Source: Litoditis marina (Eukaryota > Nematoda > Chromadorea > Rhabditida > Rhabditidae). Taken from it: DNA of 64,000 bases. Of this stretch, positions 1-64,000 are shown piece by piece (the stretch's first letter is position 1; each line of letters begins with the position of its first letter). Below the pieces are notes generated by a model, which did not search any database, was not told the DNA's origin, and was given only the letters and a program-made list of their open reading frames with translations. The stretch covers positions 3,410,001 through 3,474,000 of the forward strand of contig OZ038435.1 in assembly GCA_964036275.1 (NCBI GenBank), written 5' to 3'. A program made the translations under genes and the position numbers.

Positions 1-346
1 TAAAACTGCACTTGTTTTAAGTGTAGCTGACTTTACAAATTAGTAGTACTTATTCTCGCCTGTTTTTAGTTAGGCGTTTTGAGTATTAGTAGTAATTTAA
101 CATAAGCCCTGACATAGTATATGTTCTCATTAATCTCTCCTTCCTCTCTCTCTCTATCTCTCGGTGTTCAGTCAGTTACGGTCAGTTGGCACGCGTCTCC
201 AAGATTTGAGGATATACCTCAGGGCTCAGTATAAACATGCGTCACGAAAAAGCAACACGTTTTGCTTCTTTTCGCGATTTCAACTAGTTTGGGCACACGT
301 TTTTTTCCCTCATTACAACTTGTAACATTGATGATTTATTTTGCAG
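1..346 (+). other. intron of copy A (window edge)
   Basis: By comparison with copy B (intron 28222-28686), this stretch is intronic sequence before the first visible exon of copy A. It contains a short CT-rich run near 140-165 and ends in a ttttgcag acceptor. No exon or other gene was recognised. Confidence 0.55.
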
Positions 347-3300
347 GTGTCGTTCGAAGATGATAGCAGTTGTTGGGCGATAATGAGCCGGATCATTCTG
401 ATGCAGGCTGGCATAATGGCCGGACCATTCTATGAATATTTCCCGGACCATATGAAGGAATACAACTATGACGTCATCGAGAGGGCATTGGCCAGCAGTC
501 CAGAATGGGGAATCTACCCTCTTCAGTTGGCAGCTATCTACGAGTATGTTCATACGTCAGTAATTACGTCCGAGTAGGCGCGAAAGTTCGAAAATATGTT
601 ATTTTTTATTAAGATTGTGGAAATTAGACGACTCTTGATGGAAAAGTATGGTGTTTCACGTTTTTGAATCGGAAAACGGGTTACATTCTGTAGAATAGTC
701 GCACCTTACTGTAGTAAGATTGGAAAAGTATTGTTCCGGTCATTCCCACTGAGACCCGGCAACGTGCCAACAAAATTTCCAGGCTGCATTTCACCATGTT
801 AATGTTTTCCAAAACTCTTTAAAAAAATCCGCTCGGAGAGACGATTGAATGAGCATGTTGAACTCATATTCTTATAGTTACGCTGTGCGAACTGACCTGC
901 GCTCTCGTTCTGCCTGTCTGAATATATTCGAACGATTCTTCCCCCTCAAGGACATATTGGCTACGGTTCGTTTATTTGTTTTTGTTATTTGGACTCCAAG
1001 CCACTGTATCATCTATCTATTCTATGAGGGGCGGAGTATGGGGGCAGTCTTTCTGATCAACACACTCTCACGTACTGGAAGTTATCAACGACCGCTCGCT
1101 CAGCATCGTTCAATCGATTCAACCTCTCGTTGTCTTTGTCGCGGAAATTAACACGATATATCTGTGTTCGAAGATAAAATCTATATTACAGTATAATGAC
1201 ATTATACTGTAATATAGATTTTATCTTCGAACACAGATATATCGTGTTAATTTGGCAGTCGGCCTTGAATTCGAATTAGTTGCGACCAGACACTGTTGGT
1301 TATTGTGTGTTTTTATTCCAGGTCCGTCATGCTCTCTCGGAAGCGACTGTGGATAAACCAGTCTGCGTGGTGATGGAGTCCGAAGTCAAAGAGTCGGTTG
1401 ATTCATCCTTCCTACAGTATTTTCTAGAATACTCAAATACTGGTGGAAGTAGTGTGAACGTGTGTAACCTGTAAAAGAAGTATGGTACTCACAGTGTATG
1501 GGTCAGCGCCACTTACCGACAGTGTATGGTTCAGCGCCACTTATTGGGAGTATTTTAGTTAAGCTCGGAGCTCGTTCTACCACCGCAGGCGCCAGCTATC
1601 TGGATACTTGACGAATGAATGGTATAGTTCGCACCATTCCTACTGAGGCTCCTACACTTTTTCTTATTACAATTGTGTAATTTAAACGCTACCAAAAATT
1701 CGTATTCCCACTTTAGGAGTCTTAGTGGGAATGAAATAGACTATAGCATTAGGTGCAAACGCTCTCACTCATGACTGATTTCCGAGGGCACGTTCTTTCA
1801 TCTGACAGCACTTGCTACACTGGTGACCTAGAACACATTGCCTGTGAGTGCACAGATCACACTCATATGCCAGTAAAGTCTGACTATTAGACAGAAAATA
1901 AGTCCGTTTGGGGATTTAAATACACGAATCTTTAGAGGTATGCAAGAAATATAAACCAGTTTTCCTAATTTTGGTGAAAAGATTCGGTAGTTTTTTTTCA
2001 ACTACTGGGATAAAAGTACTGGTGTGAGATCAAACTACAACGCATATTCGGTGTTTCGGTCATGATATAGATATAGATTGGAAATATTACAGGTATACAT
2101 CGGGAAAACGTACGGCGACAGCAGAACAACTCGAGGAGTTGCAGAAGTGGACGAATGACACTAGGCCGCAGACCGTGACAGTACAGAAAGAAGGTCCATT
2201 CGAGGTGGATTATTTTCTTCGTTCTCTATCTGTTTTTATATTCATATTCTATTCATTCAAACGCAAATCTTGACCCAAGATTAAACATGAAGACACACTA
2301 CATGCAAAAATAACGCGTCGAATAGAATGGAACCCCTTTGCTAGAAGCAACAGGCTCTCGCCCCACATGAGCCGGGCACGCATGAGATTTGAGGATTTGA
2401 GCTGGCAATAAAGCTCACTCATGCCTATCCATGTCCTCTACGGAGAGTCCTTCTACGGTTGATATTATGTAGTTTTAATTGATTCTAAATGAAAAATGAA
2501 TATTTTTTCACTATATACGATAACCAAATAAATGATTATAATAGAAGTTATTGGTGGTAGGATTTTCATTGAACATTTTCTTGTATATTCAGAAATGTTT
2601 ACTGAGTAGTAAGTTATTTGTTGTTCGGTCAGTTTAGTGAAATGTTTTTTCACGTTACAGGTGCTGAGCGAATGTCCCTATTCCCATAAGTTCCATTCTG
2701 CTTCATCGGGAGAGGGTGGGGTGGGTCGGGCCTTCTACACGGCAGTTCGGAAGGAATATCGTCTACTCAGGGAACACATCCCCGAGGGAATACTCGTGCG
2801 AGCATACGAGGACAGGTACGTCAACTAGTGTCCCCGTTCCCATAAGTTCCATTCTGCTTCATCGGGAGAGGGTGGGGTGGGTCGGGCCTTCTACACGGCA
2901 GTTCGGAAGGAACATCGTATACTCAGGGAACACATCCCCGAGGGAATACACGTGCGAGCATACGAGGACAGGTACGTCAACTAGTGTCCCCGTTCCCATA
3001 AGTTCCATTCTTTTCATCGGGAGAGGGTGGGTGGGTCGGGCCTTCTACACGGCAGTTCGGAAAGAACATCGCCTACTCAGGGAACACATCCCCGAGGGAA
3101 TACACGTGCGAGCATACGAGGACAGGTACGTCGACTAGTGTCCCCGTTCCCATAAGTTCCATTCTGTTTCATCGGGAGAGGGTGGGGTGGGTCGGGCCTT
3201 CTACACGGCAGTTCGGAAGGAACATCGTCTACTCAGGGAACACATGCCTGAGGGAATACACATGCGAGCATACGAGGACAGGTACGTCAACTAGTGTCCC

Positions 3301-6300
3301 CGTTCCCATAAGTTCCATTCTGTTTCATCGGGAGAGGGTGGGGTGGGTCGGGCCTTCTACACGGCAGTTCGGAAGGAACATCGTCTACTCAGGGAACACA
3401 TCCCCGAGGGAATACACGTGCGAGCATACGAGGACAGGTACGTCAACTAGTGTCCCCGTTCCCATAAGTTCCATTCTGCTTCATCGGGAGAGGGTGGGGT
3501 GGGTCGGGCCTTCTACACGGCAGTTCGGAAGGAACATCGTATACTCAGGGAACACATCCCCGAGGGAATACACGTGCGAGCATACGAGGACAGGTACGTC
3601 AACTAGTGTCCCCGTTCCCATAAGTTCCATTCTGTTTCATCGGGAGAGGGTGGGGTGGGTCGGGCCTTCTACACGGCAGTTCGGAAGGAACATCGTCTAC
3701 TCAGGGAACACATGCCCGAGGGAATACACGTGCGAGCATACGAGGACAGGTACGTCAACTAGTGTCCCCGTTCCCATAAGTTCCATTCTGTTTCATCGGG
3801 AGAGGGTGGGGTGGGTCGGGCCTTCTACACGGCAGTTCGGAAGGAACATCGTCTACTCAGGGAACACATGCCCGAGGGAATACACGTGCGAGCATACGAG
3901 GACAGGTACGTCAACTAGTGTCCCCGTTCCCATAAGTTCCATTCTGTTTCATCGGGAGAGGGTGGGGTGGGTCGGGCCTTCTACACGGCAGTTCGGAAGG
4001 AACATCGTCTACTCAGGGAACACATGCCTGAGGGAATACACATGCGAGCATACGAGGACAGGTACGTCAACTAGTGTCCCCGTTCCCATAAGTTCCATTC
4101 TGTTTCATCGGGAGAGGGTGGGGTGGGTCGGGCCTTCTACACGGCAGTTCGGAAGGAACATCGTCTACTCAGGGAACACATGCCCGAGGGAATACACGTG
4201 CGAGCATACGAGGACAGGTACGTCAACTAGTGTTCCCGTTCCCATAAGTTCCATTCTGCTTCATCGGGAGAGGGTGGGGTGGGTCGGGCCTTCTACACGG
4301 CAGTTGGAAGGAACATCGTCTACTCAGGGAACACATGCCCGAGGGAATACACGTGCGAGCATACGAGGACAGGTACGTCAACTAGTGTCCCCGTTCCCAT
4401 AAGTTCCATTCTGCTTCATCGGGAGAGGGTGGGGTGGGTCGGGCCTTCTACACGGCAGTTCGGAAGGAGCATCGTCTACTCAGGGAACACATGCCCGAGG
4501 GAATACACGTGCGAGCATACGAGGACAGGTACGTCAACTAGTGTCCCCGTTCCCATAAGTTCCATTCTGCTTCATCGGGAGAGGGTGGGGTGGGTCGGGC
4601 CTTCTACACGGCAGTTCGGAAGGAACATCGTCTACTCAGGGAACACATGCCCGAGGGAATACACGTGCGAGCATACGAGGACAGGTACGTCAACTAGTGT
4701 CCCCGTTCCCATAAGTTCCATTCTGCTTCATCGGGAGAGGGTGGGGTGGGTCGGGCCTTCTACACGGCAGTTCGGAAGGAACATCGTCTACTCAGGGAAC
4801 ACATCCCCGAGGGAATACACGTGCGAGCATACGAGGACAGGTACGTCAACTAGTGTCCCCGTTCCCATAAGTTTCATTCTGTTTCATCGGGAGAGGGTGG
4901 GGTGGGTCGGGCCTTCTACACGGCAGTTCGGAAGGAACATCGTCTACTCAGGGAACACATCCCCGAGGGAATACACGTGCGAGCATACGAGGACAGATAC
5001 GTCAACTAGTGTCCCCGTTCCCATAAGTTCCATTCTGCTTCATCGGGAGAGGGTGGGGTGGGTCGGGCCTTCTACACGGCAGTTCGGAAGGAACATCGTC
5101 TACTCAGGGAACACATGCCTGAGGGAATACACATGCGAGCATACGAGGACAGGTACGTCAACTAGTGTCCCCGTTCCCATAAGTTCCATTCTGTTTCATC
5201 GGGAGAGGGTGGGGTGGGTCGGGCCTTCTACACGGCAGTTCGGAAGGAACATCGTCTACTCAGGGAACACATCCCCGAGAGAATACACGTGCGAGCATAC
5301 GAGGACAGGTACGTCAACTAGTGTCCCCGTTCCCATAAGTTCCATTCTGTTTCATCGGGAGAGGGTGGGGTGGGTCGGGCCTTCTACACGGCAGTTCGGA
5401 AGGAACATCGTCTACTCAGGAAACACATCCGCGAGGGAATACACGTGCGAGCATACGAGGACAGGTACGTCAACTAGTGTCCCCGTTCCCATAAGTTCCA
5501 TTCTGTTTCATCGGGAGAGGGTGGGTGGGTCGGGCCTTCTACACGGCAGTTCGGAAGGAACATCGCCTACTCAGGGAACACATCCCCGAGGGAATACACG
5601 TGCGAGCATACGAGGACAGGTACGTCGACTAGTGTCCTCGTTCCCATAAGTTCCATTCTGTTTCATCGGGAGAGGGTGGGGTGGGTCGGGCCTTCTACAC
5701 GGCAGTTCGGAAGGAACATCGTCTACTCAGGGAACACATCCCCGAGGGAATTCACGTGCGAGCATACGAGGACAGGTACGTCAACTAGTGTCCCCGTTCC
5801 CATAAGTTCCATTCTGCTTCATCGGGAGAGGGTGGGGTGGGTCGGGCCTTCTACACGGCAGTTCGGAAGGAACATCGTCTACTCAGGGAACACATGCCCG
5901 AGGGAATACACGTGCGAGCATACGAGGACAGGTACGTCAACTAGTGTCCCCGTTCCCATAAGTTCCATTCTGCTTCATCGGGAGAGGGTGGGGTGGGTCG
6001 GGCCTTCTACACGGCAGTTCGGAAGGAGCATCGTCTACTCAGGGAACACATGCCCGAGGGAATACACGTGCGAGCATACGAGGACAGGTACGTCAACTAG
6101 TGTCCCCGTTCCCATAAGTTCCATTCTGTTTCATCGGGAGAGGGTGGGGTGGGTCGGGCCTTCTACACGGCAGTTCGGAAGGAACATCGTCTACTCAGGG
6201 AACACATGCCCGAGGGAATACACGTGCGAGCATACGAGGACAGGTACGTCAACTAGTGTCCCCGTTCCCATACGTTCCATTCTGTTTCATCGGGAGAGGG

Positions 6301-9300
6301 TGGGGTGGGTCGGGCCTTCTACACGGCAGTTCGGAAGGAACATCGTCTACTCAGGGAACACATGCCCGAGGGAATACACGTGCGAGCATACGAGGACAGG
6401 TACGTCAACTAGTGTCCCCGTTCCCATAAGTTCCATTCTGTTTCATCGGGAGAGGGTGGGGTGGGTCGGGCCTTCTACACGGCAGTTCGGAAGGAACATC
6501 GTCTACTCAGGGAACACATGCCCGAGGGAATACACATGCGAGCATACGAGGACAGGTACGTCAACTAGTGTCCCCGTTCCCATAAGTTCCATTCTGTTTC
6601 ATCGGGAGAGGGTGGGGTGGGTCGGGCCTTCTACACGGCAGTTCGGAAGGAACATCGTCTACTCAGGGAACACATGCCCGAGGGAATACACGTGCGAGCA
6701 TACGAGGACAGGTACGTCAACTAGTGTCCCCGTTCCCATAAGTTCCATTCTGTTTCATCGGGAGAGGGTGGGGTGGGTCGGGCCTTCTACACGGCAGTTC
6801 GGAAGGAACATCGTCTACTCAGGGAACACATGCCCGAGGGAATACACGTGCGAGCATACGAGGACAGGTACGTCAACTAGTGTCCCCGTTCCCATAAGTT
6901 CCATTCTGCTTCATCGGGAGAGGGTGGGGTGGGTCGGGCCTTCTACACGGCAGTTCGGAAGGAACATCGTCTACTCAGGGAACACATGCCCGAGGGAATA
7001 CACGTGCGAGCATACGAGGACAGGTACGTCAACTAGTGTCCCCGTTCCCATAAGTTCCATTCTGCTTCATCGGGAGAGGGTGGGGTGGGTCGGGCCTTCT
7101 ACACGGCAGTTCGGAAGGAGCATCGTCTACTCAGGGAACACATGCCCGAGGGAATACACGTGCGAGCATACGAGGACAGGTACGTCAACTAGTGTCCCCG
7201 TTCCCATAAGTTCCATTCTGCTTCATCGGGAGAGGGTGGGGTGGGTCGGGCCTTCTACACGGCAGTTCGGAAGGAGCATCGTCTACTCAGGGAACACATG
7301 CCCGAGGGAATACACGTGCGAGCATACGAGGACAGGTACGTCAACTAGTGTCCCCGTTCCCATAAGTTCCATTCTGTTTCATCGGGAGAGGGTGGGGTGG
7401 GTCGGGCCTTCTACACGGCAGTTCGGAAGGAACATCGTCTACTCAGGGAACACATGCCCGAGGGAATACACGTGCGAGCATACGAGGACAGGTACGTCAA
7501 CTAGTGTCCCCGTTCCCATAAGTTCCATTCTGTTTCATCGGGAGAGGGTGGGGTGGGTCGGGCCTTCTACACGGCAGTTCGGAAGGAACATCGTCTACTC
7601 AGGGAACACATGCCCGAGGGAATACACGTGCGAGCATACGAGGACAGGTACGTCAACTAGTGTCCCCGTTCCCATAAGTTCCATTCTGTTTCATCGGGAG
7701 AGGGTGGGGTGGGTCGGGCCTTCTACACGGCAGTTCGGAAGGAACATCGTCTACTCAGGGAACACATGCCCGAGGGAATACACGTGCGAGCATACGAGGA
7801 CAGGTACGTCAACTAGTGTCCCCGTTCCCATAAGTTCCATTCTGTTTCATCGGGAGAGGGTGGGGTGGGTCGGGCCTTCTACACGGCAGTTCGGAAGGAA
7901 CATCGTCTACTCAGGGAACACATGCCCGAGGGAATACACGTGCGAGCATACGAGGACAGGTACGTCAACTAGTGTCCCCGTTCCCATAAGTTCCATTCTG
8001 CTTCATCGGGAGAGGGTGGGGTGGGTCGGGCCTTCTACACGGCAGTTCGGAAGGAACATCGTCTACTCAGGGAACACATGCCCGAGGGAATACACGTGCG
8101 AGCATACGAGGACAGGTACGTCAACTAGTGTCCCCGTTCCCATAAGTTCCATTCTGCTTCATCGGGAGAGGGTGGGGTGGGTCGGGCCTTCTACACGGCA
8201 GTTCGGAAGGAGCATCGTCTACTCAGGGAACACATGCCCGAGGGAATACACGTGCGAGCATACGAGGACAGGTACGTCAACTAGTGTCCCCGTTCCCATA
8301 AGTTCCATTCTGCTTCATCGGGAGAGGGTGGGGTGGGTCGGGCCTTCTACACGGCAGTTCGGAAGGAGCATCGTCTACTCAGGGAACACATGCCCGAGGG
8401 AATACACGTGCGAGCATACGAGGACAGGTACGTCAACTAGTGTCCCCGTTCCCATAAGTTCCATTCTGTTTCATCGGGAGAGGGTGGGGTGGGTCGGGCC
8501 TTCTACACGGCAGTTCGGAAGGAACATCGTCTACTCAGGGAACACATGCCCGAGGGAATACACGTGCGAGCATACGAGGACAGGTACGTCAACTAGTGTC
8601 CCCGTTCCCATAAGTTCCATTCTGCTTCATCGGGAGAGGGTGGGGTGGGTCGGGCCTTCTACACGGCAGTTCGGAAGGAGCATCGTCTACTCAGGGAACA
8701 CATGCCCGAGGGAATACACGTGCGAGCATACGAGGACAGGTACGTCAACTAGTGTCCCCGTTCCCATAAGTTCCATTCTGTTTCATCGGGAGAGGGTGGG
8801 GTGGGTCGGGCCTTCTACACGGCAGTTCGGAAGGAACATCGTCTACTCAGGGAACACATGCCCGAGGGAATACACGTGCGAGCATACGAGGACAGGTACG
8901 TCAACTAGTGTCCCCGTTCCCATAAGTTCCATTCTGTTTCATCGGGAGAGGGTGGGGTGGGTCGGGCCTTCTACACGGCAGTTCGGAAGGAACATCGTCT
9001 ACTCAGGGAACACATGCCCGAGGGAATACACGTGCGAGCATACGAGGACAGGTACGTCAACTAGTGTCCCCGTTCCCATAAGTTCCATTCTGTTTCATCG
9101 GGAGAGGGTGGGGTGGGTCGGGCCTTCTACACGGCAGTTCGGAAGGAACATCGTCTACTCAGGGAACACATGCCCGAGGGAATACACGTGCGAGCATACG
9201 AGGACAGGTACGTCAACTAGTGTCCCCGTTCCCATAAGTTCCATTCTGTTTCATCGGGAGAGGGTGGGGTGGGTCGGGCCTTCTACACGGCAGTTCGGAA

Positions 9301-12300
9301 GGAACATCGTCTACTCAGGGAACACATGCCCGAGGGAATACACGTGCGAGCATACGAGGACAGGTACGTCAACTAGTGTCCCCGTTCCCATAAGTTCCAT
9401 TCTGCTTCATCGGGAGAGGGTGGGGTGGGTCGGGCCTTCTACACGGCAGTTCGGAAGGAACATCGTCTACTCAGGGAACACATGCCCGAGGGAATACACG
9501 TGCGAGCATACGAGGACAGGTACGTCAACTAGTGTCCCCGTTCCCATAAGTTCCATTCTGCTTCATCGGGAGAGGGTGGGGTGGGTCGGGCCTTCTACAC
9601 GGCAGTTCGGAAGGAGCATCGTCTACTCAGGGAACACATGCCCGAGGGAATACACGTGCGAGCATACGAGGACAGGTACGTCAACTAGTGTCCCCGTTCC
9701 CATAAGTTCCATTCTGCTTCATCGGGAGAGGGTGGGGTGGGTCGGGCCTTCTACACGGCAGTTCGGAAGGAGCATCGTCTACTCAGGGAACACATGCCCG
9801 AGGGAATACACGTGCGAGCATACGAGGACAGGTACGTCAACTAGTGTCCCCGTTCCCATAAGTTCCATTCTGCTTCATCGGGAGAGGGTGGGGTGGGTCG
9901 GGCCTTCTACACGGCAGTTCGGAAGGAGCATCGTCTACTCAGGGAACACATGCCCGAGGGAATACACGTGCGAGCATACGAGGACAGGTACGTCAACTAG
10001 TGTCCCCGTTCCCATAAGTTCCATTCTGCTTCATCGGGAGAGGGTGGGGTGGGTCGGGCCTTCTACACGGCAGTTCGGAAGGAACATCGTCTACTCAGGG
10101 AACACATGCCCGAGGGAATACACGTGCGAGCATACGAGGACAGGTACGTCAACTAGTGTCCCTGTTCCCATAAGTTCCATTCTGTTTCATCGGGAGAGGG
10201 TGGGGTGGGTCGGGCCTTCTACACGGCAGTTCGGAAGGAACATCGTCTACTCAGGGAACACATCCCCGAGGGAATTCACGTGCGAGCATACGATGACAGC
10301 TACATCTCCTTATTGGGTATCATTCATCGTAAAGACACCTTCTTCGTCACTGGTTCACACGTGATTATAGACGAACTTATGATAACTGTGGGGAACCTTG
10401 TTAAAGAAGGGGCATTATGTGATTATGTCTCATCAAAACGGGATTGTCAGTCCTGTAAAGGGTTCATGCAGGCTTGCCATTGTTTTCGAGGCCATCGGAT
10501 ATCCTTTCTCTGAAACAGGCTTAGTCATAAATTTGTAACTTGACACGCCCTTTTAATCAATCTTTCGTTTCCAGGACCGATTGTCTATCGTTTCTCATCA
10601 TCGGTCCGACAGGAACCCCGTACGAAGGCGTGCCGTTCATGTTCGATGTCAAGTTGCCGGAAACGTATCCGGAAAAACCACCAGAGGTGCGGTTAGCAAT
10701 AATAACATAATTATTCAGAGTTTAAGTTCCCAGTGGTGTATTCTTGTCGTTTTCTGCAAAGCGTTAGTTGTGGTTCGATAGGTCATAGATAACAGAAGTT
10801 TGTATTTGAATTTTATGTCAAAATGCACTGAAAATGTTTTTTTCTGCATACCTGACCAGAGAAGAATGCCGCATTCCGAAGAGAAACGAAAAAATCTAAA
10901 GTGATCGCTAGGATGTTGTCAGTCGTTTGATAAGGATACTGCTTCACATATCACACAAATTTCAGGTTCACTACGTTTCGTACTCCGCAGAACAGTTAAA
11001 CCCGAATTTGTACCTCTGTGGCAAGGTGTGCACCAGCTTGCTTGGAACATGGAGTGGAGAGGTAACTGAGAGCTATTTTTTGATGACCTTTATGACTGGT
11101 GTTAGCTGTAAACATTTCTTTCCACAACATGTTTCCTCGCATCTAGCTATGAGATTGGGTGAGAGGGAGAGAGATCAAAGGGAAATAATTGTGTAATGTT
11201 TCATGATTACATCACACTAGAACTGTTCTGGTTCTCACTGGAAGAATAGTACTTTGCGCTCGTTCCTCAAATATTTGATCCATTCGCCGGTTGTAAGTGG
11301 GTAGGTCCGGTCCCTGAAATACGCATGGATATTGTGGTCGATTCAGCAGCCCCCTTCAGGTATTATTGGTGTGCAAGGGTAATATCTATCTACTACTATC
11401 TATATGATTACAAATTTGGCAAACATCGGAGCTGTGTTTTATAGGGTGTGGAAACATGGAACGCGAAGAACTCCAATCTACTTCAAGTAATTCTGTCTAT
11501 CCAAGGTACGGCTTGACTTTTACAGCTGTTTATAGCTAAAACGTTGAAATGTGTTTTTTTTGTTTCTGGATAATTCTTCTACTTTCTGCGATAATTTGAT
11601 ATATTCTGTCGATAATTATAATATAAACCTTCTCAGCCCTGATTCTGGTGCGGGAGCCGTACTTCAATGAGGCCGGCTACGAGTCGCGCAAAGATCTGCC
11701 CGAATCTGGTCCCAACTCGAAGCGATACAACGAAACGGCTGCAGTCAACGCATTGGAATACCTCTGGAAGGTGGGTGGAACGTGGAGGATAGACAGAACC
11801 AGATGTTTATGTTTGTTAAAGATAAGATTGGGTTCACTACACTCAAAAACTGAAACTTTGAAAATGGAGTCAGACGAACAATTCTGGGGTATAACTAAAT
11901 GAATTAGTAATGTCAACGATGAATAAATCCAGATATCCTTCTTTTTATCATGGCACCATTTCGATATTTGTTGTGTTTCATACGTTTTACATGACTGGAG
12001 CTATAACTGTGGCATTGCCTTCAATTGGTAATACTGGTTCCAGGTGATCGGAGCGGATATATTCCCGTTCTCGGATGTTATTCACAAACACGTGGTCTGC
12101 ACGTGGTCTGGGTGAGGTTTATTTTATTACTACCTGGACAAAGTAAGGTCTGACTGTTCGACAAAACTGAGTCCGTTTAAAGATTGGAACACGTGTAAAT
12201 TAATGAATTTTTATCAAAAATCTACAAATTCTTCCGTTTTCGGAGATAAGGTAGTTCGTTTTCCTGCTAATTCTGACTCTTCCGACAAGTTTAAAGGGGT

Positions 12301-13790
12301 AAGCCTGAGTAAGGAATCTGTTTAACAATAGTATTTATGTTTATTCAGACTCTTTTCACACCCAAACAAAACACTCAACCACGAAGTGTAATAGTAATAA
12401 TTGCTCATCCCTGTATTGAAGGAACCTGACAGAAAGCGCTCGTGCTAGTGATAGAGACGTTCAAACGTGTGATAAATAGTGAGAGCACAGAAATACGCAA
12501 GGAGAGGGTGGTTATTTTTGCAAAACATCGTCTTGTAATTGTCATGACTGGTCGTTTTTCAGTCTTCGCGAGAAGTTGCTTCGCCTTTCGAAAGATGAGA
12601 ATTCGATGCCTGACTATCCCGTGCTTGGCTCCAAGGGATTCAGACTGGCAATTGAAAAGGTGGTTTATTTTCTTATTTGATTTCCGCCAGTTGTTCTTCG
12701 AATAGAAGGTCATTCTGCTAGAGAATTGGGAACAGTCTGTTAGAATGAGAAGACAATTCATGTTTGTTCACAAAAGCGTTCATTCTAGCTCAGATGACAG
12801 AAACATAAAAGTCAGCTGGTTTGCATACGTATACATTTCTCCGAAAAAGACAGAAAACGACTGAAGTGATTGTACACTGTGGGGCGATAGTTGATCACCT
12901 GCCAACTGAGAGAGTGTGTGGATCAAAGACACGCAGATGATCTGGCCGCTTGCCAAACCCTGCCCCTACCTACAAAATTGACCGTACGCGGTCCACAACG
13001 GTTTGGTGGATCCTGTTTATACCGTCAGTCAATTACACAGTCACGTGAAACATGTTGAACACAGCAGAACTCAGAAACGTGCATTGAGAAAGTGCACGAT
13101 TCTTCATTAGAATGCTACCTCTACGTGACTATTCAATTTACTAGTATACGTATGTAACTTGTACATTCTTTCAGGCAGTACATCGAGTCGACCTGCGCGT
13201 GAACAGCGAACTCAGTGCGAAACTAGGCTCCGCCTCTATTGATGCGGATGCCACATCGACGACGAACGACGAATTGGCCACCGGGACTCAGATCAAGGTA
13301 GTTTGTAGTTTAATCTCGAAATATTTTCGAACTTCATGCGAAAATTGGCAGTGAATTGTCTGAGATTATGTTTTTTTCTTGCAGGAGAAAGTCTGGCCGG
13401 CTGTCCAGGAGGATGCAGATGAATATGAGAGAGCCGAGGGGGTTGGTTATTTTTTTCAGAAATATACCTTTATTATTTAAAAAGTAATCCGTTGGCAATT
13501 GGGATAATCGGTTTTACAGAGGACATTTACGTAGTTGCGGATTTTACCAATATATGTGTATTGACCAATATCCTGTGAAATATAGTTTTTGAATCTTTTT
13601 CTATTGACCGTCGTTTCGAATTATCGATGTCAATTAGTTTGTAGATAGTCTAGTGTACGTGTTAATTTGGTGTTCTCGCATTTTCTATTTATTTTGTTTT
13701 CAGACGATTGATTTGTTGTCGGGATATCGTGACGTCAGGAGATTCGAATTCACAAAACCAGTGACATGTTTCATGTTGAGACAAGAATGA
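347..13790 (+). CDS. UBE2O-like ubiquitin-conjugating enzyme, copy A (3' part; 5' part outside window)
   Basis: UBE2O enzymes charge ubiquitin on a UBC-domain cysteine and pick substrates themselves, without a separate E3. Fourteen exons join in frame: 347-543, 878-965, 1322-1392, 2093-2204, 2661-2815, 10575-10686, 10966-11061, 11445-11505, 11637-11770, 12044-12111, 12563-12659, 13175-13297, 13385-13441 and 13704-13790 (TGA). The UBC fold runs over exons 5-9. The catalytic cysteine of CGKVCTSLLGTW is codon 11029-11031, and the later motifs GVETWN, LILVREPYFNEAGYES and YNETAAVNALEYLWKV are present. Exon lengths match copies B and C almost one for one. The donor after exon 1322-1392 (GA|gtcggt) is weak. 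The intron 2816-10574 holds a giant tandem array. Upstream exons, for the substrate-binding regions, must lie left of the window. All exons are open, so the copy may be functional, although the array intron is extraordinary. Confidence 0.85.
614..723. repeat. dispersed intronic repeat (also at 60041-60140)
   Basis: About 110 bp in an intron of copy A resemble 60041-60140 in an intron of copy C. Shared blocks include gtggaaattag, ttcacgtttttgaatc and gcaccttactgtagta. The two introns are not homologous, so this is more likely an old dispersed element than a remnant of gene duplication. Confidence 0.5.
1145..1253. repeat. perfect palindrome, 54-bp arms, 1-nt spacer
   Basis: Bases 1145-1198 and 1200-1253 are exact reverse complements with a single A (1199) between them. 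It lies in the intron between exons 878-965 and 1322-1392 of copy A. Its transcript would fold into an uninterrupted 54-bp hairpin with almost no loop. No target-site duplication is obvious. It could be a very young fold-back element, a template-switch inverted duplication or an assembly artefact. Confidence 0.85.
2661..2815 (+). other. copy A UBC-domain exon, founder of the tandem array
   Basis: This 155-nt exon has a good acceptor (cacgttacag) and donor (GACAG|gtacgt). It encodes the start of the UBC fold, including GRAFYTAVRKEYRLLREHIP and EGILVRAYEDR. The matching exon is also 155 nt in B (30247-30401) and is 158 nt in C (45173-45016). It is the only unit of the array with a recognisable 3' splice site. 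Reading past its donor meets an in-frame TAG (2826-2828) within four codons. Confidence 0.85.
2673..10300 (+). repeat. about 49 tandem copies of a 156-bp exon-plus-donor unit
   Basis: The unit carries most of the exon at 2661-2815, its donor gtacgtc and 13 nt more (gtacgtcaactag), joined directly to the next exon copy. First and last unit starts are 2673 and 10157. This equals 48 periods of 156 after allowing four single-base deletions (two near 3015-3030, one near 4305, one near 5525). Units differ at few sites, such as tgcttcat/tgtttcat, aacatcg/agcatcg and tccccgag/tgcccgag. Because 156 is a multiple of 3, one frame stays open across the array, but the true exon frame hits TAG once per unit. 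Later units lack an acceptor, so the array is most likely all intronic. The last unit reads GACAGctacat, so its donor is lost. Confidence 0.97.
10293..10574 (+). other. end of the array-bearing intron of copy A
   Basis: Unique sequence between the degenerate last repeat unit and the acceptor (gtttccag) of exon 10575-10686. An ORF covering 10205-10513 simply runs out of the last repeat unit. No conserved exon was recognised here when compared with copies B and C. Confidence 0.6.
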
Positions 13791-15029
13791 TAGTTTTATG
13801 TTATGTGCATGCTAATTGTACAGTATCACTTGTACTCTCCCAACCTCGTTTCATTAGTACTTGGAACCTAGTGAAGTGAACGTAAATAGTTATCATGAAG
13901 GGACCACGTCGTTTCTTTTATTATGTGTTATGCTTTTTATTTGATAGTTTAATTGACTAGGAACATTTTCTCAATAATATCTACAAAATTTATTTTTCAG
14001 TCATTGGTCATGTTAACCGTGCTCCTTATACCGATTCTCAAATCATGATCAATGTATTTTCCGTTGTTTTTGCTTCACAGTTGTTTTGTTGATGTTATTT
14101 CTAGGGAAATTGTATACCGGTAGAAGATCGTCATTGTTTGTTACCACGTCTGTTTTCTGTTGGTTGTATTTGGCAAAAAGGAACTGAATAAACTTATTCA
14201 TCAAAGTGTTACAGATTGAATAAATGAAGATCTAACAACATACATTCCATCATCAAAAAACGCGCGCCAAGCAGGACTAATTCAGCAAAACTTGGGACTT
14301 TATAAATTTCTCACCAGGAATTCGCAACAACAAAGTACGAGGTGATAACGGACACTCTATAACAGATATCCTTCCGCAGTACCGTACCCAAATACACGTA
14401 CGGGGAATACCGCTCGTTGTTTACAAGGATTCATGCGGCACTTGCAGTTTAGGGCTCCGCCCCTCAAGGTGCGCAGCCGCGTGCTACCGTTTTTTAGGAC
14501 CATTCATTGTGTCAAAATGTTAACATGTTAACGTACGTGAACATAGAGCTGTCGCCGCTCTTATCCTAGAACTTCCCTGTGTTTTATTCTATTTTAAGAC
14601 CTTGCTTAGTACACTTCAGCGGCCGTACTTACCTATGTCGCGGGTGACTAAAAACGCTTCCCGCACCTCTGGACCATCTATCTATATCACTAAACTAAGA
14701 GGTATGGAGGCTTCACGAGGTTTGGTGAATACGGCCACTGTATTGTCTTTGTAAGCATTCGATGTCTGCGAAGGTTGTATGCAGCCATCGCAAGTTAGTG
14801 TATGCCTTGACTAGACGGGATCATTGTTCGATAGGAGTTGAAACTTTGAAACTCATGCAAGTGATTTACCGAGCTTTAGCTCAAAATAGAGTTTCACATC
14901 TATTATTGTACAAGTGGGTTAATGGACCTCTGGTCACAAATTGAGTTGGGCAACTTTTGTAAAACCCATTGAATCTTCAATCGCTGGAATTGTGCTGATC
15001 TGTCGTTGCTAATCGGTAGTTTATTTCAG
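13791..15029. other. 3' UTR of A and spacer to copy B
   Basis: About 1.2 kb separate the copy A stop from the copy B start. The spacer holds the 3' UTR of A, its AATAAA and presumably the promoter of B. The 12-mer gctccgcccctc near 14454 also occurs near 34354 next to a repeat element. A 60-codon ORF at 14762-14944 has no recognisable homology and is not called. Confidence 0.5.
14187..14192 (+). terminator. poly(A) signal of copy A
   Basis: AATAAA lies about 400 nt after the copy A stop codon (13788-13790). It is the first canonical signal in this orientation noted in the 3' flank, so it is the probable transcript end. Confidence 0.55.
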
Positions 15030-15034
15030 TTCAA
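15021..15034 (+). promoter_or_regulatory. candidate 3' splice site just upstream of the copy B start
   Basis: ttatttcag (15021-15029) is followed by only five bases before the ATG at 15035. An acceptor this close to the start codon fits either spliced-leader trans-splicing, as in nematodes, or a 5' UTR intron. The sequence alone cannot separate the two. Confidence 0.5.
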
Positions 15035-18000
15035 ATGGCAGATGACTGCCACTTGGATGCTGATCGCTCTGCAAAGAACGCAGGAAATTCGGAAATGAAG
15101 AATAGATCTCGCGAACATGTGGTGCCTCATCCGAGTGAGTTCACATGTTTACAAGGAATGGGAAGTGTATTTGTAGTCACATGTGTCATCGTAATTCGCG
15201 TAGTAATTATGTATTTTCGCGCATGCTTGATGTGACAATTTGGAAAAGTACATGACTACTCCTTCTGTCAATACAAATTTAGCTGTATGCCGTTTTGCCA
15301 TTTCGAGACGCTACTCATTGCAGAGAGTAACCAGCTTAGGCGGTGGTACCACATACCACAAGTGAAAATCTGGACATGGCTGGAGTTTTGGCTGTAAACC
15401 TCGAACATTTGGATTTTTTGAATGCTCCGTAATCTGGTGCTATTGAACGGCGTGACTGTATGGCTGTTATTTTCTCCTTCAGAAAGTGTGTTTGAAGCTA
15501 ACGACACCAGTCTACCTCTTCCCATTCGGAAAGACCTGGTCGTCTACATGAAGAAAGACGGATCTTGTCTTCGACGAGGTTGCGTTGAAAAGGTAGGTAG
15601 TTATTGGTTACAATAACCAACTTTACAAGTGGTGACTTTGAATAATTATAATTTGAAGTTGTTAAAAGTTTTGAACATTCTGACTCTCAACAATATGGGA
15701 GGGATAGTCGTTATCGTTAACCATAGAAACTCGTTATCTACACCTTTTTACGAGTATTAACCATTGTACCTCATTGAACCGATTCCAACAAATTTATAAA
15801 ATGTGCATAAAATTGTAGCCCGTTTTCAACCTGATTAAATATCATGGCGAAGGTAATGAGTGTTATAAAGAGTAGTGTGTTGTGTATTAGTTTGCTTTTT
15901 TGTTTGTTCCAATAGAATAAGATGCATCAGAAGATCACAATTCTAAGCAAATATATAATTTGCAATAACGACTGGTTCATCACGTGAAAATTCATGAGTT
16001 TGTGAGGTTGTGCGTGAAATACCATCTTGAGTTGTGGAAGAAAATTGTTCAGCTAGAAAACAATAGCTAGTTTCTGTATTTTATGCAGATAGTCAAGACT
16101 GTGAAGACGCCTGGTAGTGGCTCCGATGTCGTTTTCACACAACTTCATTCCCGCTCCTTCGCGGAAACGACGCGTTCCATTCAAGAGGTATCTACTATGT
16201 ACTTCGTTTCAACTGCTTTTCTTCAACATAAGGGTTTGCTTTGAATTCCTTAGGTAAGAGTTGATCAATTACCCATGTCTTTATATAAGCAAAAATCTCA
16301 CCCACTCTAGGTAATTTCGGTTGCATTCTAAATGCAATCGGGTTGCATTCAGAAGGAACTCAGTCGCGTCTCAAAGCAATTGTTCTCTCACAAGTCATCC
16401 TGGTTGCTTTTTGGTCCTGTTGCACCTCGGACACCCGGTATCACGTGTGATCCGCCGTGTTGTTGACACATTATTAGTATTGCTCTATTTTGAGAGAATT
16501 CTCCTAATACACTATCACAGTACTCTGGTATTGATCAATTTTTGCTGATATATAGGTGAAACCAAACCCAACTCACACATTCGTTGGTTTTCCCACTCTC
16601 AACTAATCCACACTTATTTCTGGTTTTTGTGATCAGGTGATCTGCCCTACCCTAGCATGTGTGTTCTGCGTTGTTCGAGAATAGGAAGAAATTTCGTTAC
16701 CAGTTGTCTGTAAATAAGACATATTGAGTAATAAGAATAATGCGATTTTATACTTCTAGATGATAAGATGTAAATTTGGCTTTATGAATTTCAGGTTCTG
16801 TTGGTGGATCGTCCATTTTTCGTTGGAGATACAGTGGTTCGGTTCGAGAATGCTCATATGGGGGAGGCAAGGGAGAAAGAACGATGGTGCAAGGACAGTC
16901 AGATTGGAACAGTTATCAATGTCAAGGTTGGTTGTTGTTGTCCCAAGGCTTGCTAAACAGTACTTCATCACATATCTAGATTAGTTGCAGTTTCAAGTTA
17001 CTCGGTAAGACTGGAAAAATGTTGCGATCGTTAAGCGAGTGGGACGCCCCTATAATGCACCACCAAGGTTCTCCCTACATCAGTTTGATCTCACGAAACC
17101 CTACATCTTTTTGACCAGTCCAATTGTCCAATCCTGTGATTTTGACCTATTTATTGGTAATTTGCATTTAACGTTGACTTTGTGGCTGTAGTTTTTTGGG
17201 AATAGTTAACAACCGTGGTTTTTTTAGGCATGCTTGACAACTCCTTCGCAAATTCGAGATATTGGACAAAACATTAATGTAGGACGATTATGTGGACCGA
17301 TCCCGACATAGGTCCTTCAAACTGCAATTGAAAAATGTTTTACAGTTTACCGGACCAAAGAGTTTGGGATTGGTCCACATAATCGTCCTTATTTAAGTTT
17401 CCGTTCATAAGTTTGTAACTCATTTTTCTTCTTTAGTGTCTAGCGGATGTCCTGCTGTTGCCTTCAAAGATCGCGGTCGTTCAGAATGTTTCACTCGACA
17501 GTGCACGACCTGTGAGTTTTTTGTTTTGCGCAACGCTTTCAGGTGTTTACATAATGATATTTTCTTCCGCCTAACTCAGCGAATGTGTCTTTTTACATGT
17601 GTCTTTCATAGTCTTTAGCGAACTAATGTTGACAGCTGAAGAAGTATGCTGGTCGAATTTGGCGCAGTTCCCTTTTAATGTGACAAAATTCTCGGTGTCT
17701 GATTTGAAGATTCCGAACTCTATATAATGTGTCCGTCTTACTCTTGTTCATCAGCTTTCAATTCAGGTTGGAATGCTGCATCCCACCTTTCCCACCTATG
17801 GAACGAACTTTGTCATGTATAAACAGTCGATTGGATACGTAAAGAACGATGTTACAGAGCTGACACTTCGATACAGAAATTCACACACGTGAGTTAATTA
17901 CTGAATCTTGAACGGTTTTATTTTTCAATTTTCAAATTCAAGCATCAACTGTTGTGTGTTTTCACGACATCACTGGCTAATTGACAGAAACTTGCATAAT

Positions 18001-19947
18001 GTCCAGAGAGCATTCATAGAAAATCAGGTTTTCAGGGGCTGCTGGTTTTCACGCGGAGGAATTCTCTTTCGATGAAGAAAGACTGAGTTTGTGTATACTA
18101 AATCTGTCCCTTAGATCCCGTAACCTAATATTTTCACCGATGATTCAAATGAAGTTTTGTTTGTTTCAGAGTAATTGTGCGCGAACAATCGCATGATGAA
18201 GATGGGGTGTTGATCGAAAGAAATGATCCAGAAGATTTATGGAAAGATTATGTCGAAGGAGAAGTGGTTGGCTTGACGGTTCAGGATGCCTCAGGTATAC
18301 TATCAATCATTCTTACGTGAACTAATCTCCGAATTTATGTTTCTCAAGAGTTTCTTTCTAGAAATGCGTTCACTTATTCATTTTCTGTTCTCTTTCGGGC
18401 AATTCTTTACCGACATTTCGCAAAATAGTTATAGCTGAAGGCATTTGAATGATGAATTCGAATGGTCGGCTTTAATTATAGGGCGAACACCGTCTACTTC
18501 GATGTGAAACCTGGGGTAGATAAAAGAAGTTTGACGAGAAACGGGTTTCTTCAAGAATAGTTATAGCTTACGAGTATGTGATTGTAGGTGAGTTTGCTCG
18601 TTGGCCTGATGGTATGCCAGCCGATTTTGGGAAGGGAAAAGGCTGTTTTTCACGAGGGCTTAGGGCCTTCAAGGTGGAGAAGGTGAGTTTTCATGTTTTA
18701 CACGTGACGCTGATCGTAATTTGGTAACGGGCACTAGTTCACCAAAAAGTGACTCACCTGCCGAATAATAAAAAGAGAGAGGGGGGTCCGCAATGAATCG
18801 GTCACAAAGGTCACAAAATTTGGGATTTCGAAACATGGTGACTCAAAAGCTGGGGTCTCAACTAAATACAGCGTGTTTTTGAGAAAGTAGGTAGGGAGAT
18901 CGATGCTATTATGGAACAATCGGGTCTCATGGAGGAAGGGGCGCTCACGGAAGTCAGCTGGTGCTGGTAAACTATCCCGATTTCACCTCGGTTTCCGCCC
19001 GGTGCGCCAAACAATATGTGAATGCATTCCAGGTAAGGACGGTGGTTATCAATGTGGAATGGATAATTGGAAATGGAGCCGAACCATCCAGAATCGAAGG
19101 GGAAAATATCTCTAAGTAAGATATACTTGGATTTGTATTTGAATACGAAAATGCATAACGAATCCAAGTGCTTTAAAGTGGGGCAGAAAGGAAAGCTAGT
19201 TTAGGTACTCCGGGGTAGCTAAATATAACGTTGCGCGCGCCTAAACAGGCAAACACGTGTCAACCGTATGCAAATTAGGTTCGTTGGTTTGAATTAAAAG
19301 TTATACTTATGGGTTTCTCTTGATTTCATATCAACTCTCCTTTCTGTACTCTTTAAGTTCACATTGTTTTCCTTTCACGTTGCTGGGATGAAAGTTTTCT
19401 TTTAGTCAGAGAGCAATAAATCCAAATGTTAATTGTTTTCAGTGTGCGACCATTCGAAACTCGAGTCAATACTCATTTCAATGCCGCGGATCGAGTTTTG
19501 CTGAAAACAAACGAACAAGCCAAGGTATATTGAATTATATTAACTGACTATAGAAAAAAAATATACAACGTTTTTTTATTCATGAAAGTAATTAAATCGA
19601 TAATCGGTCAAGTTTCGGTCAGTATGTGCCGCGTTTGTGTATTATACAGTGCGCTTTTTTGAAGCAAGCCAGTACGCTGGCTGTCGCTATATCTCGCTGT
19701 GTTTGTAGTTGACTGTCGTTCGAAATTGTGGAATTATGACGTGAATCGATATCAAACAACAACTCGTCTAAGTTCGTTTCCCCATAGTTGGTTTGATTCT
19801 TTCGCTGACCTCGACTATTGAGTATACAAACCGACTCAGCGCTACTCTTGGCGCACCGTCAATAACAACACAGTCCCTTTTCAGGTGATCTGCAAGAAGG
19901 ACTATTTCAAAAAGCTGACCAAGAAGTATAGAAACAAGTTTGAGAAG
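15035..19947 (+). other. copy B exons 1-11: N-terminal conserved region
   Basis: Exons are 15035-15134, 15483-15592, 16089-16187, 16795-16926, 17437-17511, 17767-17888, 18170-18294, 18588-18682, 19033-19115, 19443-19524 and 19885-19947. Motifs include RKDLVVYMKKDGSCLRRGCV, VGDTVVRFENAHM, the RTVVINVEWIIGNGAEPS beta-strand set and a basic stretch FKKLTKKYRNKFEK. From exon 6 on, each has a counterpart of the same or nearly the same length in copy C. The region corresponds to the first substrate-recognition region of UBE2O; the assignment rests on exon order and similarity of the repeated beta-rich segments. Confidence 0.75.
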
Positions 19948-22900
19948 GTGAGTTGGTAAATTATATTCCCAAGTAGACCTTTTTGGTTTCTATAACCGTG
20001 TTAATTTCTTTACGGTTCATGGCACATATACATCGTAGAGATTGATATTCAAAATGAAAAGTAACCCCATACACCGCCAAGGCCTCTTATAAAGGGGGGA
20101 GTCGCGAACAAATTCTTGTGAAAAGTAGGGGTCGCGAACTGTCAGCTAACGATTTCCATACTAAATCAGCTACAATCGTACGGAAATTAGTTGAACATCG
20201 CCGTTTTGGGGGGTGGCGACACGAAAAAACACGGAGGGGTCGCGAGAATTTTGAAGGATTAAGAGGCCCTTGGCGGTGTATGAGTAACCCTTTAATTCAG
20301 TTCGAGTTTTATTCGTCACATCACAATGTTACGCAGTGGTGGTTCTTGACCGATCTCCAAATCTGTTTATCTCTGCATGCTCTGAGATATTCGTGGCCAC
20401 GGATACGCGGCGGGCGGCAATGAGCTCTCTGGGCTTCTCGGTTCTGGCTCCGAATTTCTAAGATTATTCTTCGGAGGAGGCCGAAACTAGAGATTTGATA
20501 CAGTATAGCAGGCAATGTGATTCAAAGTGTCGTGATATTGTTGCAGAGAGAAGTGCTGGGTTCTGCCGATCCCGTTGGTGGCCCAACACCGAAAGCACCT
20601 ATAGAAGAAGCAGATCCAGCCGCTAAGGTTAGCTGTCTTTAAAAAAAACCCAGAAAACTCAAAAACCACTGTTCCTAATGTATAAATTAGGAAAAGGTTT
20701 TTGATATATACATTACAACCCTGCCAGTATACTGGTGTTTGCTCTCTGCTTATTGAATCCATGTCTATCATCATCCTCTACGAGCTGTTCTGCCACGGTT
20801 GATATGTGATTTGTGATATACATCGTTGCAAATATAATAGAACACATAGTTCCTTATTCTTATTATTCGCATGTACATTATTATCGTCTGTGTTCCAGAT
20901 AGCCAGATTTGATGTCACCTTCGACTCGGAGACGGATACATCACCAAGCGATTGCGTTGAGGAGAGTGATAGTGAAGGGGAGGGCGAGAAGGTTGGATGA
21001 TTATCTCGTAAAGTGGTCCGAATAGTGGGAAAGAGGCGGAAAACCGACTGCTTTTAGCCGAAATGAGAAAATCCTGAAAAGTTTGTTAGTTTTTTTTATT
21101 ACTATCTTTTTCGTATTTTGCTTCAATATCTTTGTAGGCTAGCGATATGAAAGAGATGGAGAACAATACGGCGAGCAAAGGCGCTTCGATTGAAGACCAA
21201 CAGAAGACAAGGTGAGCAGACGGAGTAACGTTGTGGAGTTGTGGTTATTCGAGTATTGATCTGTGAAGTTTATCTTTATGAGTATGGTCAAGGCTCATGT
21301 TTCAACTCTAAATGCAGATTGTTGACAACTTTGTTTTCATGTTTCAGTCCCATGTCGCACGCCGATTTGAAGAGGATGTTGCGAGACTCGAACCATTCTG
21401 CCAAGGAACTATTGAAAGAAGAATTTGTGGGAGAGGTTAGAGAATCTGCGTTATTTGAAGCATTACCGCTTCAAGTCGAATGATTAAATAAAAATGCGAC
21501 TTCTCTGAATTTTCAAGGAGTTTGATCATTTACCACTTTACTTTCACCTGGTTGGGATAATAGCGTTCCAAGGTCCGAAATTTCATATTTTTCTCAAAAT
21601 TATTTCAAAGCAAACAAATCAACAGATTAAGGTTGATTTTTTGAGTGCTGTCAATTGCCCTCATTAAATCTTACTCGATTGGTCGTTCATGCTATATAAT
21701 TACACTTACAGGTTCTGTTGACCCATACGGTAGTAGACGTGGAATGGTTGGATGGAAGTGTGTCCCGGGATATTCCCAGCTATGAGCTGTCGCCAAAAGA
21801 AGTCGATTTCGACCAGACTAACCATATGCCTGGATCCATTGTCAGCAAAAAGAATGCCGATGAGAGACTACAAAGTAAGTCTGTATATGGGTCGGCCCAC
21901 TCTAACTCTAAAAACATTCTGCGTGTTTGGTATTTAGATAGATTGTTATAGCCGAAAATGAGCTCTCATAGCTCATTGAAGGGGAATTATAGGGATCAGA
22001 GACTTCGCGCGGCTTTCCAGAAAAATTGCCAAATCTCTTAAATAGTTGAAGGGCTGAAAATCTCGAATTAGTCGGATGGATCCACGTAATAGTTTATTTA
22101 GGTCAAACGAATTTGTGGACATCACTTCTATCAAACTCTCTTAGAAATAATCTCTTATTGTTTGTGTATTAAACAAGTTTCGGGCGTCATTTAAATATTG
22201 GTTCAACGCATGAGGTGAGAAATGATGACCTTTTCTCGCTTCCAAAACAAACTCGATGAAGCGACGGCTGCTATTATATCCGAGTGTAATTCCAGACATA
22301 CTCTTCGGTATAATTTTGGCGACAAATGATTCGGAACGTTGTTGCACCGTGCGTTGGTTCACGCGAGAAGATGAGATAACTGAGGACTTTGTACAAGTGC
22401 GGGATAGCAAACTGTCTCTATTCGATATAATGGAGCATGAAACAATGATGAGGTAGGTATGATGCGTTCATAAAATGCAGTTTGCAGTCTCCGAAATCAC
22501 CCCAAGCACTTGACGTTTTTTAAGAGTTGTTATGGATAACTTCAGATGTTTAATGTTTTAAAGATGCTCCGGTCATAAAATTTTCATTTCTTGTCAAATT
22601 AGAGTGGCATGCGTATTTGTGAGCAGAATCATCAAACTCACGCAGTTTAAAAATCTCACCCTACCTAAAAAAAAAACCAAAAAAAACCTCACCCTACCTG
22701 TTTGACACTTGAGTACGAATTGGTGAGTTGAAGAATGCGGTAGAATAGACGTGAACGTTGTTGTAATAGTTGTGCATTTTGCCGTCACTTCTACCTTGGT
22801 TCTCGCCTTATGACCATACCCCAGTAAACTTGTCCGAATAGCTAAAAAAAACCACGAAACGGCCTACTTTTTTGCCGAAAAACAGAATCTGTTTATTGTT

Positions 22901-24133
22901 GATGCAAAAACATCAATTAACACGTGTTTGAATGTGAAAACTGGCTGTTTTTGTCGAGTAGTCGGATCTTACTGTTGTATGCTTATGACCCGTTTCCTCA
23001 TCAATCGTTATTCAGAGGCGAGCTAGGCATCTCGGTTGAGCTGGATAACACCAATGGAGAACTTCGCGACCGAGTAATTCAAGTTGTGGAGAACATGAAG
23101 AATGGTAAACAGGTCAGTTCAGTCTATATTTAGGTTTAGATGACTACTCTGAGAAACCGGTTGGTTTGTGAGCCACATAGTTCAACTAAGGGTTCCCCAG
23201 TTTGTTGGGAACCGTTCCGTTTACCACTTTTATCATGAACGTGATTTTTTTTAAAAATTGTTAATTAGAGTCTGGTCACTGGGTTTGGTTCCGAGGGCTT
23301 CTCATTCGGCTGACGTGTAATAGCTATATCACTCCGGTTGCGATGTAGATATGGGAATCAACCTTTGGGTTTTTTTCTTTTTGCTTCGGTAAATTTGGAA
23401 CTATCATTCACCCTCGCAAGGTATAGTTTTTTTGCAAGTTCGATCAGTTGTTCACCCGTGTTTGTGTTTTACAGAAGTTCCGCTTCCCCGATGGAACGTT
23501 CAAGGAACTGTGGCCGGATCAAGTCTCTTGGTAATTGTGTAGTTCTTATGTGAATGACGTAGTCAGATAATGGTCTTTAGTACAACGCTAGAAGTTTGTG
23601 AAAACAAGATTTTGTGGATTCTGCATCTAAGTTCGTGTTTTGTATTCAATAACGCTCAGATCTTTCGGTTTTCGTGCAGAAATTGATCTATTTTGAAAAG
23701 TTCTCGGTAATCACCTATTCATATGGAAAATTCAGTGTATGATGTATCAAGTATCAAATAGTTTTGGCACATAACCACAATTTATTTTCAGTCCTCTCAC
23801 AGAGCTAAAAAAAAGGTCAAAGTGCTGTCAGTGGAGGAATAATTGGCCTATTGATTTTATTAGTACAATAAAATTACCTTAAAAATAAATTTGAATAAGG
23901 TGGATTTGTATAATCTGGAACTTTGCGGGCTTCAAACCTTTGTATGTTGAGGATCAGGAGCATTCCCCCTCTGCACGAACTTCCGTTTGGATTCCACCAC
24001 GGTGTTCCGGTGCTTGCTGTACACCAAGTGGGGCAGCAAGCCACAGAAGGAGTCGCCGAACCAGTACCCTTCGACCCCGTAGCGGAACGCAATATGCTCT
24101 TGGATGTAAGTGTTCGATCTCCAACTCTCTCTT

Positions 24134-24182
<49 letters not shown>

Positions 24183-27100
24183 TTTCGTCGTTCTATCTTT
24201 CTCTAAGAGAGACTATCTACCATATTTCTCTGTACGTACTCTATTTCTCTATTGTTCAGGTGAGGGTGACAGTCTCAGACTACGCCACACTCTATACATA
24301 TGTCTGAGGACTTTCAGGCTCATAATCAATACGGACCTTTTTGGAATTTGCCGAAACTGAAGAGTAGTTTGCCAAAACCGACCGTGTTTCTACAAGAAGT
24401 GATGTATACAATTGTATTTGTATCTCGCAACATGATTGGGTCGACCGTTTTTTCAGTCTTTTCTGCGATTGATGAGAGCTGATCTAGGCGAGTGTGATGG
24501 CATGTCTGTAAATAGAATGAGATGGTTCGAGGTCAGTTATGATAGTTTATACATTTTTCATAACAACCTTCCTTAAATCCTTACCAACAGTAGTTAGTAG
24601 TTGACAGTTGACGATATCTAAAGGAGAGGCACCATACTATGCTGTAGTTATGTCATCATTAACTAGAAGGAGAACAGGACTAATAAAATTGGAATGTCAG
24701 ATATTTTATTTGAGAAAAAGGCTACGTTTCGTCCGAACCCTGGCGGCATTTTTATGAAAAATAAGCAAAAGGCAGTCCATTTTCTGTATGCTTGTGGCTC
24801 GTCGGACTATCGTATAGGTATATGTGAACAGTGGATGATATTCAGGCTGTCTTCATGCTGGTTCGATCTCACGAGGTGGCTCTTTTTACGGAGGAAATGA
24901 GCTGGGTGAGTGTTGCTTATTCTCTAAAGGTACTACGGTATCAACACGCTTGATTCACAGGACGGTAACATGTATGTTTTCACATGGGTTTTTCCTTCAC
25001 TCTCCAAGAAGCCCACATTCAGTAAATAAGCCTCATTTGACAGAACAATGATCTGCTACGAGATGCCCTGGAGTTTGCTGGCTATCTGAACGAGTACCGT
25101 CATGCCACCTTCTCCGTTGGAAGGATGTGGGCGGTGAGGGAATATCGATCGGGTTGCGGCTTGTCTGATCGTCTAAGTGCATGGATTGAACACAAGGTTG
25201 GCATACACCAGGAAGGTTCGACTATTCAACAAAACATAGTTCGTTCTTAGATGTCAGCACGTGAAAATAGATTATTTTACAATTTTATGACTTTTCTGTT
25301 TAGACCAGTTCGAAGAGTCAATTGTTATTCACAACACAATTTTGAAGTCAAACTTTAAACAAATGAGCTTGAAGGAACTCGTGACCTAATTTCACAATCG
25401 CTGATATCAAAAAAGTTATTCTCATCCTCAATATTTCCTGGAAGTCATGTTTCAGTTCAAGCAGGTCTCGGAAGAGGGAAAAGACGCCATGGTGAAATTC
25501 TGCTATAGAGTGTAGGTTACCAAATCTTCGCCGACATTTCTGAGTATCAACTGAACTGATAAGTTCACCAACTTAGTTTGAAACCGAGAAGGCGTGAATT
25601 GAGAATTTGGTGTTGCACTTGTACAGCGTAGAATTTCGTATAGTATAGTATGAGAATTGAGTTGCTTATCTAAACTTCCCTTTTGAATGCTTAGTGAAAA
25701 TATGCAGCATACGTGAATAATGTCGTACTCATGCCAGCCGATTTGCACTGTTTTAGTAATATATAAACGTTTTTTACACTACGACAAATTTTATCTCAGA
25801 AACAGCCAATTTCACGATTTGTTTACAGGAAAAGAAGCTGGCTCTGAAATCTAGGTTTTTCTATTGGAAAACATGCGACATATGAATGTTGTGCGTCTAA
25901 CTACTGCCGTCCAATCTAGGTTGTTCTAATATTTGGTTGTATTCAGGCACTTCTTGACAAGAAAGTATCCCAGATGGTTCGAGGACATGGAGGAGCACGT
26001 TTCGCACAAGTTGTTTCTAGCAATTTGGTCATATTTGGACAGTCAGAAGAATATGGTGCGAACATTTTCAGTTTTTGTCAACTGCTTACTATGAGTCCAC
26101 GGCGAAACATCTTTCACATTTCCTATACGTTTGCGCCATTTATCACGTTAATGTTATAAAACACGTGACAGCGGCGCGCACTATGCAAAGTCATTTTTCG
26201 AACGAATTAAAACAGGTGAAGGGTGAACGTGAAACGTTGCCAATAACTTTAGCAGTATAGTAGTATTCCAGAAGTGCGAGTTGTTCGGAGACAAGGAGCC
26301 AGAAACGATGAACGAGCTGGAGCAGGCACTTGGAGAGGTAGGTGTGACGAACATACACCTGCTGACTTTTCTGAAAGAAAGGTTGTTTTCAAAAATCAGG
26401 TCATTGTGTGACCAGATTGGTAATATTTAGCTTAAAAATGTGTCATTTCCTGCTAAAAATTGATTCATTGGCAAAGATCAGGCAAAATCGGCGACATAGG
26501 GCTAACTCTGACCATATATGAATCAACACAGCACAGTTCTCGGTCTGGTGTTCGTGAGTTCATGGATTTGAGGAATATTGTAGGAGGGAAGTTCAATGCA
26601 ATTCCTGAGGCGAAGAAGGCAATGAAATTATAATGCACCTGAGCTATCAGATTCCCACAAAAAGATGAACTGTTGCCTTTTCAGAAAGTTACCGATTACT
26701 ATTCCACGTCTGCATGGGAAAACATGACTCGCGATGATGTGGTGGTGAGTTAACTTTTTGATTATGAAAAAGTCGATGATGTGTTACAGTTTCTGAATAA
26801 TTTACATGTTTGGCTGATTATTGAATTGGTTTTGTCAAGTGAGACGCCAATCTACTGGAACTGGCAAGCTACAGTAGCCAGAGGGAATGAAGGGTGATAA
26901 GACCTAAACAACCCGTATTTCCTTAACCTGCATCCTGTAAAAAAATTGTAAAGAAGTGCCCATCCTGCTACAAAATTGCTGGGGGGGAGCAGTGTGATGG
27001 ACGCGCGAATAGGTCAAATATAAATCTGAGGCGAGGAGCACCAAACTATAATTCTTGCTGTACATAACGTTTTCTCTTATTCAATCTGAGTTGTTTCAGA

Positions 27101-30100
27101 AAATGTACGAAGCTGGCGCAAAAGCGGTGTCAAGAACGGAAAATCTTTCGCCAGACCAGCTGGAGCGGGAGGGTCGACAACTGCTGTACCGCCCCGAATC
27201 TGACTACTTCCCAGAACCAGACTACCTTTACCCGTACGACACCTACCACCCGGCTGTCGACAGAATGATGAGCCGCACCCGCACCGAACTTATTGTCAGT
27301 CTTTTCTGTCCCACTAGCCATGAAAGTTTAGAAAACGGACTCGTGTTTCGCCTAGATCGAGAAAATGTTGGTTGTCTTTGAGGTTCGCGTGTTCAAACAG
27401 AAAACGGCTTTCTTTTTTTGTCCAAGACAATCGCCGTTATAACCTTGGTACTTCGCTCAGAGACGGAAACCCTTGAGTAGCCACACCCGCTCTCCGAAAT
27501 GCGCTCCTCATGTTCCGTTCTTCTATTCCAGGATTACGATGTTATTCGGGACAAGAAACCCATAAACACCTGGGAAGCAGTCTGCAATGGTTTAGACGGA
27601 GAGTTGAAGGACCAGTACGACCAGCTTATTTCGAGTGCGGTACGAATTTGGTCTTTTCTATTGTAAGGATGAACTGAGTGAACAGGAAGGACTCGAAAAT
27701 ATGGTACCAGTGTCACATGATTGGCAAATTATTTGTATACCCTGATTATGTGTATCCACATAATTTGGCAATCATGTGACACTGGTACCATACCCTTGAG
27801 TATTTTCATTAGGGTGGTATAACGAGTTCAAAAGTTTGTGTTCGACTCATGGAAAGAAAATTAGGTTATTGAGTTCAATTCTAATTCTCTCTCAGTCTTC
27901 GAAAAGTTTGCGTTTTGAATTCTTGAAATGTTGTGTTGAACTCGACTCGAACAATTGTGATCTTGAAATAATACGTCATTTCTGTTTTTTTCCGTATTTC
28001 TCATCAAAAATGTAGATTCAAATTGAATTTCTCTCTAAAACTCATAATTTGAACATTTGGTAATGGATATTCATTTTTAGCCGCACACGCTTCGTATTCG
28101 AGTCTGCGGAGATACGGTCGCAAAGATGTCTGACTGTTTCATCTGGTATCACGTGTTGAGCCAGGTTCTGAGAACGCCCGATCAACTTCTACCGAAAACC
28201 ATCTCCATTTATCCTGGACTCGTCAGTTGGCTTTTTCCTTCTTTTGTGATTCGTTTCCAGCTTTCCACTATTAATTGTTCTCTTTTTGACCGCTTGGTCT
28301 GTTGTTCTTTTTATTGTCATTTGCAATGTTAGGAAAAAGAAGACGTTTTGATGATAATGGGAAATGTATGATAATCACCGCCTCCAAACGACGCGAAGTG
28401 AAACAATAAATATGTAAATTTATAATGCTAGAACTCCCAGCGGTTCAAGTATTAAATGAACGATCATCGATCAATAATTTCGTTAAAATGGCTTGCTCAT
28501 TGGCTGGGAGTTGTCGTAGTTGTAACTTCAACACATACCCCAGTAATGTTGTTCCAATACTGCGGTGCGGAGAGCCAGATAAACATTAAAGAAAACTGTC
28601 TACTTTTGCGCCGAAAACCAGAAAGATTGTCTATTTGTGATGTGATGCAAAATCCTTAGATTTCACAGGCTATGTTCATTTTGCAGATTGCCGAAGACGA
28701 AGATGAGGAACATTGGGCGGCCATGAGCTGGATCATTCTGATGCAGGCCGGAATAATGTCAGGACCATTCTATGAATATTTCCCGGACAATAAGAAGGAA
28801 TACAACTATGACCACATCGAGAGCGCCGTGGCTATAAATCCTGTTTGGTCACAGTTTCGGCTACAGCTGGCAGCCATCTATGAGTATGTTGATGATACTA
28901 ATTTTATTCCAATTATATTTATTCACACAGCAGTAAAGCATGACTCTTCCTTAGAAAACGAACACGTGTTTTCTACTGGATCACCTCGCATTTTATGATT
29001 CTGGGTCGAAATGACTGAACTAGAGCGTTTTTGATATAGCTATTTAATAGTCAGACATACGAAATATGAAGTGATAAAACTGTACTGAGCAAAGATACTT
29101 GCCTATTGTTTGTGTAAGAGGTAATTGAGGTCATAGGACAGGTTACCGGGTTACCGCTCCACTCACCCACTAACGGTATCTTTTTTGATTTCAGTCTGAC
29201 GGTGAAAGCTGACTCGAGTGATCTTTCTGCCCGTGTCAACACTTTCGAACGGTTTTTCCCCATCAAAGACATTTTGGTTGCGGTGTGTTTCATTTTGCAC
29301 ATATGTTGATGTTAACGCTAAAGAATTACATGACTAAATATAACATATACTGAAATATTAACATAGTGATTATTAAGTGAAACTAGCGAAACTGTTAATT
29401 CGAAGACAGTTACTTCCAGCCGTGCCCATTTTTTGCACAGTACACTGGAAATATAACGTCCCATTCCTATGTTTCTGTTGTTCATGGAAAGTTCACGTTT
29501 CGCTAATGTATTCAGTAAAAGATGGATTAGTTGGAAGGTCCCGATGCTACTATGTTCACTCATTGCTATATTTGTGCAGATTCGTCACGCTCTCTCAGGA
29601 GGCGACGCGAAGAAGCCAGTCTGCGTCGTCATGGAATCCGAAGTGAAAGAGTAAGTTTGTTTGATCTACACTTTGTTTTTCTTCTCCTTATTCAGGAGAT
29701 TGTACAATTTTTGTTGTACAGGAGGAGAGAAGAGTGTCGCACTTGGTCTATTTACATAATTAGCCTTCATTCTATGAGCGAAGAGGTCCTATTTGTTCGT
29801 ATTTCCTTTCTCGAAAAAAAAGTCTTACTCAGAATTGCTTGTAAAGGAGTAGGTTGTGTTAAAGAGGGAAACGAGGAGATCCTATTTGTCCTTATTTCTG
29901 TTTCTCTCTCACTAGGTAAGCGAGGAAGTCCTTTTTCTCTTTAGTTCTTTTCTCGAAAAAGGTAAGTGCTATCTAGAATCGCTTGTAACACTGTTTTAAA
30001 GGTATACGTCGGGCGAACGAAGTGCAACAGTGGAACAAATCAAGGAATTGAAGAAGTGGACCGGTGACACATCAATCGAGACAACGAGCCAGCCGGAGAA

Positions 30101-33100
30101 GTTTGAGGTTATCTTCATCACCTGCTCTTTATCTCTCCTCTCTCTATCTGCCTCACTCTATCACTCTCTCGTACTCTCTCCCTCTGAAGTTTGCCCGCTC
30201 TCTTTTCCTACCTTTTACATTTTTCAATAGATACGTTTGTTTCCAGATATGTAGCGGGGGTCCCCGTATGCATCAATTCCTGGACAGTTCGAGCAGCACC
30301 AGCAACACAGGTCGGGCCTTCCACGCGGCCCTTCGCAAGGAACATCGCCTTTTAAGGGACCATCTCCCGGAGGGAATCTACGTACGATCATACGAAGACC
30401 GGTACACCCTTTCTTCTTGTATGTTCCCGCTCGCTCCAGCTTGTTTTCGGAATATCCTGGCACCTAGATGGCTAGTTTCCATCCTGTGTCTCTCGTTCTG
30501 CACACTATTTCGTCTGTTTGAGAAGACAGAGGTTGAGTTCTAAGAGTAGTTGTAGTTCTGAATACGACCTCTGCCGAATGAACCACTATGAAACTCCGAG
30601 TGCTTATTCCTGTATTTGCTTTTAAAACAATGTTTCATGTTTCAGAACTGATCTATTTGCATTCCTGATCATCGGTCCGACTGGAACCCCGTACGAGGGT
30701 GTGCCGTTCTTCTTCGACGTTCGCTTGCCACCGGATACGTATCCCGAAAAACCGCCACAGGTACGCACCAAATAGGGCGGCTTTGTTGAATGGTTCATTG
30801 ATTCACCAATTTTTCTTCAAGATCGGGGTTTCAATCTACCCCAATTTCAATAATTGTCGAACTTTACTGTTGAAAACCTAAGTTTAAGACCAGTTTTCAG
30901 CTCAGTCATTCAGACGAAACTCCTGATTTTCATTAAATTTTTGTGCACAACAAAGTCTCCTGATGTATGGTGCGCACTGCAAGATACAACTCGGTGTATC
31001 AGTTTTTTAGCGAGCTGTCGGCGAGGTGATGGCAGAATGCCAGCAACCTCGCGTTCTATGAATATGTACTGGAAACGGAATAGTCACGTGTAACATGGAG
31101 GAAAGTTCTAGTTTCTAGTTTGCGATTCCTTAAATGTCTCTTTTCAAGGTGGTCTACATTCCGTACTCTGCAGAAAAGTTGAACCCGAATCTGTACCCTT
31201 GTGGAAAGGTGTGCACCAGCTTGCTCGGAACGTGGAATGGAGAGGTATGTTCATTAATTAATATTAAAAAATTTGTTAATTAATATATCCCTTCGAAACT
31301 AAAAACACTTGTTAAATATTTAGTGTTTCACTTCGCGTCGTTTCGATGCGGTGATGTGATCATCATACATATCACATTATTGTCAAAACATCTTTCTGTG
31401 CAGTAGTGGTACAGTTGATTGCTCATGGTGGACATTCGTATGTTCTGAGAAATGCATTCCGGTTGGAAATACTTGTTACAAATAAGTCGGTGCATATTCA
31501 ATGGTACTCTTTCCCCTCACCACCAATCTCCCCAATCATGTTGCCACGTCTAACAATGTGAAAAGTTGCGCGCTCATTCGTGAATAAACTATTATATAGT
31601 TAGAAGATGCACATTCATAATTGGAAAGTGTTTCAGGGCGTGGAAACGTGGAATCCGAAGGACTCGAATCTGTTCCAAGTAATATTATCTATTCAAGGTA
31701 CCGTATTTGTATTTTCCTTTATTTCTCCTTGATGTCTCGCGACGAGATCTCTGCGTCTCTCACTGTCTCGCTTGTAGATTGGTTTGATCAGAAAACCATT
31801 GGCTGACCTGATCAAACTACAAGCAAGAGAGTGAGAGACACAGAGATACCGTCGCGAGACTACTTAATTCCACCATCGGGCCAGGGTGTCACTTTTGTCT
31901 GACTGAGGTTGTTCTTTATCTACATCATGGTTCCACCTCAATTTCTCGATTCTATTCCAGCCCTGATCCTGGTGCGGGAGCCATACTTCAACGAGGCCGG
32001 CTACGAGTCGCGCAAAGATCTGCCCGAATCTGGTCCCAACTCGAAGCGATACAACGAAACGGCTGCAGTCAACGCATTGGAATACCTCTGGAAGGTAGCA
32101 AATTGACAATTTAACCTACCGGAAATCAACCGAATTCGCAGTTTACTGTAGCTGATTGGACAGCTACACTTTTTGTGTTGCATAGGAGTAACAGGCGCAA
32201 TGATCGAGGTGATGCATGGGTGATTGTTGGATTATCGATGGATTGTAGACAATGTACTTTAAACTGTTGAATATAGTTCATCAATAGGTGAATCAAGTGC
32301 TTGTTTAGTATTGTGTTCCATATTTTCAGGTGGTCAGGAAGCCACCGCCGCCCTTTGAGGATATCATCAAACAGCACATAATCTCCATCTGGCCTAAGTG
32401 AGTTCTAAGTTGGTTCGGTTCATATTTCAAACCAAATAAGGTGAAAAGCCAGTAAAATCGCACCTATTCCACACGTGGGAAAGGAAGGTTTTCTGTCCAA
32501 ACTTCAAAATAGGTATTCTAATTCTTTTAAAGAATATTAGGACTGTATCTGTGTGTTGGCCACTCATACATAGTACTAGACCGAGTTAGGTGTTCAATTG
32601 ACTATGAGAATTGTGTTGTATATGTGAGCGACTGAATTTGAGCAGTTTCCCTGTAGATTGAGTTTTTTTTTCAGCCTCCGCGAGAAGTTGCTTCGCCTTT
32701 CGAAAGATGAGAATTCGATGCCCGACTATCCCGTATTCGGCTCCAAGGGATTCCGACTGGCAATAGAAAAGGTGGGTGCTTGTTCAATTGCCCTCCCAGA
32801 TACTTCCCATTCAATTGGTCAGCCTTTTTTGTAGCCGCCTCGACGAGAGAATGTGCAGGCGGGAGAGGGCATGACGAATTCCCACATGTTAATTATTCAT
32901 TGCTGATAGTTTATATCGATTATTTGCACATCAAAAAACATGTGCCCCAAGTCGGGCCACACAGATCGTGTAGTAAATTTCAAACTCTTCATTAAATTTG
33001 TATTTCTCAGCGAAAACTAACACTATGGAAGTGTATGTCGCGTTTATTTTGAGGTTTGCTAATTCTCCTTTTGAAGGCTGTACACCGTATCGATGGCTGT

Positions 33101-33902
33101 GTGGAGTACAATTATGACCAGAAATTAGGAACAGATAAGGACGACTATGATATTTGGGGAGAGGGAGACGAAATGGATCTAAGCGACGAGGAAGAAGAGG
33201 TACGCATTCTGTCGAGTACTGTAACTATAGACAAGGTGGAAGCACAGTCATTCACTTTTCTAGTTGAGCCACTTCAGAGAGATGCAGGTGAAGAAAATAC
33301 ATGAGTTGAGAAAAATACTTGTTTGTCGAACTACTAATTGCCGTAAATGGCCCATTCGTGAGGCCGATTTACGAAACAATCTTCATTGGTGAGATTGACG
33401 ACAGCTGTAGTTGTACAACAATTTGTGATTACCATCTCAACTCAACCGACGACGACAAGAAATGATTATGCACACCACTCACCGTTAACTAGTTACCTCA
33501 TCTAATGTGAGAATCACTGCCTAAATATTTTAGGATGAGAAGGTCTGGCCTCCTACAGATCGAGTTTGCGATAGGGAAAACGAGGATGACGTGTTCAACA
33601 GGGCCGGAGGGGTGAGGAAATTATTGCTCATCTTTTCATGAACATGAGATTATTCAATATCAAGTTGAAATGTAAACATGCTAGGTAAGGAGAATGTTGC
33701 GCCCCTCAGAAACTGTATACGCCAGTAACATTGTAGTCGATCGTTTGATTATTGCCAACCGATCTTTGGCCAAACAAGCATATTTGTAATCATCTTTCTT
33801 TTTCAGACTGTCGATTTCTTGAGTGGAAATGATAAATACTCGCATAGATTGACATACGAGTACACAGAGCCGGTGACATGTTTCCTGTTGAGAAAGCAGT
33901 GA
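15035..33902 (+). CDS. UBE2O-like E3-independent ubiquitin-conjugating enzyme, copy B (complete)
   Basis: Forty-five exons join with consistent phases from ATG 15035 to TGA 33902, giving about 1524 residues against roughly 1290 for human UBE2O. In order come an N-terminal conserved region (about 1-340), basic and acidic linkers (340-470), a second conserved region with HTVVDVEWLDGSV and CCTVRWF (475-680), a long helical region I do not recognise (682-1184), the UBC domain (about 1205-1400) and an acidic tail. The UBC cysteine of GKVCTSLLGTW is residue 1296 (31212-31214). Family knowledge: UBE2O binds substrates, often basic patches of orphan proteins, through its conserved regions and ubiquitinates them directly in the cytosol or nucleus. 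The start was chosen because exon 1 joins exon 2 in frame and an acceptor-like AG lies 5 nt upstream. Exon coordinates are in the block entries below. Confidence 0.88.
17281..17389. mobile_element. MITE, three-copy family (member 1)
   Basis: The inverted ends AGGACGATTATGTGGACC and GGTCCACATAATCGTCCT flank a core with a second inverted pair around ctgcaattgaaaaat. Relatives lie at 57641-57756 and 62974-63094. It sits in an intron of copy B and is probably a short non-autonomous DNA transposon. The target-site duplication is unclear. Confidence 0.75.
20068..20282. mobile_element. hAT-type MITE with 8-bp target duplication
   Basis: The 22-23 bp inverted ends (catacaccgccaagg... and ...ccttggcggtgtatg) are bounded on both sides by the direct repeat AGTAACCC (20060-20067 and 20283-20290). 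An 8-bp duplication and short inverted ends are typical of hAT elements. At 215 bp it has no transposase. It lies in the intron between B exons 11 and 12. Confidence 0.85.
20547..21435 (+). other. copy B exons 12-15: acidic linker
   Basis: Exons are 20547-20627, 20899-20991, 21138-21211 and 21348-21435. They encode a low-complexity acidic linker, with DVTFDSETDTSPSD followed by EESDSEGEGEK, and then a short helix (LKRMLRDSNHSAKELLKEEF). This linker is the least conserved part between B and C. Confidence 0.7.
21712..24105 (+). other. copy B exons 16-20: second conserved (substrate-binding) region
   Basis: Exons are 21712-21874, 22296-22452, 23016-23112, 23475-23530 and 23958-24105. The motif order HTVVDVEWLDGSVSRDIPS, then MPGSIV, then FGIILATN..CCTVRWF, follows the pattern I know from human UBE2O (strand, WQDG-type turn, CPGDFV, CMVKWF). 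This is the best diagnostic evidence outside the UBC domain that these are UBE2O and not BIRC6. A CT microsatellite follows exon 20. Confidence 0.8.
24140..24176. repeat. CT microsatellite
   Basis: An uninterrupted run of CT dinucleotides directly after the donor of B exon 20. ORFs rich in S and L here are artefacts of the repeat. Confidence 0.95.
24457..30107 (+). other. copy B exons 21-34: unrecognised helical region
   Basis: Exons are 24457-24531, 24846-24905, 25044-25196, 25456-25509, 25829-25854, 25947-26055, 26272-26337, 26685-26744, 27100-27294, 27532-27639, 28081-28221, 28687-28883, 29195-29282, 29580-29650 and 30002-30107. About 500 residues, apparently mostly helical, are well conserved in copy C and at the end in A (for example PHTLRIRVCGDT, HWAAMSWIILMQAGIMSG, ERFFPIKDIL). 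I cannot assign a known domain. Exon 25829-25854 is only 26 nt but is needed to keep frame. The donor before it (AGA|gtgtag) is placed so that an in-frame TAG falls in the intron. Confidence 0.72.
27700..27792. repeat. fold-back hairpin element, 33-bp arms
   Basis: Arms 27700-27732 and 27760-27792 are inverted repeats with one mismatch and a 27-nt loop. The ends read tatggtaccagtgtcacatg. It lies in the intron between B exons 29 and 30 and resembles a minimal MITE. No target duplication was certain. Confidence 0.8.
30247..32771 (+). other. copy B exons 35-41: UBC catalytic domain
   Basis: Exons are 30247-30401, 30646-30760, 31149-31244, 31637-31697, 31961-32094, 32330-32397 and 32675-32771. 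Reading through them gives the UBE2O-type UBC fold: AALRKEHRLLRDHLPEGIYV, FLIIGPTGTPYEG, LPPDTYPEKPPQ, LNPNLYPCGKVCTSLLGTW, GVETWN, LILVREPYFNEAGYES and RKPPPPFEDIIKQH. The second cysteine of CGKVC aligns with the catalytic cysteine of human UBE2O. The domain boundaries match those of copies A and C. Confidence 0.93.
31734..31860. mobile_element. MITE in intron 38 of copy B, shared with copy C
   Basis: The element begins gtctcgcgacgagatctctg and ends with the near-complement gtcgcgagac, with inverted arms of about 45 bp. A sister lies at 43805-43925 in the homologous intron of copy C. The same intron of copy A (11506-11636) lacks it, so insertion probably predates the B/C split but not the split from A, unless conversion moved it. 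Confidence 0.8.
33077..33902 (+). other. copy B exons 42-44: acidic tail
   Basis: Exons are 33077-33199, 33534-33611 and 33807-33902. The tail has an acidic run (GEGDEMDLSDEEEE), then DEKVWPPTDR and a conserved C-terminal end TCFLLRKQ before TGA. These exons and their introns match 41639-42332 (copy C) on the other strand very closely, while copy A differs. Confidence 0.82.
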
Positions 33903-34095
33903 TGTCACGAGAGAAATGTGTTGTTGTTGTTTGCGCCCACGTTATTTTCTTGTTTTTCTTACAGTTTTGTTTGATAGCCGGTTTCCGATTTGTTGATCTT
34001 GTTTTTTGAACTGGCGGGTATCTTTTTTCACGTTGTTAAAGTTGTTAGTTTTCAGTTTCATTTTTATTTTTTCCGTTCATTTGTTTCCTTTTCAT

Positions 34096-34113
34096 AATAA
34101 ATATACTAATAAA
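34096..34113 (+). terminator. poly(A) signals of copy B
   Basis: AATAAA occurs at 34096-34101 and again at 34108-34113, about 200 nt after the stop codon of copy B. The 3' UTR before it shares about 100 nearly identical bases with the 3' UTR of copy C. Confidence 0.65.
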
Positions 34114-34369
34114 CATTGTTCAGTCATATTTATTAATACAGAGCTATTTCATTGAAATTGTAAAAAACATGTGTTACATGGGTTCACAATCAAATTGAGA
34201 GCAACTTTTATTACGACTATACAGCAAGTTACCAACTTACTTCACAGCTAGCTGGCCTGACTATATTGTATACCGTAAACTGCATATGAGATAGATTCGT
34301 ACGGCGAATGGCGAGTTGTTTATGGGAACCTGTGTGCATCGTGCTAGGTTTAGCTCCGCCCCTCTCAGG

Positions 34370-35857
34370 CATCAGCCGATACGGTCCCGTAACTTTTCGC
34401 CAAATTTTGACGGTCCCGTCACCACTGAAAAGTCGCGGGACCGTCGCAGAATGGCTCGCATAGTCAACAAGTCCTGCGACGGTCCCGGAACCATAGTATT
34501 GGCGCGACACACCATCACAAATGTTATTGATTGGCCATCAGTCAGTCAACAGTTCCTGTCATTGAGTGGCAGTGCTCTACTATTTATATTATTTTTATTG
34601 TCTTTTTCATAGAATAATCATAACTTTGTTGCATTAGAGTAGGATGATACCGTCAAAATTAGGTTTAACTAGTATACTTCTATAACAAATAACTGATAAG
34701 ATGATATAAATTTCAACTTATAACAATACAACCTATAACTATTGTAATAACTGCAAATATTCATATATTTATTGAATTAAAGTAGCATAGAACTGTCCTG
34801 ATTTTGAACATATGCTTTTTATATCTAGAGTGAGTAGTTTTCTCGCAAGTTGACTGTAGCAGAACTAGATGAATCACATGATAATCAAACGAGAATGTTC
34901 ATTGAAAACAGCATTCTTAGATGAGACAACTTTCTTGATGACTTCTTGTGTAATGTATATTATATGGTTCCTGACATTTTGGATCGCGCTACACATGGCA
35001 TTGCAGATGTAATCATGAGGCTGTGCTAAGAAAGAAGTCTGGCACCACAGTGATCACCATGTCATCATGGAGAGCAATAAGCTATGGTGAGTGCTTATTG
35101 TATGACTGCACTTCTTCAAAATAATGTTTAAAGGCTATTTCTACAAATACCGATCAGTGAGTTCTGAAGTTTGTCTTATATTTAGGTAAGGTATAAACCG
35201 TAGTTCTCCAGTGGCCGTATTTTTTTTTCCCACGGCTTGTAGGTATATACATTTTTGTGTGGTGCCAATATGACTTTTACACTAGGGACGCAAGGGTTAG
35301 AGAGAGGATCAAAATAACGCGGATTTGACAGTGCTAGTAGCGAGGGAAAATAGTATAAAACTGTGTAATGTGCAGTTTTTACTCACTCTGGTCGAAAATG
35401 AAACAACCCGTAGTACAATATCCCCGATACACACACAGAGAACTACATATAATATTCAATGTCATTACTATAATCAATACTTTCAGATATGGATCGTACG
35501 ATGAAGGAAAGAGCAGTGATCTGAACACCATCAACAGAAAGATGTTAACATTGTCATTGTTTGTATGTAAATAAATTGTATACATGTAAATGTTCTTGTT
35601 ATTGGCAGAAAAAAGGTTTATAATATTTTTGATTAAAGAAAATCAATATTAGAATTCTGAAAAAATCAATAATAAGGGTGGTGAATATGTTCAGCTTTTG
35701 AATTTTTGAATTTCGCGGCATGAGATCTGTGACGGTCCCAACACCACTCGGCGAGTCTGCGACGGTCCCGGAACCTATTTATAAATAGGTCGCGGGACTG
35801 TCACGTTCTGGTCGCGGAACCGTTCACTTTTTGGTCGCGGGACCGTCACGGCTGATG
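34370..35857. mobile_element. 1.5-kb element with CGGTCCCG-type inverted ends
   Basis: The ends are catcagccgatacggtcccg (left) and the complement of cgggaccgtcacggctgatg (right). Inside both ends the motif gcgacggtcccgg or its complement recurs several times, giving many small palindromes, plus the palindrome cctatttataaatagg near 35775. No transposase ORF was seen in the AT-rich middle. It is probably a non-autonomous DNA transposon with subterminal repeats. Target duplications are not clear. Confidence 0.6.
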
Positions 35858-37083
35858 TCTAAGTCAGCTGTTGCGCAGCGGTGTGCGTTTTTTTATTTGA
35901 CGTCATATATGTCATTCCATTTTCATAGTTGATCTCAAATTGATGTTCGCTCACGTTCATGATCACCAAGAGCTTGCCGTATCTTGCCGTACTAATCGCT
36001 TAGTCTAACTTTTTCTCAGTATCGTCATTGCACTAGTTGAAATTGTTATGGTCCAACCTGTCGTTGCGAACGTTAACATTGGCAAAATAAGCGTTTTTGA
36101 CCGAATATTCAAGTCGAAAACTGTTTAAATTTTCGCGGTTATTTTCAGGTTACGGTACAAATTGCGTATCGTGTATTTTCGGTCTGACGCTGTTCATATT
36201 GTGTAGTCATTTTTTCTGTTCCAGATCGTGCTAGCTCTTCACGGTGAGGCCGCTTCCCTATAATTTTGAATTCTTCCCTCAGTTGAAAAACGGCCGATCG
36301 TGTCAATTAAAATGCGGCCAGCTCATCCCAGACAGAACTGCGGACCCGCGCGGAAAAAAAATATACTGTAGTTTGAGCGCGTTAATTTTTGTTGAAATTT
36401 GCATAATTTTCATGGGAAAGTCCGCTCCGTTGTTAATAACCGCTTGCGTACAGTATGCGAAGCGGTTTTGTATTTTTCCGTTTTTCTATTGGAGCATTTT
36501 TGTCGAGCGGTCTTACCGTGTCTTGCATTCCAACAAATTGGCAACATTTTCTTCATTCGACTTTTTGTTGTGCTCGTGGCTCAATGTTTATGCACGCTAA
36601 ACTATCGGCTATCGGCGTTTATGTTAATGTTCTTGTACAACAAGAAAAATGACACGTCAGCATAGCGTATGGTCGTTTATTGCCAGAAACTAGCATGCCA
36701 TCTAGTGCGTATTGTTATTTTGGATTTCTCTTGCAGGTAAATTTCTTAGAATTCGGAAACGAGTTCTTCTGTACTAATTTGACTCACCCTGTGACCGAAT
36801 CGAGTTCGAAACTGAGCCAATTTAGTTACGAATTCTGCTCGAACTTCGAACGAAATCGATCTCTGCAGCTCAGATCAGAAAAGCAGCTGCACCTTTCTTT
36901 CCTACTCATATCACACATATAATTTACTTTTTCAGTCTAAAGTAGTGTATAGTCGAAGTTCCCTATTCTTTCTAAATGTTCACCTAGACGACGGTCCTTC
37001 TATATTTCTCCTCTACTGATCACTTCTTGCCATCCCCTGAACCCTCGCTCTTTTTCGCCAAAACATTTTATGATAGTTTTTTT
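35858..37083. other. spacer before the VIMP-glutaredoxin gene
   Basis: About 1.2 kb between the repeat element and the first exon of the membrane glutaredoxin gene. ORFs at 36244-36600 and 36399-36665 lack recognisable protein features and overlap in different frames, so they are not called. The promoter of the next gene should lie here. Confidence 0.45.
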
Positions 37084-37126
37084 AGGAAACGATAAAAACC
37101 TGGAGTGAACATCGAGAAGATCTACG
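37075..37126 (+). promoter_or_regulatory. candidate 3' splice site and 5' UTR of the VIMP-glutaredoxin gene
   Basis: A T-rich tract ending in AG at 37084-37085 precedes a 41-nt leader and the ATG at 37127. As for copy B, this could be a trans-splice acceptor or the end of a 5' UTR intron. Confidence 0.4.
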
Positions 37127-40100
37127 ATGTTTGAAGTTCCTTGTGAGTTCTCAATCATTATTATCATTCAATTTTTTTGAAATAATGCTCTGATATGTTG
37201 TGTTTGGAATGACGTTTTTTCATACACCAGTAAAGCTATGTTCTTTCATTTCAAGTTCGAGTTGAGTAGTTGCTCAATGTTGAGAAATTTATATGTATAA
37301 TTTATGAGGGAAAATGTATAATTTAGCTTTTTTTACGGAATACTCTGAAGCTAGCACGAATAGGGCTATAAGGGAACCTGAATCTAGTATAAGTAATCCT
37401 GCCAAGTGTGAATTCACGAATGGTTCAAGCATTCAAGTTCGAGTTGAGTAGTTGCTCAATGTTGAGCTCTCGATCTCGAAATTTTGCTTGCTCAGTACTA
37501 TACATCATATAAGACGCAGCCAAATAAAAATATTTTGAAAACCGCTTATTTCAGAAACTTGCACACGAAGTGAGGAAAGGGTTCCATAATTTTTCCTAAT
37601 TCAGTGAATCAAGCCTCTACTGAGTAACATTTCACTGTATGGGCTCCCCCAGCATTTCAAACCCGATTCGCACTTTGTATCTTGACAAAGTGTCCAGCCC
37701 GTGTTCCCCTCCGTGCAAGCGCACTTTGTACACGAATAAAGTGTGGCTGTTGGTTCTAACGTTTACCAAAATATTGCAAGTGGGTCTCTGTTACTAAAAA
37801 TTGTATTCAAATCAGTTAGAGAGGGGCTATGTTGACTAATGAAGTTTTTATCTAGTTAATGTACATATTTTCAAACTATTCCACATCAAAACAGCACTAA
37901 TTGTGAGAATTTTGAAGTTCCTGCACTAAATCAGACAATTTCACATTAAAATACATTGGATTAAATAGTGTTTTTATCTATTTGAGTTTAAATCCGCTTA
38001 TTTTCATTTCAAAAGTGCTAAATTACTGTTTTAATTAATGCACGCGCACGTAAGAAGGAGGCAGGCGCGGGCGAGGCAGGGCACCGCGCGCCTCTGCCAT
38101 CGATCGATAATCGAATCTTTTCGAAACTGTCTGGCGCCCCGCCTTTCATTTAGCCGCCGCTACTCGCCCCAAATGACGGCCATTTGGCCACGCTGTCCCC
38201 TACCCACTGAGTGCGCTAGTTTAAGAACTAAAAGAACTGACTTAATGAAGTTTGAATGACTTCTATCTCTTACACAATGGTAATTTACTCGGTACTAGGT
38301 TTTTGAGAAAGTCTGACTGAAAACTAAACAGTTGTGGAATTGTACAAGTAAAACTAATATAACAATAGAAAAGGAACTCAGTATGAATAGGAAATATGCA
38401 TAATTATTCTATTGAAAATCAGTGCCGAAAAACTAGTCTGTTTTATGGGAATCACCAAATTACTATTAATTGAAACATCATAGAAATTCAACAACCTCTG
38501 AATTAGTAAAAATTTTGAACAGTTTTCTAGAATCATTCATTTTACTGATATAATGTGTTTAACGTGCTTTTGAAATATAAATTCTATTTTGAAGCATTAT
38601 TTTGTGGTTGAATGGTTAAATTAGGATGGGACCCCCCGTCGACAGTTTGTCACTTGACAAACTGTTGGTTCACTCGAACCGACAGTTTGTACGTTGACAG
38701 ACTGATAATTCTTCCACAGAAATCGCAGTTGGAGCGCGTTTTTGGGAAATGGAGTGTTACTGAGTAAGAAAAGTGGATGGGTATGAGATCGTCACTTGGT
38801 GTGCAAGTTCCTGAAATAAGCGGTTTTCAAAATATTTTTATTTGGCTACGTCTTATATCATAATAATTACTTTAGTAAGTTTTCAGTCTGGCCTTTTCTC
38901 GAAGAATATGGTTGGTTCGTGACGTTCGGGGCTGTTCTGGCCTATTTCGTCTACAGTTCCGTTGTCAGACCGAAGATAGAAGAGATGAAGAAGGCCAAAC
39001 AATTGGAAAGACAGAAGAAGTTTGGTATGTGTATCGTGGATTTGATTTTGGTACACATTGTAGGAGGTGGGCGGTGATAAAATAAACAGTCCGAGTGTAT
39101 GCAAATCTGTGTCAGCGGCTGTTCAGTTTCATAAAAACACGTGAGTAATAAAACTACTAGGAATGTAGGAATAGTCATGTTTGCTCTAAGAAGTAGTCAT
39201 CCAAATATATTGGCTCGATGTCGTCAGTGCGGATGAAACGAACTATATCGCAAAATAGCGGTGTTCAGCATCAGCATATTATACATGATGATTTCACGCC
39301 TTGTGACCTTGTCGTGCTTTCATAGGTGTATGTTGCTCATTACTCATCGTTTCACGAGTGAAGTTGTGTGATACAAAATTATTTCATCTCCTATAGGGCT
39401 CGCTCTTACCAAATCAAGCCTATATAGTGTTTTAGTGTTATTTCACTGCTACCGGTAATAGTTCATGAATTAGGGCGCGTATTGACATCAAACTACAACG
39501 TTGATGTTGATTTGTTCACACCTGTATCCGAAATGGCCAGTTTATCTAACAAGGTTTTTGGTTACCCTTTTTATGGTTATCGCACAGATAACCAGTAGGT
39601 AACTTGAAACTATGTTACGGTTGCCGTACATACTAACGATAAACCATATTTTGCGTTAGAAAAACGGGTAACCGGTTATTCAGTTTAGTTAGGTTCACCT
39701 GGAGATTAAGTCACCGATACCGAAAAATCTGGTTGCATATAGAATTCACCATTCCTATTTGGGTTTCAGATGAAAGTGTGCACAGTCGGGTGGCAGAAAG
39801 TGTGGCGGCGGCCCGCGCACGACAACAACAGGAACACGACGCCGTATCGATTGAATTGAGAAGAAAGGAGGAGGAACTGAAGGAACAACGACTACAGAAG
39901 CTCAGGGAGGTTGGTACATTCAGATGCTAGGTTTCGCTCTTTCAATAGCCAATACCCAATACGGTGTATGTTGCCCTATCCTACTGGTTTATATTCGGAT
40001 ATCGTTCGTACCAAAATTCGTAAATCATGGCGGGGACAGGAACGACAACAGAAATTTCGCCACTTTCCGAGATTTATTTGCAATTTAACATGTGACTATC

Positions 40101-41405
40101 CACATCGGTAGCTGTGGCACCCCAATTATATGAGTTAAAAAGCATCTTTACTTTCGTGTGGAGACTGATATGGTACTGAAGTTTTTATGTGAACACTCTC
40201 AGGTAGTATTCATTTGTTTTTACGTCGACGTTTAACGTCGCTGCTAAACAATGTTGGGGCCGGCGTTCACGCCAACTGAATTGATGCGCGTGTTTTCTTC
40301 CCAATTAACGCAGGCGTTAAACGCTAACGTAGAGTGTGAATGCGGCCTCACTCGTGTCAACGTTCCTCGTTACTCCAGTACTTGATTAAGTTTGGAAATT
40401 TTCAGTGTTTGTCGGGCTTCTGGAAATGGTGGACAATCACCACCAATTTATAGCAAACAAATTATAAATCCACTTTTGATGTTTTTTCTCATGAATATGG
40501 CAGGATTTTTATATGACTTCATGGAAGGAACATGTGTGTGATTTTTGCAATTATAAACCTATTATGGAAAAAAGACGCAAGGTAGTCATTCTCACTATGG
40601 TACTTTCCAGGAACTCGGCAACGAATCTGTCTTGAAGAGTGCCCTCGGCTCGATAGCCGTCAAGAAAGCCTTCCCGCCGGCTAAAAAGGAGTCCCCGGCC
40701 GAAATAATCGATAGATACATTCAGTCGAAGGCAGTGGTCATGTTCAGCAAATCCAGCTGTCCCTTCTGCAGGTAGTTTCACTTATTTTTAGTCCTTTAAG
40801 ATTTTTTGTTTCCTTTCCGCGCGAGGTTCCAAGTTCTGCGTGCAACTTTGGAGAACAAGGGGGGTTAGCTTATTTATAAGAAGGGTCGTGGTTCCACTGG
40901 CTGTTCCGGTCTTTCTGCGGACAATCGATTTTTTTTACTTTTCTCAAATCGTTACCCACCAGTTATGTTTCAGGAAGGCTAAATCAGTGCTGGCTACTTT
41001 CCGTCTGAGTCCGGCCGATTTCGAGTACATTGAACTGGATGAACGGGACGATCTGCCCGGGGAACTCATTCAACAGGAATTCATCAACAGATACGGTAGC
41101 CGATCTGTTCCCAAGGTGAGAACCTCCCTGGTCGAGAACAGTATTCTCAAAAAAACCATTTCCAGTTGTTTTAGCAATGGCTGTCAATTGAAAATCTCCG
41201 AAATGCTTTTTTAGTTGTTTTAGGCTGACAATTGATCCCTTACCAATATATATTCAGTCAAACGTACAAACATCCATTGAAGGTGTTCATCGCGGGCGAC
41301 CTGATTGGTGGGGGAGACGACACTGTTCAGTTGTTCCAACAGGGAGTCCTCGAAGTCCTCATCAACCAAGCTGTACAGAAGGCGCAGGCCGCCACCAAGG
41401 CGTAG
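37127..41405 (+). CDS. selenoprotein-S/VIMP-like membrane protein fused to glutaredoxin
   Basis: Six exons join in frame: 37127-37142, 38887-39024, 39770-39909, 40611-40771, 40974-41115 and 41283-41405 (TAG), giving 239 residues. Residues 1-14 are short and lumen-type, 15-32 form a membrane segment after EEYGW, and 33-98 are a highly charged helix or coiled coil (ESVAAARARQQQEHDAVSIE, RRKEEELKEQRLQKL). This is the layout and sequence style of selenoprotein S, an ER membrane subunit of the retrotranslocation machinery. Residues about 128-239 are a glutaredoxin: VVMFSKSSCPFC with C148 and C151, the cis-proline SVPKVFI (P198) and the GGGDD glutathione-binding turn (208-212). No selenocysteine codon is needed. 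Exon 1 is tiny (16 coding nt) and is chosen because its phase and sequence fit. Inferred role: membrane-anchored thiol oxidoreductase facing the cytosol. Confidence 0.85.
37251..37470. repeat. short direct repeat
   Basis: The segment ttcaagttcgagttgagtag with ttgctcaatgttgag occurs near 37251-37286 and again near 37433-37465, just left of the inverted-repeat element. It may mark a duplicated insertion site or an older nested element. Confidence 0.5.
37507..38858. mobile_element. 1.35-kb element with 67-bp inverted ends in intron 1 of the fusion gene
   Basis: Left arm 37507-37573 and right arm 38792-38858 are inverted repeats with only a few mismatches (shared block caaataaaaatattttgaaa). Inside both ends are further small palindromes built on actttgt..acaaagt and gacagtttgt..acaaactgt. 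No transposase ORF was seen. It fills most of intron 1 (37143-38886), so it accounts for the unusual length of that intron. Confidence 0.75.
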
Positions 41406-41446
41406 CAAGAGAATGCGGGACCGGTAGCAATTATGGAATTCAACTA

Positions 41447-41455
41447 TTTATTAAA
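41447..41455. terminator. overlapping poly(A) signals of convergent genes
   Basis: TTTATT at 41447-41452 is AATAAA on the minus strand for copy C. ATTAAA at 41450-41455 is a plausible plus-strand signal for the fusion gene. The two stop codons are only about 235 bp apart (41405 and 41639), so the 3' UTRs probably overlap. Confidence 0.5.
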
Positions 41456-41638
41456 TTATTTATACAACTCGTGTCAACTTTTAACAACTTTAACAAAGTG
41501 AGAAATGATACCCGCCAGTTTACCGGCAATGTCCAAAACCAAGATCAACGAATCGGAAACCGGCTATCAAACAAAACTGTAAGAAAAACAAGAAAATAAC
41601 GTGGGCGCAAACAACAACAACACATTTCTCTCGTGACA

Positions 41639-42626
41639 TCACTGCTTTCTCAACAGGAAACATGTCACCGGCTCTGTGTACTCGTATGTCAATCTATGCG
41701 AGTATTTATCATTCCCACTCAAGAAATCGACGATCTGAAAAAGAAAGATGATTACAAATACGCTTGTTTGGCCAAAGATCGGGTGGCAATAATCAAACGA
41801 CCGACTACAATGTTACTGGCGTATACAGTTTCTGAGGGGCGCAACATTCTCCTTACCTAGCATGTTTACATTTCAACTTGATATTGAATAATCTCATGTT
41901 CATGAAAAGATGAGCAATAATTTCCTCACCCCTCCGGCTCTGTTGAACACGTCATCCTCGTTTTCCCTATCGCAAATTCGATCTGTAGGGGGCCAGACCT
42001 TCTCATCCTGGAGCATTGAAGCGGTTTACATTAGAAGAGGTATACTAGTGAACGGTGAGTGACATACAATGTGCATAACTATTTATTGTCGTTGGTTGGT
42101 GGAGATGGTAATCACAAATTGTTATACAAACTCCAGTTGTAGTAGTCAAGCTCACCAATGAAGCTCTCTTCGTAAATCGTCTTATAGTTACAGTACTCGA
42201 CAGAATGCGTACCTCTTCTTCCTCGTCGCGTAGATCCATTTCGTCTCCCTCTCCCCGAATATCGTCGTCCGTATTTGTTCCTACTTTCAGATCATAATTG
42301 TACTCCACACAGCCATCGATACGGTGTACAGCCTTCAAAAGGAGAATTTTCAAACCTCAGAAAACTAGCGCGACACACATTTCCATAATTAGTTTTCGTG
42401 GAGAAGGACCATTTCAATCAAGAGCTCGAAATTTACTATACGATCTGTGGGAACCGTCTTGAGCCACATGTTTTTGATGTGCAAATAATCGCTATAAACT
42501 ATCGGAAATGAACAATAAAATGTAGGAATTCGCCATTAACGACCGCCAACGCCGTGGCATAAACAAGGAAGAAATTGGAAAAAAATTGAGATCTTCTGCG
42601 ATTAGCAAGCAACAAAACCTAGCTAG

Positions 42627-42665
<39 letters not shown>

Positions 42666-45600
42666 GGAGGTCGATTAGCCCTCTCCGGCCTGCACATTCT
42701 ATTGTCGAAGCTGCTACAAAAAGGCTGATCAATTGAATAGGAAGTATCTGGCCAATTGAACAAGCACCCACCTTTTCTATTGCCAGTCGGAATCCCTTGG
42801 AGCCGATCACGGGATAGTCGGGCATCGAATTCTCATTTTTCGAGAGGCGAAGCAACTTCTCGCGGAGGCTGCAAAATAACTATTCACAGGGAAACTGTTC
42901 AAACCCTCGAACAGAACTGTTCTAGCCGAGTAATGTGGTTTCGAAGTATTGCACGTGAATAAGCTCCCAAGGACCCAGGTGTCTATAACAATAATTATAT
43001 CAACATTTTGTTCTGCACTTCTTCAGTCTCTCATAACGCGAAGGAGGAACATAAATCGATTGAATCGCATATCCCAGTAAGGTCCGACAATTCAAATGGT
43101 TTTACTGATCAAAATTCGTCAATAGGTATATTTTACACAGATACATTTTTTTCCGGCTATTATCTGAAGTTTCCACAATATAAACGAAACCAACGTGAAA
43201 CTGACTCTGGCCAGATGGAGACTACATGCTGTTTGATGATATTCTCAAAGGGCGGCGGTGGTTCCTTGATCACCTGTAACATCGAATAACATATTAAACA
43301 GAGTTTATTCACCTATTACTTAAATATAGTTCAAAACATATTGTCTACAAACAATTATTGTTCAATAATTCGATAGCCCAACAATCACTTATATATATAA
43401 CATCCATCTTTTCGCATACTAGCCTTTTCTGAACAGAAAATGTAATTATTGAGTAAAATTAACCGTCTGCAACCCCACCAATCAGCTACAGTAAACTGCG
43501 AATTCGGTTGATTTCCGGTAGCGGTAGGTTACAGTGTCAATTTGCTACCTTCCAAAGGTATTCCAATGCGTTGACTGCCGCCGTTTCGTTGTATCGCTTC
43601 GAGTTGGGACCAGATTCGGGCAGATCTTTGCGTGACTCGTAGCCGGCCTCGTTGAAGTACGGCTCCCGCACCAGGATCAGGGCTGGAATAGACTGGGATT
43701 AGAAAGAGGACCAATATCGAGACATATCCCCATCATGTAATTAAAGAAAAACCTCAGTCAAACAAAAGTGATTGTCTGGCACGAAAAAGTGGTGAAATTA
43801 GGTAGTCTATCGCGACGAGATCTCTCACTCTCTCGCGTGTAGTTTGGTCAGGTCAGCCAATGGTTGTCTGATATATCCAAACTACAAGCGAGAGATTGAG
43901 AGACGCAGAGGTTTCTTCGCGAGACAGCTGACAAAAATGCAAACACGGCACCTTGAATAGATAGGATCACTTGGAACAGATTAGAGCCCTTCGGATTCCA
44001 CGTTTCCACGCCCTAAAAAACGTTTTATTTAAATATTCCTTTTCCAAATGAACAGTAGTTCATCCGTCATCCAACATGCGACTTTTTACATTGTTGAGTT
44101 TGCTCCTCAATTGGGGTAATGTAAAGAAAAGACTATCATTGAATGTTCTCATATTTGTTATAGTAATGCTTTTTCTTTCTAAATTGTTGTGAAACAGATA
44201 TGTTAATTCTCCCAAGTAATATTCGACTTACCTCTCCACTCCACGTTCCGAGCAAGCTGGTGCACACCTTGCCACAAGTGTACAGATTCGGGTTCAACTG
44301 TTCTGCGGAATACGGAATGTAGACCACCTTGAAAAAAGATCTATCTGATGGGAAATGGAGGACATTTCCAGAAAAATGATAATACGCCAAAAATCGTTGA
44401 AGACCGTATAGTGTAGTGCGTACCTGTGGCGGTTTTTCGGGATACGTGTCCGGTGGCAAGCGAACGTCGAAAAAGAACGGCACACCCTCGTATGGAGTTC
44501 CAGTCGGACCGATGATCAGAAATGAAAATAGATCAGTTCTGGAAAAACGCTGATTCATTTAAGTGGTGGTGTGAGGAAACACAATAACTCCGTAGGAGAG
44601 GGGGGGGACAATGTTGATACCAATGTCTTGTCGAATATGAAAATTTCCGTATGCAGCACTATCACGTCTGATAGAACCTGGGAACATTGACTTTCTGAAT
44701 TTATATTACGTTCGGGGAATTGTAGTTATCACCACCGGGGGTAATAATTCAATTTATCATCTGTAATACGAAACTTTAAAGGTGGGGTAAAAAGTAAACA
44801 TTTTGGTATTGAAGTGCAGACCCCCACTCGTTGAAGTTTGACCGCCCCCCCCCCCCTCCCCGCATTGAATTTTCTGAACCTGCGCTCTCTCAAACCGACA
44901 GTATTCCCCCTCTCTCACATCCGGCCGGGGTACTAGTGTGGCGAAATGTTGAGCAAAACGAGAGACGCAGGATGGGATCTAGGTGTCGCAATATTCCAGA
45001 AAAGAAACAACGTACTGGTCTTCGTATGATCGTACGTAGATTCCCTCCGGGAGATGGTCCCTTAAAAGGCGATGTTCCTTGCGAAGGGCCGCGTGGAAGG
45101 CCCGACCTGTATCGCAGCGCATAGTCGTCCTATTGTCACAGAAGTGATGGAGGCGCGGATAACCGCTACATATCTGAAAACAAAAGTATCTATCGCCAAA
45201 TGTGAAGGGGAAAAGAAAGCGGGTAAAATCCAGAAGGAGAGATCACGAGAGAGTGAGGCAGAGAAAGAGAGAGATGAGAAGAGAGGGAAACCTCAAACTT
45301 CTTCGGCTGACTGGTTGTTTCGGTTGATGTGTCACCGGTCCACTTCTTCAATTCCTTGATTTGTTCCACTGTTGCACTCTGTTCGCCCGATGTATACCTT
45401 TAAAAACAGTGATACAAGCGATTCTACATTCTAGGAAGACTTTTCATCTTTCAAGAAACGAAATAAGGACAAATAGGACCACTTCGATCACCGAATGGAG
45501 GCTAATTATGTAAATAAGCGGAGAGCGATAAGTCTGATGTCGACATTGTACAATCTTCTGATTACGGAGAAGGTGAGGAAGTTTGGGAGATAATTCCATG

Positions 45601-48600
45601 CTCCAGGGTTCGGTCCAACGTAGTGAATGAGTGTAAGGAGAATAAAACCAAAGTGTAGATCAAATCAACTTACTCTTTCACTTCGAATTCCATGACGACG
45701 CAGACTGGCTTCTTCGCATCGCCTCCTGAGAGAGCGTGACGAATCTGCAAAAAGCAACACATCAGGCACCGTTGCAAGATCATACGAAAGGTAAGAGAAT
45801 TTCAAACTGTTCAGTGTTCAAAGACTTGATCACATTCTGATCACACAACACACGGTCGACACTTTCCATGTGTTTAAGCAAAGTGTACCTGATCCTAAAC
45901 TCAAACGTTAGTAGGTGGCCAGATAATTTGGTTCAGTAGGTGGCCAGATAATTTAGCTCAAAGACCATCTTTCATGACAGTTATTTAGCTCAAAGACCAC
46001 CTTTCATGACAGTTTGCTACCGCTCGCGCCAGGCCCTTTTAGGCAAATTCTGTAATGGTAATGAAAACAACACGTATAGATGACAAACTAATAATCATCT
46101 TCGCCGGTTGCGCAAAACACAAGCACAGCGCAGAATCACTGTTTCAGACAAACCGCTCCCAATTAGAGATATGCAACACTTTGTAGCCTTTGGTTGGTTT
46201 CGAAAATTGTGTGCTGTTTCCATCCAACAATTGTTTATATTTGATTCAAGTCTTTAGTGTAAGTACTCGTAAAAAAACGCACCGCAGCCAAAATGTCCTT
46301 CATGGGGAAAAACCGTTCGAAAGTGTTGACACGGGCAGAAAGATCACTCGAGTCAGCCTGGACTGTCAGACTGGAACCAGAAACAAACAAATGAGACCGT
46401 GGGAGAGGGAATAACGTAACAAATTTGAACATAAAATGGTACCCTATCCTTGTTTTCTGCAACGACTGCTCAAATTAGGTCACTTTTTGACCCAGAACCA
46501 TGAAATAGCAACATACTCATACATGGCTGCCAGCTGTAGCCGAAATTGTGACCAAACAGGATTTATGGCCACGGCCCTCTCGATGACGTCATAGTTGCAT
46601 TCCTTCCTATTGTCCGGGAAATATTCATAGAATGGTCCGACCAAAACGCCGGCCTGCATCAGAATAATCCAGCTCATAATCGCCCAATGTTCATCATCCA
46701 CATCTTCGGACATCTGGAAAATGACTAAATTGTCGAAGGCACAACTCACAACGACTTTCGCCAATTTTCTGCAATTGGCCAGTTACAAAAGCGAGAGAGC
46801 ATGCAGGTCAATGAGGTCGCAGACATCTGCGTCTTAGTGCACACTCTCTCGTTGAGGCCTCTACAAAACTAGCTAGCCAAGTGGCTGAGAAATGCAAATA
46901 AGCAAGCCAATACCCCCATCTGACGAGAGAGGGTGCAGTATTTGTTGGATTTACAAGCCCTGAAAGTTGTTTTAAACTAATTTTTATTCATTTTTTAAAT
47001 ACTCGGAATGCTGGGAGTTTGTCTAGTAGCACCGTGAATTACGAAGCACACCGAAACAATAGCAATTAAAAAAACTATTTCGGCTCAGAATACTACTGAT
47101 CGTGTCTATTCTTCCATAAATTTCTATGGCTGCGTACACACTTCTTCTAGCAGTAACATCGCAGCTCATCAGGGAGAATGAAAGTGAAAAGAGATAGGAA
47201 AAAAAATGAAGATGCCGACCCACCAGTCCAGGATGAATGGAGATGGTTTTCGGTAGAAGTTGATCGGGCGTTCTCAGAACTTGGCTCAACACGTGATACC
47301 AGATGAAACAGTCAGACATGGTTGCATCCGTATCTCCGCAGACTCGAATACGAAGCGTGTGCGGCTGAAAAGAGGCCCAATGCATGGTTGGGATAGTGAA
47401 GGCTTGAAGGCTTGAAGAGTTCTACATTCCTTACACAAAAACTTTAAAGAATAGAGGCCCCTCATAGATAATTTTACCTAAGGAAGATATTCAACCTCGG
47501 AAGCAGCAATTGGATTATTCAATTTTTAGTTTGTGAAGTTGTAAGGAATTTTTCAGCTTGGGCAGGGTTTGAAGTACCACGGGTACTAAATTACAGTGGC
47601 GGGTCAAACTTCGAGTAAACTTCTAGCCCGCTGTTGAAGTGAAAATCCGTTCATTATCACTATACTCAATCTTCTGCATGTGACCAAGATACGAAATTAA
47701 TAAATTCGTACCGCGCTCGAAATCAGCTGATCGTACTGGTCCTTCAACTCTCCGTCCAAGCCATTACAGACTGCTTCCCAGGTATTTACAGGTTTATTGT
47801 CACTAAGAACATCGTAATCCTGAAACAAAAAAGATAGATGTCTTCCTGGAAGACTGAAAATCTTAAAGAACCCATAATTAATTAATTGACTTATAACAAG
47901 TAACGGCCCATATCTGAGCTAAAATGAGAAAAAAAAGGGTTGAAAGTAAAATGTTACCCCAAACGCCTAATGTTGATGCAAATTCATAAAATTGCATGTA
48001 GTACCTAAAAACCGGAACCAAACTGGGTACGAAGTGAGGTTTTCATTAGTAGAGGCGAAAATTTTCAATTTGAAAGAAAAACAGGTGGTCCAATGAACCA
48101 TGCAACAAAAGTCGTCCAACGTATTTACTTTCCGTAAAATAGTAACAGTTTAGTTGTGTGCTGACCATCAGTTCGGTGGTAGTGTTAGCCATCATTCTGT
48201 CGACGGCCGGGTGATAGGTGTCGTACGGGGGAACGTAGTCTCGCACTTGGTAGTACTCAAATCGGGGCCGAATCAGTAGATTCAGTGCCGACTGTGTCAG
48301 GTGATAGGGTGAAAGCTCATTTCTTGCCATCGCCCTCGCGGCAGCTTCATACATGTTCTGAAAAGTTTCATTCCAGTTTTGATGGACGCGCATGTGAAAC
48401 ATTTGAACTGATTGTGCTCATGCCCCCCGGTGGGAGATAAACGGCCGTGAGTGAGTGAGTCGTGGAAAACAGAGAGCCGAGTGGTCGACTGGTTGTGTGC
48501 GCGCTAGCATACACTATGGTTAAGGTTCGCTCCCACTCCGCGCGGTATCTTCAGGGCGAACCGCATGAGCTGGAAATGAAGCTTACCCATGCCCAGTTTC

Positions 48601-51600
48601 CCACTAACGGACCCCCACCCTCTACTACGGAGACTACAGTGTGATAACTGTCTAGGTTGTATTTATAATTTATATGAATGAAGTAACACGGCTGAAATAG
48701 TTACCGTGAAAGATTATTACTATTACACGACAAAAACGTATCGAAAGTGAGGGTTCTCTTCCCGAAGTCAACCCGTAGGTGGCGTTGATCTTTACCTCTC
48801 ACTTTTGAGAGAGCAAAATAATGGGCGGCGCCCATAAGACTAGAGGCATGAATAGTTTACTGAATTATACAACTAACATCTGAGTAAGATCAGAGAATTT
48901 GAAAGTGGGCTGCCAGTTATGAAGCGCGACACCACAACAGAGCGGTTACTGTAGGAGGCAACGCCCGCATAGGCAATGATCCGATATGTAATTCCTCTCC
49001 GGAACTTCGCGCGTATCTTTCTGTGAACAATGTTGACTTTCTTCTGCTCTGTGAAACCTGGTTGACCAAATCAATTCCTGACTCTCTCTTTGTTGGTGGA
49101 ACACCCTTCTCAATTTTGCGCAAAGATCGTGGTAAAAAAGGTGGGGGAGTTTGCGCAATTTTTCAAAGTAAAAACAATGTTCACGTAAACACCATATCAT
49201 ACCTTGGAAAATTCGATTGCTTATCTTTTGATCTGACTTTGCACGACACCAAACTACGATTTATTGTTGTCTACTTGCCACCAAATAGTATAGCGAGCGA
49301 CGTAGACAATCTGTGTGAACTTATTTCCGATCTAGTTACTGTATCATACCCTACTATAATTTGTGGTGATTTCAATATTGACTGGAATACTGAACTTCTA
49401 TCTCCTCCTATGGGTACAAGAGTGGGTGTTTTATGTGATATTCTCGGTTTGAAACAGTTTGCATTGCAAAGTACAATGCGCAGTGGCAGAAATATTGATT
49501 GGGTGCTATCAAATTCACAATGCGGCATGATTTCGTCTCTCAACTACGGGTGTCACCTCTTTCGCTCTGATCATTCATCTATTTCGTTCAAACTACAAGT
49601 GGCAAAAACAACGAGCGCGTCCATCCCTTTCCCTGTTTTCTCCAAGTATAATAGCAAACTGTTTGATGAATTGGTTTCAAATGTAAACTGGTGTAAATTG
49701 TTCGAAACGTTTTATTCAATCGATGAGCTTGTGCAAAAGCTAAATTCTGTCATTCATTCTATTTTTGCATTCACTGTGCCAGTTGTTGTGAAATCTACTT
49801 CGTTCGACAAATATCCTGAATATATAAGGAAACTATTTCGTCATCGTAATATTATGTTCTCTAAGTGTCATTTGGGCGTTTCATTGCGGAATTTGTACGA
49901 TAAAGCGTGTATTGATTTGCAAAAGAAAACTAAGAAATATGACATGGCCCAACAAAAAGTCCATTTTCGAACCAAAAATCATAAGGATCTTTTCTCTTAT
50001 ATTGGCGCTAGAACTAGACCACCCAAAAATGTTCCGAGTTTGGTGATTGATTCAAACGGCGATAAGCACAGTGGGCTACCTTCAATAGTGGATGCGTTTG
50101 CAAATTTTTATTGTTCTGTGTTTATTGATGACAACGGGGTCCAGCCACCAACTACAAATCTTGACTCCGAACTTTCATCGGAAACTGTGATTTTTATGCC
50201 CCATACAGTGGAAAAAATGCTGAGAAAACTGAAGTCCTCTTCAACTATTTGTTCTGATGGTATACCCCAAGTAATACTCAAGAGGTCAGCCAAAACATTA
50301 TCAGTACCTTTCTCTTATATCTTCAATCTTTCTTTCAAACATGGGTATTTTCCTTCGATCTACAAAATGTGTTTTGTTGTTCCAATACATAAACCAGGGA
50401 AACCATCTCAGAATATCGCATCTTATCGGCCTATTTATCTCTCCTGTGGGGCTTCTAAAACATTTGAAAGATTGATTAAATCCATACTCGTCCCGTATCT
50501 GAACCGCTACAAAATTATTCTTGATTATCAGTTTGGTTTCCGTGAAAACAGCTCAGTCACGCACAATTTGTTGTCTTGCCATGAAATATGGAGCAAAGCC
50601 CTTGCCGCGAAAAAATGTGTCGACGTTGTATATTTCGATTTCAGTAAAGCTTTTGACACTGTTAGCATTCCCAAGCTCATTCATAAACTACAATCGGTCG
50701 GTATCCAAAACCCCCTTCTCAGTTGGTTCATATCATTTTTGACTGATCGAACGTTCTGTGTACGAATTAATGATGTTTGTTCTTCTATGAGATCTGTTAA
50801 ATCTGGGGTTCCTCAAGGGTCTGTACTAGGACCTCTTCTCTTTTCTATATTTATTAATGATGTTCATTTGTCTCTTCCTCTCAACCCAGATGTACACATC
50901 AGAGCGTTTGCAGACGATATAAAATTATTTGTTGTTTTTGAGAAAGATATTGTAAAGTCCAGGGTACATTTCCAAAAAGTTATTGATCATTTCTGTGTGT
51001 GGGTGAAAAGCTGGCAATTAACATTGGCAGTAGACAAATGCAATGTTGTACATCTGGGTAGAAATAACCCTTGTTCTCCATATTTTATCGGTTCTGATTT
51101 GATAAATGTTGTTTCAGAGTGCAGGGATTTGGGGGTGACCGTTTCAAATACTCTTGTGAACAGGAGAAACATTGAAATTCGTTATAAAAAGGGAATGACT
51201 CTACTTGCCATTCTTCTGCGCACCATTACTGTAAAAGACGTCAAAATTCTTGTACGTTGCTATCAAACTTATGTTCTACCGATTCTTGAGTTTGGATCAC
51301 AAGTTTGGAGTCCTTTTCTTATTTTGGAATCGAAGAAAATTGAGAAAGTCCAAGAATTTTTCACCAGAGCGGTCTATTACAGGTGTTTTCCCAAAGGTGA
51401 CTATCCCATGAGTCTGCCTTCCTATCAGAATAGGTGCAAAGAGTTGGGAATGAAAAGTTTAGCATTCAGAAGAGTTATTCTAGATCTTGTGCTTGCTTTC
51501 AAAATTATCAAAGGCGAGTGTATTCTGAGGTTCACTTCTTTTTATCGCTATCGATTACACAATGGTAGAAGAGGTAGTCACTGTTTCTATGTTGAAAATA

Positions 51601-54600
51601 CCAAAGTGAATAGTCGTTATTATTCCTTTTCTTTACGGACTTCGAGATGGTTCAATATGCTGTCTTCACATAGTTCAATAATTTTGAAAGCGAAGTCCTC
51701 GAAAGTATTCAAGAAACGTCTACTAGAAACTGATCTATGTAAGGTTCTAAAACTGCCTTGTAAGTTTTAATTAGTAATCTGATGTAGCTCATTTTTTTTA
51801 TTTAGCAACTTGGTAAGTTTGGTAAGTTCCCATCCTGTGACTGGTGCGGAATGCAGTCCATGGTTCATAATCGGTCCCAGTGTGAAAACCAGTGAGAAAG
51901 AAGAATCAACAAGTTGACAAAATCTCCGTACTGCTCACTTTCGCAAAGTGGTCATACGTGCATGCATCGATACTCTCTTCTTTTAGTATTATCGATGTCT
52001 TTTTCTTCTAGATTTGTTTAATATATTATGATAGTTAAACGAACGAACATTGACTTTAATTTATTGTTAGTATTACTAGGAGTATGATATTATCCACCAA
52101 TCCGCTGGGAAAAGTAAAGACTAAAATTATATATCAGGTCTGAGGGAAGTTAGGAGGAGGTAGTAACCACGAACATATATTGGCTCTGATAAACTTAGGT
52201 GGAGGTAGAAACTATAAATATATATCAACTCTGAGAAACTTAGGTGGTGGTAGTAACTACAAATATATATCAACTCTGAGAAACCTAGGTGGTGGTAGTA
52301 ACTACAAATATATATCAACTCTGAGAAACTTAGGTGGTGGTAGTAACTACAAACATATATCAACTCTGAGAAACTTAGGTGGTGGTAGTAACTACAAATA
52401 TCTGTCAACTCTGAGAAACTTAGGCGGTGGTAGTAACTACAAACATATATCAGCACTAAGAAAGTTAGGGGAAGGTAGTGTTATTTTAATCATTCCCAGT
52501 GAAGACATCCCTTTTTTAATCAACAAATATATGCTGTCTCGAAATACAGCCCAGCGGTTGTGGTATTGATACGGTAGTTAAGTCAGAGCATTTGTCAGAA
52601 CAGTCGCTTTAGTATAGAATGTATACAATATTATTACATCTTTTTTCACCTATGTTCTTTTCACCATTCTCTTTTTTGGCAACCTTTCGCGTTTCAAACT
52701 TTCGTTCCGTTATTACACACTGTGTAATAAATATTTGATTTGAATAATCAATTGTCAACCCACCATCACATCATCGCGAGTCATCTGTTCCCAGGCGGAC
52801 CGAGAATGGTACTCGACAACTTTCTGAAAAAGAATAGTTCATCCAATAATGAGAATTTCATAACTTACCCAATTTCACAACACCAAAAAGGGCAAAGTCC
52901 TCCCTCAACGTAGTATGATTTTTCGTCCACTGGTAGCATATAGCGTCCCCCAGTGACTTTGAACTAAAAGTTGAATATGGCTCGGTATTCCTAATCTGGG
53001 TATCGCGAAATGAGAAAAGTTAAAGACGCTCAGCTGTGCGGGTCTATGCGCTCACTTATAACGTAAGAGAGAACAGCAGTGACGACCGGCGTTCTATTCT
53101 GAAGTTCAATCCCAGGATGAAATTCGGGGAAACAATTGCACTGTGTTTACGGTTGTCACCCGTATAGCTGCAGATTTGCCATTATTTTCTTAATAATTCA
53201 AATAAGCGCACCTTTCCATTCATTTCACACCTTCTTTAACCTAAACCTCATCCACATATTTTATCTTCTACAACACCTACCTCTCCGAGTATCTGCTCAA
53301 GCTCGTTCATCGTTTTGGGCTTTTCATCTCCAAACAACTCGCATTTCTGCAAAATTATAGCAGCGTTAAATTGTTATTGCCAGCAGAAAATAGGTGAAAT
53401 CTTTAGAGCAAAAACTTGCGCGCCTTATTGTTCCGACTGTCCATAAAAGACCACATTGTCATGAATAGCTTGTGCGTGACATGATCATCCATGTCGTTGA
53501 ACCATCTGGGATACTTCCTCGTCAGGACATGCCTAGATAAAAACATATAAATGAAACTTCAAAAAAAAAATCACGAAGATTGAACCTTGACCACAAACAC
53601 TCTATTAGGCAGGTTTTTGTATACAAACCCTTCATCCACAAATCGAAAAATAACCAGCGTTATTCGGCAACAAGTTTACCGAACCCGTAGTATGAAGAGG
53701 GTGAACATGTGCTGCTGCTCTGGTACACGTGACGTACACTTACACACGTATTTTCGCACACAACCAACAATGCATGGGTACTTTTTTCAAAACTCACATC
53801 TCGTGCAGTACGAGAACCTTAAACAATGTTTACTCATGATATGATTGAACGAGCGACTGTTCAATGAGATAATTTCTTCGAGTCTTCGTGGACTGAACAG
53901 CGCCTAACAATTTCGAAGAATAAATGTAGAAGTCTTTGAAACCCACACTCTATAGCAGAACTTCACCATATCCTCTTTTCCTTCTTCTTTCACCTCTTTG
54001 AACTAAAAAAAGGTCATCTGTATTCAAGGAGATAATAATGGCATTCTAGAATATTAGGCGCAATCGATTAAACGAGCGAATGTTAATTGTGTAAATTGCA
54101 TTTTTTTTTAAACAAGTCAGAATTCAACGTCACCTTACATAACTAACACAGATTCTATGTGGCTTGATGAACCATTACCAGCCATCGACAAATTTAAATA
54201 TAGTTGAATGCGAATAGTTCAACTTTTCCAAAATCTTATCTATCTGGAGTGAAGTTCACCGAATTGTCAGAAAAAAAAATAGAAAACGGCTTCCTTCTCT
54301 GCAAAAAAATTGCCAACTTTGATATTTTCAGACCCATGCCTACGATTTGAGATGCCTGAATCGAAAAATGGGTTTATTTTTGTGGAACAGTTTTCACAGT
54401 ATATCTCTCACCAACCTTATCATCAATCCATTCACTCAAGAAATCGGACAAGCCAGTGTCCGATATATACTCTCTGCGCAGGTACCACGTGCGAACCGGG
54501 TCGCGTCGGTGCCTGTACTCGTGCAAATAGCCAGCAAACTCCAGGGCGTCACGTAGCAGAGCATTGTTCTGCGAAATGAATTGCTCGTCGTAACTAACAG

Positions 54601-57600
54601 GCAACATTCAAATTTGAAATTCCTGCTGCCCAAGTCAGAAGTCACACGGGCAAGTTTTGTTTAGTATCAGCCACTAGATAAGCATATAGAACTCAATCAA
54701 CCAATCGATAATCAGTGTTCAGCAGGTTCAGCTCAAAGCAACACACTACAACGAGCGCAGTCAACTGCAAAAAAGAATCTTACAGCCATTTAGAGAAACG
54801 CGCGGATCTGTAGTCACTTTTAAGAACCACTCACCCAGCTCATTTTTTCGGTAAGAAGGGCCTCTCCGTGAGATCGCACCAGCAAAAAGGCAGCCTGGAA
54901 ATCATTCCATATTCTGACGAGTTCTGACGAGCGGAATATGCTTATCGCGCAGTTGTACGTCATTTGCATACAACTGTGTGCGTGAAATCGTCTACGTGCC
55001 AATTACGAAGAAACGTGAAAGAAATAAGACCACAGACCTTACTTCTCATCGCTTGACTCTACTGACATGTTGCTTACTGTTTGTTGTGCTCTCTAGTTGT
55101 TTTCTATGGAACACTAATGATGTAAACCATTATTAACTAACTGTTATGTACTCATGCATTACACCTAAAATATATTTGTTTGCCAATAATATTTCCTTCT
55201 CTTATGCTCATACTCCCAAGATCAGTATGAGTAGATATTATATCCTAGTTAACTCCGCGTGGCAATAGTTTCGATATGAGAATAGGCGGTTCTCCAGTGA
55301 CCTCCGAACATAGCTTAAAGTTAAAACCCAACAGTTCTGAAACAGCCTTTTAGTTATTAGAAAGCGGCATAATGCATAAATGGTGAGAGCACTATAGGTC
55401 TATGGTCTATAGGCTGGTATAAAAGTCCACTTATACACTCCCTCCACCCCCAACGAGTACGAACCGCCTACAATTAAAATAAACCTATAAGTCCTATAGG
55501 ATGATATATCTTGTACATTTCTTCCCTACTTCACCGAGGAGCCTCAAGGGATGCGAAGGGAATATCGTTGTTCAAGTGGTTGCGTCTGTGGTGAAGGGGC
55601 AACGTACAAAAGTACCACGTAAATTTTTTTCTCTCTTTCAGCGCTTCACGTTTAACCATTTTTCGACACTGGCTACATTAAATTAGAGATTTCATTCTTA
55701 AAACTGAGATGCTTAGAGCTGACCTCAAACCATCTCATTCTATTGACAGCCACACCATCCAAATCGCCCAGGTCAGCTGTCATCAGTCGCAAAAGACACT
55801 GAAATAGGTCTGATAATATTGACTACAGAAAAGCTTGAATCACAGAAGAAAGCAAAAATTTTCTCATTTATGTTTTGCGATTCCGAAATAGTTTGCACTG
55901 AGTCAGATGAAAAATTATTGAAATAGATAACGAGTGTAGTACATATAGAAATGAATATCTGAGTTGACGAATTTTGACCGATAAACAATGGTACCAAACT
56001 ACAAACACAGTGGGATTGGGCCCCGTAAACCGTATAGACTCAGCATTCTCCAAGTTCTGCTTTCTTTGAACCTCGGCATTGTTGTGTATATAGTTTGATT
56101 TTGTAGTTGAACCGTACACAAAAAGGCTCTGAAAACGGCGAATTTGCCAAAACGTAGCCACGATAAATATTCCATCGTACTACCTCGTGTACGGTTCAAC
56201 CACGAAATAAAACCGTATAGACTCAGTTCGGAAAGGGCAACTCTTATAGCTACTATCAGAAAACAAGGGAATGAAGAGGGGAAGAACAAGTAAACACGCA
56301 CATCCATTAGATTATTCCGCTCCAACACCGGGTCGAATGGTACTTCCTCTCTCGCCGGCCCGGTCAATGCATTGTCCATATCGTGACCATCTTGGTCTTG
56401 ACCTCCGATGTTCTCTATTAGAAGTTGGTGAAGTGGAAGGACCCTCCTGAAATCCGAATTTTCAGGGTGTGGCCGCTTGAAAGATGAAGATTTCACGAGT
56501 TTATAATAGTTAAGCACCCTCCTCAAGTGGCCATCAGGCAATTGTATTAGATAAATATTATTCACCCATGGTCGGTTGTGGGTATTTTCTCGATTGCACC
56601 ACCGATAGGAAAATCTTTCTCATCTGTGGGATACGCAAGGTAATGTGACTAGTTCAACTAGCCTGACAGTGAAAATAGGCCATTTTCATACAAAATAAAA
56701 CAAGCTCATTACCAAGATACTTCATTGGGCCACAGTTCTTTGAATGTACCATCTGGCAAGCGGAACTTCTGTAAACACAGAAAGAACAATTGTTGATCGA
56801 AATCGGAAAATATACAGCTGTATTTTACAAAGTTGAGACTCTTCTTAGGACTTCCATGGAAGTGAAGGAGGTGAAATTTTGATAACTAATAAGCACTTCT
56901 CCTGCCCCTATCAATCAATATATGAGTGTTACATACAAGTTAGATTTGAAAATTAGAAATCCGGATAGTAGGCCGAAAAAATAGATTACTTTCGATCATA
57001 CCTGTTTTCCATTCTTCATATCTTCTACCACCTGAATAGCCCGGTCACCAAGATCGCCCTGATTATCTCGCTGGGCCCACATTCCCAGCACGCCTCTGAA
57101 CAACGAGACCGATGAGAACATGTCGAAAGTTAAGACGTTAAGCCGAATCGTAAAAAAATCATATCTACTTATGTGTTGTATAAGTTTTAGATGAGCGTCT
57201 AGGTATCTCAAATATATAATCTACTGAGCTATGAATGAAAAGTTGAAGAAAAGCCACGGAAAAAAGTCTTGAAGTCTTGTCACTTACCTCTTCAAAGTTT
57301 GATGTAGCATTATGTCGAATAGAGACAGGCTTTCATCCTGCCCTTGCACCCATTCTGCACTCAGTTCATCTTCTCGCGTGAACCAACGCACGGTGCAACA
57401 ACGCTCCAAACCGTTTGTCGCCAGAATTATACCGAAGCGTATGCCTGAAATCGAATAATGACATGTGTGATATGGCAGGGAGGAGTGTCACAGGTTGAGT
57501 TTGAATAAAGTCAATATGAAAGTTACAGAACTACATGACAAGTGAACAAGGAAATATCCTTGAAATCTTGCGGCTGATGAGGTTATTAGAATTTGGGTTG

Positions 57601-60600
57601 GCCGATCAATCCTGATACTAACGCAAATTCTATATTTAAAGGAGGACGATTAAGTGGACCAAACCCGTGTCAACGGTCCTGTAAACTGCAATTGAAAAAT
57701 GTATTACAGTTTAAAGGACTGAGGCGTTGGGATTGGACCACATAATTGTTCTTCTTCAACTGGATTTTATGGTAACATGGCCGGATTTTGACATTCCTTT
57801 TCAAGTTAACTGATTAGGTAACCGGTTGGGAACCTGAACTGTAAAACCGGCTAATCGTTCACCAATGCAGAACAGTAACCTGGTTTTGATTTTAGGTTCC
57901 GTTCCGTTTACCTATTCGGATACAGGTAACCTCTAAAAAGGGTTTACGAAAACCGGTTATATAGATATGGCCGATACTAACTTTGTGCTTCCTTATCGGC
58001 ATCCTTTGTGCTGACAATAGATCCCGGCATATGGTGGAACTGGTCAATGTCGACTTCTTTTGGCGACAGCTCACAGCTGGGAATATCCCGGGAGACACTT
58101 CCATCCAACCATTCCACGTCTACTACCGTACGGGTCAACAGAACCTGTAGTTATTATAATATAATATAAATGTAATAGCTTTATTTTATAGGAAACAGAA
58201 GACGGCCAATCAGAGCCCCATGATACAAACCCGGTGAAGCTATCACTATTTTCAGGAAAAAACAGCGTACTCATACAATCTTTCGATTAAAATCGGTAAA
58301 GTTGAAAGTGCACCCAGATTCGCTAACCTCTGCACTGAACTCTCCTTCCAATAGCTGCTTTGCCGAATTGTTTCCATCTTTCAATACCCTTTTCAACCGC
58401 GAGTCCCACATAGTTCTGAAACATGAACATAAAGTATCTGAACTTTCCACACTAATTTTGATACTAGAAAACTTTGTACTTCTGGAAAACGAGTGAAAGA
58501 TCTAATCTTCAGTGTGAGAGCTCACGTGTTCAATCGCAAAATTATTATTCAATTTGAGGGGAACTTTTCATGAAAAACATATCTGTATAACGGCTACGTA
58601 AAAGTATATTACAGCTGTTTGGTTAGAACATGAACGTAACTACGTAACACTTCTCTCACCTTCCGACGAACCATAGTGGCAGACTGGTGGAGGAAGGCTG
58701 GAGTTGTATTTCCGACAAGCTGTAACAAATAACTATATTTTTCAACGCCTGCTCTGAACATCAGCACAAATAAGATAGAAAAGAGCCAAAACACTGGTCA
58801 ATCTCTATGAAAACAACGCCATCTCTTTAAGACATCTGCTCATTTTCTGCGAAAAACGTTTTTATTGGGAATGGGAATGGGTATTTATTGTTGGGAATGG
58901 GAACAGCAACGGTATTCGGTATTTAAAAATCGGAGCAGTTTCAAAAATGACCACTTTCTCGAAACAAAATCGGTTATGAACACGTGATAACTGGCTGTCC
59001 AATGAGTGGAGAGGACAGCTGGTGTAGCTGTATAGTCAATTATTCAATGTAATTGTATACAAATGAGAAAAAATACTTTTGCCACCATTTCGTTACATCG
59101 TACATTCCGCACGGAAATCTCGAATCATTTTGCTTGCTTCTCTATACACATTTCAAAGTCACGCGTGACCCAAGGAATATTCTATTCTTCTATTCTACTC
59201 TAAGAACCTTAACCATATATGTCTACCTGCAATGCAAACCACCACAATGTTCCCCTATTTAATCTATTTCTATGTCCTTCTACAGTATTCTGTCGAAAAT
59301 TCAGGAGCCTTGTTCTGATGAACAACTCATTAGTTTGTTCCAAACGTCCAGAGTGTGAAGTAGTGAAGGTGCAGAAAACACTTTATGACAACATACCAAA
59401 CTTTTACTTGGAAGTTTGAGCATACTACTGTAGGTAGAAGTGGGTGGAACAAACTATAACTAACCCAATCGTCTGTTCATCTTCATCGTCGCTCTCTTCT
59501 TCTTCCATATCGTCAGCCTACAATCAGCTTTCAGGAAAACACAAAACAAAACAGTGAAACTTAGTTTTGTTGCTTATGCTGATTAATCTACGAGAGGTTA
59601 GCACTGAATTCCAATGGATAGTAAACGTGAGAAGGTCCAACTATTGAAATAGCCACTAAACCAAACAACAACTCTGAATGTGGAAAAGTAAAGCCGCCGC
59701 GGCAAACTGACTCTAGCAAAAAGATATAATTTGAATTCTCAGTGAAGCACAGTAAACTCAAGATCTAGAACGCAGAGCAATCTCACTACAAGCACAACCG
59801 GACAGAACTAGAGTTTCCGGGTGTCTGCCTCCTCCTCCAGAAGGAATCCCATAGACACATATTTTCCTTGATAACCATTCGGTGAAATTTAGATATAACC
59901 TGTTTTTCGATCTAGCCATTTACCAAAAAATCGTTAAAAAACAAGTTGCCTATAGAATTGGCCCATACACCAATAATATTGTCCGAGTGAGTGGCCGCAA
60001 AAACTCGAAAAAAACGTATCACTTTTTGCCTATACTGTGGAAATTAGCCGACTATTGATGAAAAAGTATGCAGTTTCACGTTTTTGAATCATAAAACGTG
60101 CTACTTTCCGTTGAATAGTAGCACCTTACTGTAGTATGAACTCCATAAACAGATAACCAACCTCCTCGTCCTCGCTTTCCCTATCAGCTCCATTCCAACT
60201 TTGCGATGTCTCCGTCTCCGAATCGAAGGTGACATCCAACTTGGCCACCTGAAAAACATATGATAATAACGCGAATATGTGAAGAATTACATCGTAGGAC
60301 GACTTTTCGGACATGGGCAACTATCTCAGTCGTAATGTGATTTGTATCAACCAATTCATACACCATCCGTAGAAAGACTGGCGGTAGAGGGTGAAGAGTC
60401 ATGGGTGAAACGTGAGATTGGTAACCAGCGCATGCGGTTTTTGAAAACTAAACTTGTACGCTCGCAACTTGTGACTCAATCTGGGAAAATTTACGTTTAA
60501 TCCTGACTCGAAGAAAATCCGTGGTACGCCATTTAGATTTCGCTGTTTTAAGGTTTTATCTCAATGTTTCCAAACAGCTAACCTTAGCAGCTGGTTGTTC

Positions 60601-63600
60601 CATGGATGTATTCTGTGTTGAGCCAGACGCGATATCAACAGAGCCCACAACATCTCTCTGCAATAACATCAGAACAATTTTGATCTCAGTGTCAGGGAAA
60701 TCCTAGAAAATAAGTCGAATAGCCTAGTTTTGGCCACCTTTGTAAAAATCATGTAACTTGACGTTTTCACCCATTGAAAGGGTTGCTTTGCACAAAAAAG
60801 TCGAACTTTACACATCTGCATTATGAACCGTAACAAATATGACCATGCGTTTTTAGGAATATAATTTACCAACTTACCTTCTCAAACTTGCTCTTATACT
60901 TCTTGGTCAGCTGTTTGAAGTAATCCTTCTTGCAGATCACCTGAAACATATCAAATTGAAACAGCATGCTATTACTACCAAACGTAGAAAAACGTAAATG
61001 TACAGAACACAGAACACGATACAGGTACGGCGCGTGGCGTGGCAGACTAAATCTATCGAAATCTCTACAATAGTTACAAGGATCGTGTTTTTGTACAATA
61101 ATCTCAATTTTCTAGTTTTTCTGAATTTAATGTTTATTTATTTAATTTGTTAATGAATTTAATGTTAATTTTTTTAAGGGTTGTACTCAATGGGGAGGTT
61201 CTTTCTGCGGACCATTCCGTCTCCCATATCTCTATAACCATTGGCCGCGGAATTACTTTATAAATGTATAAGAGTTATAACGTGTTTATTCTGTCGTTCA
61301 AGTCAGTTCAACTCATTTACCTTGCCTTGCTCGTTTGTCTTCAGCAAAACTCGATCCACCGGATTGAATCGAGTATTCACTCGCGTTTTGAATAGTCGCA
61401 CACTTGAAATAAGTATCAGTTTGAAATATAGGATTATAACAACAATTGATAACATTTGTACCAAACACATGTATTTTGAACCTACATAAGGCGGCTTTCA
61501 TGTCCACAGAAGTTGATTGAAAATCAGTCGTTTTGTTTGGGTGACTAAACGGAGAAAAACGATTGGAGAAAGTTTTTCGAAATAAAAAACGTTCCTATGG
61601 TAGGAAACGTAGATTTTCAACGGCAAATTTCGACGATTGTATGGGTGACCAAATAAACCAATCAGCAAAGTCGCCTGCCTTTGATTTTGAATGATCACTT
61701 GTTTTCGTTAGCCCTTGATTGATACAATTTCGAATTCCGATGTAAAACTTACTTTTCTGAGATATCTTGGTCGTAGATTTTGGATGGTTCGGCTCCATTT
61801 CCAATTATCCATTCCACGGTGATAGACACCGTCCTCACCTGAAATTACTTGACGTGGCAGGTAGAAGTTTCACTGCGAACCACTACAAACTAGGGTAAAG
61901 GTACCGAACAACTCTATATATCGCCACTTATTATTTATCGAGAGTCCCCAAAGTGAACCCCATTTCTCAAGTATGGCAACCTATACCATGGTCATCACAC
62001 CACAGACCGCCGAAGGTCTCTCATTTTTCCTTAAAGCTCGTTAAACCCCCTTTTTTTGAGTTGGGACCCCTCCAAAATAGTTGAAAACTGCGATTTTCAT
62101 TTTTCATACTTTTAGTGAACCTCTTACGAAAATATAATCTTCCTCAGGTTTAAAAACATGAAAACTCGCCTTCTCTACCTGGAAGGCTCGAACTCCTAGT
62201 GAAAAATTGCCTTCCTCTTTCCCAAAATCGGCTGGCATACCATCAGGCCACCTCGCATATTCACCTACAAACATACTGGCACGGTCTAACTACTCTTGAA
62301 GGAACCCGTTTATCGTCCAACTCATCATTTTGCAATTTTATTTCGAAAATTAGAACAAAGCAGAAGCAGGCCGTTTTCTGCCTACAATTGAAGGCCAACT
62401 TTTTAACTAATCAGCATCGCCATACATGGACAACGCGAGCTCAGAGCTCACACCAGTAAGATGTGACTATTCCATACAATGGGCTCCGCTTTTTATTAAA
62501 TTGAATCGATTATAGTCTAATTTGCCCGATAATAACAAGGCGGTTCTCTCAATTGGTCTTGCTCTGACAACTTCACTGGTGTTTGGACACAAGCGATACC
62601 AAATTCAAAAAACAAATCTTTCTAGTCGAATTCCTCAGGGACCGGCTATCAGCTTTTTTTACAGAAAAGAATTGACCGAAAGTGAACATTAAATGCATAA
62701 CTGGACGGATTAAGTTTTCAAAAAAACCTTTCTCGAGAGACTATTTAGAAGTTTACGTATGAATGATTAATAGTATACCTGAGGCATCTTCAACGGACAA
62801 GCCAACCACTTCTCCTTTGACATAATCTTTCCATAAATCTTCCGGGTCTTTTCTTTTGATCACTGCCCCATCCTCAGACCGCGATCGTTCACGCACAATA
62901 ACTCTAGAAGAATTTTATACCATTTGACCCAAATTTTCGGTGAAAACACCTACCAGGTCGCCGGCCATTTAAAGAAGGACGATAATTTGGACCACTCCCA
63001 ACGCTTCGGTCCTTTAAACTGCTTTATATTTTTCAATTGCAGTTTAAACGACCGATGCGTCGTGATTGGTCATTGGTCTACATTATCCTACTTCAATGTT
63101 TCAATCTAAGAAACGCAAGCACCAGATTATTATACAAAAAGGTTTCACTCGATGTTCTTCATGGCATTATAATTCTCCCGTGACAGAGAGCTGTTACTAA
63201 GTATTCACAAACCCTAGAGAACCCTGATTCGATTCCTATTCAGATATACATCAGAGTATGTAGCATGTAGCTTCGATTGGCGAAACACTGATTTTTGAAT
63301 TCATCACACCATACACCAAATCTGTGTAGTTAGCGGACTTTGTAGACGTATTTTTCATAATTCTACACGTGTACTTTCAAGACTATTGTTCGATTTTGCT
63401 TCTGTATTTTACTATGGTCTTTTTCTTTGATCAATTGTATCCAAGTAATTCTGTGTTTAGTTTTTTCTTTTTCGTTTAGCGCACCTCGTAGTGCATCAAA
63501 TAAATAAATAGATTTTCCTTAAACGCTTTCGACCATTGCCAATAAAAGTTTTTAAAAACGTCGTGAAAATACATAGTACACTTTTATGAAACAATGAAAA

Positions 63601-63780
63601 TGAAATGAAACTAGAACGAACTCTTTCTTGCTCATCCACGATTCAGAGATTAACTCACGTGTGTGAAATCCCGTAGCGAAGTGTCAGCTCTGAAACGTCG
63701 TCCAATACGTATCCAACCGACTGTTTGTACACAACAAAGTTCGTTCCAATGATAGGATACGTAGGATGCAGCATTCCAAC
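41639..63780 (-). CDS. UBE2O-like ubiquitin-conjugating enzyme, copy C (5' end outside window)
   Basis: Minus-strand copy in which nearly every exon of copy B from exon 6 on has a counterpart with the same or nearly the same length and phase. The last exon ends in TGA at 41641-41639. The UBC cysteine of CGKVCTSLLGTW is codon 44264-44262. The 26-nt microexon of B (25829-25854) was not found between 53949 and 53532, and without it the frame does not join there. Either an unrecognised short exon exists or this copy carries a frame problem. Two donors are GC instead of GT (after 62170 and 53424). Exons equivalent to B exons 1-5 should lie beyond the right edge. An intron carries a LINE in the opposite orientation. 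Confidence 0.82.
42629..42663. repeat. TA microsatellite
   Basis: About 17 TA repeats in an intron of copy C between the exons at 42868-42772 and 42332-42213. Confidence 0.9.
43805..43925. mobile_element. MITE in copy C, sister of the one at 31734-31860
   Basis: Inverted ends (tcgcgacgagatctctcact and ...cttcgcgagac) and the core gtcaggtcagccaatggtt match the element in the homologous intron of copy B. It lies between the exons at 44012-43952 and 43682-43549. Confidence 0.8.
45911..46015. repeat. overlapping short tandem duplications
   Basis: gtaggtggccagataattt occurs twice, then atttagctcaaagaccaycttt with catgacagtt also occurs twice, in an intron of copy C. These look like two independent local duplications of 25-38 bp. 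Confidence 0.7.
48890..51880 (+). mobile_element. 5'-truncated non-LTR retrotransposon in an intron of copy C
   Basis: The LINE lies antisense to copy C between the exons at 52823-52764 and 48357-48166. ORF1 and most of the 5' end are absent. The 3' boundary is uncertain; the sequence after the stop is AT-rich with no long poly(A). The bounds given are approximate. Confidence 0.7.
48903..51770 (+). CDS. LINE ORF2: endonuclease-reverse transcriptase (CR1/Jockey-like)
   Basis: An uninterrupted frame runs from after TGA 48900-48902 to TAA 51768-51770. The N-terminal part is an APE-type endonuclease: FLLLCETWL, GGGVCAIF, VVYLPPNS, ICGDFNIDW and SDHSSISF. The reverse transcriptase follows: SYRPI, QFGFRENSS, YFDFSKAFDTV, GVPQGSVLGPLLFSIFINDV and the active-site AFADDIKLF. 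The residues upstream of 49023 (ARIGNDPICNSSPELRAYL) resemble the start of the endonuclease domain, so the protein begins before the first good start codon and the element looks 5' truncated. No internal stop or frameshift was seen. Confidence 0.9.
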   Translation, partial: KWAASYEARHHNRAVTVGGNARIGNDPICNSSPELRAYLSVNNVDFLLLCETWLTKSIPDSLFVGGTPFSILRKDRGKKGGGVCAIFQSKNNVHVNTISYLGKFDCLSFDLTLHDTKLRFIVVYLPPNSIASDVDNLCELISDLVTVSYPTIICGDFNIDWNTELLSPPMGTRVGVLCDILGLKQFALQSTMRSGRNIDWVLSNSQCGMISSLNYGCHLFRSDHSSISFKLQVAKTTSASIPFPVFSKYNSKLFDELVSNVNWCKLFETFYSIDELVQKLNSVIHSIFAFTVPVVVKSTSFDKYPEYIRKLFRHRNIMFSKCHLGVSLRNLYDKACIDLQKKTKKYDMAQQKVHFRTKNHKDLFSYIGARTRPPKNVPSLVIDSNGDKHSGLPSIVDAFANFYCSVFIDDNGVQPPTTNLDSELSSETVIFMPHTVEKMLRKLKSSSTICSDGIPQVILKRSAKTLSVPFSYIFNLSFKHGYFPSIYKMCFVVPIHKPGKPSQNIASYRPIYLSCGASKTFERLIKSILVPYLNRYKIILDYQFGFRENSSVTHNLLSCHEIWSKALAAKKCVDVVYFDFSKAFDTVSIPKLIHKLQSVGIQNPLLSWFISFLTDRTFCVRINDVCSSMRSVKSGVPQGSVLGPLLFSIFINDVHLSLPLNPDVHIRAFADDIKLFVVFEKDIVKSRVHFQKVIDHFCVWVKSWQLTLAVDKCNVVHLGRNNPCSPYFIGSDLINVVSECRDLGVTVSNTLVNRRNIEIRYKKGMTLLAILLRTITVKDVKILVRCYQTYVLPILEFGSQVWSPFLILESKKIEKVQEFFTRAVYYRCFPKGDYPMSLPSYQNRCKELGMKSLAFRRVILDLVLAFKIIKGECILRFTSFYRYRLHNGRRGSHCFYVENTKVNSRYYSFSLRTSRWFNMLSSHSSIILKAKSSKVFKKRLLETDLCKVLKLPCKF
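52136..52480. repeat. 45-bp minisatellite, about 7.7 copies
   Basis: The unit reads aactctgagaaacttaggtg followed by gtggtagtaactac and aaatatatatc. The outer copies have diverged and the inner four are nearly identical. As 45 is a multiple of 3, both strands show open repeat frames (STLRNLGGGSNYKYI on plus), which is an artefact. It lies in the same copy C intron as the LINE. Confidence 0.92.
57641..57756. mobile_element. MITE, three-copy family (member 2)
   Basis: The ends ggaggacgattaagtggacc and ggaccacataattgttcttc are inverted repeats. The core ctgcaattgaaaaatgtatt matches the member at 17281. It is intronic in copy C. Confidence 0.75.
60041..60140. repeat. dispersed intronic repeat (partner of 614-723)
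   Basis: Shares several blocks of 10-16 bases with 614-723 in copy A, such as ttcacgtttttgaatc and gcaccttactgtagta, in the same plus-strand orientation although the host genes are oppositely oriented. Confidence 0.5.
62974..63094. mobile_element. MITE, three-copy family (member 3)
   Basis: The ends gaaggacgataatttggacc and ggtctacattatcctacttc are imperfect inverted repeats. The core is inverted relative to members 1 and 2 (tttttcaattgcagtttaaa). It is intronic in copy C. Confidence 0.7.
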
Positions 63781-64000
63781 CTATTGAAAGAACAGATAAC
63801 AAAAGTACCTCTGACCAACTATATATAATTGCCCCCTCATGGCTATCAAAAATGCTTGTATGTATTTGAGCTTCCATACTGCACGTGTACACTCTACTCT
63901 GCCGCGTGAGAGAAGTATAAGTAAATTCATGCAACCAAAATGTGCTCTTATCGAGATTAAGAAGAGGAACTGCTGCAAGAGTGTCGGTACATTGAGACTG

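Follow-up and report, generated by a model that had tools for sequence, protein, structure and literature searches.

In intron gain by tandem genomic duplication, as outlined in PMC3443670, a duplicated AGGT gives rise to a new intron with both a donor and an acceptor. Tandem exon duplication, according to the available part of PMC9013439, can produce mutually exclusive exons, of which a transcript includes one copy and omits the others. Drosophila Y-linked genes carry duplicated groups of exons, often at the periphery of the gene (summarised in PMC8794474), and CeRep25B of C. elegans is a 24-base repeat found in intronic positions at many genes, an origin from exons going unmentioned in the available portion of its description (PMC4039745).

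We analysed a 64-kb stretch of Litoditis marina DNA (the window), which contains a gene for UBE2O, an E3-independent E2 enzyme, in which most of exon e5 and the start of the following intron are repeated head to tail (gene B, array B). In a paralog ~28 kb upstream (gene A), e5 forms a separate array of 21 units (array A), bringing the total to 70 units. In their head-to-tail units, block repeats and G-rich motif per unit, these arrays resemble G-quadruplex minisatellites such as CEB1, as portrayed in the accessible part of PMC3486850; in contrast to such minisatellites, the unit is here recognisable coding sequence that carries along its 5' splice site, with unit 1 serving as the working exon. 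As in intron gain by duplication, exonic sequence bearing AG|GT has been tandemly duplicated and the surplus would be removed by splicing, but arrays A and B lengthen an existing intron with many donor-only copies. The repetition of a single exon within a gene is shared with mutually exclusive tandem exons, whereas the units of A and B have no convincing acceptor and nearly always a stop behind the donor. Exon subsets repeated at a working gene recall the Drosophila Y-linked case, from which the sub-exon unit spanning one exon–intron border differs, and the setting, a nematode minisatellite in introns near splicing decisions, is that of CeRep25B and other C. elegans intronic minisatellites as the available text presents them. 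We recognised no comparable exon-plus-donor array among the titles and abstract openings listed by searches of open-licence literature.

Size and composition of the exon array

Tandem Repeats Finder, applied to the window, reported array B with a period of 156, 48.9 copies, 98% matches and a score of 14709, far above chance. Cutting at a common point gave 49 units, in agreement with the initial annotation of about 49 units of 156 bp derived from a UBC-domain exon (Table 1); 45 of the 48 spacings between units were 156 bp, two were 155 bp and one was 154 bp. The ~156-bp unit comprises 143 of the 155 nt of e5 followed by 13 nt from the start of the intron (gtacgtcaactag). The same annotation was right that every unit holds nearly the whole exon, and went too far in giving each a 5' splice site, as B15 and B49 lack the GT.

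Table 1 Coordinates of the exon arrays and of the UBE2O gene features (positions in the window unless stated otherwise)
Feature	Position	Strand	Basis
Exon e1, gene B	347..543	+	Gene model, open frame
Exon e2, gene B	878..965	+	Gene model, open frame
Exon e3, gene B	1322..1392	+	Gene model, open frame
Exon e4, gene B	2093..2204	+	Gene model, open frame
Exon e5, UBE2O gene B; last 143 nt are unit B01	2661..2815	+	Gene model
Array B, 49 head-to-tail units of ~156 bp (143 nt of exon e5, 13 nt of intron)	2673..10303	+	Tandem Repeats Finder, unit cutting
G-quadruplex motif, first unit B01	2708..2730	+	Motif scan
Inferred intron e5–e6, gene B, 7,759 nt; 7,484 nt between the exon-part ends of B01 and B49	2816..10574	+	Sequence only
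Exon part of last unit B49, followed by CT where donor GT is expected	10157..10299	+	Unit positions, flank comparison
Exon e6, gene B, predicted to be spliced to e5	10575..10686	+	Gene model
Exon e7, gene B, with cysteine motif GKVCTSLLGTW	10966..11061	+	Gene model, PDB comparison
Exon e8, gene B	11445..11505	+	Gene model
Exon e9, gene B	11637..11770	+	Gene model
Single-copy exon e5, paralog C	30247..30401	+	Gene model
Single-copy exon e5, paralog D	45016..45173	-	Gene model
Array A, 21 units	C3:3384332-3387600 (outside the window)		

Mean divergence between units is 1.9% within array A and 1.4% within array B, where the block B30–B37 recurs exactly as B39–B46. Both qualify as minisatellites, whose tandem units stay similar through slippage or unequal exchange, and an origin as dispersed satellite is not supported: a DNA search with a two-unit query placed the 156-bp unit at two places, among the best candidates scored. 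A21 and B49 carry nine and ten changes, about half of them in the flank, B01 and A01 carry six and four, and two internal units also have six. This end-unit divergence is thus a weak sign of unequal exchange.

The host gene and its paralogs

With the first copy taken as e5, exons e1–e9 of gene B form an open frame of 342 codons, and in both A and B the frame would stay open through the UBC domain when the first copy is spliced to e6. In gene B this corresponds to a predicted junction from 2815 to 10575, the one proposed in the initial annotation, with which our exon coordinates agree. The product contains a UBC domain (Pfam UQ_con, E 2.8e-21). Among PDB entries its top match is UBE2O (E 1.9e-52), ahead of the best BIRC6 entry (3.8e-34), which places it nearer UBE2O than other E2 enzymes. 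Its UBC domain aligns with UBE2O PDB entries over 180 residues, and the motif GKVC(T/V)SLLGTW is common to both; the cysteine of GKVCTSLLGTW is presumably the active site. Rfam and tRNA scans of the 64-kb window returned no matches.

Compared with known UBE2O, this genome is distinguished by six paralogous loci, three of which carry exon arrays. Exon e5 is single-copy in four further paralogs (C, D and two C4 loci), and the e5–e6 intron, 3,974 nt long in A and 7,759 nt in B, also exists in single-copy C (244 nt) and D (477 nt), so that the arrays do not mark the gain of a new intron. One C4 paralog has an array of another exon, consisting of six 139-bp units and found by DNA search at one place, among the best candidates scored. 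Its layout matches that of A and B (exon body plus donor, without an acceptor), and it is independent of them.

Splice signals within the units

Across both arrays the GT donor is kept in 68 of the 70 units, which bears out the earlier description of an intron crowded with near-identical decoy donors. The donor score is 10.5 in 67 of these 68 units, and none of the 36 donors in genes A–D (those of e5 in A and B included) scores higher. Scores of the AGs in the consensus unit range from −9.8 to −0.4, whereas the four true acceptors of e5 reach 10.0 to 12.1. This acceptor matrix, built from 36 sites of the four related genes, gave no convincing acceptor in any of the 70 units, on a scale where real acceptors go down to −4.2 and as many as 3 of the 36 fall below the unit's best AG. 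In 65 of the 67 gapless units an in-frame TAG directly follows the donor, and only 13 nt lie between a unit's donor and the next exon copy.

Since the units bring a donor without a convincing acceptor, the sole true acceptor would join the first donor and leave the rest intronic. Among the three outcomes envisaged in the initial annotation, clean removal of a 7.8-kb intron appears to fit best, given the open 342-codon frame, the constraint on e6–e8 and the want of a convincing acceptor; mis-splicing that silences the first copy is conceivable but not indicated.

Exchange between arrays A and B

Across the 66 internal units, none of the 156 positions separates the two arrays by a fixed difference, and four sites are polymorphic in both; the variants 153G and 108G are private to A and B, respectively. 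Two unit sequences are identical between A and B. Between genes A and B, dS is 0.81 for e1–e4 and 0.87 for e6–e8, but 0.08 for e5. From the absence of fixed differences and the two identical units, set against a dS of ~0.8 in most flanking exons, we conclude that arrays A and B exchange sequence and thereby stay alike. This exchange is restricted to one exon and its array in neighbouring genes that have otherwise diverged.

A G-quadruplex motif in every unit

A G-quadruplex motif (four G runs of at least 3, loops of 1–7) occurs once in each of the 70 units, on a background of 10 motifs on both strands of ~191 kb of other sampled DNA, and among 1,222 tiles cut from other DNA, 11 equal the unit in G-richness. 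None of the single-copy e5 exons, in C, in D or at either C4 locus, contains the motif. A G-run motif does lie in the e5–e6 intron of D (44861), with no array adjoining it, and the 139-bp array has no canonical G-quadruplex (maximum G4Hunter 1.44).

Origin, growth and alternative interpretations

We consider it quite probable, from these sequence features, that the arrays are exon-derived minisatellites shielded by the splice donor, which have grown near-neutrally while their later copies count as intron. The seed would have been a segment reaching from just inside e5 to 13 nt beyond the 5' splice site, duplicated head to tail in the setting of a tandem pair of UBE2O genes, perhaps at AGTG microhomology; AGTG is present at array A and absent from the right flank of array B. 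Expansion may then have proceeded by slippage or unequal exchange, of which the block repeats are the observed trace, perhaps aided by the G-quadruplex motif, a correlation, and exchange has kept A and B alike, as their divergence shows. If the true acceptor pairs with the first donor, splicing would remove the later copies with the intron, and for that reason extra copies would leave the protein unaffected and could multiply freely. A coding stretch thus seems to have turned into a repeat array able to expand without changing the protein, such that coding sequence would be amplified dozens-fold in a gene that appears to work, with none of the surplus entering its product.

Such hidden amplification requires that the repeat begin inside the exon and include the donor. 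The same layout in the unrelated C4 array suggests a filter by which donor-crossing seeds can survive, because everything beyond the first donor would be intron, and predicts that donor-crossing repeats outnumber acceptor-crossing ones. Array growth itself is not peculiar to exons, given the tandem arrays with 130–170 bp units in other sampled DNA that by eye appear non-exonic; with six further pieces holding such arrays, we dropped an exonic origin for every long-period array in the region. A broader proposal, that donor-crossing seeds are a general and recurrent route in this genome from coding exon to growing intronic array and that the unit donors of each allele make up a ladder of 5' splice sites, variable in length, that tunes productive UBE2O mRNA, is in our estimate rather doubtful. 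The general-route part draws on two different exons of one gene family, at three of six paralogous loci.

Part-time use of the later donors would place a stop right after the first unit, and unit number could in that way set the level of productive UBE2O mRNA. The intact donors, their near-identical scores and the TAG behind them are what such tuning would need, and RNA structure gives no sign of hiding the later donors, those of B02, B10, B25 and B40 having predicted unpaired probabilities of 0.51–0.53 versus 0.53 for the first. Homogenisation, however, explains near-identical units, so that intact donors need no selection, and donors have been lost in B15 and B49; we regard this reading as improbable. 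Selection could likewise underlie the retention of 68 of 70 donors, the units being too alike to distinguish the two. The locus offers a natural test bed for how the spliceosome chooses the first 5' splice site when dozens of nearly identical ones follow.

Array-driven silencing of genes A and B, with both on the way to becoming pseudogenes, is very unlikely. B01 does differ from the array consensus at three amino acids, two of them histidines kept in the C4 paralogs, and the e5–e6 introns of A and B are enlarged relative to those of C and D; nevertheless, the e1–e9 frames are open in both genes and dN/dS of e6–e8 is low (A–B 0.05, A–C 0.11, B–C 0.13).

Use of differing units as alternative or mutually exclusive versions of e5, diversifying the protein, would be compatible with nearly the whole of e5 being encoded in its normal frame in each unit, with a few residues differing among them. 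Mutually exclusive exons, however, need a 3' and a 5' splice site per copy, and no unit AG scores near the true e5 acceptors; the 13-nt gap leaves little between copies, and the variants are few and mostly common to homogenised blocks. We rejected this highly improbable reading for want of an acceptor in the units. An assembly artefact or a wrong copy number, to which near-identical repeats are prone, is scarcely credible for two arrays that differ in length and private variants (153G, 108G), have unrelated flanks and lie within a 34.9-Mb contig, with a third array derived from another exon.

A shifted open frame of 1,562 aa runs over B20–B49, and a sister frame of 406 aa had no relative at E 0.001. 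As a whole protein, the longer frame scores above the Pfam cut-off for two families (Lustrin_cystein, 115.6 bits; DUF4333, 68.8 bits), with no single stretch passing; we rejected these hits, the whole-protein scores being summed weak repeat matches. Because the 156-bp unit keeps frame, a single long shifted open frame is unremarkable in such an array.

UBE2O genes and two arrays of a single exon

Translation of the joined exons e5–e9 of gene B, at the window start, gave UBE2O as best PDB match (E = 1.9e-52; best BIRC6 match, 3.8e-34) and also matched Pfam UQ_con. Four paralogous genes adjoin one another: A upstream of the window, B, and, downstream of B, C on the + strand and D on the − strand; contig C4 carries two further UBE2O paralogous loci. 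Gene C had 49 database relatives, the top three all nematode proteins, from Haemonchus placei (59% identity, 77% of query covered), Cylicostephanus goldi (55%, 79%) and Mesorhabditis spiculigera (53%, 90%), which makes a nematode source probable. With exon ends picked by eye from alignments, the nine exons common to A–D (e1–e9) have AG at 36/36 acceptors and GT at 36/36 donors, and the joined frames are open. Exon e9 encodes an identical protein stretch in all four genes and is nearly identical as DNA (dS 0.07–0.27), adjacent exons being more diverged; this likeness may reflect conversion or synonymous-site constraint. The e2–e3 intron of gene B holds a perfect inverted repeat (54-nt arms, 1-nt spacer), and a 45-bp repeat (7.8 copies) lies in the stretch of gene D, with one + strand frame open throughout.

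The initial annotation claimed about 49 tandem copies of 156 bp in gene B, and the count bears this out: array B has a period of 156 bp, 48.9 copies and 98% matches and, cut at a common point, yields 49 units (B01–B49) whose 48 spacings are 156 bp (45), 155 bp (two) or 154 bp (one). The structure is real and unusual. Each unit derives from e5: 143 nt of exon are followed by the donor and the first intron bases (gtacgtcaactag). The e5–e6 intron is 7,759 nt long in B and 3,974 nt in A, against 244 nt in C and 477 nt in D. Searching the assembly (262 Mb, 522 contigs) with two units of DNA returned two places among the best candidates scored, both on contig C3: array B and, in the upstream paralog, array A, with 21 units (A01–A21) and every spacing 156 bp. 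Exon e5 is single-copy in C, D and both C4 loci.

Coordinates of the features described (window positions, the window being C3:3410001-3474000, unless a contig or other piece of genome DNA is named)
Feature	Position	Context
Inverted repeat	1145-1253	gene B
Exon e5	2661-2815	gene B
Array B	2673-10303	gene B
Exon e6	10575-10686	gene B
Exon e9	11637-11770	
Exon e9	31961-32094	
Exon e9	43549-43682	
G-run G-quadruplex motif	44861, − strand	gene D, e5–e6 intron
45-bp repeat	52120-52469	gene D
Six-unit 139-bp exon array	L045:284-1107 (C4:5810284-5811107)	C4 paralog, exon preceding e1
~140-bp repeat	L050:2049-2463	
~140-bp repeat	L051:1681-2041	
~140-bp repeat	L009:6278-6544	
~168-bp repeats	L052:5635-7703	

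From their sequence, the arrays are best explained as near-neutral exon minisatellites shielded by their donors and evolving in concert between paralogs. They differ from tandem-duplication intron gain (PMC3443670), mutually exclusive exons (PMC9013439) and Drosophila Y exon duplications (PMC8794474).

Splice signals of the units

Sites were scored with a weight matrix built on the genes' own splice sites, e5 excluded. A 5' splice site had been claimed for every unit, which holds for most of array B, but B15 and B49 lack the GT. Across both arrays, 67 of the 70 units carry the donor CAGGTACGT, whose score of 10.5 is the highest among 36 donors, a set that contains e5 of A and B; one further unit has CGGGTACGT (9.6). 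Scored as acceptors, the 11 AGs in the consensus unit range from −9.8 to −0.4; the highest is the donor's own, and the next (−0.8) lies within exon sequence. Scores of the four true e5 acceptors run from 10.0 to 12.1. Set against 36 acceptors, each scored after removal of its own exon class (median 6.7, fourth-lowest −0.4, minimum −4.2) and 459 intronic decoy AGs (median −3.5), the test places the e5 acceptors well apart, yet is not absolute.

In 65 of 67 gapless units (three array B units with indels excluded) the donor is followed in frame by TAG, the exceptions being the last units, A21 and B49, so that use of a later donor would bring a stop at most five codons past the first. In predicted RNA folds, four later intact donors match the first in accessibility. 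We infer that the productive choice would be the first donor with the true acceptor.

Constraint on genes and units

Low dN/dS in e6–e8 (A vs B 0.05, A vs C 0.11, B vs C 0.13) speaks against gene decay in A or B. Three amino-acid differences separate B01 from the array consensus (R to Y, H to Y and H to L, common variants not counted). At both H-changed sites, H is kept in the two C4 loci and, within the corresponding motifs KEH and IHV, in P0001, P0002 and P0005, though not in P0003; the arrays thus hold older residues than B's working exon, and the array of B has not overwritten B01. The 66 internal units show 10 distinct synonymous changes over 34.7 sites and 15 non-synonymous over 106.3, with four more in the last exon bases or intron part; one distinct change is nonsense and present in two array A units. 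Read without a formal test, these counts suggest that constraint on the units is weak or absent.

Exchange between the arrays

Between A and B, dS is 0.81 over e1–e4 and 0.87 over e6–e8, against 0.08 for e5; taken together, the eight flanking exons give 0.65, a value pulled down by e9 (0.07). The introns of A and B in this part gave no alignment at E 1e-10, bar a few exon-adjacent bases. Among the 66 internal units (four end units left out), mean divergence is 1.9% within A, 1.4% within B and 2.1% between them; two unit sequences are common to both arrays, no fixed difference exists at any of the 156 positions, positions 21, 29, 90 and 91 are polymorphic for the same letters in both, and 15 units have a nearest unit in the opposite array. 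The pattern fits non-allelic crossover or conversion limited to e5 and its array.

Within array B, units 30–37 match units 39–46 exactly; no exact recurring block of at least three distinct units was found in array A. Changes from consensus peak in the right-end units (B49, 10; A21, 9). Edge divergence is nevertheless no strong argument, since roughly half of those changes fall within the flank, while B01 has 6, A01 4 and two internal units 6 each.

An independent array in a different exon

On C4, the exon preceding e1 of one paralog forms six 139-bp units, each comprising exon body plus gtgagtatagtcag and excluding the acceptor (splice sites read by eye). A DNA search with the unit returned this place only among the best candidates scored; the exon is single-copy in A–D, and no copy turned up at the second C4 locus. 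One base sets the first copy apart from the remaining five (L against V); unit 4 carries two further changes. The same layout in two different exons of the UBE2O family suggests that exon-plus-donor arrays reflect a filter, not a special function: a seed spanning the donor would keep every extra copy within the intron.

G-quadruplex motif and possible seeding

A G-quadruplex motif lies on the coding strand of all 70 units; e5 of C, D and the C4 loci lacks it, and there the G4Hunter maxima are 0.40 (C), 0.44 (D) and 1.12 (each C4 locus), against 2.04 for the array unit. Across both strands of about 191 kb of other DNA, 10 such motifs occurred, of which six were G runs or close to it. In yeast, the G4 minisatellite CEB1 increases rearrangement rates in dependence on its G4 motif (PMC3486850). 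Against G4-driven growth here count the 11 tiles, among 1,222 from other DNA, that match the unit in G-richness, a G-run motif in gene D without an array alongside, and the 139-bp array, which has no canonical motif (G4Hunter 1.44). Motif and array growth are linked here by correlation. At array A, AGTG is common to the exon start, unit junction and right flank, as a duplication at a microhomology would produce; array B lacks it in its right flank.

Six further 10-kb pieces (two upstream at the C4 loci, four spread over C3 and C4) held several tandem arrays of 130–170 bp units, making such arrays common in the sampled DNA; none was recognised by eye as exonic. Tandem repeats of ~140 bp bearing GGCGCCGGGCGC occur at several places and are perhaps a dispersed family, and ~168-bp repeats extend over ~2 kb elsewhere, apparently in both orientations.
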